Shown here: positions 1-51,994 of the stretch, one piece after another | How the letters are laid out: each line of letters starts with the position of its first letter | Position numbering within the stretch: position 1 is the first letter of the stretch | From: an uncultured Eubacterium sp. | Lineage (GTDB): Bacteria; Bacillota; Clostridia; Lachnospirales; Lachnospiraceae | Assembly: GCA_947089855.1 (NCBI GenBank) | Contig: CAMUML010000030.1 | Location: 1 to 51,994, forward strand | Direction of reading: 5' to 3' | Length of the DNA: 51,994 bases | Notes under the pieces: model-generated | Told to the model about the DNA's origin: nothing | The model's input: the letters and a program-made list of their open reading frames with translations, nothing else | The model's database searches: none | Made by a program: the position numbers and the translations under genes

Positions 1-53
1 ACTGGGTATGCCCGGAATGTGCAGAAGGCAAAGGCCAGTTTATTGAAGCTTAA
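1..53 (+). CDS. C-terminal end of a rubredoxin-domain protein (partial)
   Basis: The first bases read in frame from position 3 as WVCPECAEGKGQFIEA and a TAA stop at 51-53. This matches the second metal-binding knuckle and tail of rubredoxin domains (usually CPxCGxxKxxF), here with Ala where Gly is usual after the second Cys. The start lies outside the window, so it could be a free rubredoxin, a rubrerythrin or a rubredoxin-flavin reductase fusion. The stop is 13 bases before the flavodiiron start, and the downstream Shine-Dalgarno follows the stop directly, so the two are probably co-transcribed. Rubredoxin is the usual electron donor to flavodiiron proteins, which supports the reading. Confidence 0.7.
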   Translation, partial: WVCPECAEGKGQFIEA

Positions 54-66
54 AGGAGGGCTTTAT

Positions 67-1284
67 ATGTATTGTGTACGTAATATAACAGAAGACCTGT
101 ATTGGGTTGGTGCAAATGACCACAGGCTTCACTTATTTGAAAATATCCATCCGATCCCATATGGCGTAAGCTACAATGCTTACTTGCTTTTAGACCGGGA
201 AACCGTTTTATTTGATACCGTTGACTGGTCGGCCTGCCGCCAATTAATGGAAAACCTGGACCACCTGCTTGATGGCCGCAAACTAGACTGGCTGGTAGTC
301 AACCATATGGAACCGGACCACGGTGCCAGCGTAGAACAGATTTTACAGCGCTATCCAGACGTAAAGGTTATTTCTACCGAAAAATCCTTTATGATCATGC
401 GCCAGTTCGGGTTCCATCCGGACAACCATGAATGCGTAACCGTAGCCGAGGGCGATACACACTGTTTCGGCAACCATACCGTAACCTTTGTAGCTGCCCC
501 AATGGTACACTGGCCAGAGGCTATGGTAACCTTTGACCTTACAAATGGCGTACTTTTCTCAGCAGATGCATTCGGCTCCTTTATCGCCCTGGACGGCAAG
601 CTTTTTGCAGACGAAGTTAATTTTGACCGTGACTGGCTGGATGAGGCACGCAGGTATCTGGTAAATATCGTAGGAAAATACGGCCCGCATGTCCAGCTGT
701 TATTAAAGAAAGCTGGCGGTATTGTAGATAAGATCAAATATATCTGCCCGCTCCACGGGCCGGTATGGCGCAAAGATTTTGGATACTTTATTGATAAATA
801 CGACAAATGGAGCCGTTATGAACCGGAAGAAAAAGGCGTTATGATCGCCTATGCTTCCATGTACGGCAATACGGAAGCCGCTGCACAGGCCTTGGCATCC
901 AAGCTCTGCGAAAAAGGCTGCACCAATGTGAAAGTACATGACGTATCCAACACCCATGTTTCTTACCTAATCGCAGATGCATTCAAATATAGCCATATCG
1001 TGCTTGCATCTGTTACTTATAATTTGGGCATTTACCCTGTAATGCATAATTTCCTAATGGATATGAAAGCCTTAAATATGCAGAACCGTACTTTCGCAAT
1101 TATTGAAAACGGATCCTGGGCATGCAAATCCGGGGATTTAATGCAAAAATTTATCGATGAAGAACTAAAGAACATGACGCTTTTAAATGAACGCCTAAGC
1201 ATTGCGTCTTCTATGGGGGATGCGAAAGAAATTGAACTGGATGCACTGGCAGACGCGATTATTGATTCCATAAAAGAATCCTAA
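67..1284 (+). CDS. fprA: Flavodiiron protein (A-type flavoprotein, O2/NO reductase)
   Basis: A 405-residue cytoplasmic enzyme expected to reduce O2 to water (or NO to N2O), protecting an anaerobe from oxidative or nitrosative stress. Residues 1 to about 250 form the metallo-beta-lactamase-like diiron domain, with ligands visible in HMEPDH (H80, E82, D84, H85), a later H in PMVHWPEAM, D in SADAFGS and H in CPLHGPVW. From about residue 257 the flavodoxin domain begins, with the FMN phosphate loop YASMYGNTEAAA. The length is typical of the two-domain class without a fused rubredoxin. An in-frame ATG at 19 exists, but AAAGGAGGG at 52-60 places the start at 67. Confidence 0.95.
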   Translation: MYCVRNITEDLYWVGANDHRLHLFENIHPIPYGVSYNAYLLLDRETVLFDTVDWSACRQLMENLDHLLDGRKLDWLVVNHMEPDHGASVEQILQRYPDVKVISTEKSFMIMRQFGFHPDNHECVTVAEGDTHCFGNHTVTFVAAPMVHWPEAMVTFDLTNGVLFSADAFGSFIALDGKLFADEVNFDRDWLDEARRYLVNIVGKYGPHVQLLLKKAGGIVDKIKYICPLHGPVWRKDFGYFIDKYDKWSRYEPEEKGVMIAYASMYGNTEAAAQALASKLCEKGCTNVKVHDVSNTHVSYLIADAFKYSHIVLASVTYNLGIYPVMHNFLMDMKALNMQNRTFAIIENGSWACKSGDLMQKFIDEELKNMTLLNERLSIASSMGDAKEIELDALADAIIDSIKES

Positions 1285-1291
1285 AACCAAA

Positions 1292-1324
1292 AGCTGGCGG
1301 AACCATTTGTTGGAACCGCCAGCT
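1292..1324. terminator. Rho-independent terminator between convergent genes
   Basis: A perfect 9-bp stem (AGCTGGCGG / CCGCCAGCT) with a 15-base loop sits between the convergent flavodiiron and lipoprotein genes. On the minus strand it is followed by TTTTGGTTTT, so it fits best as the terminator of the lipoprotein gene. It may stop both transcripts. Confidence 0.75.
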
Positions 1325-1339
1325 AATATCCAAATAGGC

Positions 1340-2293
1340 TTATTCTGCTTTTTTAGCCTCATCCGGGATCTTAATTTCCTCTGCTGCATTAAAATCACTG
1401 CAGGTCATCTGCATCGTTGCTTTTGTAAATTCCATTGTGAGCCCTTTTGCCTCTTCGCCTAAGCTCTCAATAATCTTTGGCATCAGCGCATTCATAACTT
1501 CTGTTTCATCCAGTTCATACTTCACTGGATAAAAGGTTTCCTCATCAATCCAAAAAGTAATCGGGATTTCGCCTAAATCACTGATCATACTATCCGCCTG
1601 GCTGGCATCGATCCCATAAGTACTCAGGGAATTCAAAGCCCCGGATGCAAGCATAACTTCTTTCATTTTTTCGCCAGTAATTGCCCCTGTATATTTTAAT
1701 GCATTTCCGGTTTCCAGTGTTTCCGTACCTGCCTCTTCAAAGCTATTGTCCATATAAACCATCATATTTGCAGCGGCATCGTACTGTTCCGCTGTCGGCG
1801 CGTCAATTTCCTGTGACTTCCAAGTAGCCCCATCGGATGATACATACATTTTATACTTGCCGTCCGCTTCTTCCATATACATATTCATCTTCTGTGTCCC
1901 AAGCTCGCCCATGTCCATCGTCATGTCCACTTTTGCAAGTACCGGGTTATAAAAGCAGGACATATCCATAGTGGTAACAGAATCCACCGTCTGTTCCTGG
2001 CCTTCTGCACTGACTTTCATCCCCATTTCTACTACTGACTGTGCATTTAGGCTTTTCACTTCTTCCATGCTTTTACGTGAAGAAGCAAGTATCTCATCCA
2101 CACTCTTGCCGCCGGATTCTTCGCCGTCCTTGCTTTCCTCATCCTGGCCCTGTCCATCCTCGCCAGACCCTTTGTCTTCTGTGCCTCCATCCTGCACTGT
2201 CTGCTTGCCGTCGTCAGCATTGCCACAGGCAGTAAACGAAACCGACATCGCTGCTGCTAAAAACAGCGCTAGAAATTTGTTCCTCTTTTTCAT
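1340..2293 (-). CDS. Lipoprotein of unknown function (DUF6612/LppX-like fold suspected)
   Basis: A 317-residue secreted lipoprotein. The N-terminus has KKR, a hydrophobic stretch and the lipobox FTAC, with the lipidated Cys near residue 23. An acidic, Gly/Glu/Asp-rich linker follows up to about residue 64. The body (SVDEILASSRKSMEEVKSL, then repeated Met-rich beta-strand-like segments) resembles the class of lipoproteins that measure or carry hydrophobic ligands (LolA/LppX-like, DUF6612), but I assign this from pattern only. The start ATG has GAGGAG eight bases upstream. It is alone on its strand, convergent with the flavodiiron gene and divergent from the GH5 gene. Confidence 0.8.
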   Translation of the reverse strand: MKKRNKFLALFLAAAMSVSFTACGNADDGKQTVQDGGTEDKGSGEDGQGQDEESKDGEESGGKSVDEILASSRKSMEEVKSLNAQSVVEMGMKVSAEGQEQTVDSVTTMDMSCFYNPVLAKVDMTMDMGELGTQKMNMYMEEADGKYKMYVSSDGATWKSQEIDAPTAEQYDAAANMMVYMDNSFEEAGTETLETGNALKYTGAITGEKMKEVMLASGALNSLSTYGIDASQADSMISDLGEIPITFWIDEETFYPVKYELDETEVMNALMPKIIESLGEEAKGLTMEFTKATMQMTCSDFNAAEEIKIPDEAKKAE

Positions 2294-2442
2294 TAAGTAA
2301 TCTCCTCTTCAAAATGCTATTGAATTTATGATACATTCCTATAATATGACTTTGATTTTATTTTGTCAATGCACTTTTGAATGGAAATACTCTGGCATTG
2401 ATTTCTTTTCTTTTATCATTTATAATATATTTCAGTCCCAAG

Positions 2443-2522
2443 CTTCCCTGGTTACTATTCACAGCCAATTTGCTCTTGACAAATATTCTAAGTTATGAGG
2501 CTGTAAATAGTAACCTTCCCTG
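2443..2522. mobile_element. 64-bp MITE-like element with 8-bp target duplication
   Basis: The element at 2451-2514 has 16-bp terminal inverted repeats, GTTACTATTCACAGCC and GGCTGTAAATAGTAAC, with one mismatch. It is flanked directly by CTTCCCTG at 2443-2450 and CTTCCCTG at 2515-2522, a perfect 8-bp direct repeat. It has no coding capacity and could form a long hairpin. It lies in the leader region of the GH5 gene, ending 44 bases before its start codon. It belongs to the same family as the elements at 4487-4630 and 51752-51911. Confidence 0.85.
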
Positions 2523-2558
2523 TCAATACCATCCAACCATATTTAGGAGGGAACGATT

Positions 2559-3662
2559 ATGGCTTTCTTATTTCGGCAAACCCGGATACCCCGTTGTTTC
2601 TTGGCCGGCGCTGCAATGCTTTTGGCATTCTTGTATCTGTGCCCGGCTGGACCTGCCTGCCAACATTGTAACAAAACGCCCACAGCCTGCCATTTTCCAC
2701 TACGTACAAAGGAACCGGCCGCTTTGCAAACCGTATGGGCTGCAACAAAATCCCCGCTATCACGTAACGGCCGCCTAAAAGTATCTGGCGCCCAGCTTGT
2801 CAACAGCCGCGGCAAAGCCGTGCAGCTAAAAGGCGTCAGTACACACGGCCTTGCATGGTACCCGCAGTATGTGGACAAAGAAACCTTCCGTGAGCTGCGC
2901 GACAAATGGAAGGTAGACGTTATCCGGCTGTCCATGTATACTGCTGAATACAACGGCTACTGTACCGGTTCCCAGCAAAACAAAAAGGATCTGGAAAAAA
3001 CCATAGACCAGGCCGTCACATACTGCACCAGCCTTGGGCTATATGCTATCATAGACTGGCATATCCTAAGCGATTCCGATCCCAATACCTATCGAAAAGA
3101 AGCCAATTCCTTTTTCCGCAAACTGGCCAAAAAATACGCAGGGCACAGCAATATACTGTATGAAATCTGCAATGAGCCAAATGGCAGCACCGGCTGGGCA
3201 CAGGTTTGTTCTTATGCAAAAACGGTCATTAAAACGATCCGCAAAGAAGACAAGCACGCTATTATTATCATCGGTACCCCGTCCTGGTGCCAGGATATTG
3301 GCCTTGCCGCCAATGCCCCCATCAAAGGCAGCAACCTGATGTACGCTTTCCATTTCTATGCTGCTACGCATACCAGCCGTTACCGCCAAAAACTGCAGGC
3401 CGCCATCGACGCAGGGCTGCCGGTTTTTGTTACCGAATACGGCATCTGCGAAGCATCCGGAAGCGGGGCTGTCAATAAAGCACAGGCCAACAAATGGATG
3501 AAACTTTTAGACAAACATAACATCAGCTGCGTTGCCTGGAACCTGTCCAATAAGGAAGAAGCCTGTGCGCTGCTAAAAAACAGCTGCACCAAAGTATCCG
3601 GATGGAAACGCTCCGATTTATCCGTTTCCGGTAAATGGGTCTATGATATGCTGCAAAACTAG
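2559..3662 (+). CDS. Secreted glycoside hydrolase family 5 (cellulase-type)
   Basis: A 367-residue enzyme expected to cleave beta-1,4-glucan or a related beta-glucan outside the membrane. Residues 1-35 have basic residues, then a hydrophobic stretch (AGAAMLLAFLYLCPAG), a signal peptide or anchor. The catalytic domain starts near residue 65 with KVSGAQLVNSRGKAVQLKG, typical of GH5 subfamily 2. The acid/base Glu is E206 in EICNEPNG and the nucleophile is E293 in VTEYGICE; an active-site His-Trp occurs in IIDWHIL. No carbohydrate-binding or dockerin module follows. AGGAGGGA at 2546-2553 supports the start. Its 3' end overlaps the convergent bioY stop, leaving no room for a terminator. Confidence 0.92.
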   Translation: MAFLFRQTRIPRCFLAGAAMLLAFLYLCPAGPACQHCNKTPTACHFPLRTKEPAALQTVWAATKSPLSRNGRLKVSGAQLVNSRGKAVQLKGVSTHGLAWYPQYVDKETFRELRDKWKVDVIRLSMYTAEYNGYCTGSQQNKKDLEKTIDQAVTYCTSLGLYAIIDWHILSDSDPNTYRKEANSFFRKLAKKYAGHSNILYEICNEPNGSTGWAQVCSYAKTVIKTIRKEDKHAIIIIGTPSWCQDIGLAANAPIKGSNLMYAFHFYAATHTSRYRQKLQAAIDAGLPVFVTEYGICEASGSGAVNKAQANKWMKLLDKHNISCVAWNLSNKEEACALLKNSCTKVSGWKRSDLSVSGKWVYDMLQN

Positions 3663-4219
3663 CAATGCCCGTCCAGCAGCCCCGCCAGCTTCAGCCGCCT
3701 GCGCACCTGCGGGCCAATGACTGACGCAGCTGCCATTTTTAGGAAATCACCAAACAAAAACGGTATCACGCACTGGCTGAGTGCGGCTACCAGCGAACAA
3801 TCCATTACGATCATAAACCACACCGTCCCAAATGCATAGGCCGCTGCCGACCCAGCTGCCATGCCTACAAAACACCACGGCAGTTGATAGGAGGATTTTT
3901 CCATAATCCATCCACAGATCAGCGCCAGGAAAATATAGCCTACCAAATATCCCCCCGTCGGGCCTGCAAGTTTCGCTACCCCTCCGGTATATCCGGAAAA
4001 AACTGGCAGGCCGGCAAATCCAAGCAAAAGATATACCATACAGCTTACCGTCCCCATTTTCATGCCCAAAATGTATACCGACAGGTAAATTGCCAAAAAC
4101 GACAGCGAAATAGGAACCGCCCCTATCGGAATTGCAATTGGGCTTAAGAAACACATAACACCAGCCATAAGCGCCATCATACATAACTGGTAGATTGACC
4201 TGGATCGTTGTTTTTCCAT
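3659..4219 (-). CDS. bioY: Biotin transporter BioY (ECF S component)
   Basis: A 186-residue integral membrane protein that captures biotin for an energy-coupling-factor transporter, together with the shared EcfA/A'/T module (not in this window) or alone. It has about six membrane segments and family hallmarks: the early Pro-rich IPIGAVPISLSF and the conserved GFAGLPVFSGYTGG...AGPTGGYLVGY region, where Gly-rich turns line the biotin site. The length is normal. It is a single-gene unit with a consensus promoter and two BirA-type operator sequences upstream, which fits repression by BirA-biotinyl-AMP. Confidence 0.95.
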   Translation of the reverse strand: MEKQRSRSIYQLCMMALMAGVMCFLSPIAIPIGAVPISLSFLAIYLSVYILGMKMGTVSCMVYLLLGFAGLPVFSGYTGGVAKLAGPTGGYLVGYIFLALICGWIMEKSSYQLPWCFVGMAAGSAAAYAFGTVWFMIVMDCSLVAALSQCVIPFLFGDFLKMAAASVIGPQVRRRLKLAGLLDGHC

Positions 4220-4224
4220 TTTAA

Positions 4225-4256
4225 TTGTTAACCTCTCTTTCTTATGTAATTAACTA
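4225..4256 (-). promoter_or_regulatory. Putative BirA operator 1 (RBS-proximal)
   Basis: TTGTTAAC, 16 bases, then ATTAACTA, six of eight matching the expected GTTAACAA half-site. The arrangement (half-site, N16, half-site) matches operator 2 and the known BirA spacing. It covers the bioY Shine-Dalgarno region, so bound BirA would sit between promoter and gene. Weaker than operator 2. Confidence 0.6.
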
Positions 4257-4275
4257 TTCAAATTGACTATCCATA

Positions 4276-4303
4276 ATTATAACGGATTCCAGGTTATTGT
4301 CAA
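4276..4303 (-). promoter_or_regulatory. Sigma-A promoter of bioY
   Basis: On the minus strand TTGACA (4298-4303), a 16-base spacer and TATAAT (4276-4281) give perfect -35 and -10 hexamers. The -35 box lies within BirA operator 2, so occupancy would block RNA polymerase. Confidence 0.85.
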
Positions 4304-4328
4304 CAATTTTATTTTTATTTGTTAACAA
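4297..4328 (-). promoter_or_regulatory. BirA operator 2 overlapping the -35 box
   Basis: TTGTCAAC, 16 bases, GTTAACAA: an almost perfect inverted repeat with the spacing used by BirA. It overlaps the -35 hexamer of the bioY promoter, so direct repression by biotin-loaded BirA is expected. The birA gene is not in the window. Confidence 0.8.
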
Positions 4329-4478
4329 TAAACCTTCCCCTTAACCATCCAGGCAAACATATGCATCCAACAACATATGCCCCCTATCAATATATACTGG
4401 CGGGCAATAAAATTTGACATCCAAACATACTATACCCTGTTTTTGCACAGATAGCAACTGTAATCCTAAAACTTTGTA

Positions 4479-4638
4479 ATATAAATGTTACTATTCACGG
4501 GCCAGGAATGCGCATAAACTGCGCATTCCGTGAGAACATGATTCAGGAGTGAGGGGCGATTTTGCGAAGCAAACTTTCAATATCGCCCCGAATTGTTACT
4601 GTGAGCGGCCCCCAGGCCGTGAATAGTAACATATAAAT
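4479..4638. mobile_element. 144-bp MITE-like element with 8-bp target duplication
   Basis: The element at 4487-4630 begins GTTACTATTCACGG and ends GGCCGTGAATAGTAAC, giving 12-bp perfect terminal repeats plus GGCC. ATATAAAT flanks it on both sides (4479-4486 and 4631-4638). Inside are two more palindromes: AATGCGC/GCGCATT (4506-4528) and GGGGCGAT/ATCGCCCC (4553-4588). It fills most of the 440-base gap between bioY and the Lrp-type gene and encodes nothing. A further inverted repeat pairs the left 23 bases with 4637-4659 (three mismatches), so the original element may have been larger or nested. Confidence 0.85.
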
Positions 4639-4661
4639 TCCTGGCCCATGGACAGTAACGG

Positions 4662-5129
4662 TTAACCTGCAATATCTGCCTCAAAATCCGGCATCATTTC
4701 CCGATGTTCCACTGCCGTAGAACAAACAATCTGTGTCCTTGTCCTTCCATATTTTTGCAGCCTGCATACAAACTTCTCCAACTCCTGGGTATCAGGGTAC
4801 ACTACTTCTATAAGCATTGCATAATCGCCGGTAATACAGCAGCACTCGACAACATTACGGCACCGTACTATATCAGCCAGAAATTCCTCCTTTACCCCTG
4901 CCCGCACTGCCAGCATAATAAAAGCCTTAATAGGGCTGCCAAGCATTTTCTGGTTGACGCTGGCATGGTACCCCGTAATATACCCCTCTTTTTCCAGCTT
5001 AACTATCCTGGCAGAAGCTGCCGGGGAAGACAAAAATACCCTTGACGCAATTTCTTTCAAAGTAATCCTGGCATTTTCCTGCAGCAGCCCAATAATTTGC
5101 TGATCAATATAATCCAACTTACGCTTCAT
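4662..5129 (-). CDS. Lrp/AsnC-family transcriptional regulator
   Basis: A 155-residue DNA-binding protein. Residues 1-60 form the AsnC-type winged helix-turn-helix (DYIDQQIIGLLQENARITLKE...SSPAASARIVKLEKEGYI). Residues about 66-145 form the RAM effector domain that binds small molecules, usually amino acids, and drives oligomerisation. A GDYAMLIEV segment matches the conserved G-D-Y of RAM domains. The start is set by TAGGAGGAAC eight bases upstream. It is divergent from the AICAR formyltransferase gene. The target is unknown; family members often regulate themselves and amino acid genes. Confidence 0.92.
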   Translation of the reverse strand: MKRKLDYIDQQIIGLLQENARITLKEIASRVFLSSPAASARIVKLEKEGYITGYHASVNQKMLGSPIKAFIMLAVRAGVKEEFLADIVRCRNVVECCCITGDYAMLIEVVYPDTQELEKFVCRLQKYGRTRTQIVCSTAVEHREMMPDFEADIAG

Positions 5130-5146
5130 ACTATGTTCCTCCTAAT

Positions 5147-5184
5147 CAAATAAAAAGGCGCTTTGCATCCCTGCAAAACGCCTT
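5147..5184 (-). terminator. Terminator-like hairpin in the leader of the Lrp-type gene
   Basis: On the minus strand AAGGCGTTTTGCA, a GGGA loop and TGCAAAGCGCC are followed by TTTTTATTTG, a good intrinsic terminator. It ends just upstream of the regulator's Shine-Dalgarno (about 5138-5144). As no minus-strand gene lies directly upstream, it would act either as an attenuator of the regulator or as a stop for antisense transcripts from the divergent region. Confidence 0.7.
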
Positions 5185-5320
5185 CGTTTTATTAAGTATT
5201 TTTATCCTATTCTTTATTTTCTTAATATTTTACACACATTTCCTAGATTTGTCCAGTACCGAATTTCCTAAATTATTCCCCTTTTTCTTCCTGCTTTTTA
5301 TTAAAATAAACGAATTCTTC

Positions 5321-5350
5321 TTTACAAACACCCTATGCCAAAGATATAAT
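5321..5350 (+). promoter_or_regulatory. Promoter of AICAR formyltransferase gene
   Basis: TTTACA (5321-5326), an 18-base spacer and a perfect TATAAT (5345-5350), about 60 bases before the start codon. No riboswitch-like structure is apparent in the short leader. Confidence 0.7.
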
Positions 5351-5411
5351 AAAAGGCAGCTAGAAACCGACCCAACGCCCACTATCCAGACAGAACAAAA
5401 GGAGGCCATAC

Positions 5412-6593
5412 ATGAACGAACTAGAACTAAAATACGGATGCAACCCAAACCAGAAACCTTCCAGAATCTACATGGGCAACCAAACCAGCCTTCCCGTACG
5501 GATATTAAACGGCAAACCAGGCTATATTAATTTTTTGGATGCGCTCAACGGCTGGCAGCTTGTTACCGAATTAAAAAAAGCAACCGGGCTGCCTGCCGCC
5601 ACATCCTTTAAACACGTTTCGCCTGCAGGCGCGGCTGTCGGCCTGCCACTTAACAGCGTAGAACGCAAAATCTATTGGGCGGATGATTATGAGATCGGCT
5701 ACTCCCCGCTGGCATGCGCATATGTCAGGGCCAGGGGTGCTGACCGCATGTCTTCTTTCGGTGATTTTATCGCCCTTTCCGACGTCTGCGATGTGCCGAC
5801 AGCTGAATTTATCAAACATGAAGTATCTGACGGTATCCTTGCACCTGGCTATGAAGCGGAAGCGATCGAAATTTTAAAATCCAAAAAACGCGGCAGCTAC
5901 AATATCGTTGAAATCGACCCTTCCTACACGCCTGGCCCTATGGAACACAAAGAAGTCTTTGGCATAACCTTTGAACAGGGCCGCAATAGCCTGTGCATAG
6001 ATAAAGGCTTTTTTAGCAACATCGTTACGGAAAATAAAGATTTACCAGAAAGTGCCAAGATCGACCTTGCCGTCGCCATGATCACTTTAAAATATACCCA
6101 GTCCAATTCCGTATGCTATGTAAAAGGCGGGCAGGCCATCGGCATTGGGGCAGGCCAGCAGTCGCGTATCCACTGCACCAGGCTCGCAGGCACCAAAGCC
6201 GACAACTGGTTCTTACGCCAGTCGCCGCAAGTCTTAGGCCTGCAGTTTCGTGAAGGGATCAAGCGGGCAGACCGTGATAACGCGATTGATTTATATATTG
6301 GGGAAGACTATATGGATGTCTTAGGGGATGATGTATGGGAACGCACATTCCGTACAAGGCCAGCCGTCTTTACGCAGGAGGAAAAACGGGCATGGCTCTC
6401 CCAGAATTCTGATGTAGCGCTTGGCTCCGATGCATTTTTCCCATTTAGCGATAATATCGAACGCGCATTCCGCAGCGGCGTAAAATATATCGCACAGCCA
6501 GGCGGTTCCAAGCGTGACCAGGATTCCATCGATGCATGCAATGCACATGGCATGGTAATGGCCTTTACCGGAATCCGTCTGTTCCATCATTAA
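5412..6593 (+). CDS. Phosphoribosylaminoimidazolecarboxamide (AICAR) formyltransferase, stand-alone
   Basis: A 393-residue cytosolic enzyme that formylates AICAR to FAICAR with 10-formyl-THF, the ninth step of purine synthesis. It carries only the transformylase half of the usual bifunctional PurH; the N-terminal MGS-like IMP cyclohydrolase domain is absent, as in the short clostridial form. Motifs include the catalytic Lys-His in SFKHVSPAGAA and the C-terminal GSDAFFPFSDNIERA and QPGGSKRDQDSIDAC segments found in all PurH transformylases. IMP cyclohydrolase must be encoded elsewhere. AAAGGAGG ten bases upstream fixes the start. Monocistronic, with a terminator just downstream. Confidence 0.93.
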   Translation: MNELELKYGCNPNQKPSRIYMGNQTSLPVRILNGKPGYINFLDALNGWQLVTELKKATGLPAATSFKHVSPAGAAVGLPLNSVERKIYWADDYEIGYSPLACAYVRARGADRMSSFGDFIALSDVCDVPTAEFIKHEVSDGILAPGYEAEAIEILKSKKRGSYNIVEIDPSYTPGPMEHKEVFGITFEQGRNSLCIDKGFFSNIVTENKDLPESAKIDLAVAMITLKYTQSNSVCYVKGGQAIGIGAGQQSRIHCTRLAGTKADNWFLRQSPQVLGLQFREGIKRADRDNAIDLYIGEDYMDVLGDDVWERTFRTRPAVFTQEEKRAWLSQNSDVALGSDAFFPFSDNIERAFRSGVKYIAQPGGSKRDQDSIDACNAHGMVMAFTGIRLFHH

Positions 6594-6646
6594 TAGCAAA
6601 GCTGGACACCGCAGGGCAAAAATATTTGCAGCAGAAAAAACAACAA

Positions 6647-6680
6647 CGGCGGTTTTGAAACCTTACCTTCAAAACCGCCG
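6647..6680. terminator. Bidirectional terminator
   Basis: A perfect 12-bp stem, CGGCGGTTTTGA / TCAAAACCGCCG, with a 10-base loop, between the convergent formyltransferase and DUF624 genes. On the minus strand it is followed by TTGTTGTTTTTT, so it best serves the DUF624 gene; it also fits the end of the plus-strand gene. Confidence 0.85.
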
Positions 6681-6734
6681 CTTTCCTATAACAAACATAC
6701 CAGCAGCCGCTAAAAACACAGCCATTAAAAACAG

Positions 6735-7373
6735 CTACATAATCGTATCGTATTCCTGTTCCTGTTTTAAATCCTCTTCTGACATATATTTACGGAATAT
6801 CCGTTCCAAAATCCTATCATACAAGTACATCATGGCTGCCGGCACAATCATAAGCAACAATGGGCAAACGACCACCGCTACTACCCCCACCACCAATATA
6901 GCAAAAATTAACGCTGACCACGGCAAGTGGATAATCGTTAAAATCGCTGTATTTTTCAACGTTTCTTTCATTTTATTTTCAAACCTGGCGGAATATGCAA
7001 AAAGATAAACCGTCCACACTACGCCAAAGATCAGCATTGCAACAAAGAAATAGCACAAAAACCCCATCTTATTGCCTTCCTTTAACTGTGCAAATGTAAT
7101 CTGGTAATCCATGCGGATAAACCAAAACCCTGCCATCAAAAGCAGCCATGTTTTGGTTGCCTGCTTAAAATTGGATTTAAAAGAACCCCAAAAGCTGCTC
7201 CATATGTACCCCCGGTTCCCGATCAGCGTTTTATGTACAGTATAGTAAAGCGCCGTCGTAGAAGCCCCAAATGTTACAATAGGCAGGCTAAAAACCAGCC
7301 ATAGCAAGCTTACATAAAAACCATCCACAATCTTATTAATCATCTTAAAAAATTGGTTGTCCAATTGAAACAT
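6735..7373 (-). CDS. DUF624 (YesL-like) membrane protein
   Basis: A 212-residue membrane protein with about five to six hydrophobic segments. It opens FQLDNQFFKMINKIVDGFYVSLLWLV, followed by SLPIVTFGASTTALYYTVHK, the signature of the YesL/DUF624 family. Members are often near carbohydrate ABC transporters and sensor kinases, but no such genes lie here and the role is unknown. A GTG 39 bases upstream would extend the frame, but AAGAAGGG upstream of the ATG at 7373 favours the shorter form. Confidence 0.85.
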   Translation of the reverse strand: MFQLDNQFFKMINKIVDGFYVSLLWLVFSLPIVTFGASTTALYYTVHKTLIGNRGYIWSSFWGSFKSNFKQATKTWLLLMAGFWFIRMDYQITFAQLKEGNKMGFLCYFFVAMLIFGVVWTVYLFAYSARFENKMKETLKNTAILTIIHLPWSALIFAILVVGVVAVVVCPLLLMIVPAAMMYLYDRILERIFRKYMSEEDLKQEQEYDTIM

Positions 7374-7413
7374 ATACCTGCATCCCTTCTTCTTCTGCAA
7401 TTTATACTGCACG

Positions 7414-7433
7414 CCAATTAAATTTACAGTATA
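7414..7433 (-). promoter_or_regulatory. 20-bp upstream motif shared with the gene at 15156-18287
   Basis: The minus strand TATACTGTAAATTTAATTGG here and TATACTGCAAATTTAACTGG at 18339-18358 differ at two of 20 positions, and each lies about 40-50 bases upstream of a minus-strand membrane-protein gene. TATACT could be a -10 hexamer, in which case the conserved bases beyond it would be early transcript or an operator. Confidence 0.4.
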
Positions 7434-7519
7434 ACCCGACTGCTGGCCGCCAGCTAGTCACTTTATTGGTTACATTACTGTACATTCTGGCGGTCTGCAG
7501 TATAAGATATACGCGGACA

Positions 7520-8419
7520 CTACAGCGGACGTTCCTGAACGGTCCCCTGCATATCCTTGCGGATAAAATTTATATACTCATCTACAATATCACAATCTGA
7601 CAACAAATACAAGCTCCTCGCACCTGCCATATCTTCCAGTTCATTAAATACCATCTGCCCATGATGGAAAATAAAATCAATGCCGGCCATTCCAACCGTT
7701 AGCCCGGATAATGCCTGCCCCACAAGGCGGCGCCCCTGCGCATCCAGATCATATAATTCCACATTTCCGCCCAGGCAGTAGTTGCTGCGGAAATCCTTTG
7801 TGGAACTGCGCATTACTGCCGCTATGATCTGGCTTCCTATCACGTACACCCTTACATCACGCCCAAGGTCTGATGCCGCCTGCTGAACCATATACTGCAC
7901 ATTTGGCTGGCAAACGCCTTGTTTCCAGTCCTGCCAACCTTTTTCGTCTTTTATATAATACACCTGCGTACCGCCATGCCCGGTACGGGATTTTACAACT
8001 GCAGGATACCAGGGCGGAGGCGCTTGGATATGGTAGGCCGCAGGCATAACCGGTACGCCCTTGGCCTGCATAAACTGGCAGGCTTTGGCTTTATCATTCC
8101 CAAGTTCCGCAATTTGCGATGGGTTGTATACCTGCACCCCCAATTTTTCCAATTCCTGTGCAAGATGAAAATCCCTTGTCCTGTTTATGGCAAACCTGGC
8201 CTTGCCAAAAGCGGCCAAACCTGCAAGGCGCTGCCTGCAAGCTGCATCCCATTCCCGTGGCGGTTCATAGATGCCAAGCTGGATAGACAGCCCATATTTT
8301 TCACATGCCACACGGTACCGGTCAATATACGCCCGGTTACGTATGCTTTCTGGCTGTGTATATAAAATCCAGCCGCTGCATTCCCTGCCCTGCGCTGTCA
8401 GATCAATAAAGTATAACAT
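7520..8419 (-). CDS. ATP-grasp ligase, second of a tandem pair
   Basis: A 299-residue ATP-grasp protein. The N-terminal third is a pre-ATP-grasp domain; ATP-binding strands appear at YPAVVKSRTGHGGTQVYYI and DVRVYVIGSQIIAAVMRSS, and the Mg-binding C-terminal region is GIDFIFHHGQMVFNELEDMAG, where Asn-Glu and Glu-Asp replace the usual E-x-N. It is RimK/LysX-like in outline, so it should join an amine to an activated carboxylate, but the substrate is unknown. AAAGGGG seven bases upstream fixes the ATG at 8419. It lies 48 bases downstream of another ATP-grasp gene, in one operon. Confidence 0.82.
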   Translation of the reverse strand: MLYFIDLTAQGRECSGWILYTQPESIRNRAYIDRYRVACEKYGLSIQLGIYEPPREWDAACRQRLAGLAAFGKARFAINRTRDFHLAQELEKLGVQVYNPSQIAELGNDKAKACQFMQAKGVPVMPAAYHIQAPPPWYPAVVKSRTGHGGTQVYYIKDEKGWQDWKQGVCQPNVQYMVQQAASDLGRDVRVYVIGSQIIAAVMRSSTKDFRSNYCLGGNVELYDLDAQGRRLVGQALSGLTVGMAGIDFIFHHGQMVFNELEDMAGARSLYLLSDCDIVDEYINFIRKDMQGTVQERPL

Positions 8420-8467
8420 ATTTTCCCCTTTCGGTGCCAATATTCCGCCCGGAAAGAATTTTTTAAG

Positions 8468-9376
8468 TTATTGCTTAACCGTTCCTAAGCAATATTGGAT
8501 AATTGCATCTGCCGTATTGATTCCCGTACATTTGTATATATTAACAAAGTGTGCATTGGAATTTACTTCGCACAGGATAGGTTCTCCATTTTCCCCAAAT
8601 AAAATGTCGACCCCAGCAAAATCCAGATTCAGTACATGCATCACACGCTGTGCCATTTCCAACTGCTTTGGCGTCGGCTGGTAAGGCTCCATACTGCCGC
8701 CATTGGTAATATTTGCCCGGAAATCATTTGCATTGTACCGGTGCATCGCTGCGATTGCCTGGTTTCCAACCATCTGGATACGTATGTCGTGCCCATGTGA
8801 TGGACGGATATATTGCTGGAACAGGCATGGACGGTTTTTAATCTGCGCCAGGCAGGCTTGTACTTCCATGCGGCTATGCGCCAGGTATACCTGCTGCCCG
8901 AAAGAGCCGTAGCATTCTTTTACCACCATCGGATAACCAAGCTGCTGTTCTATTTCCTGTAAAAATGCAACGTCTTCATATCCTTGCGGCCGGAATGTTT
9001 TTGGCCCGGCCACCGTCTTAGGCATACGGATGCCGCTGCCCAGCAGTTCGATAAATGTGCGTGCCTTATCGTCGCAGGCCTCAATGCTTTGTGCGCAGTT
9101 AAACAGGCGCAGGCCCAGCTTTTCCAGCAAACGTGCCAGGCGCACATCTTTATCCCAAAAGATCACAAACTGCGGCTTTTGTCCAGGATATGTTTTTAAT
9201 TGATCGAAAAAGCTGTCTTTATCCATTGCAAGCAGCGGCAGCAATTCCGTATTTGTTTTCCGCTCCAGCCTGCAGCCCTGCTTTTTTGCCGCCTCGGCCA
9301 GCCATTCAAAAATCTCATCAAACTTTTGCGAATGGAGAAACCCATTCACTACCAGCCACGCATATACACTGCCCAT
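8468..9376 (-). CDS. RimK-like ATP-grasp ligase, first of a tandem pair
   Basis: A 302-residue ATP-grasp ligase close to RimK in pattern: YPMVVKECYGSFGQQVYL (ATP-binding Lys and Gly-rich loop), QQYIRPSHGHDIRIQMVG, NDFRANITNGG and the Mg-binding VDILFGENGEPILCEVNSN. These match the D-I-R...F-R-x-N...E-V-N-S core of alpha-L-glutamate and related ligases. It probably adds an amino acid to a protein, cofactor or peptide; the substrate is not evident. The frame is open to 9427 but GGAGGG eight bases before the ATG at 9376 sets the start. Confidence 0.87.
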   Translation of the reverse strand: MGSVYAWLVVNGFLHSQKFDEIFEWLAEAAKKQGCRLERKTNTELLPLLAMDKDSFFDQLKTYPGQKPQFVIFWDKDVRLARLLEKLGLRLFNCAQSIEACDDKARTFIELLGSGIRMPKTVAGPKTFRPQGYEDVAFLQEIEQQLGYPMVVKECYGSFGQQVYLAHSRMEVQACLAQIKNRPCLFQQYIRPSHGHDIRIQMVGNQAIAAMHRYNANDFRANITNGGSMEPYQPTPKQLEMAQRVMHVLNLDFAGVDILFGENGEPILCEVNSNAHFVNIYKCTGINTADAIIQYCLGTVKQ

Positions 9377-9452
9377 CCTACTGCCCTCCGACTTGTTTAT
9401 TTCTGATAGCCCTATTTGTACCTTCAAACCCCCTCGCGCATCCGCTGTACCC

Positions 9453-9488
9453 GAAAAAAACTGCCGCAGGCATCCGCGCCTGCAGCAG
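9453..9488 (-). terminator. Terminator after the NYN-domain gene
   Basis: On the minus strand CTGCTGCAGGC, a CGCGGAT loop and GCCTGCGGCAG, one bulge, are followed by TTTTTTTC. It separates the NYN gene from the ATP-grasp pair, so the pair probably has its own promoter in 9380-9450. Confidence 0.8.
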
Positions 9489-9600
9489 CTCCATTGTTAT
9501 AAACGGCAGCCTAACCCGCTCTTTTTTCATATTTGCAAACCCTATTTGGCTGTTTTGCTAACGGGCAATTTCGGTACAATATCTATTTCCTGACGGTTTT

Positions 9601-10380
9601 TCATCCTGTTTCACCCCAGATCCCGTCTGCCCTGAGATGGTCCCAATCTACTTCCAACAACAGCTGGGTATATTCATGGTCCCTGCCTGTTTTTTTTGAA
9701 ATAACTTCAATATACTTCTGGCTGATCATTCCATCTAATGCGGTACGTACCCGGTTTTTTGGCACGTGGTTATAAGAAGATACACTTTCAATCGTTTTCC
9801 AATAAGAAGGTTTCCTTCCCGCGTTTTTCTTCCGCAGCCGGTCCAGGCTTATAAGGATCAAGTCATTGTAATGGCTACGCTCCTGCTCCTGCCTTGGCAT
9901 CTCAACATAACTGGTCGCAACCGATTTTAACGCATTGCTGAATGCAAACCGTACACCATAGATAATTACTTTCTTATCTTTTTCTTTCAGATATTCTGCA
10001 ACTTTTGTAAAATGTGCATCCCCGGTAAAAAGGATATAGACTGCATAATCATTTTTTTCTGCCATGCTGCGGTAAATCGTATCCAAAATAATAATATCTG
10101 TAAAATCTTTGTCCACGCCTTCTTTCGTACTAGCAGTATGTACCACATGGCTAGTCAGCTCTTTTAGCTTTTCCAATTCCGTTCCAATCTTCGGCTCTGA
10201 AAAATCCCCAAAAATATAAAGCCTGCCTACATCGTATTCCTGTTTCAGCTCCTCTAGCCATTCTTCGACATTTGGCTTCATCTGGACTTTATTGTGGTAT
10301 CCATAATACCAATGCTCATAATCTACGAATACTGCCGCTTTTGGTTTGCCGGAAGCCTTCCGTTTCAAAAATTCAAACAC
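9601..10380 (-). CDS. NYN-domain (LabA-like PIN-fold) protein with C-terminal winged helix
   Basis: A 259-residue protein. Residues about 15-160 form a NYN domain, a PIN-like nuclease fold: KAAVFVDYEHWYYGYHN (first metal Asp), GVDKDFTDIIILDTIY and YILFTGDAHFTKVAEYL supply the acidic residues expected for RNA cleavage. The C-terminal 90 residues (SYWKTIESVSSYNHVPKNRVRTALDGMISQ) look like a winged helix. Function is inferred as RNA binding or processing. An ATG at 10404 is in frame, but AGGAGG at 10387-10392 lies inside that extension, seven bases before GTG at 10380, which is therefore the likely start. Confidence 0.85.
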   Translation of the reverse strand: MFEFLKRKASGKPKAAVFVDYEHWYYGYHNKVQMKPNVEEWLEELKQEYDVGRLYIFGDFSEPKIGTELEKLKELTSHVVHTASTKEGVDKDFTDIIILDTIYRSMAEKNDYAVYILFTGDAHFTKVAEYLKEKDKKVIIYGVRFAFSNALKSVATSYVEMPRQEQERSHYNDLILISLDRLRKKNAGRKPSYWKTIESVSSYNHVPKNRVRTALDGMISQKYIEVISKKTGRDHEYTQLLLEVDWDHLRADGIWGETG

Positions 10381-10658
10381 TTTCACACCTCCTCCCCATT
10401 CCATAAGAAACTGTCCTGGCTATCCTTTTTTGTGCCTGTTTTCCACATTCCAGGCACACGATACCATATACCTGATTATGATAAGCTATCTTATACATTA
10501 TAAATCATTCTTTTCCTGAATAGAAGCACTTTTTTTGAATAAATTGGAAAAAGAAACACTTTTAAAAAGCGGATTTTCGGCAATATCTCCAAATTTTCAC
10601 TATCTTGTTATGATTGTTTACATTTATCAGATATTTATCCTGCATATGTTCTTTTCCT

Positions 10659-12032
10659 TTATAAAATCTGGCGCACTGCCTCCCTTACATTGCTTACGCC
10701 AATCAAAGTAATCCCTTGTGTTTTCTGGCGGGATTCCATCGCATCTAAAGATACTTTTGGCAGGATGCATGTTGTAAAGCCCAGCTTACATGCTTCCTGT
10801 ATGCGCTGTTGTGCCATATTGACTGCACGGACTTCACCGCTTAAGCCGACTTCCCCAAAACAGATCGTTTTTTCATCGATGGTTTGCTCTTTATAGCTGG
10901 ATATGACCGCAAGTACGATCCCAAGGTCTAATGCCGGCTCATTCATTTTTATCCCGCCAGCAATATTTACATAAGCATCGCATTCGCTCAGGCGCAGGTT
11001 CAGCCGCTTTTCCAGCACTGCCATTAACAGGTTGACCCGGTTGGTATCAGTTCCGGCTGCAGTCCGCCTTGGAATGCCAAAACTGCTGCGGCAGACAAGC
11101 GCCTGGACTTCCAGCAAAATCGGGCGTGTCCCTTCCAGGGAACAGGCAACGATGGATCCGGATGCCCCTTTTGGCTTGCCGCTTAACATATATTGGGATG
11201 GGTTTTCTACTTCTGCCAGCCCGTTTTCTTGCATTTCAAATACGCCGATCTCATTGGTGGATCCAAACCGGTTTTTCACCCCACGCAGGATCCGGTACGC
11301 CGCATGGCGGTCGCCTTCAAAATATAGGACCGTATCCACCATATGCTCCAACACGCGCGGCCCTGCCACTACGCCTTCTTTTGTTACATGCCCCACAATA
11401 AAAATCGTAATGCCAAGCCCTTTGGCAAGCTGCATCAATGCAGCCGTCGCCTCACGCACCTGAGCCACGCTGCCAGGCGATGAACTGACAGAATCACTAT
11501 ACATCGTCTGGATCGAGTCCACAACTGCCGCCTGCGGCTTTTCCCTGCGCAGCACTTCGTCAATGGTTTCCAGGTTTGTTTCACAAAGCACTGACAAACT
11601 GTCTGTAAATACCCCAATACGCTGCGCACGCATTTTAATCTGCTGCAATGATTCCTCCCCCGAAATATAAAGCGTCCGGATATGTTGGGCACTGAGATTC
11701 CGGCAAACTTGCAGCAGCAGCGTCGATTTGCCGATCCCTGGGTCGCCTCCCGCCAATACAAGCGAAGCGGGCACAATACCGCCGCCAAGCACACGGTCCA
11801 ATTCTGGAAACCCGCTGGTAAAACGCTGCTCTTGTTCTGTCTGGACTTGTGACAGATGGACTGGGGCCACGGCCCCCTGGGTTCCTTTTTTTTGCGCGGC
11901 ACTGCCCTTTTTGCTGCTGGCAATTTCTTCTACAAATGTATTCCATTGGCCGCATCCTGGGCATTGCCCCATCCATTTAGACGATTCCTGGCCACATTCC
12001 TGGCAGAAAAAAATAGTTTTTTGTTTTGCCAT
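10659..12032 (-). CDS. radA: DNA repair protein RadA
   Basis: A 457-residue ATPase that promotes branch migration in recombination. Domains in order: an N-terminal zinc ribbon (FFCQECGQESSKWMGQCPGCG), a RecA-like core with Walker A GDPGIGKSTLL near residue 96, the RadA-specific KNRFG motif (GVKNRFGSTNEIGVF) and a C-terminal Lon-like domain (MNEPALDLGIVLAV). The length is typical. It sits downstream of clpC and the small 137-residue protein, all minus strand, an arrangement common in clostridia. Confidence 0.97.
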   Translation of the reverse strand: MAKQKTIFFCQECGQESSKWMGQCPGCGQWNTFVEEIASSKKGSAAQKKGTQGAVAPVHLSQVQTEQEQRFTSGFPELDRVLGGGIVPASLVLAGGDPGIGKSTLLLQVCRNLSAQHIRTLYISGEESLQQIKMRAQRIGVFTDSLSVLCETNLETIDEVLRREKPQAAVVDSIQTMYSDSVSSSPGSVAQVREATAALMQLAKGLGITIFIVGHVTKEGVVAGPRVLEHMVDTVLYFEGDRHAAYRILRGVKNRFGSTNEIGVFEMQENGLAEVENPSQYMLSGKPKGASGSIVACSLEGTRPILLEVQALVCRSSFGIPRRTAAGTDTNRVNLLMAVLEKRLNLRLSECDAYVNIAGGIKMNEPALDLGIVLAVISSYKEQTIDEKTICFGEVGLSGEVRAVNMAQQRIQEACKLGFTTCILPKVSLDAMESRQKTQGITLIGVSNVREAVRQIL

Positions 12033-12153
12033 AGCCCAAACTTCTTCCTTTCTTTGAAATCACTTTTTATTCCCTAAAAGAGACGGACTGTGCAAGAAAC
12101 CTGCACAGCCCGCTTCCATTCCTTCTATATTGTATACTGCCCCAAGCCAGCAC

Positions 12154-12567
12154 TTATTTTTTTACAACTTTAACCACTGCCGGATGTCCAGCTTCCAGCT
12201 CCACGCCAATTGTCAGCTTCCCGCCAAGGTTCGTTTTCATTGTCCCTACGTTTTCACCGTTAATATCTACTTCGTATTCGGTCGATTCGCTTAAGCCCAA
12301 TGTTATTTTTGCATCCTCTGCGCCTTCTGCCTGGAATGCTACCCTGTCTTCGCTGATATTTAAGCCGCTGACTGCCGTCCCTGGTACCGATTCATAAACG
12401 ACCATGCCATTGCATTCCAGCCTGGTGATCTCCCGGAACGTCTTTACCTTAAAAGAATCCCCATGATGCTCAAAATGGTCTTTTTTGGTCTTGGACGTTA
12501 ATGTGTAATCTCCAAAACTGATTGTTCCATCCGCTTCCGTACGTATTAATTCGCTAATTACACCCAT
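12154..12567 (-). CDS. Small conserved protein of unknown function
   Basis: A 137-residue soluble protein beginning GVISELIRTEADGTISFGDY. It is rich in beta-strand-like segments (KVKTFREITRLECNGMVVYE, AKITLGLSESTEYEVDINGE), with no signal peptide or membrane segment. I recall close relatives in Lachnospiraceae that carry the automatic name endosialidase; nothing here supports an enzymatic role, and it is far too short for a sialidase. The frame opens at 12621, but GGAGG eight bases before ATG 12567 sets the start. It lies between clpC and radA, on the same strand. Confidence 0.8.
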   Translation of the reverse strand: MGVISELIRTEADGTISFGDYTLTSKTKKDHFEHHGDSFKVKTFREITRLECNGMVVYESVPGTAVSGLNISEDRVAFQAEGAEDAKITLGLSESTEYEVDINGENVGTMKTNLGGKLTIGVELEAGHPAVVKVVKK

Positions 12568-12651
12568 TATCTTATCCTCCAGTTTCCTTTGTGTACTTAA
12601 CAAGATAATATCATTATACAATATCCTGGCTAAAATTGTTACCTTTTTTTC

Positions 12652-15135
12652 TTATTTTTTCAAAATAGTGGATTCTTTTTCATCAGCTTCCCGCGAAAAA
12701 TGGATCTTCTTATTTTTCGTCCCAATCATTACCGTATCCCCTTTTTTCACAGCACCAGACAAGATCTCTTCCGCCAGCTTATCTTCTATTTCCGTCTGTA
12801 TCATACGCCGCAGCGGCCTGGCACCAAATTTTGGGTTATACGCTTTTTCCACAACATAGCTTTTAGCCGTATCGCGGATAACCAGGCTGATGTCCAGCTG
12901 CGACCGGCAGCGTTCGACCAGGCTGCGGGCCATTAGGGATACTATTTTTTTCATATCGTCACGGTTTAGCATACGGAATACCAGCATTTCATCGATCCGG
13001 TTTATAAATTCCGGTTTAAATATCCGTTTTACTTCTTCCATAACGCCGCTTTTCATACGCTCATAATCGTGCTTTTCATCTTCCGCAAACGCAAACCCCA
13101 GTTTTTTCGGCTCAACAATCGCCTGTGCGCCAGCATTGGATGTCATGATAATAATTGTATTCTTAAAATCGACCCTGCGCCCCTGGGCGTCGGTAATCCT
13201 GCCGTCGTCAAGTACCTGGAGCAGAATATTAAATACATCCGGGTGTGCTTTTTCAATCTCGTCAAATAACAGTACAGAATAAGGATGCCTGCGTACTTTT
13301 TCGCTTAACTGGCCGCCCTCGTCATACCCCACATATCCAGGAGGGGAACCGATCAGTTTGGATACGCTGTGTTTTTCCATATATTCAGACATATCTACAC
13401 GTATCATAGCCTGCTCGTCGCCAAACATGGCTTCGGCCAATGCCTTGGAAATTTCGGTCTTGCCCACCCCGGTAGGCCCTAAAAACAGAAAAGAGCCGAT
13501 TGGGCGGTTTGGGTCTTTTAACCCTACGCGCCCCCTACGGACAGCCCTTGCTACGGCGCTTACTGCTTCTTCCTGCCCAATCACACGCTTATGCAGGATC
13601 TTTTCCAGCTTCTGCAAACGCTCGGCTTCCCCTTCGGTCAATTTCTGCACGGGGATTTTCGTCCAGCCGGATACCACATCTGCAATCTGGCTTTCTCCAA
13701 CCGTCAATTGCTTTTTTGCATTATTTTTCTGGTACCGCTTAAGCATTTTGTCATATTCTTTTTTATATTTATCCCGCTCGGCTTTGATTTTGGACGCCTC
13801 TGCAAATTGCTGGTCGATCAATGCCTGCTCCAATTCTTCCCCAAGCCTGTGGATCTGCTGTTCTAGGTCCGCCTGTTTTTCCGGCATAGGGAACCCGCCC
13901 AGACGGACCCTGGAAGATGCTTCGTCGATCAGGTCAATTGCTTTGTCCGGCAGGAAACGGTCATTGATGTACCGGTCGGACATCTTTGCTGCCGCTTCCA
14001 GCCCTTCATCCAAAATAGTAACGTTATGGTGGGTTTCATACTGGCCGCGCAGCCCCTTTAGAATCTCAATCGTCTGTTCAACGGTTGGCTCTTCTACCAT
14101 AACCGGCTGGAACCTGCGCTCCAATGCGGCATCTTTTTCCACATACTTCCGGTATTCTTCAATTGTCGTTGCACCGATCAGCTGAATTTCCCCACGTGCC
14201 ATCGCCGGTTTTAAAATATTAGAAGCATCGATCGCACCCTCTGCACTCCCGGCGCCAATAATTGTATGGATTTCATCGATAAATAAAATAATGTTTCCAG
14301 CATGGATCACTTCGTTTATTACACGCTTAATACGTTCTTCAAATTCCCCGCGGTACTTGGAGCCAGCTACCATGCCGGACAGGTCCAAGGTTACCACCCG
14401 GCAGCCGGTCACGGTATCTGGCACAATCCCGGATACAATGCGCTGGGCCAGCCCCTCTACAATTGCTGTTTTTCCAACGCCCGGCTCCCCGATCAGGCAA
14501 GGGTTATTTTTTCCGCGCCTGCTTAAGATCTGGATGACACGCTCAATCTCATGTTCCCTGCCAATAACTGGATCCAATTCATCATCAGCCGCCAATTCCG
14601 TAAGGTCACGGGAATACTGGTTGAGCAAATTCGTCCCATCCCCTTTCCTGCGGATTGGCTTGCCGTTTTGAAAATCTTCTTTATAAAGGTTTGTATCCTC
14701 GCCCATTGCCACGAGTATATCAATATACATCTTTTGCAGGTTGATATTCATGGTATTCATCAGCCGGGATGCTGCACAGTCCATTGACTTGATGATCGCT
14801 AGCAGCAGATGCTCCGTCCCAATCGTATCGCTGCGGAAACGTTCTGCTTCCGCCGCTGCCATATCCAATAAAATGCCTGCCTTTGGCGTATAGCCGTCAC
14901 GTTCCGCCAATGCGGCAGCGCTAGCAGACGGGGCAATTAAATCCTCAATCAGCTGCACCAGCTGGTCTTCTTCCACACCATTGTCCACCAATATCTGCGC
15001 CGCCACACCAGTGCCTTCTTTCACAAGTCCCAGCAAAATATGTTCTGTCCCGATATAATTATGCTGTAAATTCTTAGAAATCTTTCCCGCAAGCTCCAAT
15101 GCCTTGTTCGCTTTTGCGGTGTATGGTTTACGCAT
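12652..15135 (-). CDS. clpC: ATP-dependent Clp protease ATP-binding subunit ClpC
   Basis: An 827-residue AAA+ unfoldase that feeds substrates to ClpP. The N-domain has two repeats (residues 1-145; NYIGTEHILLGLVKEG and DTIGTEHLLLAIIKS). The first ATPase has Walker A GEPGVGKTAIVEG and Walker B ILFIDEIHTI. The M-domain with a UVR-like coiled coil (ALIDQQFAEASKIKAERDKY) distinguishes ClpC from ClpA and ClpB. The second ATPase has GPTGVGKTEISKALAEA. The usual partners ctsR, mcsA and mcsB are not next to it; instead it follows a large surface protein by 20 bases, suggesting co-transcription. Confidence 0.97.
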   Translation of the reverse strand: MRKPYTAKANKALELAGKISKNLQHNYIGTEHILLGLVKEGTGVAAQILVDNGVEEDQLVQLIEDLIAPSASAAALAERDGYTPKAGILLDMAAAEAERFRSDTIGTEHLLLAIIKSMDCAASRLMNTMNINLQKMYIDILVAMGEDTNLYKEDFQNGKPIRRKGDGTNLLNQYSRDLTELAADDELDPVIGREHEIERVIQILSRRGKNNPCLIGEPGVGKTAIVEGLAQRIVSGIVPDTVTGCRVVTLDLSGMVAGSKYRGEFEERIKRVINEVIHAGNIILFIDEIHTIIGAGSAEGAIDASNILKPAMARGEIQLIGATTIEEYRKYVEKDAALERRFQPVMVEEPTVEQTIEILKGLRGQYETHHNVTILDEGLEAAAKMSDRYINDRFLPDKAIDLIDEASSRVRLGGFPMPEKQADLEQQIHRLGEELEQALIDQQFAEASKIKAERDKYKKEYDKMLKRYQKNNAKKQLTVGESQIADVVSGWTKIPVQKLTEGEAERLQKLEKILHKRVIGQEEAVSAVARAVRRGRVGLKDPNRPIGSFLFLGPTGVGKTEISKALAEAMFGDEQAMIRVDMSEYMEKHSVSKLIGSPPGYVGYDEGGQLSEKVRRHPYSVLLFDEIEKAHPDVFNILLQVLDDGRITDAQGRRVDFKNTIIIMTSNAGAQAIVEPKKLGFAFAEDEKHDYERMKSGVMEEVKRIFKPEFINRIDEMLVFRMLNRDDMKKIVSLMARSLVERCRSQLDISLVIRDTAKSYVVEKAYNPKFGARPLRRMIQTEIEDKLAEEILSGAVKKGDTVMIGTKNKKIHFSREADEKESTILKK

Positions 15136-15155
15136 TTATTTTTCCTCCAAAAATT

Positions 15156-18100
15156 TTATAAGTCATTAAGATCCATAATTTCCATATCTTCGTCGATCAG
15201 GCTGCGCCTTTTCTTATGGGACCTGCGGCTGGATGCAGATGCTTCCACCTCCCAGTCATCCATCGGGTCATGCGCTGGGCCTTCCGCTTCCGGCACTTCC
15301 TTAGATACCGGCGGTTCTGCCGCTTCCTGTGGCGCCCTGCGCGTATACTGCACAGACTGCCGCATTTTTTCCGCAGCCATCTGTAAAGAATCCTGTGGCA
15401 CAGGGCCCCTGCCTGCCATATCATTATATACAGCCTGCTGCGGACTGCCAGGCCCCTCTGGCTGCACATAGCTGCCGCGGCCATACTGGCCTGGCTGCGG
15501 ATTGCCGGCTTGTCCATAGCTATCCGGCTGCACATACCGGCCCTGTGGATACCTTCCATCTGGCGCACCAGCCTGCGGCACCGGCTGGCCGGCTGTTTCA
15601 TAGCTGGAAGCCTGCTCCATCCGCCCACCTGGCGTATATGGCTGGCCTGGCTGATACTGGCTGGATTCATAGGCCGCCCTGGATGCGCCGCCGATGGCCC
15701 TATCCATACCAGCTGCCGGGCTGCCCGCTGCACGGTCCGGCTGTCTACTGTACCCGCCTTGCGCATAAGCTGCCTGTTGTGCCTGGCTGCTGTTTTCATA
15801 TCCTGCATACGGCTGCCCATCCGGCTGCTGCTTTTGCACGCCTATCTGTGCTTCCTCTGCTGCCCGCCTTTTGCGGCCTTCCATATCCCCAGGCTGCATT
15901 TGGCCTGGCTGGCGGGCCTGCTGCATAAATCCTGGCCTGCCTGCCTGTATTTCCCGCTGCATCTGGCCCGGCTGGCCTGCCTGTATTTCCCGCTGCATCT
16001 GGCCCGGCTGGCCTGCCTGCATTTCCCGCTGCATCTGGCCTGCCTGCCTTACCGGCTGAACCTGCCCCGGCTGGCCTGCCTGCCTTTCTGGCTGCATCTG
16101 GCCCGTTTGGCCTTCCCGTGTTTCGGCCTGCATCCGGCCTGGCTGGCCCACGGTGCCATTTGCCGATATATCTGCCTGCATCCGGCCTGGCTGGCTTTCC
16201 TGCATCCTACCGGTATCCGGCGCATAAGGCATCCTGCCACCTGCTTGGCCGTTTATTCCGCCTGCCACTGGTTCCGGCTGCATCCGGCCTGGCTGGCTTT
16301 CCTGCATCCTACCGGCATCCGGCGCATAAGGCATCCTGCCGCCTGCCTGGCTGCTGTTCCATATACGGGTTGAATCTTCCTGCGTATACGTAGGAAGCTG
16401 GCTATCCGTTCCATAATCCATCTGTGTCACTTGTGTACGTCCGGCTGTTTCCCTGCCGCCTTGCGTCTGGCCCGCACCCTGCCCATAAACCGGATAAGGC
16501 GGGCTGCCTGGTTCCAATACGCCTTCCTCCTGCCCATACGCCGATGCCTGCATCCGGCTGCGTTCTACCGCATATGGCTGCGTGCGGCTGCCCGGTTCCC
16601 TGCTATCCATTTCATATAAGGCATGCGGCTGTGTACGGCCTCCGGATTTCGGTTCCCCAACACTTTCCTGGACAGCCTCCACACGTTGCTGCCCACGTAC
16701 TGTTTGCGCCTTTTCCTGCATAGCCGGCTGGAGTGCCCGTTCGTCCTCCTGGTTCTTTTTCAGGCCGCGCTTACGGATACGCGGCGCCTTTTCATCGGAA
16801 CCGTCCACTTCTTCGGTATCTTTTGTAATATTCTTTGTAATCTTTTTGGCCTTCCCTTTCGATGCCTTGCCGCCCATGCTCCTTCCAGCTGCAAGCGAAC
16901 TTTTAGACACCGCCTCTTCCGGTTTTTGCGACCGCTTTTTCACGCGCCTGCGTTCCGTTTCCTCTGCTTCTTCTTCATCGTCGTCATCCTTAGTACGCAT
17001 TACAATCGCCGTAAAAATAATGATCAAAAGCACAATAACAACTGCCAATACCCCGATGATCCTGACCATATTTTGCTTCAAATCAGCATATTCATTGTAT
17101 AGCAGGTTATATTTTTCAATCGATACTGCGCGCTGCTGCACTTCCTCCTGCTGCGGCGCTTCCTGCTGCGGTGCCGCGGCCGCTACATACCGCATATAAG
17201 TCCCCTGTTTGCTGTCATACAAATACCAGCCGTCGCTGCCGTCTGAATTCATCCCATAAACCAGATAATAATCTTCCATACCTGCCTGTTCCGGATCCTG
17301 GTAAGCAGCCGCCTCTTTCCCGGAAGGCATCGTAAGATCTGTTTCCTTATACCCTGCCGGAAGCTGCTGCCTGGCCGCGCTGATAAAGATCACAAAATTT
17401 TCGCCTACCCCAGCGTATTTCAAACGTTCCACAGCATTCTGCTTTTTATCATAGTAATAAAACCCCGTTGCACCATTGCCATCGGTATTTTCCATATACA
17501 CAAGATAGTTGCCGCTGGCTTCGTGGCAAAGTGCCTGGTAGGTGGCATCCCCGATCTGAAGGGATCCTTCCTGAAACCCCTGTGGGATTTCCTGCGAAAT
17601 AGATGCGAACGAAAAATTATTTGACAGCTGATAAGATGCCCCATTTAATGTAACTGTCCCGTCCGCCCCAACTGCCCCGGTTAATTTCGCCAGCGTTTTT
17701 GCAGAAGGCGCCTGGCTGCTGCTTTTTTTCTTTGAACTCCCTTTCGCGCCTGTTTTACTTCCGCTATCCGGCTGCCCAGTATCTGTATTTTTCGTTTCCC
17801 CTTCTGTGTCTTGTACCGTGTTTTCTGTGCCTGCCCCAGCCTTCGTGCCGTCCGCTTCCCCTTCTTGGGGCTGCTGCCCTTCCTGCTGCGCCCCGCCGCC
17901 TTCGTTTCCAACCGTCAGTGCAATCGTATAGACCGTATACGTATTATCCCTGGCGGAACAGGTAACTTTAATCGTATTCCCGCCTGGCTTTACTTCACGC
18001 CCTTCCACCGAAGCGATCGTAGCCCCCGCTGCCCGTGGGACTGCCTGTACGCTTACATACGTCACCCCCGCATCTACGGATGCTGTATATTCCAAAACAT

Positions 18101-18287
18101 CCGGGGAAAATGCCGGATTTAAAGTACCTGGCGATATATCAAATGCAGACAGCTTGCTGTCATTGGCATCCGTCGTCTGCGCTGCATACAAGGCAGCTGG
18201 GCCAGTAAAGGCGCCTTGTACCGGCACTGCCAAAAACAGCCCCGCCAGCATGGCAGCTACAAATTTCTTACGTTTATTTTTTTTCAT
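15156..18287 (-). CDS. Single-pass membrane protein: cadherin-like ectodomain and long repetitive cytoplasmic tail
   Basis: A 1043-residue protein I do not recognise as a whole. Residues 1-36 form a signal peptide. Residues 43-127 look like a cadherin-like beta-sandwich domain (LSAFDISPGTLNPAFSPDV...YTASVD). A Ser/Lys/Gly-rich linker follows, then two related segments around 255-300 and 340-380 that share Y-L-V-Y, D-G-(x)-G and Y-Y/L-Y-D motifs. One membrane helix lies at about 405-430 (IIGVLAVVIVLLIIIFTAIV), followed by acidic then basic stretches. Residues 450-1043 are low-complexity, rich in Gln, Gly, Pro, Arg and Met, with tandem repeats. It may link envelope and cytoplasm. It is upstream of clpC by 20 bases. 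Confidence 0.8.
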   Translation of the reverse strand: MKKNKRKKFVAAMLAGLFLAVPVQGAFTGPAALYAAQTTDANDSKLSAFDISPGTLNPAFSPDVLEYTASVDAGVTYVSVQAVPRAAGATIASVEGREVKPGGNTIKVTCSARDNTYTVYTIALTVGNEGGGAQQEGQQPQEGEADGTKAGAGTENTVQDTEGETKNTDTGQPDSGSKTGAKGSSKKKSSSQAPSAKTLAKLTGAVGADGTVTLNGASYQLSNNFSFASISQEIPQGFQEGSLQIGDATYQALCHEASGNYLVYMENTDGNGATGFYYYDKKQNAVERLKYAGVGENFVIFISAARQQLPAGYKETDLTMPSGKEAAAYQDPEQAGMEDYYLVYGMNSDGSDGWYLYDSKQGTYMRYVAAAAPQQEAPQQEEVQQRAVSIEKYNLLYNEYADLKQNMVRIIGVLAVVIVLLIIIFTAIVMRTKDDDDEEEAEETERRRVKKRSQKPEEAVSKSSLAAGRSMGGKASKGKAKKITKNITKDTEEVDGSDEKAPRIRKRGLKKNQEDERALQPAMQEKAQTVRGQQRVEAVQESVGEPKSGGRTQPHALYEMDSREPGSRTQPYAVERSRMQASAYGQEEGVLEPGSPPYPVYGQGAGQTQGGRETAGRTQVTQMDYGTDSQLPTYTQEDSTRIWNSSQAGGRMPYAPDAGRMQESQPGRMQPEPVAGGINGQAGGRMPYAPDTGRMQESQPGRMQADISANGTVGQPGRMQAETREGQTGQMQPERQAGQPGQVQPVRQAGQMQREMQAGQPGQMQREIQAGQPGQMQREIQAGRPGFMQQARQPGQMQPGDMEGRKRRAAEEAQIGVQKQQPDGQPYAGYENSSQAQQAAYAQGGYSRQPDRAAGSPAAGMDRAIGGASRAAYESSQYQPGQPYTPGGRMEQASSYETAGQPVPQAGAPDGRYPQGRYVQPDSYGQAGNPQPGQYGRGSYVQPEGPGSPQQAVYNDMAGRGPVPQDSLQMAAEKMRQSVQYTRRAPQEAAEPPVSKEVPEAEGPAHDPMDDWEVEASASSRRSHKKRRSLIDEDMEIMDLNDL
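15945..16052. repeat. Three 36-bp tandem repeats in the coding tail
   Basis: Units begin at 15945, 15981 and 16017 and are nearly identical at DNA level. They encode a 12-residue unit of the type QAGQPGQMQREI. The high DNA identity suggests recent expansion by slippage or recombination, so copy number may vary among strains. Confidence 0.85.
16176..16346. repeat. Two 69-bp direct repeats in the coding tail
   Basis: Copies at 16176-16244 and 16278-16346 differ at two positions and are offset by 102 bases (34 codons), so unequal exchange would keep the frame. They encode GGRMPYAPD(A/T)GRMQESQPGRMQ. Confidence 0.85.
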
Positions 18288-18391
18288 CGTTCCATTTCAG
18301 TCCCTTCTTTAGTAAGCTTTGGCAAGCTACACTTCATACCAGTTAAATTTGCAGTATATACATACCCTAAGCCATTTTAGCATTTATGATA

Positions 18392-19045
18392 TTAATTTGC
18401 AATCTCTTTCAACACCTGCGGCAGTTCTGAAAATACTGTAATTTTTGGCACTGGCGCATCGACTTTCCCAAATCCGTATGCCGCATGGATAAAAGCAGCA
18501 CCCCCTGCTACAGCAGCCTCATAATCTGCCTGTATATCCCCGACATAAATCCCCTTTTCCAGCCCATTTTTTTCTATTATAAATGCAATATTTTCCCCTT
18601 TCTGCCTGCCATTGTCGCCAAAACAGGTAAAATCTTTAAAATAATGCCCAAATTGATAATGTGCCAAAAAAGCCTCAATATAACCGGACTGGCAATTACT
18701 CACAATAAAAAGCGGATACTGCCCAGCCAGTATATCCAATGTCCCGGGCAGCCCTGGATACAGCATGGCGCCATGTTCTTCCAAATACGCGTTTTCTACT
18801 TTCCCGCATTCTTCTACAATTGGCAGCAATTCTTCCAGCCTATGCCCCGGAAAGAGCGCCAGCGCCAGTTTATCCATCGGCATCCCCATAACACGGTACA
18901 GATCCTCCCCGCTTAGTTTCTTTCCCAGTTTCGGCACCGTAACCGTATTCCATGACTCTGCCACCTGGTGCGCACTGTCCCACAGCGTCCCATCCATATC
19001 AAAAATTACCCCTGTCTTACTTGTTTTTTCTTTTTTCATCTGCAT
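18392..19045 (-). CDS. HAD-superfamily hydrolase (phosphoglycolate phosphatase-like)
   Basis: A 217-residue haloacid dehalogenase-type phosphatase. Motif I is VIFDMDGTLWDS (nucleophile Asp near residue 16), motif II FIVSNCQSG, motif III a Lys in the cap/core region, and motif IV GDIQADYEAA. A helical C1 cap lies between motifs I and II. The substrate cannot be read from sequence; the closest classes are Gph/PpaX-like phosphatases for small phosphorylated metabolites. AAAAGGG upstream supports the first ATG. It is divergent from the small membrane protein at 19202. Confidence 0.88.
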   Translation of the reverse strand: MQMKKEKTSKTGVIFDMDGTLWDSAHQVAESWNTVTVPKLGKKLSGEDLYRVMGMPMDKLALALFPGHRLEELLPIVEECGKVENAYLEEHGAMLYPGLPGTLDILAGQYPLFIVSNCQSGYIEAFLAHYQFGHYFKDFTCFGDNGRQKGENIAFIIEKNGLEKGIYVGDIQADYEAAVAGGAAFIHAAYGFGKVDAPVPKITVFSELPQVLKEIAN

Positions 19046-19201
19046 CTGCCGTTCCCTTTTCTAATATTTTCATAAAAAATAATTTTTCTACTCCACAAAC
19101 AACCTCTAATCGTGTATAATCACCTATGGTACAGCAATTTGCCATTTGCCCGCAACCATTGTAACACAAAAATATGGGATTTAGAATAGGAGATATAGAA
19201 A

Positions 19202-19447
19202 ATGAGCCAGCAAAAAGTGGACCAATATAAAAAAGAAAAATACAACCGCAAAAAACAGCTCCAAAAAGAAAAAAGGCAGCGCCTGCTCTACAGCATTACC
19301 GGCGGCATAGCAGTCATTGCCATCGTTGGCTGGATTGGTTATTCTGTATATGCCAGGATAGAAGCAAACCGCCCAGTTTCTTATACCGAAGTAAATATGG
19401 AAGCGGTAAATGATTATTTAAATGCACTGAACGAAACGCCTGAATAA
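19202..19447 (+). CDS. Small membrane protein of unknown function
   Basis: An 81-residue protein. The first 28 residues are very basic and rich in Lys, Gln and Arg (KKEKYNRKKQLQKEKRQR); one membrane helix follows (YSITGGIAVIAIVGWIGYSVYA), then a short acidic outer segment (NMEAVNDYLNALNETPE). The topology should be cytoplasmic basic tail, extracellular C-terminus. AGGAGATATAGAA precedes the ATG, a clear Shine-Dalgarno. It has its own promoter region and a strong terminator, so I take it as a real gene despite its size. No function is evident. Confidence 0.75.
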   Translation: MSQQKVDQYKKEKYNRKKQLQKEKRQRLLYSITGGIAVIAIVGWIGYSVYARIEANRPVSYTEVNMEAVNDYLNALNETPE

Positions 19448-19478
19448 AATCCTGCAACACAAACATTTACCCTTGTGC

Positions 19479-19540
19479 AAAATCCCGCAGGAGAAGGAAC
19501 CAGCCATCCGGGCCGCGGATTTCCTCTCCTGCGGGATTTT
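19479..19540. terminator. Long bidirectional terminator hairpin
   Basis: A perfect 16-bp stem, AAAATCCCGCAGGAGA / TCTCCTGCGGGATTTT, encloses about 30 bases. It lies between two convergent genes and carries A-runs and T-runs on both sides, so it can serve either. Confidence 0.8.
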
Positions 19541-19551
19541 GGGCTATCGCC

Positions 19552-20001
19552 TTAGTTTTGGCTGGCTGCTCCCACTTCGGCTTTTGCCAGCGCATCTTTG
19601 ACTGCATTCAATAAAACCTGTGACGTATACTGGTTTGCTTCTTCATAGGTAATCCCTTCCACAGACTGTTTTTCATAAATCTGCTGGCTGATATTGTCCA
19701 GTGCCGGCTGCATCAGCGGATACATCGCTGCAGCCGTTTCATCCAGGTTATCCAGTGAAATCGCATTGATCCGGTTGTCATCCACAACAACTTTTAAATC
19801 CATAGCCTGATTATTCAATACGATGGAGGAAGTATAGACCCCAGAGGCATACTTCATCGTTTCCTGGGCATCAGCGCCTTTTTTACCAGAACGGAACATG
19901 AAAATCAACAGCAGGATCAATAAGACAGCAAGTGCTGCAAATATTGCAGTATAGATGACTTCCCTCATATGTAATACAACAATTCTGGTCTTTGCACTCA
20001 T
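19552..20001 (-). CDS. Membrane-anchored protein with FMN-binding-like domain
   Basis: A 149-residue protein: one N-terminal membrane helix (about residues 15-35, AIFAALAVLLILLLIFMF) and an extracellular domain. The domain runs YASGVYTSSIVLNNQAMDLK...INAISLDNLD...NQYTSQVLLNAVKDALAKA. The order of strands and the C-terminal YTSxxxxxAVxxALxKA resemble FMN_bind domains of RnfG/NqrC type. The S-G-A-T flavinylation motif is not evident: the expected place reads EGITYEEANQYTS. So flavin binding is uncertain. GGAG precedes the ATG at 20001. Convergent with the small membrane gene. Confidence 0.7.
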   Translation of the reverse strand: MSAKTRIVVLHMREVIYTAIFAALAVLLILLLIFMFRSGKKGADAQETMKYASGVYTSSIVLNNQAMDLKVVVDDNRINAISLDNLDETAAAMYPLMQPALDNISQQIYEKQSVEGITYEEANQYTSQVLLNAVKDALAKAEVGAASQN

Positions 20002-20095
20002 AAGACTGCTACTCCGTTATCTGCTTATCCTTATTCTATGCAGGCAGCACAAAAATATGCTGAAAAAATTTTTTACATTTTTTTCTCATTTTCTA

Positions 20096-20124
20096 TTGAC
20101 AGAATGTAAATCCTCGTGTATAGT
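20096..20124 (+). promoter_or_regulatory. Promoter of tRNA-Gly
   Basis: TTGACA (20096-20101), a 17-base spacer and TATAGT (20119-20124), about 55 bases before the tRNA. Confidence 0.85.
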
Positions 20125-20180
20125 ATCTATTGTGTTCGGGAGGACATCCGGTAAAGCCGGACAGAGAGCTTATAATATAT

Positions 20181-20253
20181 GCGATAGTGGCGTAGTTGGT
20201 AACGCGCGACCTTGCCAAGGTCGAGACCGCGGGTTCGAGCCCCGTCTATCGCT
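20181..20253 (+). tRNA. tRNA-Gly (anticodon GCC)
   Basis: A full cloverleaf: acceptor GCGATAG/CTATCGC with discriminator T, D-arm GCGTAGTTGGTAACGC, anticodon stem CGACC/GGTCG around TTGCCAA, and T-arm GCGGGTTCGAGCCCCGT. The anticodon GCC reads GGC and GGU glycine codons. CCA is not encoded. It is a single-tRNA unit with its own promoter and terminator. Confidence 0.97.
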
Positions 20254-20260
20254 CTTAGAT

Positions 20261-20295
20261 AAAACCATTTCTAAGTGAAATGGTTTTATTTTTTT
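20261..20295 (+). terminator. Terminator of tRNA-Gly
   Basis: AAAACCATTT, a seven-base loop and AAATGGTTTT, then ATTTTTTT: a strong intrinsic terminator eight bases after the tRNA. Confidence 0.92.
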
Positions 20296-20443
20296 GTGTT
20301 TTTACAATAAGGAACTGTAAAACAAGATACCGGAAAACCTCAAGTTTCCCGGTACCCCTAACATCTAAGCCCTGGCCACCTACACTTCCTGCAACCCCAG
20401 CCAGCCAACACTGGCTTTTCATGTAAACGGCCTACAAATGCCT

Positions 20444-21100
20444 CTAAGCGCTGTGAATTTTTGCCTGTTCCTCTTTAGCCACCAGAATTGCATTATTCAG
20501 CGAAAGCATTTTAGCATCTAACTGTGACACAATATCAGAACATTCCCTTAAGTCCCGGCTGATGTACTCCGGCGCGTGGCCTTCAAATTTATAATAGATC
20601 TTATGTTCCAGGCTTGCCCAAAAATCCATCGCCATCGTACGGATCTGGATCTCTACCCTTGTATTCATCACCCGGTCAGATAAAAATACTGGCACGGTTA
20701 CAAGCATATGGTAGCTTTTATAACCGCTTTCCTTTGGATGTCTGATATAATCTTTTAACGAAACTACAGTCAGGTCATTCTGCCTGCCAATCATATCTGC
20801 TACCCGGTATATATCCGATGTAAAAGAACATACAATGCGGATACCGGCAATATCATTGACATAACTGACCATATTTTCAATGGAAACTTCCCTTCCATAA
20901 CGCTTTAACTTTTTGCAGATACTTTCCGGTGTCTTCACCCTTGATTTGATATATTCAATCGGATTATACTGATGGACATGCTGAAACTCATCGTTTAAAA
21001 TCTCCAGCTTTGTCCCCACTTCCTTAATCGCCGAATGATAGAGGAACATCATGGTCTCCCAGCTTTCGACATCCTCACTTAGCCTTTGTGGTGAATCCAT
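20444..21100 (-). CDS. relQ: RelQ-type small alarmone synthetase (GTP pyrophosphokinase)
   Basis: A 218-residue cytosolic enzyme that transfers pyrophosphate from ATP to GTP or GDP to give (p)ppGpp. It contains only the synthetase domain: YIKSRVKTPESICKKLKRYG (substrate Lys/Arg), VNDIAGIRIVCSF, the hallmark ESGYKSYHMLV and VEIQIRTMAMDFWASLEHKI. There is no HD hydrolase, TGS or ACT domain. A C-terminal helix (LRECSDIVSQLDAKMLSLNNAI) matches the tetramerisation tail of RelQ. The open frame extends to 21226, but TAGGAGG before ATG 21100 sets the start, and the upstream part is a structured leader. Confidence 0.92.
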   Translation of the reverse strand: MDSPQRLSEDVESWETMMFLYHSAIKEVGTKLEILNDEFQHVHQYNPIEYIKSRVKTPESICKKLKRYGREVSIENMVSYVNDIAGIRIVCSFTSDIYRVADMIGRQNDLTVVSLKDYIRHPKESGYKSYHMLVTVPVFLSDRVMNTRVEIQIRTMAMDFWASLEHKIYYKFEGHAPEYISRDLRECSDIVSQLDAKMLSLNNAILVAKEEQAKIHSA

Positions 21101-21117
21101 ATTAAAACCTCCTACTT

Positions 21118-21205
21118 GCCCAAAGGCAATGCTGACATTACGGTCTACCGCCTTTGGCTTAGAAACTGTGCAAAACAAGCAGGCCGTACTGGCCCTTGCT
21201 GCACA
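21118..21205 (-). promoter_or_regulatory. Structured mRNA leader of relQ with two hairpins
   Basis: On the minus strand the first hairpin (21167-21205) pairs TGTGCAGCAAG with CTTGTTTTGCACA around GGCC/GGCC. The second (21118-21158) pairs GCCAAAGGC with GCCTTTGGGC around a 22-base loop and ends just before the Shine-Dalgarno. Neither is followed by a T-run, so control, if any, would be at translation or mRNA stability. Confidence 0.5.
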
Positions 21206-21273
21206 GCCCCTTTTCGGCCAAGCCATAAACCAGCTTCCTATTTTATTGTTGCACGGCTAAATGCTATACGGCT

Positions 21274-21302
21274 ATTATATCATATTTTACCAAATTGGTT
21301 AA
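21274..21302 (-). promoter_or_regulatory. Probable promoter of relQ
   Basis: On the minus strand TTAACC (21297-21302), 17 bases and a perfect TATAAT (21274-21279). It would give a leader of about 165 bases containing the two hairpins. Confidence 0.6.
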
Positions 21303-21364
21303 CATTTTAATGAAAAAAATATAATTTTTTTACAAAATTTATATTTTTAGGAAGCTTTTTTTGG

Positions 21365-21625
21365 TTATTCTTCTATTATCTGCATTTCCAGATAATCAAA
21401 TTCGACTGTATCTACAAAATTATCTTTGGAAAACCTGGTTTTCGCATGTTTTTTAAATTCTGCAATATTCGCATCCAGCCAAATAGGCCTGCTTAAATCA
21501 AATTCATAGCAGGCTAAGTCCAATGCGTGGAATATTTTATGTGTCCTGGTATCTTCCTCCCCTTCACATACTACCAAATCACGGAGCATGTGGTTATTTT
21601 TCCATTCTTTAAACCATATCCGCAC
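21365..21625 (-). CDS. Small conserved hypothetical protein
   Basis: An 86-residue soluble protein with GTG start and AGGAGAAAAAGA upstream. It reads RIWFKEWKNNHMLRDLVVCEGEEDTRTHKIFHAL... and ends acidic (DYLEMQIIEE). No membrane segment or motif is recognised. Codon use and the ribosome-binding site resemble its neighbours, so it is probably real. It lies between the TrmH-family gene and relQ on the same strand, with the relQ promoter downstream of it. Confidence 0.65.
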   Translation of the reverse strand: MRIWFKEWKNNHMLRDLVVCEGEEDTRTHKIFHALDLACYEFDLSRPIWLDANIAEFKKHAKTRFSKDNFVDTVEFDYLEMQIIEE

Positions 21626-21705
21626 TCTTTTTCTCCTGTTGCCTTCTAACCTAAAACCTTTGGCAAGGCTAGATACCTTCTTGTTTCCACTATATTTACC
21701 CTTTC

Positions 21706-22500
21706 TTATGGGCTGCGCCTTTGCCTGTTTGCTTCATATACCAAAATCCCTGCTGCCATTGCCGCATTGAGCGATTCCAGCCTGCCGCACATCGGTATCC
21801 GCAAATATGCATCCGCCTGTCCCAATGCCTGCTGCGTCAGCCCATTCCCTTCGTTTCCTATAAGAAATGCCGTCCCCTTGCGGTAGTCAAAGGCATCGTA
21901 CATCTGCTCCCCCTGAATATGCGCTGCGTATACCGTAACCTGATGCCGTTTTATTTCCTGTATCGTTTCCAACAAATCCTCTGCCTGGTAAAATGGCACA
22001 CGGCAGATGCTTCCCATGGTAGCACGCACAGTTTTAGGCGCAAATACATCCACACACTGTGCATCCATAACCACCCCAGTAACCCCAGCGCCCTCCCCGG
22101 TGCGGAATATCGTACCAAGGTTGCCCGGATCTTGCACCCCTTCCAGGACCAGCAAATGTGTGCCACTGCCCTGCAGCAGGTCAGCCAATCTATAAACTGG
22201 CTGGCGCACAATCCCCAAAATGCCCTGCGGCGCCTGTGTACCTGACATCCGTTTAAATACAGCGTCTGAGACTGGAATACATTCTACTCCGCCGTCCATA
22301 TAGCTGTTGTATAAAGGCAAATACTGCGGATGGTTGCAGAAAGATTCTGAAACATACACCTTTAACAGCCATTTTACTGGTATTTCCTGCAATAGCCGGA
22401 TACCCTCTGCTAAAAAGGCGTGCTGGGCTTTGCGTTCTTTCGCATAGTTTTGCAGGCGTATTACTGTTTTTACTTGCTGGTTTGACGTACTTGTAATCAT
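21706..22500 (-). CDS. TrmH/SpoU-family RNA 2'-O-methyltransferase
   Basis: A 264-residue SPOUT-class methyltransferase acting on rRNA or tRNA with S-adenosylmethionine. The N-terminal substrate-binding domain opens ITSTSNQQVKTVIRLQNYAKERKAQHAF and has the typical FLAEGIRLLQE. The catalytic SpoU domain has LEGVQDPGNLGTIFRTGEG (motif 1), FLIGNEGNGL (motif 2) and RIPMCGRLESLNAAMAAGI (motif 3), which build the trefoil knot. In RlmB-type enzymes motif 3 reads IPMxGxxxSLNVSxA; here Glu-Ser-Leu-Asn is kept. The target nucleotide is unknown. Start ATG at 22500. Confidence 0.93.
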   Translation of the reverse strand: MITSTSNQQVKTVIRLQNYAKERKAQHAFLAEGIRLLQEIPVKWLLKVYVSESFCNHPQYLPLYNSYMDGGVECIPVSDAVFKRMSGTQAPQGILGIVRQPVYRLADLLQGSGTHLLVLEGVQDPGNLGTIFRTGEGAGVTGVVMDAQCVDVFAPKTVRATMGSICRVPFYQAEDLLETIQEIKRHQVTVYAAHIQGEQMYDAFDYRKGTAFLIGNEGNGLTQQALGQADAYLRIPMCGRLESLNAAMAAGILVYEANRQRRSP

Positions 22501-22598
22501 CGTACTCCCTTATCATATTATAGAATGCTGTTTTCTATTCCAGAAGTTTTTTGGAATATTATCTGAATACGCCATCCTCCATCACACAGGAACGGAAA

Positions 22599-22630
22599 AC
22601 AGGCTGACGCATCTGCATACATCAGCCTGT
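22599..22630 (-). terminator. Terminator after pfkA
   Basis: A perfect 9-bp stem ACAGGCTGA / TCAGCCTGT with a 14-base loop, followed on the minus strand by TTTTCCGTT. It closes the dnaE-pfkA unit. Confidence 0.7.
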
Positions 22631-22642
22631 GCCAAATCCCCA

Positions 22643-23617
22643 TTATTTGGATAAATTACAGCTAATCAAATATTCATAATCGCCCACGGACTTGTCCATT
22701 GCCAGCGCCTCATCAATATCCATATCAATCATCCTGCCATTCTTCTCACCTACAACACGGTTGGACCTGCCTTCGCACATAACGTCTACCGCATAAGCGC
22801 CCATAATGGAAGCCTGCATACGGTCGCGTGCTGTCGGTGAACCGCCGCGCTGCATGTACCCTAAAATCGTAGCGCGGGTCTCAATGCCGGTTGCAGCTTC
22901 AATACGCTTCGCAAGGCTGGTTGAATGCCCAATGCCTTCCGCGTTGATGATCAGATGGTGCTGTTTGCCCTTTTTGCGGCTTTCGATAATGTTATTTACC
23001 AGCGCCTGTTCATCATAATCATATTTTTCCGGAAGCAGCACATTTTCCGCACCATTCGCAATCCCGCACCACAGTGCAATAAAGCCTGCGCCGCGCCCCA
23101 TAACTTCAATAATCGAGCAGCGTTCATGGGAAGTAGAAGTATCACGCACCTTGTCGATCGCATCCATTGCCGTATTAACAGCGGTATCAAACCCAATTGT
23201 ATAATCGGTACAAGCAATATCCAAATCAATCGTGCCTGGCACGCCGACCGTATTGATCCCATTTGCTGCCAGCTTTTGCGCACCACGGAAAGAACCGTCG
23301 CCGCCAATTACGATAACGCCGTCAATGCCATGCTTCCTGCATATATCGGCACCCTTTTTCTGCCCTTCTGGCGTTGTAAACTCCTTACAGCGTGCCGTCT
23401 GCAAAATGGTACCGCCGCGCTGGATAATATCCGAAACAGACCTGGCGTTCATTTCACTGATTTCTTCCTGGAGAAGCCCCGCATAGCCCCTTTTAATGCC
23501 CATTACCCTTTTTCCTTTTACAATTGCCTCACGCACAATTGCGCGGATAGCAGCATTCATACCTGGGGCATCCCCGCCGCTGGTCAATACGCCGATTGTT
23601 TTAATCTCATTCGCCAT
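22643..23617 (-). CDS. pfkA: ATP-dependent 6-phosphofructokinase
   Basis: A 324-residue glycolytic enzyme phosphorylating fructose 6-phosphate. Motifs: GVLTSGGDAPGMNAAIRAIV (ATP loop), GGDGSFRGAQKLA (the Gly after GGD marks ATP rather than pyrophosphate use), PGTIDLDIACTDYTIGFDTA with catalytic Asp, and VMGRGAGFIAL. The length equals bacterial PfkA. The frame opens at 23644, but AGGAGGG eight bases before ATG 23617 sets the start. It follows dnaE by 164 bases, a classic Bacillota neighbourhood, with a possible hairpin between them. Confidence 0.96.
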   Translation of the reverse strand: MANEIKTIGVLTSGGDAPGMNAAIRAIVREAIVKGKRVMGIKRGYAGLLQEEISEMNARSVSDIIQRGGTILQTARCKEFTTPEGQKKGADICRKHGIDGVIVIGGDGSFRGAQKLAANGINTVGVPGTIDLDIACTDYTIGFDTAVNTAMDAIDKVRDTSTSHERCSIIEVMGRGAGFIALWCGIANGAENVLLPEKYDYDEQALVNNIIESRKKGKQHHLIINAEGIGHSTSLAKRIEAATGIETRATILGYMQRGGSPTARDRMQASIMGAYAVDVMCEGRSNRVVGEKNGRMIDMDIDEALAMDKSVGDYEYLISCNLSK

Positions 23618-23700
23618 TTTCCATACCCTCCTGTTGTTTTGCAAATTATTTATGTCAAATTATACTGGCAAACACTAAAATTTGCCAAATAACGCCAGCC

Positions 23701-23747
23701 CACGGGCGCCTTTATCTTGAATCATATGGTAAACTTTATCGCCCGTG
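23701..23747 (-). other. Inverted repeat between dnaE and pfkA
   Basis: CACGGGCG (23701-23708) and CGCCCGTG (23740-23747) can pair around a 31-base loop. No T-run follows on the minus strand, so it is more likely an mRNA-processing or stability hairpin than a terminator. Confidence 0.4.
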
Positions 23748-23781
23748 AGTATATCATATCGAAATTACAGCCTCTTTCATT

Positions 23782-26700
23782 TTAATATCTTTTGGTATTA
23801 TTTGCAACAGCCTTTTCTACGACTTTTACATTATTTTGCCCGACGACTGCCGAAAGCGACTGTGTAAGCGGCATGGTCGCCGCAACGCGCCATCCTGGGC
23901 CAAGACGCTTCATCACCCTACGGTCTGCGATATAGACTACCACGTCGTCTTGCCCGTCCGAAGTACGCAGCTCCTCCAGGACGCGCGGCTCCTGGCTTAC
24001 GTAGCTTTCCATATCCGGAAACTGCAGCCACAGCTCCTTTTGCGTTTCGTCAAAGGAATAGACGCGTTCCAAGATCAGCTTGCCGTTTTTTTCTTCTTCC
24101 ACCGTCACCCTGCCCTGTACAAAAATACGTGCCTCATCGGTAAAATAGTTCCGGTATTTCTCATAATCCTTTGGAAATACAATAATCTCCAGCGTCCCGA
24201 CCAGGTCTTCCAATGTTAGAAAGGCCATCGTCTGGTTCGTTTTCGTATATTTGACTGTCCGGTGCACCAGCATCCCGCCAACGGTTGCCTTCTGGTTATC
24301 CACAACTTTTACCGCCCCGGTTTCGTCGTCCAACAGGAAATCCGTTGTTTTCGCTGTAATGTTTTTCTTCCATTTTTCTTCATATTCTTCCAAAGGATGC
24401 CCGCTGATATAGACGCCAAGCACCTCTTTTTCAAACCCCAGCAGCAGTTCCTTGTCAAATTCCTCTACCTGCGGCATACGGATTTCATAATCTTTCTTAT
24501 CTTCTTCCGGCGCAATGTCAAACAGGGAAATCTGGCCGTTCATGCTGTTTTTCTTTTCATGTACAATACTGTCCATAATCTGCTGGTATACCAGGACTTT
24601 CTGGCGGCGGTTGCCTTCTAAGCCATCCAGTGCACCTGCCTTGATAAAATTTTCAATTGCACGCTTATTGACTTCCCGGCTGCTTATTAAGCGTGAAATA
24701 AAATCCTCCAGGTTCTTATACGGCCCATGCAGTTCGCGTTCTTCTATAAGCGCTTCTATTACTGGATGCCCTACGCTTTTGATGGCCGACAGCCCATAAC
24801 GGATATTGCCGCCGGATACAGAAAAGCCGCCCTCCCCTTCGTTAATATCAGGCGTAAGGATTTCGATGCCCATATTGCGGCATGTCTGGATATATTCTGA
24901 AACTTTATTAATATTATCCATTACAGACGTCATAAGCGCGGCCATAAATTCCACCGGGTAGTAATATTTTAAATAGGCTGTCTGGTAAGAAATCACTGCA
25001 TATGCTGCCGCATGTGATTTGTTAAATGCATATTTAGCAAAATCGATCATTTCGTCATAAATCTTGTTCGCCGCCTGCTCGCTGATGCCGTTTGCAATGC
25101 ACCCCTTTACGCCCTGCTCTTTGTTTCCATAAACAAAATTTCTGCGCTCTTCCTCCATGACTTTGCCTTTTTTCTTGGACATCGCACGCCGCACTATATC
25201 GCTGCGCCCCCAAGTATAGCCGGCAAGGTCGCGTACAATCTGCATGACCTGCTCCTGATAAACAATACAGCCATACGTCGGCGCCAAAATCGGCTCTAAC
25301 TGCGGACAGTCATATTGGATAACGCCGTGGGTGTTTTTGCCGCGTACATAGGCTGGGATAAAGTCCATCGGGCCTGGCCGGTACAACGCAATCCCCGCGA
25401 TCACATCTTCCAGGTTATGCGGCTTTAGCTCTTTAATAAAATTTTTCATGCCGGCGCTTTCCAGCTGGAACACGCCGTCCGTACGCCCGGTTCCAAGGGA
25501 CGCCAACACCTCCTGGTCATTGAAATCCACATGGTCAATATCGATGGATTTCCCATAGCTTTTTTCTACAAGCCGAACTGCACTGCTGATAACCGTCAGG
25601 GTACGCAGGCCCAGAAAGTCCATCTTCAGCAGGCCCAGTTCTTCTAAAGTCGTCATTGTAAACTGTGTCGTAATCATCCCGTCAGAACCACGGGAAAGCG
25701 GGACGTACTCATCCATCGGTTTTTGGCTGATTACAACCCCCGCCGCATGGGTGGACGTATGCCTTGGCAGCCCTTCCAGCCGCTTGGACATATCGATCAG
25801 CTTTTTTACTTTCTCATCCTCGGTATAAATTTTACGCAGGTCCGGATTCATCTGCAGCGCTTTATCAATTGTAATTCCAAGCTCCGTCGGAACCATCTTT
25901 GAAATCGAATCCACAAACGCATACGGGATACCCATTACACGGCCTACATCGCGGATAACGCCGCGTGCTGCCAAAGTACCAAACGTTACAATCTGCGTCA
26001 CACATTCTTTCCCATATTTGCGTACCACATAGTCGATTACCTCCTGCCTTCTTTCAAAGCAGAAATCCACATCTATATCCGGCATCGACACACGTTCCGG
26101 GTTTAAGAAACGCTCAAAAATCAGGTTATACTTAATCGGGTCGATGTTTGTAATTCCAGTTGTATAAGCAACCAGGGAACCTGCTGCACTCCCCCGCCCT
26201 GGCCCAACGCTGATGCCATGCTCTTTTGCAAAATGGATATAATCCCACACGATCAAAAAATAGTCGACATAGCCCATTGTCCGAATGACATCCAGTTCAT
26301 ATTCCAACCGCTGTGCCAGTTCCCCTTCCCGCCCTGGATAGCGTTGTGAAAGGCCGTCAAAGCAAAGTTTATTCAAATATTCCCAGGCCGTATAGCCTTG
26401 CGGCACATCATATTTCGGAAGCTTAAGGTTTCCAAACTCAATTTCCACATGGCAGCGGTCTGCGATCTTTTGCGTATTATCCAGCGCCTGCTGCGCATAC
26501 GGGAACAGTTCCCGCATTTCGGCTTCCGATTTTACAAAATACTGCCCTCCTTCGTAACGCAGGCGGTCTTCGTCTTCGAGTTTTTTGCCCGTCTGTATGC
26601 ATAGTAAAATATCATGCGCTTCCACATCCCCAGCATACGTATAATGTACATCGTTAGTAGCCACAAGCGCAATCCCAGTCTCCTCGCTTAACCGCAAAAG

Positions 26701-27267
26701 CTGTGGATTGACCATTTTCTGTTGCGCAAGCCCGTGGTCTTGCAGTTCCAGGAAAAAATTCCCTCTGCCAAAACATGCGTCATATTTTAATGCCGCTTCC
26801 TTCGCCTTTTTATAATCCCCACGCAAAAGCTCACGCTGCACCTCTCCGGCTATACAGGCGCTTGTCGCTATAATGCCTTTATGAAATTTCTGCAAAACCT
26901 CCATATCCACACGCGGACGGTAATAATAGCCATCTACAAAGCCTTTGGAAACAATTTTGACCAAGTTTGCATACCCCTCGTTATTTTCCGCAAGCAGCAC
27001 AAGATGGTAGTAGCGGTCTTCCCCGCTGACATGTTCCCTGTCAAAACGCGAATTCGGCGCGACATACACCTCACAGCCGATCACCGGGTTAATACCGGCA
27101 GCTGTAGCAGCTTTGTAAAATTCGATAACGCCATACATCGCACCGTGGTCAGTAATAGCAGCCGCATTCATGCCGAGTTCCTTGACCCGGGATACATATT
27201 CCGATATTTTATTTGAGCCGTCTAGCAGGCTGTATTCCGTATGGACATGCAAGTGTGCAAAAGACAT
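23782..27267 (-). CDS. dnaE: DNA polymerase III alpha subunit DnaE
   Basis: An 1161-residue replicative polymerase. The N-terminal PHP domain opens FAHLHVHTEYSLLDGSNKI and keeps the His/Asp metal residues (AAITDHGAMYG). The C-family palm holds PGRGSAAGSLVAYTTG and the catalytic Asp triad in MPDIDVDFCFERR. The fingers, tandem helix-hairpin-helix and an OB-fold (VGGMLVHRTVKYTKTNQTMAFLTLEDLVG) follow, in DnaE1 order. No exonuclease insertion is present, so it is not PolC. AAAGGAG precedes ATG 27267, and a short GC-rich hairpin (27289-27304) lies just upstream in the leader. Confidence 0.97.
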   Translation of the reverse strand: MSFAHLHVHTEYSLLDGSNKISEYVSRVKELGMNAAAITDHGAMYGVIEFYKAATAAGINPVIGCEVYVAPNSRFDREHVSGEDRYYHLVLLAENNEGYANLVKIVSKGFVDGYYYRPRVDMEVLQKFHKGIIATSACIAGEVQRELLRGDYKKAKEAALKYDACFGRGNFFLELQDHGLAQQKMVNPQLLRLSEETGIALVATNDVHYTYAGDVEAHDILLCIQTGKKLEDEDRLRYEGGQYFVKSEAEMRELFPYAQQALDNTQKIADRCHVEIEFGNLKLPKYDVPQGYTAWEYLNKLCFDGLSQRYPGREGELAQRLEYELDVIRTMGYVDYFLIVWDYIHFAKEHGISVGPGRGSAAGSLVAYTTGITNIDPIKYNLIFERFLNPERVSMPDIDVDFCFERRQEVIDYVVRKYGKECVTQIVTFGTLAARGVIRDVGRVMGIPYAFVDSISKMVPTELGITIDKALQMNPDLRKIYTEDEKVKKLIDMSKRLEGLPRHTSTHAAGVVISQKPMDEYVPLSRGSDGMITTQFTMTTLEELGLLKMDFLGLRTLTVISSAVRLVEKSYGKSIDIDHVDFNDQEVLASLGTGRTDGVFQLESAGMKNFIKELKPHNLEDVIAGIALYRPGPMDFIPAYVRGKNTHGVIQYDCPQLEPILAPTYGCIVYQEQVMQIVRDLAGYTWGRSDIVRRAMSKKKGKVMEEERRNFVYGNKEQGVKGCIANGISEQAANKIYDEMIDFAKYAFNKSHAAAYAVISYQTAYLKYYYPVEFMAALMTSVMDNINKVSEYIQTCRNMGIEILTPDINEGEGGFSVSGGNIRYGLSAIKSVGHPVIEALIEERELHGPYKNLEDFISRLISSREVNKRAIENFIKAGALDGLEGNRRQKVLVYQQIMDSIVHEKKNSMNGQISLFDIAPEEDKKDYEIRMPQVEEFDKELLLGFEKEVLGVYISGHPLEEYEEKWKKNITAKTTDFLLDDETGAVKVVDNQKATVGGMLVHRTVKYTKTNQTMAFLTLEDLVGTLEIIVFPKDYEKYRNYFTDEARIFVQGRVTVEEEKNGKLILERVYSFDETQKELWLQFPDMESYVSQEPRVLEELRTSDGQDDVVVYIADRRVMKRLGPGWRVAATMPLTQSLSAVVGQNNVKVVEKAVANNTKRY

Positions 27268-27424
27268 TTGAACGCTCCTTTGTATATGCCAGCCCGCAGG
27301 CTGGATCTGGTTTGGATACTTTTACCGTATTTCACAGGTTATTTTAGCACATATATGGAAAATCTGCAACACCCACAGCTGTCCGGGCATCCCATTACCA
27401 TTTCCTAAAGTAATCCAAAGTATG

Positions 27425-28810
27425 TTAAATAACATGCATCTGCGCCCATTTCCCACTGAAAAACCGTACCGTAAAGATTACCCCACGTACAAACCAATCC
27501 GCAAACATCCCAATCCAAACAGCCATTGGCCCAAACCCTGCATAACGGATCAGGCAAACGCACAGGCATACCCTGCAGCACCACATCGTCAACGTTGACA
27601 CCAGCATAGAAAACCGCACATCCCCAGCTGCACGCATCCCATAAGCCGGGATAAAAGAAGGAACCCAGATAAGCGGCTTTACAACTGTAATCGCCATTAC
27701 CATTTCCAGGCACATCCGGGCGCTTTCCGCTTCCATACCACCTAGCCAGGTAACCGGCTTTGTAATCGCAAAGACGGCGATACTGGATACAATAATGGCC
27801 ACTTCCGCCACCCCTGTCAGCTTTACGATATTATACCTGGCCTCTTCCATCCTGCCCGCGCCAATGCACTGCCCCGTCACCGTCATAAGCCCGATGCCAA
27901 TGCCAATCGCCGCAATGCCGCTGACATTCTCCAAAATAATCGTCATAGCCTGCGCCGCGATCGCAGCCGTGCCAAGCGTAGAAACACTGGACTGGATCGC
28001 CAGCTTGCCAAACTGGAACATCCCATTTTCAATCCCCGACGGAATGCCGATCCGCAGCACTGCAGAGATCAGATGCATATCCGGCCGTATGTTCAAGTAA
28101 TGGTCGATCACAACTGGCTGCCTTGGCTTACGCAGATTATAAAACAGCACTGCCATACAAAACATCCGCGACAGCAGCGTAGATAATGCCGCCCCAAATA
28201 CACCCATCTGGAACCCAAATATAAAAACCGCATTCCCAGCAATATTTAGTCCATTGGAAACCACCGAAACCATCATTGGGAACTTGCTCTCTCCACCTGC
28301 CCGGTAAAAAGCCGACCCCGCATTAAACAGCGCGATAAACGGAAACGATGACGCCGTTACCAGGAAATAAACAGCGGCATAGTCCATAACCGCAGCCTCT
28401 ACCCGCCCAAAAATCATCCGAAGCAGCGGACGGCAAAATCCAATACAAAGCACAGACAGCGTTACCGATATTACAACAACCGTAAGTACCACCTGTTTTG
28501 CAGCCCGGCAGCTTTCTTCTTTATCCCCACGCCCAAGATACTGTGAACAAATAATGGCAGCCCCCGTTGCCAGCGCCGCAAACACCTGGATCACAAGCAC
28601 ATTAATCGAATCTACCAAAGACACAGCGGATAGCGCCGCACTCCCGATCTTGCTGACCATCATCGTATCCGCCATGCCCATAAAAGAATTTAAAAACTGC
28701 TCGATGATAACTGGCACCAGCAAAAGGCGTAAGCTGCGGTTTGTAAACAGCAGGCCAGACTGGTTAATTTTTGATCTGTCATAAAGCCTGAACTTCCCTT
28801 TTTTTTGCAT
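27425..28810 (-). CDS. MATE-family efflux transporter
   Basis: A 461-residue inner-membrane antiporter with twelve predicted helices in two similar halves (LLLVPVIIEQFLNSFMGMADTMMVSKIGSAALSAVSLVDS; second half LRIGIPSGIENGMFQFGKLAIQS). Such proteins export cationic drugs or metabolites with Na+ or H+. The substrate is not evident. It is followed, on the same strand, by nothing until dnaE, and preceded by the DUF1622 gene 54 bases away. Confidence 0.93.
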   Translation of the reverse strand: MQKKGKFRLYDRSKINQSGLLFTNRSLRLLLVPVIIEQFLNSFMGMADTMMVSKIGSAALSAVSLVDSINVLVIQVFAALATGAAIICSQYLGRGDKEESCRAAKQVVLTVVVISVTLSVLCIGFCRPLLRMIFGRVEAAVMDYAAVYFLVTASSFPFIALFNAGSAFYRAGGESKFPMMVSVVSNGLNIAGNAVFIFGFQMGVFGAALSTLLSRMFCMAVLFYNLRKPRQPVVIDHYLNIRPDMHLISAVLRIGIPSGIENGMFQFGKLAIQSSVSTLGTAAIAAQAMTIILENVSGIAAIGIGIGLMTVTGQCIGAGRMEEARYNIVKLTGVAEVAIIVSSIAVFAITKPVTWLGGMEAESARMCLEMVMAITVVKPLIWVPSFIPAYGMRAAGDVRFSMLVSTLTMWCCRVCLCVCLIRYAGFGPMAVWIGMFADWFVRGVIFTVRFFSGKWAQMHVI

Positions 28811-28864
28811 AAAGCTATCTCTTCCTTATTACTAATGTTTTTCATATGACTTTTACACAAACTG

Positions 28865-29206
28865 CTATTGGCCCGCCTTCTTCTCGCCCCCTTCATTTTT
28901 AATCTCCCAGTGGATCAAAAATGTCAGGGCCGCACGCACGGCAATGATCGCTGCCACAAGCGCAACTTCCGTCAATTCCCTTACTACAACCGTACGTAAA
29001 ATCTCGCTCCCCAGCTTAAATTCCAAGCCAAGAGCCATGCCTTCCGCAAGCTGCAGCCGCACATCCGGCTCCCGTTTCACATAATTAACCAGCCCTTTTA
29101 CCCCTGCAACAATAATAATAAATACGCCGACGAGCTCAAATCCATGTATGGCCAGTCCAACCGACGCATATAAAAAATCCTCTAAATACTTTTCCATTAT
29201 CTGCAT
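28865..29206 (-). CDS. DUF1622 family membrane protein
   Basis: A 113-residue protein with three hydrophobic segments and the family pattern FELVGVFIIIVAGVKGL...RLQLAEGMALGLEFKLGSEILRTVVVRE. DUF1622 members are small membrane proteins of unknown role. A GTG twelve bases upstream is in frame, but AGGTGGGG directly before it favours ATG 29206. It lies between the EamA and MATE genes on the same strand. Confidence 0.87.
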   Translation of the reverse strand: MQIMEKYLEDFLYASVGLAIHGFELVGVFIIIVAGVKGLVNYVKREPDVRLQLAEGMALGLEFKLGSEILRTVVVRELTEVALVAAIIAVRAALTFLIHWEIKNEGGEKKAGQ

Positions 29207-29279
29207 ATAATACCCCACCTGCCTTTACCATACTTTCGTACTGCCCACGATGCTAATAGGAAAATGAGCCCTTTGCATA

Positions 29280-30236
29280 TTATTTATGTAGTAATTGCGG
29301 CAGTGGCAGCTGTGCAAAGACAACTGCCCCAAAGATCAGCGCACATCCCAAAACCTCCCTTCCCTGCAGTGCCTCCCCTAAGATTACCCAGCCTGCCAAT
29401 ACCGAAAATACAGATTCCAGGCTCAACAGCAAAGAAGCCACCGTAGGGTTCACATTCTGCTGCCCGATGATCTGAAGCGTATAACCCACACCACAGGACA
29501 ATACGCCAGCATATAAAATGGGGATCCAGGCATCTGGCTTCCCCAGCGCAAACGCCCATGCAGCAATTCCATCCGCCGCATGGGCAAGGCGTATATCCAC
29601 AATATACATTGGTATCGCGGAAACTAGCCCGCACACCAAAAATTGGATACAGGACATGCACACCCCATCTACCCGCATAGAAAAATAATCAATAATAAGA
29701 ATATGTACCGCAAATACAAACGCGCAAAGCAGCAACAGTATATCCGAAAACTGGATCCGAAAATCCCCTTTGATACACAAAAGATATAAGCCCGCCACTG
29801 CTGCCACAATCCCTGCCCACACATTCCAGCTGCTCCGCTTATGGAAAAACAACCCGATAACCGGAACGATCAGCATATAACATGAAGTAAGGAACCCCGC
29901 CTTTCCCGCTGTGGAACCAAAATAGATCCCCATCTGCTGCAAATTGCTGGCAATTGCCAATGCTATCCCGCAGGCAATGCCGCCTATTAGAAGCAGGCGC
30001 TTATCTTGCTGCTGCACAGGCCTCTGCTTGGATGCTGCCGTCTGCAGGCGGCCTGACAGGCCGATTACAGGTAAAAGGACGGCAGCGCCGATAAATGAAC
30101 GGATACAATTAAACGTGTATGGCCCTACGGTATCCCCGCCGGCGCTTTGCGCCGTGAAAGCAGTTCCCCAGATAAATGCCGTTAATACCAGTATCAGGGA
30201 ATGCAGTATCCTTTGTTTTGTAGTTGCTGTATGCAT
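29280..30236 (-). CDS. EamA-family (DMT) transporter
   Basis: A 318-residue protein with ten membrane segments in two EamA repeats, opening ILHSLILVLTAFIWGTAFTAQSAG. The second repeat ends with the typical NPTVASLLLSLESVFSVLAGW motif and ILGEALQGREVLGCALIF. It exports or imports small metabolites such as amino acids or nucleotides; no specificity can be read. The frame is open to 30377, but AAGGAC upstream of ATG 30236 and the first hydrophobic helix place the start here. Confidence 0.9.
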   Translation of the reverse strand: MHTATTKQRILHSLILVLTAFIWGTAFTAQSAGGDTVGPYTFNCIRSFIGAAVLLPVIGLSGRLQTAASKQRPVQQQDKRLLLIGGIACGIALAIASNLQQMGIYFGSTAGKAGFLTSCYMLIVPVIGLFFHKRSSWNVWAGIVAAVAGLYLLCIKGDFRIQFSDILLLLCAFVFAVHILIIDYFSMRVDGVCMSCIQFLVCGLVSAIPMYIVDIRLAHAADGIAAWAFALGKPDAWIPILYAGVLSCGVGYTLQIIGQQNVNPTVASLLLSLESVFSVLAGWVILGEALQGREVLGCALIFGAVVFAQLPLPQLLHK

Positions 30237-30326
30237 AGGTTTGTCCTTCTTATTTTTAGATTGCTTTTTTATTATAAGGGCCGCGGATGAAAAGCGCAAG
30301 CGATTTCTTTTTTGTGGGAGAGATTG

Positions 30327-30380
30327 TGGGAGGGGCGATTTTGCAAAGCAAACGTTCCATATCGCCACGAATAGCAACTG
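30327..30380. repeat. Core fragment of the 144-bp MITE family
   Basis: GGGGCGATTTTGCAAAGCA at 30332 onward, with ATATCGCC about 20 bases later and CGAATAGCAACT after it, matches the core of the element at 4551-4600 with few changes. The terminal GTTAC/GTAAC ends are lost. It sits between the EamA gene and the end of the polysaccharide operon. Confidence 0.7.
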
Positions 30381-30419
30381 GGAGGGCCGGACGCCCCATC
30401 CTCCGGCGTCCGGCCCTCC
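30381..30419 (-). terminator. Terminator-like hairpin closing the polysaccharide operon
   Basis: A perfect 15-bp stem GGAGGGCCGGACGCC / GGCGTCCGGCCCTCC with a 9-base loop begins five bases after the last stop codon. It is very stable but is not followed by a T-run on either strand, so it may act by stabilising the 3' end as much as by termination. Confidence 0.6.
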
Positions 30420-30423
30420 CCTG

Positions 30424-31617
30424 CTAGCTATCTAAATCATCCAAAAACGAAAACCCCCTATTATCGCCCTCAATATAATCCGCATAATACAGCAAAATTA
30501 CAACATCCGGATCATACTCCTGAATATATGCATCTGTCAGCCTATCCGATTCCGCATCAAAAATATACCTCACTTCCCGGAAACTGAGGATCAAATAAGG
30601 GGCCACCGCCTTCCCAAACGAATCCGTCACCATCAAAACCTTTGTCTCATTACCCGCTTGATCATTCATAAAATCCCCTAACGACTTTCCCAATACATAG
30701 TCATAGGTATAACGGGATGCATGGTCTTTCTTTTGCAAAGGCCCTTCCTCAACCAGCATATCCACAAAGCCCCCGCTTATATCCCCTGCCTGGATCAAAG
30801 TGTCAAAATCCGGCGTTATCAATACAAAATCATCAACACCCGCAAAATACTTTCCCGTCCTTTGCCCCCTGCTGCCTAAATGCCAGTTTTGATAGGTTGT
30901 CATCGTGTAATTAGATAAATCTGCCACTTTCGGAGGAACTGCCGTTTTGATATGGCCCTGGATCCAGGACAACAGTTTGCGATATGCATAAAATCCTGCC
31001 TGGGTTGTCCAGTGATGGTCCGTTTTATACATCATTTGATAGGTATCCCATCCATCGTTATGTATTTCCTCGCGGAAATCCAGATAATCAACCTGTTGCG
31101 TTTCCAGCATATGAATAAACCGGTCAATATTGTCATTCCCATAATCCGAGACCCCTACAGGCAGCTGTGGATCATATTTATCACTGGTATAGGGGCAAAT
31201 TGCAAACAGCATAGGGATCCCCTTTTTATCCAAATAAGCGTTTAACAACTGCAGACGGCTTGCTTTCTCTTGCAGCGCTTCGTCTGTTTCGTAAGCATGC
31301 GTAGTCAGTAAATATCCATTGTTAAGTTTTACAACCCCATTCATTTCATGCTGCCCAGTAACATTACGCATCAGCCCATTTAAATTTACAAACTGCATCT
31401 TCCCAAAGAAATTAGAAATATAATCTGCCTCCCCCTTATTTCCAAGGCTAACCGTCCAATTATTATCATCGATTTCATCATTGATCCAGAAATTTATTAC
31501 CTTTTTTGCATTCATAAACCCAAATACCCCAAGCAGCCCCGCAAATAGGAGCCCATATACCCCAAGCTTTGCACAAAAGCCTTTTGCTCCAGCCAATAAC
31601 TGCCTTACCTGCCTCAT
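30424..31617 (-). CDS. DHHW/AlgX-like protein, polysaccharide O-acetylation partner
   Basis: A 397-residue protein with one N-terminal membrane anchor (LGVYGLLFAGLLGVFGF) and a large outer domain of SGNH-hydrolase type related to AlgX/AlgJ. The eponymous DHHW lies in YKTDHHWTTQAGFYAY, with the Ser in VTDSFGKAVAP and a Ser-Asn-like segment upstream. Family members take acetyl groups passed through the membrane by an MBOAT protein and transfer them to polysaccharide. The MBOAT gene is directly upstream, ending nine bases before this start, which supports that partnership. Confidence 0.85.
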   Translation of the reverse strand: MRQVRQLLAGAKGFCAKLGVYGLLFAGLLGVFGFMNAKKVINFWINDEIDDNNWTVSLGNKGEADYISNFFGKMQFVNLNGLMRNVTGQHEMNGVVKLNNGYLLTTHAYETDEALQEKASRLQLLNAYLDKKGIPMLFAICPYTSDKYDPQLPVGVSDYGNDNIDRFIHMLETQQVDYLDFREEIHNDGWDTYQMMYKTDHHWTTQAGFYAYRKLLSWIQGHIKTAVPPKVADLSNYTMTTYQNWHLGSRGQRTGKYFAGVDDFVLITPDFDTLIQAGDISGGFVDMLVEEGPLQKKDHASRYTYDYVLGKSLGDFMNDQAGNETKVLMVTDSFGKAVAPYLILSFREVRYIFDAESDRLTDAYIQEYDPDVVILLYYADYIEGDNRGFSFLDDLDS

Positions 31618-31626
31618 AGGTACCTC

Positions 31627-33036
31627 CTAAAAATTAAAATAAATAAAGGGGTTATGTGCCCCTAAAACTAGGAAAGAAACCGCCCATAGAAAACCCACCA
31701 GGTATCCAATGGGTACGATATATTTTTCTATGATTGCAACATGCCTGATCCGTTTGGCTGCTACCCTCCCCCAACAGGCAGCCGGTGCCAAAAAAAGGAG
31801 CCCCAATATTAGAAATGCTCCATATTCCCGCAAAATACGGATTGCCTGTGGATCATAGAACGGATTTTTATAATAAAAGCCAAGCATGGACAAACCGTAT
31901 TTTATCCCGGACCGCAACCCCTCTGCACGAAAAATAACCCATCCAAAATTAACATACAGCAACACCAGTATCCGGTAGGTTCCATGAAAGATCCGGTTTG
32001 TGGACCTGTCTGGTTTTATGAAATATTTTTCTATTACGAGTGCAGCAAAATAGAAAAATCCCCATGCCGCAAAAGAAAAGGCCGCGCCATGCCAGATCCC
32101 GGTAAGGACCCATACAACAGCCATATTACAAATATGCCTGTGTGCTGGTACTTTTGAACCGCCAAGCGGAATATATACATAATCCCGGAACCAAGTACTT
32201 AATGAAATATGCCACCGCCTCCAAAAATCCGTGACCGAACCTGCCATGTATGGATAATTGAAGTTCTCTTCAAAGGTAAACCCCAACATTTTACCAAGGC
32301 CGATGGCCATATCCGAATAACCAGAAAAATCATAAAAGATCTGCAGCGAAAAACAAATTGACCCAATCCATGCCCCAAGTACAGAATTCCCTGCCGGCTG
32401 GTTTCCAAAATAAAAGTCTGCGGCATCCGCCAGATTATTTGCAAGAATGACTTTTTTACAAAATCCCCGCATAAACCTTTTCGCACCATCGCCAAAAGAC
32501 CCCAAATCCAGATTCCGGTTCTGGATCTGTGCCGCAACCGAATGGTAGCGGACGATCGGTCCAGCAACAAGCTGCGGGAAAAGCGAGATATACAGTGCCA
32601 GATTTAAAATATTATGCTGTGCATCCGCTGTCCCCCTATATACGTCAACCACATATGACATAGCTTGGAACGTATAAAAAGAGATACCAACCGGCAAGGC
32701 AATTTCCCATACTGAAAAATTTTGTTGGAAAAGAATGTTTATAATATTGATAGAAAAACCTAAATATTTAAAAACAAAAAGGATACCTAGATTATAAAGG
32801 ACACTGGCTGCAAGCAGAAGTTTCCGGTAACGGTATTTTTCAATTGCCAGTGCAAAACAATAATTGAAAACCACAGAAAAGAGCATCAAATATACCATCT
32901 TAGGCTCGCCGCACGCATAAAATACCAAGCTCGCCATCAGCAGGACCCCATTGCGGTATTCCTCTTTTGCCAGATAATAAAACAGCAATGTTACTGGCAA
33001 AAACACAAACAAAAATATTGTACTTGAAAAGACCAT
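31627..33036 (-). CDS. MBOAT-family O-acyltransferase (AlgI/DltB-like)
   Basis: A 469-residue polytopic membrane protein that moves acyl groups, usually acetyl, across the membrane. It opens VFSSTIFLFVFLPVTLLFYYLA; the conserved segments LPVGISFYTFQAMSYVVDVYRG, FYDFSGYSDMAIGLGKMLGF, DFWRRWHISLSTWFRDYVYI and TGIWHGAAFSFAAWGF are all present, the last with the catalytic His. This order matches AlgI rather than DltB. It pairs with the DHHW protein downstream and probably O-acetylates the polysaccharide made by this locus. Confidence 0.95.
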   Translation of the reverse strand: MVFSSTIFLFVFLPVTLLFYYLAKEEYRNGVLLMASLVFYACGEPKMVYLMLFSVVFNYCFALAIEKYRYRKLLLAASVLYNLGILFVFKYLGFSINIINILFQQNFSVWEIALPVGISFYTFQAMSYVVDVYRGTADAQHNILNLALYISLFPQLVAGPIVRYHSVAAQIQNRNLDLGSFGDGAKRFMRGFCKKVILANNLADAADFYFGNQPAGNSVLGAWIGSICFSLQIFYDFSGYSDMAIGLGKMLGFTFEENFNYPYMAGSVTDFWRRWHISLSTWFRDYVYIPLGGSKVPAHRHICNMAVVWVLTGIWHGAAFSFAAWGFFYFAALVIEKYFIKPDRSTNRIFHGTYRILVLLYVNFGWVIFRAEGLRSGIKYGLSMLGFYYKNPFYDPQAIRILREYGAFLILGLLFLAPAACWGRVAAKRIRHVAIIEKYIVPIGYLVGFLWAVSFLVLGAHNPFIYFNF

Positions 33037-33112
33037 TGCCCTTTACCCCTTGATTGCCCAAAAGCCAAAACCCAGGCCAAGCCGCCCGCCTTCCGCCACA
33101 CGGCCAGAAACA

Positions 33113-34378
33113 TTACCCCGCATCATCTGCCTTGCCTGTCAAACGGCCTATATCCGCATCCCCTGCCACTTTTTCAAAATAGGTATCCGGATGCCGCTGG
33201 TCAAACGGCTCATTTGCCCACATCACAGTTACCAGATCCTGCGTCTGGCTTAAGTTGATAATATTATGCGTATACCCCGGCAGCATCTGCACCGCCTGCA
33301 TCTGCCCGCCCCAGACTTCAAATTCCAGTACCGGGTATGGCATGCCGTTTTCATCCACGCCAACCCTGCGCTCCTGGATCAGCGCATGGCCGGATACTAC
33401 AATAAAGATCTCCCATTTGCTGTTATGCCAATGCTGGCCCCTGATACTGCCAGGCCGGGCAATGTTTACCGAAACTTGCCCACAGGACGTTGTCCGCAGC
33501 AGCTCCGTAAACACGCCCCTTTCATCCCGGTTCATACGAAGCCCATAGGCAATTCGTCCTTTCGGCAGGTAAGACAGATAGGTACTATACAGCTTCCCTG
33601 CAAAAGACCCCTCCGGCATATCCGGCAGCAAAAGCGTTTCCGGCATTTTCCGGAAGGACTGCAGCAGGTCCACAACCTCCCCAAGCGTAACCCGGTACGT
33701 TTTCGGGGCATAACAGTACCTTCCTCCATCCTTTCCGACCGGATCCAGCCCTTGGTATTCACACCGGTGCTCCCTGCCTTCCAGCGCGTCCAGCAGTTCT
33801 TCCACCAGATCATCGATATAAAGCAGTTCCAGCTGCGTATCCCTGTTATTTACCGTATATTCCAAATCATTTGCCACGGCATGGCAAAACGTAGCCACAG
33901 CTGAATTATAATTGGGCCGGCACCACTTGCCAAACAAGTTTGGAAAACGGTAGATAAGGACCTTCACGCCTGCCTGCGCGCCATATTGGAACACCAGCCC
34001 TTCCCCTGCCAGCTTGCTCTGCCCATAAGCAGAACCCACATAACGCCCAGCCGGCACCGCCTGTATGGAACTAGAAACCATCACCGGCGCTTTGCTATGA
34101 TATTCCCGGAGCTTTTGCAGCAGGCGGCGGGTAAATCCATAGTTCCCCTCCATAAATGCAGACGGATCCTCCGGGCGGTTTACGCCTGCAAGATGGAACA
34201 CAAAGTCGGCATCCCTGCAAAAACCGTCCAAAAGCGCTTCCCCCGTATCCAGGTCATACGCATAAACCTGATCGATCTGGATCCGCCTTGTCCGGTCCTT
34301 CCCCTCTTTGATATTAGAAAGGTTTGCTACCAGGTTTTTCCCTACAAACCCTTTCGCCCCTGTAACCAGTATGTTCAT
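33113..34378 (-). CDS. capF: CapF: UDP-2-acetamido-2,6-dideoxy-hexulose reductase (SDR plus cupin)
   Basis: A 421-residue bifunctional enzyme in UDP-N-acetyl-L-fucosamine synthesis. Residues 1-250 are an extended SDR domain (NILVTGAKGFVGKNLVANL; YGQSKLAGE carries the Tyr-Lys pair). Residues 290-410 form a zinc cupin domain (GQHWHNSKWEIFIVVSG... and QMLPGYTHNIINL). This two-domain layout is diagnostic of CapF/FnlB/WbjC. It overlaps the upstream capE by four bases (ATGA), so the two are translationally coupled. The last enzyme of the route, CapG, is not in the window. Confidence 0.92.
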   Translation of the reverse strand: MNILVTGAKGFVGKNLVANLSNIKEGKDRTRRIQIDQVYAYDLDTGEALLDGFCRDADFVFHLAGVNRPEDPSAFMEGNYGFTRRLLQKLREYHSKAPVMVSSSIQAVPAGRYVGSAYGQSKLAGEGLVFQYGAQAGVKVLIYRFPNLFGKWCRPNYNSAVATFCHAVANDLEYTVNNRDTQLELLYIDDLVEELLDALEGREHRCEYQGLDPVGKDGGRYCYAPKTYRVTLGEVVDLLQSFRKMPETLLLPDMPEGSFAGKLYSTYLSYLPKGRIAYGLRMNRDERGVFTELLRTTSCGQVSVNIARPGSIRGQHWHNSKWEIFIVVSGHALIQERRVGVDENGMPYPVLEFEVWGGQMQAVQMLPGYTHNIINLSQTQDLVTVMWANEPFDQRHPDTYFEKVAGDADIGRLTGKADDAG

Positions 34379-35427
34379 GGGGAAACCGCCCCCTTTCCTC
34401 CCAGCTGTTTTTGCACATAATCCGCAGTCAGGAGCTTTTCCACCGTCCCTTCCACATCCAGTAACGGCGCATTATGGCTTGTGTAAGCCTTATCCCCCTG
34501 CGTAAGCACCTGACCCTCCACAAAATATTTATCGTAATTTAAGTCCCTGCCATCCGCTGCTACCCGGTAATAACGCCCCATATCCACACAGCGGAGCCTT
34601 TCTTCCCTTGTCATAAGCGTTTCGTACAGTTTTTCCCCATGGCGCGTCCCAATGACCCTTGTCCCAGTATCGCCAAACAGCCGCTGCACTGCCCTGGCTA
34701 GGGTACCGATTGTCGACGCATCCGCCTTTTGGATAAACAAATCGCCCGGCCTGGCATGTTCAAAGGCAAACCGCACAAGCTCCACAGCTTCATCCAGGTT
34801 CATTAAAAACCGCGTCATTTCCGGGTTTGTAATCGTAACCGGGCTGCCTGCCTGGATCTGGCTGATAAAAAGCGGTATGACTGACCCGCGGCTGCACATC
34901 ACATTCCCATAACGGGTACAGCAGATCACGGTATCCCCACGTTCGGCCGCCACCCGCGCATTTGCCTGTACAATATGCTCCATCATCGCCTTGGATGTCC
35001 CCATTGCATTAATCGGATAAGCCGCCTTGTCCGTCGAAAGGCAGACAATACGCTTTACCCCCGCTTCTATACCCGCATGGAGCACATGGTCCGTCCCCTC
35101 TATATTGGTCTGCACTGCCTCCATTGGAAAAAATTCACAGGACGGCACCTGCTTTAAGGCAGCCGCATGAAATATGTAGTCGACACCTGGCATTGCATCC
35201 CTGACCGACTGGATATTGCGGACATCGCCAATATAAAATTTGACCTTGGAAGCATGTTCTGGATATTTCGCCCAAAGCGCATGGCGCATATCATCCTGCT
35301 TTTTTTCATCGCGGGAGAAAATACGGACCTGTGCAATGTCTGTTGTAAGGAAATGCCGCAGCACTGCATTTCCAAAAGAACCAGTGCCTCCGGTGACCAG
35401 TAATGTTGCATTATGAAATAAACTCAT
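34375..35427 (-). CDS. capE: CapE: UDP-GlcNAc 4,6-dehydratase/5-epimerase
   Basis: A 350-residue extended SDR enzyme that starts the UDP-L-FucNAc route from UDP-GlcNAc. NAD-binding loop TLLVTGGTGSFGNAVLRHF; catalytic region STDKAAYPINAMGTSKAMME, in which Met replaces the usual Tyr of Y-x-x-x-K, as in the CapE/FlaA1/PseB subgroup. The C-terminal part (GTRHGEKLYETLMTREE) is the family-typical substrate loop. It is cytosolic and single-domain, so not the membrane-anchored CapD/PglF type. It lies between the flippase and capF. Confidence 0.93.
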   Translation of the reverse strand: MSLFHNATLLVTGGTGSFGNAVLRHFLTTDIAQVRIFSRDEKKQDDMRHALWAKYPEHASKVKFYIGDVRNIQSVRDAMPGVDYIFHAAALKQVPSCEFFPMEAVQTNIEGTDHVLHAGIEAGVKRIVCLSTDKAAYPINAMGTSKAMMEHIVQANARVAAERGDTVICCTRYGNVMCSRGSVIPLFISQIQAGSPVTITNPEMTRFLMNLDEAVELVRFAFEHARPGDLFIQKADASTIGTLARAVQRLFGDTGTRVIGTRHGEKLYETLMTREERLRCVDMGRYYRVAADGRDLNYDKYFVEGQVLTQGDKAYTSHNAPLLDVEGTVEKLLTADYVQKQLGGKGAVSP

Positions 35428-35430
35428 TCG

Positions 35431-36963
35431 TTAACCCTTTCTTTTTCTAAATATATTTTTTGCCCGGCTAAATAAGGAAATTGCAAGTGTTCTATGGAAG
35501 ATAAGTGAGATCATACATGCCGCTGCCGTATGGATACACAAAAAAACAGCCCCAAACAGAAAAAAATCAAAATAACCGTTGATACGGACCGGTATCCTGC
35601 GCTCTACCGCACAGATAGCCACTCCCAAAACAGCAAACGGCGCCACAACCCTGCAAAGTTCAGGCAGTTTCTTTTCAAAAAATTTCATATGGACATAGCC
35701 CATTTCCAGGACAGCCAATACCACCGCTGTCAACAGCAAAGCTGCCAGCATACCGTACACCCCAGCTGTATTTTTGCCGGCATACATTGCCCCAAGCAGC
35801 AACGCACAGGCTATGGCCTGGAAATTCCTGCTTATTTTAAACTCCCCCGCCATATTGATCAGATGGCCGCTCGGTATATGCAGCATTTCGATTGCAGCGG
35901 TTACCGCCATAAGCATTGCTATTTGGGCATCGTAATAGCCAATATCATCCACACCGGCTGTATAGATTTTAATAAACGGGAGGATTAATACATAAGCAGT
36001 CGCCAACAGGATAAACACCGCGCAGGCCGCTGCATACTCATACTGGCGGAACACCTTCCATACATCTTCACGCGGCCTTTCCGCAAGCATCTGCCCAATC
36101 CCCATACGCGGCGCATCGATCATGCCATGAAGGAGGCTTTTGACCATAATAAATACATTATTATAAACAGCATAAACACTTGCAGCCAGTGTGCCCCCCG
36201 CTGGCGAAATAGATAAAAAGACAATCGGGGCAGATTCATAAACCACGCCCGTGACCTTTTGTACCAGGACATCATTGGTCCCTTTGATCATACCCTTTCC
36301 GTTTCCTGTATCCGTCCCAATCCGGATATACTGGAAGCGATGCTTGACATACGCTTTGATCAACAAACTATTCAACAGGGCCGCCATCATGGTAATAAAA
36401 CGCACCAGCCACATAGGCCCGCCAGCCAAGATCAGGATAATGTTGGCGATATGGCCCGCCCCAACGGTCAGTATTGTTATCATACTAACTATATATTCTT
36501 TTTGCTGTGCCTGCAAAAACACCCGGTAAGTTGTTGCATAATAAAGGTTAAAAGCCTGCGGTACCACTGCCATTAGGACCACTGCTGCAATAAACGCTTT
36601 CGGCAGCCCGCTGTTTACTGCCATTGTATAGGCTGCAGCCGCTACCATACCGGCGCAAAGGAACACTACACCGATCGTCCGGAATTTTTTTCTTGTTGCA
36701 GTTAAAATCCCGTTGACCAACGGATAGTCCCCCGCACTTACCGGTGCAAACAAGGCAACATTGGATGCCAGCGTAAATCCGCCTTCCAACACTAGAAGGA
36801 CATTCACTATCTGGTTCGCCGTAGCATTCAGCCCGTTAAAATCCGACCCATAATGCATAATTACAAGCCTGGTCACCACAATTCCCAATAACCCATTGAC
36901 CAGCGTAAGTGCAACGGCTGATATTACATTATAAAAACTGGAAATACTTCTATTTGTCTTCAT
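35431..36963 (-). CDS. Wzx-type polysaccharide flippase
   Basis: A 510-residue membrane protein with about 14 helices, opening SSFYNVISAVALTLVNGLLGIVV and GSDFNGLNATANQIVNVLLVLEGG. It belongs to the MOP superfamily flippases that move undecaprenyl-linked repeat units outward. Sequence conservation in this class is low; assignment rests on length, topology and its place in a locus with a polymerase and chain-length protein. It is adjacent to capE (three bases) and to the interrupted glycosyltransferase. Confidence 0.88.
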   Translation of the reverse strand: MKTNRSISSFYNVISAVALTLVNGLLGIVVTRLVIMHYGSDFNGLNATANQIVNVLLVLEGGFTLASNVALFAPVSAGDYPLVNGILTATRKKFRTIGVVFLCAGMVAAAAYTMAVNSGLPKAFIAAVVLMAVVPQAFNLYYATTYRVFLQAQQKEYIVSMITILTVGAGHIANIILILAGGPMWLVRFITMMAALLNSLLIKAYVKHRFQYIRIGTDTGNGKGMIKGTNDVLVQKVTGVVYESAPIVFLSISPAGGTLAASVYAVYNNVFIMVKSLLHGMIDAPRMGIGQMLAERPREDVWKVFRQYEYAAACAVFILLATAYVLILPFIKIYTAGVDDIGYYDAQIAMLMAVTAAIEMLHIPSGHLINMAGEFKISRNFQAIACALLLGAMYAGKNTAGVYGMLAALLLTAVVLAVLEMGYVHMKFFEKKLPELCRVVAPFAVLGVAICAVERRIPVRINGYFDFFLFGAVFLCIHTAAACMISLIFHRTLAISLFSRAKNIFRKRKG

Positions 36964-36979
36964 GCTTCCACAGTATTTG

Positions 36980-37689
36980 TTATTTCACCACAAAATTATA
37001 TTTCAGGATACAGTAAAATGCCCTTAGGGCATCCTTCATCCCTATCTTCTTTCCTTCTTCAAATGTCCTTGGGTGGTAAGAGATCGGCACCTCGTAAATT
37101 CTGCACTTCTTTTTTGCCAGTTTCGCTGTGATCTCCGGCTCAAACCCAAACCTGTCCTCTTTTAACTCAATGGATTGGATCACATCCCTGCGGAACATTT
37201 TATAACAAGTCTCCATATCGCTTAAAGACAAGTCCGAACAGATATTGGACAGGGCCGTAAGCACCTTATTCCCTAATTCATGGTAAAACCCATCGACACG
37301 GAACTGGTTGCTCCTAAGGTAACGTGAGCCATATACAGCATCCGCATCACATTCCCCACTGATAAAAGGCTGGATCAGGCGCACAAAATCATCGGGGTTA
37401 TATTCCAGGTCGGCATCCTGCACCACCACAAAATCCCCAGTCGCAGCTGCAAACCCATGCCTAAGGGCCACACCCTTTCCACGGTTTCTTTTATGATATA
37501 AAATTTTATCTACTTGCCCGTCAAATACCCCCCCCTTAACATTTCGCGTGTCCCGTCTGACGAACAATCATCTACAATAATAATTTCTGTTTTCAACCCG
37601 CATTGGTTCACTTTCTGAACCACACGCCCTATCGTATCTTTTTCATTATAAACCGGTATCACTACCGACAACACATTCTTCTGGCCCAC
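36980..37689 (-). pseudogene. Family 2 glycosyltransferase, frameshifted at a poly-G tract (possibly phase-variable, OFF)
   Basis: Two frames together make a complete GT2 of dolichol-phosphate-sugar-transferase type. The N-terminal part has VLSVVIPVYNEKDTIGRV and IIIVDDCSSDGTREML and stops at 37510. The C-terminal part has HKRNRGKGVALRHGFA, the DXD-like VVQDADLEYNPDDF and FGFEPEITAKLAKK, and runs to 36980. The switch lies at eight G residues on the coding strand (37528-37535); nine G (or six) would join the frames as L-R-G-G-V-F-D-G. Start: GTG 37689 with AGGAG ten bases upstream; a TTG at 37779 overlapping the neighbour is possible. Either slippage or sequencing error could explain it. Confidence 0.85.
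37528..37535. repeat. Homopolymer tract, C8 on plus (G8 coding)
   Basis: Eight consecutive C on the plus strand inside the GT2 gene. The reading frame breaks exactly here. Poly-G/C tracts of 8-10 are classic contingency loci in other bacteria. Confidence 0.9.
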
Positions 37690-37760
37690 TTTCCAACTTC
37701 TCCTTTTCTCCCACAGCCCTTTTATTGATCTAGCAACGCCCAATCTATCCAGCCGCCTTG

Positions 37761-38705
37761 TTATGCAGTCCTTATACAATCCCGAAAATAGCCGATCGTC
37801 TTTTCCAGCCCCTGTTCCAATGCAACCTTTGGCTGCCAGCCCAGTTTCTGCCCCGCCAAGCCGATCATCGGTTTCCTCTGTAAAGGGTCATCCTGCGGAA
37901 GCGGCCGATAAACAATTTCCGACTTCGACCCTGTCATTTTTATCACTTTTTGTGCCAGTTCCAACATTGAGAACTCCCCTGGATTGCCCAGGTTAACCGG
38001 CCCTGTAAAACCACTTTCCGACTCCATCATCTTTACCAGCCCGTCTACCAGGTCACTGACATAGCAAAAACTCCTTGTTTGGCTTCCATCGCCATAAATA
38101 GTGACCGGTTCCCCTCTTAATGCCTGCACGATAAAATTTGATACCACCCGCCCGTCGTCCATCCGCATCCTTGGCCCATATGTATTGAAAATGCGCACAA
38201 CCTTTATATCAACGCCATGCTGCCTGTGGTAATCAAAAAATAACGTTTCCGCCATCCGTTTCCCCTCATCATAGCAGGAGCGGATGCCAATCGGGTTAAC
38301 GCAGCCCCGGTAGGATTCCGGCTGCGGATGTACTTCTGGATCCCCATATACCTCTGAGGTACTTGCCTGCAGTATCCTTGCATGGCACCTCTTTGCCAGC
38401 CCAAGCGTATGGAGTGCGCCAAGGAAGCTCGTCTTGCCTGTCTTGATCGGGTCATACTGGTAATGTACCGGGCTTGCCGGACATGCCAGGTTGTAGATCT
38501 GGTCGCATTCGATATAAATCTCCCCAGTCACATCCCTGCGTATAAATTCAAAATACGGATGGTTCATCAGATGCCTGATATTATCTTTCTGCCCGGTAAA
38601 CAGATTGTCTACGCAAATTACATCATATCCCATCCCCAAAAGCTTTTCACACAAATGCGACCCGATAAATCCGGCCCCGCCAGTTACTAATACCCTCTTT
38701 TTCAT
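37761..38705 (-). CDS. UDP-glucuronate decarboxylase (UDP-xylose synthase)
   Basis: A 314-residue extended SDR enzyme that oxidises and decarboxylates UDP-glucuronate to UDP-xylose. NAD loop [19 protein letters not shown]; the UXS-diagnostic series [52 protein letters not shown] (Tyr and Lys of the catalytic pair) and [19 protein letters not shown] is complete. It suggests xylose, or a sugar derived from UDP-xylose, in the polymer. No UDP-glucose dehydrogenase is in the window, so UDP-glucuronate must be made elsewhere. Confidence 0.93.
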
Positions 38706-38717
38706 GCCTGCTGCCTC

Positions 38718-40721
38718 CTATTTCTTTTTCACCCATACGGAATGCCCTTCATCATATATCAACCCACAATCATAAGCATCCTGCCCATGCCAGTAATCCT
38801 TTTCAAAATCCAGCGGAAGGTTTACCGCTATAATAGCATCCGGAACATGCCCGCCATTGATCCCGCCTGCCTGTGTAGGATGCCCGCTTAGGTCAACCGG
38901 ATACACTTTCACGCCTTTTGGCACATAACGGGCCAATACCGGATACTGGTACCACTCATTATCTGCCAGCCCGATCTCGGAAACGGAAAGGCTATCCAAA
39001 TATCCACACATAGCCATATAATGCGAAGCTTCCCCATTCGCCCTAAAATACTGCGCAAACCTTGTCTGCCGTTCAAAGGCCTGGTCAAGTACAGGTTCCA
39101 GGTTAAATAAATATTGTTTTGTTACGGCCGTAAGGTTCACTGTGTATAACAAAACGCCCAGGCAGCCTATCCATATATTTTTTGCCTTTACTGCCACACA
39201 TCTGTCCGCCAAACGTCCGAACACAATCATGGATGCCAATACTGCCACTGAAAATGACGGGATCAAAAGCCTTGCCACCCAAGGCTGCCATCTGACTGCT
39301 GCCATAGAAACAAATAATTGCAAAAAACCGCAAAAAATAAAAGCATCCATGCACCTGCCCTCTACCGTACTGCGCCTTCCCCTGCACAGCTTGCCCACAA
39401 TGCCCGTTAGAAAAGCGATCATTGCCGCCGCTGCAACCCATAAGATAACTGAGGCACTGCCTGTATCCATGCCCAATGAATATTGGATATAAAACGCATT
39501 GCCGTAAAAAGAGATTTCCGGTGCGTTGATATTTACATGGAACAAATCCGCAAACCAATTAGCGCAATGATAAATTTCGTTTTCAAAACCCGGCCATACA
39601 GATACCGTCGCCAAGTTTTTTACAATATTTACAAGCACGCTCTTTATTTCAAACGTACCGGTTGAAATCTGCGACATATACCCGGCTGCCAGTATATCCC
39701 CGCAATAGTTATAATTCCGGATAAAAACCGTCAACGTAGCAGCAAGTGCCGCCAAAACCGCAGTACCGCTTAAAACGGCCAGATGAAGCAGCTGGCCGTT
39801 TTTCTTCACCCTTGCCCAAAAAGCCCATACAGCAACCAGCAAGGCCACAATACATGCGCTTGGTTTTGCATGGTATAAAAAACCACATGCAGCCCCCAAC
39901 GCTGCAAATGTTGCAATTGGCCCCCTTTTCCATTCCAGCTTTTTATCAGAAAAAACAATATCCAGCATAAGGTACACAATTGCCAGCGTCCACATCGCAG
40001 AATAAAGGTCAACCTGTGTCGAACACCCTTCTGCTGCAACGATATTTGCCGCACAGAACAAAAACCCTCCCAAATAACTGATAACAGGTTTTACATGGAC
40101 CCTCCTTAACGCACCAATAATAAAAACCGTACAAAATATTTCAGACACGTTCTGTACCATATTTGCATATATATCCTGTAATCCAGTCAAACAAAACAAA
40201 TGAAGGTTGATATACTCGGCCAGGACTGGCGAGATCAATTGCCTGGAAATATTGGTATCAAAATATGAAACGCTCCTATTTTGTATCCAATACATAATCC
40301 TTGGAAGATGATAGGTCATCGAATCCCAATTATACGGTACCGTATGCATAGCAATATAGGCATTTAGCCCTAACAGCAGGCATACCGTCAGTAAAAGCCC
40401 CTTTTTTGCTATGCCACCACTAGGCAAAAGCCCCTTCCTGCCTTCCCATAAGGAAACAAGATCCCTCCTGCCTTTCCATAAAGCAGCAAGCAAGAACCCT
40501 GCATATACGATCCACACCAACAGCACATAACGCCTTCGGACCATAGAAAAGATACTTAAAACCTCCGTTGCCAAATAAAGGTAGCCGGTCCATATAAGGT
40601 GTGCATATATAATAGAAAGGATCCCTTGGCGTACCTTCCCATATACAGCCAATACCGTAAAAAGAAGTGTCAGTAAAAAAAACAGAGCAAAAAACGCCTG
40701 CATAAATTGCCCATCCCACAT
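38718..40721 (-). CDS. Polytopic GT-C-type glycosyltransferase (PMT/ArnT-like)
   Basis: A 667-residue membrane protein with about 11-13 helices. The first outer loop carries the acidic motif YNWDSMTYHLPRIMYW, in the place of the catalytic Asp of GT-C enzymes of the GT39/ArnT class, which use polyprenyl-phosphate sugars. The C-terminal third is a soluble outer domain (WYQYPVLARYVPKGVKVYPVDL). It probably adds a side-chain sugar to the polymer outside the cell. It is 12 bases downstream of the polymerase gene. Confidence 0.8.
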   Translation of the reverse strand: MWDGQFMQAFFALFFLLTLLFTVLAVYGKVRQGILSIIYAHLIWTGYLYLATEVLSIFSMVRRRYVLLVWIVYAGFLLAALWKGRRDLVSLWEGRKGLLPSGGIAKKGLLLTVCLLLGLNAYIAMHTVPYNWDSMTYHLPRIMYWIQNRSVSYFDTNISRQLISPVLAEYINLHLFCLTGLQDIYANMVQNVSEIFCTVFIIGALRRVHVKPVISYLGGFLFCAANIVAAEGCSTQVDLYSAMWTLAIVYLMLDIVFSDKKLEWKRGPIATFAALGAACGFLYHAKPSACIVALLVAVWAFWARVKKNGQLLHLAVLSGTAVLAALAATLTVFIRNYNYCGDILAAGYMSQISTGTFEIKSVLVNIVKNLATVSVWPGFENEIYHCANWFADLFHVNINAPEISFYGNAFYIQYSLGMDTGSASVILWVAAAAMIAFLTGIVGKLCRGRRSTVEGRCMDAFIFCGFLQLFVSMAAVRWQPWVARLLIPSFSVAVLASMIVFGRLADRCVAVKAKNIWIGCLGVLLYTVNLTAVTKQYLFNLEPVLDQAFERQTRFAQYFRANGEASHYMAMCGYLDSLSVSEIGLADNEWYQYPVLARYVPKGVKVYPVDLSGHPTQAGGINGGHVPDAIIAVNLPLDFEKDYWHGQDAYDCGLIYDEGHSVWVKKK

Positions 40722-40733
40722 AAAACTTCCACC

Positions 40734-42095
40734 CTATCCCCTAATCAAGACCTTTACCCTAGACGTAACAATCCAGGCAGCCAGCGCCGTGATAAATGAA
40801 AATAACGTATAGGTAGACTGCAGCACCTGGTTATTGCAAGGAATAAAAATACACATAAGTGCTAAATAGACCATCAGTATTTTTGCAAATGGATTATCCG
40901 TTGTAAGGCTGTCACGAAATACAAGTGCAAGCAAATAACCTACCAAAAACATAACAATAACTACGCCCATAAAACCCACATCATTTGCAAACCATGTATA
41001 CATGGATGCCCATTGAACTCTGCTATCCCACCCAAATTCTTCCTGTATCCTGAATTGATAAGTAAGTGAATTAATATCTTGTATATATTCCGTAACCAAA
41101 TTTACCAGCCCCATACTGCTTCCAAGCCCAAACATTGGCCGCCATCCAACCCTCATACATAACGACATTCCATAATATCCCTGCGTCAAATAGGAACTGA
41201 TCGATATAAGCGGGATATAGAGTGCTTCCGGCAGTATCTTAAAAAAAATAGAGTCTCTATTTAATGAGATACCACCTACATTATAAAAACTCTGATCCCA
41301 ATTTAAGATTCCTCCACGGGACTTCATGGTTATCACAAAATAAACTACTACAACTATTCCAGCCATTGCTGTAAAGTAAAACATTTTTCTTTTTCCAGCC
41401 CTGCTAAAACTTTTGTTGTTCCCACCGTTCATAATCTGATCCACTTTAAAAATAACAATCGCTAATATGACCCGAAATACACCTATATTTGTTCCGATCG
41501 AAAGGAAAAAAAGCACTGTTTCAGTAATAGAGATTAATGCAAAAACCTTTGCTATCCTTTTTAATTTCCGGAAATAATAAATATCCAATAGTAAGATATT
41601 AAATCCTATAAAATCCCAAACATAGTTGATTAAAGACATTATCCTACCGCCAAGTAATACATCGCCAGAAATATTACTTGCTATCATTTCCTGAATTTGA
41701 TTATATCCTTCCCCCATATGTAAAATATTTGTTATCATATTTTTTAAGAGGCTAACTACTTCAAAAGTAGCAAATCCATAATTTCGCAGCAAATTGATAA
41801 AGATAACCACACAATTTAGAATCGTTAACGGGGCCAGCATTTTTATTAATGTTTTTTCTTTAAAGTCCGTCCATGTTAATTCTGTACACTGCTTCGAGCC
41901 AGCCCCGCAAATATATCCAATGATCAAAAATACAAGATATAATAAAAGAAGCATATAAAAGATCGCTGGCTCGTATGTTTTCCATGCAAATGGCCCTGCC
42001 ATATATAAAACCACTGTAAACACTAAATATAGTACTACCAGCTTTAATGGCAGCATTTTGAATCTTTTATAATTCTTTCTGTTTATCATACGCAT
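40734..42095 (-). CDS. Wzy-type oligosaccharide repeat-unit polymerase
   Basis: A 453-residue protein with about 12 membrane helices and a large outer loop (about residues 245-330: ITMKSRGGILNWDQSFYN...). Arg-rich loops and the late segment YTWFANDVGFMGVVIVMFLVGYLL fit O-antigen polymerases. Sequence conservation is low in Wzy, so the call depends on topology and locus. TAGGTGA upstream of ATG 42095 sets the start; an in-frame start 48 bases earlier would overlap the glycosyltransferase. The gene is visibly richer in A+T than the flanking ones. Confidence 0.78.
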   Translation of the reverse strand: MRMINRKNYKRFKMLPLKLVVLYLVFTVVLYMAGPFAWKTYEPAIFYMLLLLYLVFLIIGYICGAGSKQCTELTWTDFKEKTLIKMLAPLTILNCVVIFINLLRNYGFATFEVVSLLKNMITNILHMGEGYNQIQEMIASNISGDVLLGGRIMSLINYVWDFIGFNILLLDIYYFRKLKRIAKVFALISITETVLFFLSIGTNIGVFRVILAIVIFKVDQIMNGGNNKSFSRAGKRKMFYFTAMAGIVVVVYFVITMKSRGGILNWDQSFYNVGGISLNRDSIFFKILPEALYIPLISISSYLTQGYYGMSLCMRVGWRPMFGLGSSMGLVNLVTEYIQDINSLTYQFRIQEEFGWDSRVQWASMYTWFANDVGFMGVVIVMFLVGYLLALVFRDSLTTDNPFAKILMVYLALMCIFIPCNNQVLQSTYTLFSFITALAAWIVTSRVKVLIRG

Positions 42096-42103
42096 CCGTT
42101 CAC

Positions 42104-43336
42104 CTAAACCATTTTTTCCCACATATCCACAATCCGTTCGCACATGGCCTTTGGATTTTTCTCATTTAAAATAAACATCTTGCCTTTATTACCGATCCAT
42201 TCCCTTTCCTTCTCCGGCATTTCACAGATTTCCACAATTTTATCCCTCAATCCCTTGTCTGTTTCATCATCTGCATACTGTATATACTGTCCATATTCTG
42301 GCGGGTCACAGGGCAGCTTATGCGCAATATACGGTTTGCCAGACGCAAGTGAATCAACGGATTTGCTTGGAAAGCTATATTTTACATAGTCCAAACCGCT
42401 GGTTCTTGGGTTGATCAGAACCGTTGACCTCTGCTGCCAACCCACAACCTCTTTAGGGCTGATAAACCCAATATATTTTATCCTCGAATCTTTTTTTGCC
42501 GCTTTTCGAACCTCTTTTTCTGCGCTGCCCCCTCCGGCCAGTACAAGCCTATAATCAGGATCCCGAATCAATGAAAAAGCCCTCAGCAAATGTCCGATCC
42601 CATACTCTTCCCTTAATGCCCCAGCATAAAAAACAATTTTTTTATTCCTCATCACCTTTTTTTCCGGCTCTATAGCATTGCTGGCAACCGGCGGTGTATA
42701 TACACATTCCAAAACTACAAACGGCTTACTATTGACGTCAAATGCTTCTGCCATATCTTTTGTAGCAAATACAAAACAATCAAATGCGTCAGCCATTTTC
42801 ATAATACCTTTATCTACGATTTGTTCTATCAAAAACCTTTTCAAATTCATTTTCTCCTGTGGGCAAAGCCCATATTTTCCTGGCACATCACCTGTATTAA
42901 GGCATAAGACAACCCGGTTCCCATATTCTTTTTTCAACCAGGCTGCTGCCAGCATAGCAGGATAATAAATATAATGTACACAGACCAGGCATTTCCCATG
43001 TCCCCTGCTTCTCACCCATTTCCTTAATTTTTTATGTAAATTCACAGCTTGGGTAACATATTTAATACCAAAAAGATTGATATAACCAATATGCCAATCC
43101 TTCGACCCGCCAACATGGCTCCATTTTTCTTCGTGAAAAATAACCTGGGGAAATTTTGGATAATTCAAAGTATTGATAATATTAAATACGGTTACTGGAT
43201 GATGCAGGTTTTCATCTATACCCTTTATTGCCGCATAAGTGACTTTATGTCCAGATATTCCCGACAACCTTTCTTTCGCACGTTCAGCCAGCTTTTTTTC
43301 CTCTGGCAGCAGCAAACTGCAATACGCTACATTCAT
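42104..43336 (-). CDS. Family 4 glycosyltransferase
   Basis: A 410-residue GT-B enzyme. The C-terminal half shows KKIVFYAGALREEYGIGHLLRAFSLI, YRLVLAGGGSAEKEV, IKYIGFISPKEVVGWQQRSTVLINPRTSG and FPSKSVDSLASGKPYIAH, where the usual E-x7-E acidic pair is not obvious but the fold signature is clear. It transfers a nucleotide-activated sugar to the growing lipid-linked unit in the cytosol. Acceptor and donor are unknown. Its start abuts the stop of the upstream CDP-glycerol-type gene (one base apart). Confidence 0.88.
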   Translation of the reverse strand: MNVAYCSLLLPEEKKLAERAKERLSGISGHKVTYAAIKGIDENLHHPVTVFNIINTLNYPKFPQVIFHEEKWSHVGGSKDWHIGYINLFGIKYVTQAVNLHKKLRKWVRSRGHGKCLVCVHYIYYPAMLAAAWLKKEYGNRVVLCLNTGDVPGKYGLCPQEKMNLKRFLIEQIVDKGIMKMADAFDCFVFATKDMAEAFDVNSKPFVVLECVYTPPVASNAIEPEKKVMRNKKIVFYAGALREEYGIGHLLRAFSLIRDPDYRLVLAGGGSAEKEVRKAAKKDSRIKYIGFISPKEVVGWQQRSTVLINPRTSGLDYVKYSFPSKSVDSLASGKPYIAHKLPCDPPEYGQYIQYADDETDKGLRDKIVEICEMPEKEREWIGNKGKMFILNEKNPKAMCERIVDMWEKMV

Positions 43337-44527
43337 TTAACTTCTCCTATATTGGCCCTTTCCATAGCAAACTTCATAAATCCTTCTGCAGACAAGCTTC
43401 GTAGCCTTCCCCGTCTCACATCCTCCAAGGCTTTCATAATGCCGCTTGCAGCTATCTCTATATTTCTTTTCATCAAAATCCAGTATATTCTTTTCCAGCT
43501 CATCGTTATTTACTGACTTTGGAAATGGCCACTCCGAAACAGGTGTATATAGCTTTGTAGTCCTGGCATAATGCTCCAGATCTACCGCATAGGTAAAGCA
43601 CGGCTTCCCTGTCAACATAAAGTCCCACATGGAAGATGAAAAATCATTAATCATAACATCTGCCGCCAAAATCAATTCCTGCATTTCCTCATAATCCGAC
43701 AGATCTATGATATTCCCCTTTGGAAGTTCATCACGGTTTGTTACACACGGATGCAGTCGGAAGCCAAATTTCCATTCCCCTCCAAAACGCTTTTTTAATG
43801 CTTTACATACCCGTCCACAGTCAATCCCATAAGAAATGGCAATCGATTCCTTAAAATAATTATCTTCTGGCTTACGGTAGGTAGGCGCAAATAGCACCAG
43901 ATACTCGCCATCGTGCAAACCCAGCTTTTTTCTTACCCGCACACGCAATTCCGTATTGCCATTGACCAATATATCATTTCTCGGCATCCCAATTTCCCAA
44001 AACCTGTTCAGTGGAATCAGATTTGACCTGTTCAGTGCCGATGTAAACTTCTTACATGTTGACAAAAATACATCCGTCTGCCTTGCAGCCAGCAGAAGGT
44101 CTTTCCGAAACAGATAGGTATCTTCAAACATATCTTTTCCGCACGTCTTATATGCCCCGCCTCCATGATGTGTATTAATCACATACTGCGTCTTCCTTAA
44201 CGGCAGATAGGAATAACCGCCGCTATTTGACACAAAAACCTTTGTTGTCATGGCATACCAGAAATACTGAACAGAATTAAAACGTACAAACTTGATTCTA
44301 AGTTTTAACTGTTTGTATTTTTCAGGCTGTTTCACAGAAAATATAACCTGAAACCTACCAGGATAATGTTTTAAAAGGTATTCGGCCACATATCTCGGAT
44401 TCGCCGAATAATTACCAGACAAATCATTATGTATAAATATCCGGTTCCTTTTTATTGGAACCAGTTTTAATGGAAAAAGTACAAAGCGCATAAACCTTTT
44501 TTTGAAATATCTGACAAATTCCTGCAT
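43337..44527 (-). CDS. CDP-glycerol/ribitol glycerophosphotransferase-family protein
   Basis: A 396-residue protein of the TagB/TagF class. Typical segments: VFVSNSGGYSYLPLRKTQYVINTHHGGGAYK, FAPTYRKPEDNYF, FGFRLHPCVTN and the active-site-like ADVMINDFSSSMWDFMLTGKP, where S-D-Y/F-S-S-x-x-x-D is conserved. Such enzymes add glycerol phosphate or ribitol phosphate, or related polyols, to a glycan or lipid-linked acceptor. It implies a phosphodiester substituent or a teichoic-acid-like character of the polymer, but the nucleotide donor enzyme (TagD-like) is not in the window. Confidence 0.87.
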   Translation of the reverse strand: MQEFVRYFKKRFMRFVLFPLKLVPIKRNRIFIHNDLSGNYSANPRYVAEYLLKHYPGRFQVIFSVKQPEKYKQLKLRIKFVRFNSVQYFWYAMTTKVFVSNSGGYSYLPLRKTQYVINTHHGGGAYKTCGKDMFEDTYLFRKDLLLAARQTDVFLSTCKKFTSALNRSNLIPLNRFWEIGMPRNDILVNGNTELRVRVRKKLGLHDGEYLVLFAPTYRKPEDNYFKESIAISYGIDCGRVCKALKKRFGGEWKFGFRLHPCVTNRDELPKGNIIDLSDYEEMQELILAADVMINDFSSSMWDFMLTGKPCFTYAVDLEHYARTTKLYTPVSEWPFPKSVNNDELEKNILDFDEKKYRDSCKRHYESLGGCETGKATKLVCRRIYEVCYGKGQYRRS

Positions 44528-44531
44528 AATG

Positions 44532-45584
44532 TTAAATCCTTTTCAACCGCATATTTAATGGCCTTTCTATATATTTCATTGAAAGAAGAGCAAAAAACAA
44601 TGTCATAAAAACGATAAGTACAAAAATACATACCCCCTGTCCAAATGGCAGGAAAGAATCATACCCAAAATGAACCTCTAGATTGATAAAAACCATCTGG
44701 TATAAATAAAAACCGTAAGTCAAATCATATTTCATATGAAATACATGTCTGAAAGCAAAAGCAAATATCACACATCCTGTAAGCATCGTCGTCACCGTAT
44801 TATAAAGTACCCCATCCAACATTTTCGGAAATGTGTAATTTATCTCGCAAAACTTCCACAAAATGTAAAAAGCAAGTATGATATACCGGTATTTTTCCAA
44901 CCAAGGGATCAGTTTTTCCCTTTGATACCACATCATCATTCCAAATAACAGGAAATACAAATATGGTAAAACCGTTACCCCTGCAATTTTATACAAGATC
45001 TCCGGAAATACAGCTTCCCCTCTAAAAATAACCATACTAAACAAAATCCATCCTGCCACTACCCCCCCCCAAGCGAAAATTGGCCTATCTTTCATCCTTT
45101 TATGTATTAACGGTACGCTCAAAAAAAACTGTATCTGCACAGCAACCGTCCACAAAACGCCATTCGGAACACCCACACCGTATCCCCTTAACCACTCTCC
45201 TGTATAAAAGTTTAGGCCCGTAAACTGAGTAGCAAAGTATACCAAAGCATCTTTCATACCCGGTATTTGATAAACCAGAAAAATAATACTAGTATTTACA
45301 ACAATACACACCCAAAACGCCGGTAAAATGCGGACCGCCCTGCCCAACAGCCACTTATTGGTACTTCTGCCCTCTATTGATTTCGCAGCAAGGAACCCAC
45401 ACAAAATAAACAGGACCGGAACGCCCCGGAAAAAATAAACGATCTGTTCTGCCGACTTTAGCCCTTGAAAATGCGTAACGACATGTCCAAGAAATACCTG
45501 GCCCGCCGCCGCAATCCGAAAAATATCCAAAATATTCCTATTATAGTCCCTTTCCTGCGTACCATCCATTTGCAACCACTCCAT
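44532..45584 (-). CDS. Acyltransferase family 3 (OafA/YrhL-like), with in-frame poly-G tract
   Basis: A 350-residue integral membrane acyltransferase with about ten helices. It opens DYNRNILDIFRIAAAGQVFLGHVVTHF, with the conserved His in the first helix pair, and has RAVRILPAFWVCIVV, the R-x-x-R-I-x-P motif of the family. It O-acetylates (or succinylates) a sugar. Nine G residues at 45062-45070 encode part of FAWGGVVAG; the frame is intact. Loss or gain of one G would truncate the protein, so it may switch. AT content rises through this gene and the next three. Confidence 0.9.
   Translation of the reverse strand: MEWLQMDGTQERDYNRNILDIFRIAAAGQVFLGHVVTHFQGLKSAEQIVYFFRGVPVLFILCGFLAAKSIEGRSTNKWLLGRAVRILPAFWVCIVVNTSIIFLVYQIPGMKDALVYFATQFTGLNFYTGEWLRGYGVGVPNGVLWTVAVQIQFFLSVPLIHKRMKDRPIFAWGGVVAGWILFSMVIFRGEAVFPEILYKIAGVTVLPYLYFLLFGMMMWYQREKLIPWLEKYRYIILAFYILWKFCEINYTFPKMLDGVLYNTVTTMLTGCVIFAFAFRHVFHMKYDLTYGFYLYQMVFINLEVHFGYDSFLPFGQGVCIFVLIVFMTLFFALLSMKYIERPLNMRLKRI
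45062..45070. repeat. Homopolymer tract, C9 on plus (G9 coding)
   Basis: Nine consecutive C on the plus strand within the acyltransferase gene, in frame. Together with the G8 tract at 37528-37535 these are the two longest G/C runs I found in the window, and both lie in the polysaccharide locus. Confidence 0.92.
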
Positions 45585-45607
45585 GACCTTTTCGGCATAT
45601 ATGCCGT

Positions 45608-45697
45608 TTAATCCACATAAATTCCTTCCCTAACCAGCTCCTCTTCCGTCGGCACCGTAATCAGCACAGCCTTAAGCCTTCCATAAAAAACAAGCAT
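45608..45697 (-). pseudogene. Short coding-like remnant between acyltransferase and glycosyltransferase
   Basis: A 29-codon frame on the minus strand ends LKAVLITVPTEEELVREGIYVD and a TAA. Its composition looks like the C-terminal end of a real protein, and the frame extends a few codons upstream (YCFDERYTY) to a stop. No convincing Shine-Dalgarno precedes it. It may be the tail of a gene deleted when the serotype cassette was exchanged, or a small peptide. Confidence 0.35.
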
Positions 45698-45792
45698 ATA
45701 TGTATATCTTTCATCAAAACAATATCATTCATATAGATCCATTCCACTGGCGGACGAGTCCCCTATCCACAACGGCCCCTCCCTATCCCCCA

Positions 45793-46977
45793 CTAGATCC
45801 CTTCCAGATATTGCTCAAACCAGTCAAGCAGTATTTTCCGTTCAAAATGCTTTTCATAGTATTCCCTGCTTTTCCTCCCCATCGTATCCCTGTCCGCTTC
45901 CATCATCTTTCGGATCCCCAAAACAAGCCCCCGCGCATCACCAGGCGGCGTACAGATTCCACATCCCGCGCGTTCTATGATCCGCTTTGTCTCCCCGGAC
46001 GCCGCCGCAAGCACCGGCATTCCGCAAGCCATATAGGACTGGAGTTTTGCCGGGATTGTCATTTCAAAAAGCCTGGTATCCATAAACGATAAAAACGCTG
46101 CATCGCAGGCTGCCAGCAGCTTTGGTATCTGCCTTGCATCCTGGCGGGGGTACAATACAAATTTCCCCCGGACACCCCTGCGTGCAATATCTTTTTCAAA
46201 AGCAGCCCGGTAACGCCCGTCTCCGACTACTACAAACTGTACATTTTCCCCTTTCATCCGTTCCGCTGCTTTTGGCAAAAGCTCCAATCCCTGTGCATAT
46301 CCGATATTCCCGGTAAAGATAAGCTTAAACGGCTGCCTGCCCTCCAGCCGGTACGGCTTATAAAAATCTTCCGCATACTGTGGCCAGTAATGGACTTTCC
46401 TTCTATCTACCTTCCTGCGGCAGACCGCCCTTGCAAAACTAGGGGAAGCCGCAAATATTTCATCCGAATTTTTATAAATATAATCAGCCATCCTATGGAT
46501 CGCACCGATCACAGCCGGATGATGGATACCAGCTACCGTTTCTACATTTTCCGGCCAAAGGTCCTGCACATACAGATAATGCTTGGCATGATGCCGCTTG
46601 GCATACCATACCCCAGCCAGCGCCTGTGTCATCGGAGATACTTCAAACGTAAAAACAATATCCGCATTTACATCAGTAAACAGGCTCCACAAAAAACCCG
46701 ATACAACAAACGAAAGGTAATTTGCCACCATTCCTGCCGGCCCCTTCCCCCTGGGAACCAGCGGTATCCGGATAATATTTACACCATTCCACTTTTCAAA
46801 ACGGTTTTTGGTATAGCCATAACCCTCAAAAAACTTCCCTGCCGGATAATTGGGGATACCGGTCAGCACCGTTACTTTATATCCCCGTTTCACCCATTCC
46901 GCCGCCATATCGTTAATCCGGAATGTTTCCGGATAAAAATACTGGGAAACGATAAGGATATGTGTCTTCCTTTTCAC
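45793..46977 (-). CDS. Family 4 glycosyltransferase, WbuB-like
   Basis: A 394-residue GT-B enzyme opening ILIVSQYFYPETFRINDMA and having GYKVTVLTGIPNYPAGKFF, YLYVQDLWPENVE and the donor-site series FKLIFTGNIGYAQGLELL and IPAKLQSYMACGMPVLAA. These match the WbuB group, among which are L-FucNAc transferases, in keeping with capE/capF in the same locus. It is the first transferase after the chain-length gene. The frame is open to 47028, but AGGAGGGG seven bases before GTG 46977 sets the start. Confidence 0.9.
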   Translation of the reverse strand: MKRKTHILIVSQYFYPETFRINDMAAEWVKRGYKVTVLTGIPNYPAGKFFEGYGYTKNRFEKWNGVNIIRIPLVPRGKGPAGMVANYLSFVVSGFLWSLFTDVNADIVFTFEVSPMTQALAGVWYAKRHHAKHYLYVQDLWPENVETVAGIHHPAVIGAIHRMADYIYKNSDEIFAASPSFARAVCRRKVDRRKVHYWPQYAEDFYKPYRLEGRQPFKLIFTGNIGYAQGLELLPKAAERMKGENVQFVVVGDGRYRAAFEKDIARRGVRGKFVLYPRQDARQIPKLLAACDAAFLSFMDTRLFEMTIPAKLQSYMACGMPVLAAASGETKRIIERAGCGICTPPGDARGLVLGIRKMMEADRDTMGRKSREYYEKHFERKILLDWFEQYLEGI

Positions 46978-47055
46978 CGACGCTCCCCTCCTGCTGCAAC
47001 TGCCTCCATTCCCTTTATCCCCTTCCATCCGGCATCCCTACCGGCCAAAAGCCTA

Positions 47056-48471
47056 TCAACGTTCCAAAACAGCGGCGCCAATAACGGCTACCCCATTTTC
47101 CAGATAAAACTCCATTTCTTCATCAATCTCCCGATGGGTAGTATCCCCTGCCTTGCAGACCAGCAAAACATTGCCAGCCTCCGCTACAGCGTCCCACTGC
47201 GCGGTATTTTCACCGGCCTTGTCCACAAATACTACCGTAATCCCCCATTCTTCCAACTGCTTTGACAACTCATCCAGGCAAGTGCGCCCTTTCGCATCTG
47301 GCTCAAAACCAGCAGCCAGGCAAAGCGTTCCGGCTCCCTGTTTTTTACAGGCAAGCCTTGTGCGGTTTAGCACCAGCGCTTTTTCCCGTTCATAGTCCCG
47401 CATGCCCTTCCGCTTCTTTTTGCCCCCTTCCTGCAAAGATATGCTTCCAAAAAACGGCAGGTTATAACATGCCCTAAATTCCCTTGCACTTTTTACGGTG
47501 TCACGCATCATATATGAAAAGGCAAACCATGCACAATATATCCCGATACCGCCAGCCAGCCCGAACAATAGGTATTTTACAGGGATCCTTCCCTCCCCGT
47601 CTTCCCTTTCTTCCTTTTCATCCGCTTGCCCTTTCCTGCTGGAGTGTTTTTTATACAGCTCTTTTTGCTGTTTATGAAACCCTTCTGTCATCGATTTTAG
47701 GCTTTCCTGCTTTGCCTTTAATGTCTGCTTTTTTTCATCCTGCTGTGCCAGCAGCCCATAATCAATCCTTACGGTATCCTGGCTGCTTACCAAAGCCAGC
47801 TTATGCTTGCCGCATTGTTTTCCCACCTTATCGCTGTAACCTTCCAGTGCATCTTGAAGGTCCTCTGCCAGCTTTGCTGCCATTTTGGCATCTTTTCCTG
47901 TCACCTCTACATACAAAAGCGCTTCTGCTGGCACAGCCTGCGCCTCATCAACGGCCACTACCTGATAAACGCCGTCACTTTTTAGCCTTGCAGCAATAAG
48001 CTCGCCCAGATAACGCTTGTCCATCTTCCAGGTACTGCCGTCTGCTTTTTGCAGTACATCAACCGCACCCCCATTTGTTAAAAACCCCAGATAGCTTTCT
48101 GAAATCCCGGAAATCGTATGGTTTGTTGCACCAGAAATAAGGAACATAAAAAACACCTGGTTTTTACGGTAAGGGTTGGCCTGCATTAATATAGAATGTT
48201 CCACATAGTCTTCCAGTTCCGCCAGTTCCTCTTCCACCTGCAGCGCATCTTCCACTGCCTGCTCTTCTTCCTCCGTCAGTTCACCGCCCTCAATGCCAGC
48301 TACTCCGGCTGCAACGCCCCCATTCTTCATCCAGCCATATCCGCCCAACAGCACTGCCGCCGCCAACATACATATTACCGCCTGCTTCCATCCCGCCAGC
48401 AGGCTACGCAGCAGGTCAGGCAGGTCAATCTGCACTTCCTCTGTCTTTTTCCAGGAACCATTCCCGTCCAT
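47056..48471 (-). CDS. Wzz-like polysaccharide co-polymerase with degenerate kinase domain
   Basis: A 471-residue protein with two membrane helices (about residues 28-50, AVICMLAAAVLLGGYGWM; and 305-325, YLLFGLAGGIGIYCAWFAFSYMM) bracketing an outer domain with coiled-coil potential (EQAVEDALQVEEELAELEDY; LKAKQESLKSMTEGFHKQQK). The C-terminal 130 residues look like the ATPase of bacterial tyrosine kinases, yet the expected Walker A reads LAAGFEPDAKGRTCLDE, without G-K-S/T, so ATP binding is unlikely. GAGGAG before ATG 48471 sets the start. It should control chain length with Wzy. Confidence 0.82.
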   Translation of the reverse strand: MDGNGSWKKTEEVQIDLPDLLRSLLAGWKQAVICMLAAAVLLGGYGWMKNGGVAAGVAGIEGGELTEEEEQAVEDALQVEEELAELEDYVEHSILMQANPYRKNQVFFMFLISGATNHTISGISESYLGFLTNGGAVDVLQKADGSTWKMDKRYLGELIAARLKSDGVYQVVAVDEAQAVPAEALLYVEVTGKDAKMAAKLAEDLQDALEGYSDKVGKQCGKHKLALVSSQDTVRIDYGLLAQQDEKKQTLKAKQESLKSMTEGFHKQQKELYKKHSSRKGQADEKEEREDGEGRIPVKYLLFGLAGGIGIYCAWFAFSYMMRDTVKSAREFRACYNLPFFGSISLQEGGKKKRKGMRDYEREKALVLNRTRLACKKQGAGTLCLAAGFEPDAKGRTCLDELSKQLEEWGITVVFVDKAGENTAQWDAVAEAGNVLLVCKAGDTTHREIDEEMEFYLENGVAVIGAAVLER

Positions 48472-48501
48472 CCGTTGTTCTCCTCTTTCCCTAATATCCA
48501 T

Positions 48502-48867
48502 TTAAGCCTCATTCATAATTTCCGCTACCGATTTCATAATACGGACATACATCGCATAGCTGTCGGCCTGCTCCCCATCCGCCCTGCAAGGGTTTTTGCC
48601 CGCACCTTTTTTTGCACTGCCCCACATATCCAGTACCGCAGCAGACTGCCCAGCCTTGCCCCAAAGCAGCTCGTCCGCCCCTACCTCCAGCACACTGCAG
48701 ATACCGGCAAACGTATCCATACTCATAACCCTGCTGCCGCGCTCAATATGCCCCAAAAAAGACATACTGATGCCGCATTTCCTCGCCAATTGCTCCTGCG
48801 ACCATCCCTTGGCCTTCCTGACCTGGCGTATCCGCATCCCAATTTTGCTATAATCCAATTCACGCAT
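48502..48867 (-). CDS. XRE-family regulator, first gene of the polysaccharide operon
   Basis: A 121-residue protein with an N-terminal helix-turn-helix (IGMRIRQVRKAKGWSQEQLARKCGISMSFLGHIERGSR...MDTFAGICSVLEVGADELLWG, residues 10-72) and a 45-residue tail without a known domain. It is the first gene of the locus, ending 30 bases before the Wzz-like gene, so it may regulate the locus. A GCAGCT/AGCTGC inverted repeat lies 33 bases upstream as a possible operator. The start could be ATG 48867 or the ATG twelve bases further up. Confidence 0.88.
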   Translation of the reverse strand: MRELDYSKIGMRIRQVRKAKGWSQEQLARKCGISMSFLGHIERGSRVMSMDTFAGICSVLEVGADELLWGKAGQSAAVLDMWGSAKKGAGKNPCRADGEQADSYAMYVRIMKSVAEIMNEA

Positions 48868-48899
48868 CACTTTACCCATCCCCTATGCCCATTGTAATA

Positions 48900-48923
48900 G
48901 CAGCTCCTGGATACAAAAGCTGC
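48900..48923 (-). promoter_or_regulatory. Inverted repeat upstream of the XRE gene
   Basis: GCAGCT and AGCTGC separated by 12 bases, 33 bases before the start codon. It could be an operator for the XRE protein or a leader hairpin. No clear promoter hexamers could be fixed nearby. Confidence 0.35.
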
Positions 48924-49011
48924 ATTATAAGCAGTATTTTATTGCAGGACGATACAACTACTATCTATCATGCATAACATTTTATATTATATTGTTATGG
49001 CCAAACGCACT

Positions 49012-49048
49012 AGAAAAAAGCCCGGGAAGCCTTGATTTATAAGGGCTT
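49012..49048 (-). terminator. Terminator-like hairpin in the leader of the polysaccharide operon
   Basis: On the minus strand AAGCCC, a 19-base loop and GGGCTT are followed by TTTTTT. It lies about 150 bases upstream of the first gene on the same strand. A transcript starting further upstream would have to read through it, so attenuation with an antitermination factor is possible. The stem is short. Confidence 0.4.
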
Positions 49049-49393
49049 GCGCAAAATAGCCCTAAAAACTTCCGGATACATTTTGGCGCAATCCCCCTGT
49101 TTTGTTTTCCAATGTGTGCCTGTTTTGTATTTATTTTGATTTTAAAAATTTTGTGGATTTTATACAAAAAATGTTACTGAAAAAGAACAAATAAAATGGA
49201 ATTACTGGAAAAATAGACAATTTTTTCTTTAGGCTTGCAAAAAACGTCTGATTGATATAGAATATTTTTCAAGCAACAAAATAATATAAAATGTTATCTA
49301 TTAGTATTTCGTAAGTATACACGTTTCCGCAAAACCTGTTTCTGGCACAAAAGGCTGCAAGATGCATTGCTTGCGATATAGATGGTATTTATC

Positions 49394-49532
49394 GCTACTA
49401 TCCATGGGTCTGGAACGAGCATGAACTGCGTATTCTGTGAGGGCGTGATTCAGGAGTGGGCGGCGATTTTTCGAAGTAAACTTTCCATATCGCCCAAAAT
49501 AGTAAGGAGCAGCCCCAGGCCGTGGATAATAA
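49394..49532. mobile_element. Decayed copy of the 144-bp MITE
   Basis: From GCTACTATCCATGGGTCTGG to GTGGATAATAAT this matches 4487-4630 along its whole length: AACTGCGTATTCTGTGAG, GTGATTCAGGAGTG, GGCGATTTTTCGAAGTAAAC, CCCCAGGCCGTGGATA. Both ends carry several substitutions and no direct repeat remains. It shows that the family has been active for some time. Confidence 0.85.
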
Positions 49533-49566
49533 TTTGATGCTACAGGAATTAGCCTAGGAAGTATTG

Positions 49567-49792
49567 ATGATTTCTAAAAATGATAATGATTCTAACGAGG
49601 TAGCGCTTACTTATAGTCTGGATTATAGGAATTTGCTCGCTGAAGGAAAAGACTTTAGAAGATAACAAAGCTGCCGCTGAATGGGGGATTAAACAGGCAG
49701 AATTGATTAAGAAAAATGAAGAAATAACGCAAAGGCTGGTAGCAAAATATACATCGATTATATTATCACGTAAATATGAAAGAAACAGTTAG
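49567..49792 (+). pseudogene. Frameshifted gene remnant
   Basis: ATG 49567 opens 32 codons (ISKNDNDSNEVALTYSLDY..NLLAEGKDFRR) to a stop at 49663. A +1 frame continues with coding-like sequence (LKEKTLEDNKAAAEWGIKQ, AELIKKNEEITQRLVAKY) to TAG 49790. Joined, they would give about 75 residues of charged helical protein, perhaps the end of a longer gene. The family is not recognised. It directly follows the decayed MITE. Confidence 0.45.
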
Positions 49793-49859
49793 CATCAAGG
49801 ATAGTCATAATTTTTATCATATATTTTTTCTTGGATATTTATAATGGAATCCGACATAG

Positions 49860-50051
49860 TCATTCCCAGACGGCAACGGCCGCATGGGGCGGATATGGCA
49901 CAGCCTCCTGCTCGATAAGTAGAAAGAGTGGATTGAACGCACGATTCCTGACAAGCCAAACAGCAAACATCAGAAGTATAGAAAACACAAGGACTGAGCG
50001 CAACGCTTCCTTTTATTGTTCCCATGCCACAGACAAAATGCACACCCCCAT
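49860..50051 (-). pseudogene. Remnant of a membrane-protein gene with an in-frame stop
   Basis: On the minus strand ATG 50051 reads GVCILSVAWEQ, a TAA at 50013, then KEALRSVLVFSILLMFAVWL and VRNRAFNPLFLLIEQEAVPY to TGA 49860. The second part has a clear membrane helix. No good Shine-Dalgarno restarts translation after the stop. The overlapping 97-codon frame at 49795-50088 is Cys-rich and looks like a shadow. The region 49793-50110 otherwise holds nothing I can name. Confidence 0.4.
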
Positions 50052-50110
50052 ATCGATAATCATTCCTGTTCGTTACGGGATACAACAATCGTTATGAGCG
50101 TGTGCAGTTT

Positions 50111-50387
50111 TTATTTGCCAGCCATCGTGGTTTGAACGCTCTCTTTTCTTTCAAGCATCTCAATTACTTTCAGCCACTCTTCATCATCCATATCTAAATT
50201 TTTTGCTTTACGAAGCGCTACACGCACTGGCGCATGATCCATACCCTTTTCTATCCCACTGGCAATCGGGCTTTTCTCCTGCGTGGTATCATTGATTCTT
50301 CCAAGCCGGGTAACTTTCATTACCACAGGCTGCCAGCATACAGGCCAAACACATTGGACAAAAGAGCCGCCTCCATCTCATACGCAT
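50111..50387 (-). pseudogene. Frameshifted small lipoprotein gene
   Basis: ATG 50387, with GGAG seven bases upstream, reads MRMRWRRLFCPMCLACMLAA then CGNESYPAWKNQ and stops. This is a lipoprotein signal with lipobox LAAC. A neighbouring frame continues without a break: NDTTQEKSPIASGIEKG, PVRVALRKAKNLDMDDEEWL, KVIEMLERKESVQTTMAGK, to 50111. One base change near 50290 would join them to a roughly 90-residue lipoprotein; the family is not recognised. The start follows the cupin stop by four bases, so it was part of the aldo/keto reductase operon. Confidence 0.6.
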
Positions 50388-50391
50388 TTTC

Positions 50392-50829
50392 TTACTCCAA
50401 TCCGTTGTACTCTTCATCCGTTACAGGATTACACCATTCATTTGTGGTTTCTTCCCCCGGCACCTCCACGGAAATATGGGAAAACCAACTGTCCCTCTTT
50501 GCGCCATGCCAGTGCTTGACATTCGCAGGGATGGTGATAACTGTCCCCGGCACAAGACTGGCCGCTTCTTTTCCTTCTTCCTGATACCATCCCTCACCAG
50601 CGGTACAGATCAAGATCTGCCCGCCGCCTTTTACCGCATGATGGATATGCCAGTTATTACGGCATCCCGGCTCAAAGGTCACGTTGGCAAGAAACACCGG
50701 GCACTTTCCAAACTCCGTCAATGGGTTTAAAAAAGATGCCCCCGTGAAATACTGTGCAAAATTCACATTATCCTGCCCTTTGCCAAATACATTGGCAGCA
50801 TTAAATTCAGCTTCGTTCTGATACCTCAC
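50392..50829 (-). CDS. Cupin-domain protein
   Basis: A 145-residue single-domain cupin. Metal ligands: WHIHHAVKGGGQILICTAGEG (His-x-His, then Gln/Glu) and the second motif PANVKHWHGAKRDSWFSHI. This version, with FTGASFLNPL near the start, is common next to carboxymuconolactone decarboxylase-like or aldo/keto reductase genes; it may be an isomerase, dioxygenase or sugar-binding protein. The GTG start at 50829 follows the reductase stop by 15 bases, so both are translated from one mRNA. Confidence 0.88.
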   Translation of the reverse strand: MRYQNEAEFNAANVFGKGQDNVNFAQYFTGASFLNPLTEFGKCPVFLANVTFEPGCRNNWHIHHAVKGGGQILICTAGEGWYQEEGKEAASLVPGTVITIPANVKHWHGAKRDSWFSHISVEVPGEETTNEWCNPVTDEEYNGLE

Positions 50830-50844
50830 CTTGCATCCACCCCC

Positions 50845-51696
50845 TTACTCATGAATTTTCCATCCGTTCAGGAATTTTGCAGTATCAGCGGCGCTATGGT
50901 CGATAATTTCGCTGTGGCCCACATCCATTGCGCCGACTGCCGCCATATCCTCATCACTTAGGCTGAAATCCCAAATATTAAAGTTTTCCACCATGCGCTC
51001 CTTGTGGGTTGACTTAGGGATAATGACAACTCCCCTCTGCACATTCCACCGCAGGGCAACCTGCGCCGCTGTCTTTCCATATTTCGCACCAATTTCCGTC
51101 AGAACCGGATGCGTGAAAATGCCATGCTTTCCTTCCGCCATTGGCCCCCACGCTTCAGGCTGGACACCAAATTCTTTCATCGTTTCAAGTGCGCCTGCCT
51201 GGGCAAAGAACGGATGGAGTTCCACCTGATTCACCATCGGCCTAATTTTTGCGTTCAGGCATAAGTCCGCCAGCCTTTCGGGATAGAAGTTACAAACGCC
51301 GGCCGCTTTGATCTTCCCTTCCTCATACAGTTCCTCCATTGCCCGCCACGAGCCATAATAATCATTCATCGGCTGATGGATCAGATACAAGTCGATATAG
51401 TCAAGCCCCAATTTATCAAGGGAAACCTGAAATGCTTTCTTTGCGTTCTCATACCCTGCATCCTGAATCCAGAGCTTCGTGGTAATGAAAAGCTCCTCAC
51501 GGGGAATACCGCTTTTTCTAATTGCGGCCCCCACAGCCTCCTCATTGAAATATGCGGCAGCAGTATCAATCAGGCGATACCCTGCGGCAAGTGCGTCGCT
51601 GACAGCCTGCTCGCAGGCCGCAGCCTCCGGCACCTGAAACACGCCAAAACCTTCCATCGGCATTTTTACTCCATTGTTCAATGTTACAAATTCCAT
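50845..51696 (-). CDS. Aldo/keto reductase
   Basis: A 283-residue NADPH-dependent oxidoreductase with TIM-barrel fold. Catalytic tetrad: Asp and Tyr in RLIDTAAAYFNEE, Lys in FITTKLWI, His in YLIHQPMND. The cofactor loop IPKSTHKERMVENFNIWDF is intact. It belongs to the 2,5-diketogluconate reductase-like (AKR5) pattern; the substrate is probably a small aldehyde or ketone. An ATG at 51702 exists, but GGAGG seven bases before ATG 51696 favours the shorter form. A MITE lies just upstream. Confidence 0.94.
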   Translation of the reverse strand: MEFVTLNNGVKMPMEGFGVFQVPEAAACEQAVSDALAAGYRLIDTAAAYFNEEAVGAAIRKSGIPREELFITTKLWIQDAGYENAKKAFQVSLDKLGLDYIDLYLIHQPMNDYYGSWRAMEELYEEGKIKAAGVCNFYPERLADLCLNAKIRPMVNQVELHPFFAQAGALETMKEFGVQPEAWGPMAEGKHGIFTHPVLTEIGAKYGKTAAQVALRWNVQRGVVIIPKSTHKERMVENFNIWDFSLSDEDMAAVGAMDVGHSEIIDHSAADTAKFLNGWKIHE

Positions 51697-51727
51697 GTCC
51701 ATACCTCCATCAATTTCAAAATCTGTT

Positions 51728-51739
51728 GTTACTATTCAC
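51728..51739. repeat. Solo end of the MITE family
   Basis: GTTACTATTCAC, identical to the left terminal repeats of the elements at 2451 and 4487, followed by GGC. It lies 12 bases left of the full element at 51752. Its other end is not seen in the window, so it is a fragment or an element into which the next one inserted. Confidence 0.6.
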
Positions 51740-51743
51740 GGCA

Positions 51744-51919
51744 ATCTGTTTGTTACTTTTCACACCCCAGCCAGAAAGCGGCTGTGCTGTAAAAAGTAAC
51801 GGCATCCGGCCCATTGGAAGTTCGCCTTTGGCGAAAGGCCGGATGCATGACAGGCCGCATTCTTTGGCCCTGACCAGACAGCAGGTGTCTGGTCAGGGTG
51901 TGAAAAGTAACATCTGTTT
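51744..51919. mobile_element. 160-bp MITE-like element with 8-bp target duplication
   Basis: The element at 51752-51911 starts GTTACTTTTCACACCC and ends GGGTGTGAAAAGTAAC, a perfect 16-bp terminal inverted repeat. ATCTGTTT flanks it on both sides (51744-51751, 51912-51919). Inside are three further palindromes: CAGCC/GGCTG (to 51800, ending AAAAAGTAAC), GCATCCGGCC/GGCCGGATGC (51802-51846) and CCTGACCAGACA/TGTCTGGTCAGG (51869-51897). It encodes nothing. It lies upstream of the aldo/keto reductase gene. Confidence 0.88.
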
Positions 51920-51994
51920 TCATGCAATCTGTCCGGCGCTCAGATTAAACGCATGAATGAAAAGGATATGAAATTTTTGCATTTTTTTGTTAAA

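What the first reader, a model, noticed from the sequence alone, without database searches (positions are those of the whole stretch)
37510..37567. Glycosyltransferase gene broken exactly at a G8 tract: candidate phase-variable polysaccharide switch
Two overlapping frames encode the N- and C-terminal parts of one intact-looking GT2, and the only defect is at eight consecutive G (37528-37535). Nine G would restore the frame; seven would stop within a few codons. Slipped-strand mispairing at poly-G tracts switches surface-glycan genes in Campylobacter and Neisseria, but such switching is little described in Lachnospiraceae, where inversion is better known.
Basis: partly seen in the sequence, partly recalled or inferred. 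Interest (0 to 1): 0.85.

Follow-up and report, generated by a model that had tools for sequence, protein, structure and literature searches.

The report
Poly-G glycan switch in gut commensal
A sugar-attaching enzyme gene in a gut bacterium is knocked out of frame at a run of eight Gs, and the same genome holds over a hundred such runs, mostly nine Gs long and often in surface-sugar genes, which looks like a large set of random on/off surface switches of a kind known mainly from pathogens.

Summary
A GT2 glycosyltransferase on the - strand is split at eight G (37528-37535), its only visible defect. Both halves match PF00535, and the part after the tract is under purifying selection (dN about 0.05, dS near saturation, against a genus orthologue). 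Five genus copies are intact and lack the tract, so it probably arose in this lineage.

It is not isolated. This genome has 8 G7, 13 G8, 79 G9 and 9 G10 runs; an order-4 Markov model expects about 61, 9.5, 1.5 and 0.2. Nine of 13 genus members share the G9 peak; G000 has the most G9 runs of 298 family genomes. Of 57 genes in or beside tracts, 23 fall in strict surface-glycan families (the control for this is small and biased). Two methyltransferase tracts kept at the same codons in relatives are open in some species and frameshifted in others. One G9 tract lies between perfect -35 and -10 boxes. MutS and MutL are intact, so loss of mismatch repair is not the cause.

Best reading: slipped-strand phase variation as in Campylobacter, forming a large phasome in a Lachnospiraceae genus. 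Not shown: mixed tract lengths at this locus, reversibility, or any glycan change.

The parts
37528..37535 (-). G8 tract (C8 on + strand) at which the GT2 reading frame breaks; the proposed slippage site
   Evidence: absent from five genus copies
37513..37779 (-). N-terminal part of the GT2 (LSVVIPVYNE...VDDCSSDGTREML), running out of frame just after the tract
   Evidence: PF00535 positions 1-46, E 1.1e-12; start codon not resolved
36983..37567 (-). C-terminal part of the GT2 in the other frame; carries the QDAD motif
   Evidence: PF00535 positions 56-166, E 4.6e-16; weak, below-cut-off similarity to polyprenyl/dolichyl-phosphate sugar transferases such as AglJ TIGR04182, 86.6 bits against a cut-off of 325; dN 0.048 against G009
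45062..45070 (-). second tract of the cluster, G9, in frame in an acyltransferase gene
44532..45584 (-). Acyl_transf_3 (PF01757) gene carrying the in-frame G9
   Evidence: E 1.6e-18
45793..47028 (-). glycosyltransferase group 1/4 gene of the glycan cluster
43337..44527 (-). CDP-glycerol glycerophosphotransferase family gene (teichoic-acid-like polymer)
   Evidence: PF04464 E 9.6e-60
42104..43336 (-). glycosyltransferase group 1 gene
38718..40721 (-). 667-aa membrane protein, 11 TM-like segments, two genes upstream of the GT2; possible membrane sugar transferase (inference, no family hit)
37761..38705 (-). NAD-dependent sugar epimerase/decarboxylase-like (SDR) gene directly upstream of the GT2
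35431..36963 (-). 510-aa membrane protein, 10 TM-like segments, directly downstream; flippase-like by topology only (inference)
34375..35427 (-). UDP-GlcNAc 4,6-dehydratase-like gene (FnlA-like; best NCBIfam match is below its cut-off)
33113..34378 (-). UDP-sugar reductase/epimerase with Polysacc_synt_C domain (WbcJ-like, below cut-off)
31627..33036 (-). MBOAT O-acyltransferase gene of the cluster
30424..31617 (-). AlgX-like SGNH acetyltransferase-domain gene

Best explanation
The G8 run is a slippage-prone simple-sequence tract inside a surface-polysaccharide glycosyltransferase. Replication slippage adds or removes G, moving the gene between an ON register and two OFF registers. The assembled state is OFF. 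By family and context the enzyme most likely makes or transfers one sugar of a teichoic-acid-like or capsular polymer built by the surrounding cluster, so OFF cells would lack that decoration while the backbone is still made. The tract is one member of a genome-wide set of more than 100 poly-G tracts whose lengths are pulled to nine. Shown: the break, the otherwise intact and constrained gene, the genome- and genus-wide G9 peak, many tracts in glycan genes, and ON/OFF differences at homologous tracts of methyltransferase genes in relatives. Inferred: slippage as the mutational step, reversibility in the population, the sugar change, and benefit under phage or immune pressure.
For: Break and intact halves. 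Purifying selection: against the G009 copy the part after the tract has pN 0.046 with pS 0.70 over 178 codons; no internal stop. Tract lengths in G000: 8 G7, 13 G8, 79 G9, 9 G10 against order-4 Markov expectations of 61, 9.5, 1.5 and 0.2, while A/T runs fall off smoothly. Nine of 13 genus members peak at G9, one of them (G006) tied with G10. G000 has the highest G9 count among 298 family genomes (G7 counts). Tracts not assigned to an ORF also peak at G9, 21 of 32, as expected of a mutational length equilibrium; Campylobacter tracts are 53% G9 and 26% G10 (PMC6321876, passages), attributed to insertion bias at G8 and deletion bias at G11 or longer (PMC8355987, passages). 23 of 57 genes in or beside tracts are in strict glycan families. 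Methyltransferase tract I in relatives: G9 open in G003 and G009, interrupted and open in G007, G10 frameshifted in one G005 copy, G9 frameshifted in the other. Tract II, at another place in more distant methyltransferases: G10 open in G012, G10 frameshifted in G003, G9 frameshifted in G005. Two further G000 genes broken at non-nine tracts: LicD (G10; both pieces matched) and an acyltransferase (G10; only the C-part was scanned).
Against: No length variation at this very tract could be observed: no reads or second strain were available. The tract is absent from all five genus copies, so it is not a conserved contingency locus. Unassigned tracts show the same G9 peak, so the tract itself may be a by-product of mutation rather than selected. 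The functional control is weak: 40 ORFs, both family lists cut (25 of 29 and 25 of 41 families shown), and drawn from stretches that hold none of the 110 tracts where about 11 were expected, so the Fisher p of 0.001 overstates what was tested. Four of 13 genus members show no peak, among them G004, the least fragmented assembly (6 contigs). G000 is a draft of 101 contigs with odd long poly-G runs, and annotated G-tract lengths can be wrong (PMC9187656, passages).
Confidence: 0.72

Rival explanations
1. Neutral hotspot: in this genus any G run that reaches 7-8 is driven to about nine by biased slippage, and the GT2 simply suffered a loss-of-function slip. It is a young pseudogene with no selected switching.
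For: G9 peak also among tracts not assigned to an ORF, 21 of 32; tracts also in housekeeping-like genes such as IspD, TadZ-like and an integrase; tract not conserved in five genus copies; the enrichment control is weak.
Against: 23 of 57 tract genes are in strict glycan families. Tracts are kept at the same codons across species in two methyltransferase families, and at the same place in a promoter spacer and a LytTR regulator. GT2 shows no decay beyond the tract.
Confidence: 0.17
2. Assembly or sequencing error: the true tract is in the ON register and the gene is intact.
For: Draft assembly; long poly-G runs of 35 and 49 and runs at contig ends resemble the Illumina 'G's end' effect described in PMC9187656.
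Against: The same assembly resolves 79 G9 runs, and 41 ORF-spanning G9 are in frame by the rule, so the assembler handles this length; separate genome records share homologous tracts.
Confidence: 0.07
3. Recoding: ribosomal -1 slippage on G-GGG-GGG, or RNA polymerase slippage, makes some full-length enzyme from the G8 gene, so it is never fully OFF.
For: The run itself is a slippery heptamer, and the needed shift is -1.
Against: No unusually stable downstream structure (z 0.11); no genus copy has the arrangement; other non-nine tracts break unrelated genes in the same way.
Confidence: 0.04

Closest known systems
Campylobacter poly-G phasome (PhasomeIt, PMC6321876; review PMC8355987)
   Same: Many poly-G tracts with a length peak at nine, surface glycan structures affected, frame-register switching; [quoted passage not shown]
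   Different: Gram-positive Lachnospiraceae gut commensal; MutS and MutL intact here whereas C. jejuni lacks functional mismatch repair; fewer tracts in ORFs (48 of 91 by the rule); switching not yet observed.
Bifidobacterium breve pilus G-tract switch (PMC9187656)
   Same: Gut commensal; G-tract in a surface-structure gene splits one product into two ORFs; the population holds several tract lengths (abstract and passages read).
   Different: Actinobacterium; sortase pilus genes, longer tracts (G11/G12 at one locus), shown by deep sequencing; here glycan genes on a genome-wide scale, shown only from assemblies.
Neisseria poly-G/C contingency genes and promoter-spacer tracts (PMC5084427 and PMC5953494 seen in search listings only; porA/opc promoter tracts recalled)
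   Same: Homopolymeric G/C tracts in surface-structure genes and, in one case here, between -35 and -10 boxes.
   Different: Different phylum; the promoter case here rests on two orthologues with spacers of 15 and 19 and no expression data.

Membership tests
Poly-G simple-sequence phase-variable (contingency) loci | Tract of about 8 or more G in a coding sequence, where unit changes shift the frame | tested here: met
Poly-G simple-sequence phase-variable (contingency) loci | Tracts longer or more frequent than genome composition predicts | tested here: met
   79 G9 observed against about 1.5 expected (order 4) or 23 (order 1); for G8 alone 13 against 9.5 or 87
Poly-G simple-sequence phase-variable (contingency) loci | Gene otherwise intact and constrained | tested here: met
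Poly-G simple-sequence phase-variable (contingency) loci | Tract length differs between individuals at the same locus | not testable with these tools
   no reads or second strain for GT2; at two homologous methyltransferase tracts, lengths and ON/OFF states differ between species and paralogues
Poly-G simple-sequence phase-variable (contingency) loci | High-rate, reversible switching | not testable with these tools
   needs culture or error-controlled deep sequencing
Poly-G simple-sequence phase-variable (contingency) loci | Association with surface-structure genes | tested here: inconclusive
   23 of 57 strict glycan genes against up to 4 visible of 40 control ORFs, Fisher p 0.001; but control lists were cut and the control stretches are tract-free by choice
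Core (conserved) phasome member | Tract kept at the same place in orthologues | tested here: not met
   GT2 tract absent in G003, G005 (two copies), G007 and G009
Hypermutability through loss of mismatch repair | mutS/mutL missing or broken | tested here: not met
   full-length mutS1 (1068 bits) and mutL (549 bits) without internal stops in G000; G008, which has neither over the cut-off, has no G9 peak
Programmed -1 ribosomal frameshift | Slippery heptamer with downstream stimulatory structure, conserved in orthologues | tested here: not met
   heptamer present, structure z 0.11, not conserved

The most novel reading that the evidence does not exclude
A whole genus of mismatch-repair-proficient Gram-positive gut commensals has independently evolved a Campylobacter-scale poly-G phasome. 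A biased slippage process pulls G runs to nine and keeps making new tracts, which are retained in surface-glycan genes and in promoter spacers, so that each cell carries one of very many surface combinations.
Probability: 0.53. Interest if true: 0.88.

Novelty: new member of a known kind. Interest (0 to 1): 0.78.

Why it matters
A 2025 review names as a major open question why genomes with many phase-variable loci seem restricted to pathogens (PMC11868660, section 8 read). A commensal genus with more than 100 poly-G tracts in one genome, intact mismatch repair and many tracts in glycan genes would be a direct counter-example, and it comes with relatives that lack the peak for comparison. It would also mean that glycan phenotypes of single isolates of such bacteria, and gene-absence calls in their metagenome assemblies, are snapshots of switching states. 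Eight literature searches touching Lachnospiraceae, Clostridia, Eubacterium or gut commensals listed no report of such poly-G switching there; several lists were capped (20 of 48, 15 of 37, 12 of 35 papers shown), and the library lacks preprints and most subscription journals.

Tried and rejected
Loss of mismatch repair as cause: rejected. G008, lacking mutS1 and mutL over the cut-offs, has 77 G7, 24 G8, 1 G9 and 0 G10, and G004, with an internal stop in mutS and mutL in two pieces, has no clear peak; but G001 and G012 have both genes and no peak, so no rule follows.

Strand asymmetry as special evidence: 85 of 91 tracts lie on the G-rich strand, but ordinary runs of 5-6 in the window are just as one-sided (53 against 3), so it is not informative.

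Promoter-spacer switching as the general explanation of intergenic tracts: 6 of 91 G000 and 4 of 35 G005 tracts pass a loose test, against 4 of 310 control G5-G6 runs and 59 of 1516 G4 runs. A near-perfect -10 just after the tract: 6 of 91, 2 of 35, 13 of 310 and 36 of 1516. Only the orthologous pair L133/L196 has perfect boxes. Kept as a single case.

Codon-usage classification with fixed thresholds was too weak and was replaced by open-frame classification. That rule also mislabels: it counts the GT2 and one acyltransferase as in-frame ORF and two gene junctions (L119, L012) as frameshifts; I corrected these by eye. Of the 110 runs of 8 or more, 91 were examined; the places list was cut, and some listed runs at or near contig ends were not fetched.

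Enrichment control: the 20 stretches were chosen by me after the tract places were known, and hold 0 runs of eight or more where 10.8 were expected. Background run counts and control ORFs therefore come from tract-free parts of the genome. A 100-ORF scan showed no strict glycan family with two or more members, but listed only 25 of 147 families.

A GT4 gene ending at a G11 (L148) was not counted as OFF, because no downstream continuation was found. In one search I first read the distant methyltransferases of G003 and G005 as tract-free at tract I; one search showed that they carry tracts at another place. Conserved tracts between G000 and G005 were sought in 20 G005 stretches only: of 57 protein entries from G000 (LicD as two pieces; GT2 not among them), two show a tract at the same place; only matches above 35% identity were printed. 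Structure prediction was not used.

Full report
What is there. The finding is correct in detail. On the - strand a family-2 glycosyltransferase reading frame runs LSVVIPVYNE...IIIVDDCSSDGTREML and then leaves its frame in a run of eight G at 37528-37535. The rest of the enzyme, including QDAD, continues in the overlapping frame. The two parts match complementary halves of PF00535. The gene lies in a large co-oriented polysaccharide cluster (about 30.4-48.5 kb): glycosyltransferases, a CDP-glycerol glycerophosphotransferase, MBOAT and Acyl_transf_3 acyltransferases, an AlgX-like protein, UDP-sugar dehydratase/reductase-like genes and several many-pass membrane proteins. A second tract of the cluster, G9 at 45062-45070, lies in frame in the acyltransferase gene 44532-45584.

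Is the gene merely dead? The part after the tract compared with the closest genus copy (G009, 92% identical over 178 codons) gives pN 0.046 and pS 0.70; the N part gives pN 0.15 and pS 0.69 over 56 codons. No further stop or frame break is seen. The break is thus young or reversible. Six copies were found in 5 of 13 genus genomes: the window's own and five others, all five intact and without the tract. The tract is therefore probably new in this lineage, and in the in-frame register of today's tract class the protein would carry one extra residue in a loop that varies among relatives.

The genome around it. One search counts 110 G runs of eight or more in the 4.08-Mb draft genome. Exact counts are 8 G7, 13 G8, 79 G9 and 9 G10. 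A 400-kb sample holds 284 G5, 29 G6 and no G7, and Markov models from it predict a steadily falling series (order 4: 61 G7, 9.5 G8, 1.5 G9; order 1: 329, 87, 23); A/T runs do fall smoothly. The sample is tract-free by choice (0 runs of eight or more against 10.8 expected), which should matter little for runs of 5-6. G7 is thus depleted and G9 strongly in excess. The same shape appears in 9 of 13 genus members (in G006 G9 ties with G10); G001, G004, G008 and G012 lack it. Outside the genus most of the family genomes listed have more G7 than G9 runs, and none of the 298 sampled has as many G9 runs as this genome; the next have 23 and 20. That sample holds only two members of this genus.

Why nine? 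In the open-frame classification of 91 tracts, 48 were called in-frame ORF, 3 frameshifted, 5 just upstream of an ORF, 3 at an ORF end and 32 other (corrections in Tried and rejected). G9 dominates inside ORFs (41 of 48) and also among the others (21 of 32), so the length is not set by reading-frame selection alone. Campylobacter shows the same preference, 53% G9 and 26% G10 (PMC6321876, passages), explained by slippage that tends to lengthen G8 and shorten G11 or longer (PMC8355987, passages). I infer the same kind of length attractor here. Loss of mismatch repair is not the cause: full-length mutS1 and mutL are present.

Which genes carry tracts? Of 57 genes in or directly beside tracts that were scanned, 23 belong to what I counted as strict glycan families: GT1/GT4, GT2, GT11, TupA ATP-grasp, MBOAT, Acyl_transf_3, hexapeptide acyltransferases, pyruvyl transferase, LicD, DUF6625, GT-D-like (the assignment of TupA and DUF6625 to glycan work is recalled). 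Nine more are methyltransferase, GNAT, FrhB, SDR and SPASM genes. Eight have no Pfam match. The rest are clearly other genes (GH2, two-component genes, AAA-ATPase-like, integrase, IspD, LacI-type and so on). Among 40 control ORFs up to 4 visible matches are of the strict kind, Fisher p 0.001. This control is weak: both lists were cut (25 of 29 and 25 of 41 families), and the ORFs come from tract-free stretches. Broken genes at tracts in this assembly besides the GT2 are a LicD-family gene (G10, both pieces matched) and an Acyl_transf_3 gene (G10, C-part matched, N-part not scanned).

Direct sign of switching in the genus. Next to the GT2 copy several relatives carry a methyltransferase whose codons for Ile-Gly-Gly-Gly-Tyr-Gly-Phe-Asp form a tract. 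It is G9 and open in G003 and G009; interrupted by an A and open in G007; G10 and frameshifted in one copy of G005; G9 in another register and frameshifted in the second copy of G005. More distant methyltransferases (42-46% identical) have a tract elsewhere, just before their VIADIGCG motif: G10 and open in G012, G10 and frameshifted in G003, G9 and frameshifted in G005. A membrane-protein gene in one of the G005 clusters is also split at a G9. Two further tracts are kept at the same place in G000 and G005: near the end of a LytTR response regulator, and upstream of an 806-residue putative surface protein, where the nine G lie exactly between TTGACA and TATAAT, with spacers of 15 and 19.

Mechanism and limits. 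Most likely, slippage moves the GT2 between frames and so removes or adds one sugar step of the surface polymer in part of the population. The enzyme shows weak, below-cut-off similarity to polyprenyl-phosphate sugar transferases, so a lipid-linked donor for side-chain addition is a reasonable but untested guess. Length variation at this tract, rates, reversibility and phenotype were not testable. The assembly is a draft; runs of 35 and 49 G and G runs at contig ends look like sequencing or assembly effects (compare 'G's end' in PMC9187656). Two things argue that the G9 class itself is real: homologous tracts in separate genome records and in-frame continuity through them.

Known or new. Slipped-strand phase variation at poly-G tracts is well known in Campylobacter and Neisseria and has been shown in the gut commensal Bifidobacterium breve. 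No report for Lachnospiraceae or other gut Clostridia appeared in the listings, some of them capped. The finding is therefore a new member of a known kind, notable for its host group, its scale and intact mismatch repair, and it bears on the question of why multi-locus phase variation seems confined to pathogens.

Organism. The next hits, L042 to about L067, are mostly Lachnospiraceae MAGs. That the genus is GTDB's Eubacterium_J from mouse gut is recalled, not tested.

Noticed in passing
L133 (G000:C20 about 16,134) and L196:5659-5667 (G005): A G9 tract sits exactly between perfect TTGACA and TATAAT boxes in front of an 806-aa putative secreted surface protein, conserved in a 55%-identical orthologue, with spacers of 15 and 19: a likely promoter-spacer switch.
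   Followed up: partly
L152:4097 and L209:2532: A LytTR-type response regulator carries a G9 tract near its C-terminal end in both G000 and G005.
   Followed up: partly
L189, L191, L192 (G012, G003, G005): A second methyltransferase family carries a G9/G10 tract just before its VIADIGCG motif, open in G012 and frameshifted in G003 and G005; G003 has another G10 about 90 bases upstream.
   Followed up: partly
G008 and G004 (genus members): G008 has no mutS1 or mutL match over the cut-off and shows many G7 but one G9; G004 has a mutS with an internal TAA and a mutL in two pieces, and no clear G9 peak. Intact mismatch repair does not prevent the G9 peak.
   Followed up: partly
G000:C42:20598-20632 and G000:C73:15848-15896: Poly-G runs of 35 and 49 (the first beside an inverted repeat), and G runs at the ends of contigs C16 and C23; probably sequencing or assembly effects at hairpins.
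   Followed up: partly
L022:2807, L028:1500, L033:1502, L123:3648: Intergenic near-palindromic repeats of the form ...CATGGCCT or CACGGCCT-G9-CCGCT..., all with G9 in the middle: a repeated element that carries the tract.
   Followed up: no
L151:4845-5649: A LicD-family gene is split at a G10 tract (pieces searched apart).
   Followed up: partly
G065, G187, G272 and G028: Four family genomes outside the genus with ten or more G9 runs also have more G9 than G7 (20 against 5, 14 against 7, 10 against 8, 10 against 5), and some others do at lower counts, so the peak may have arisen more than once.
   Followed up: no
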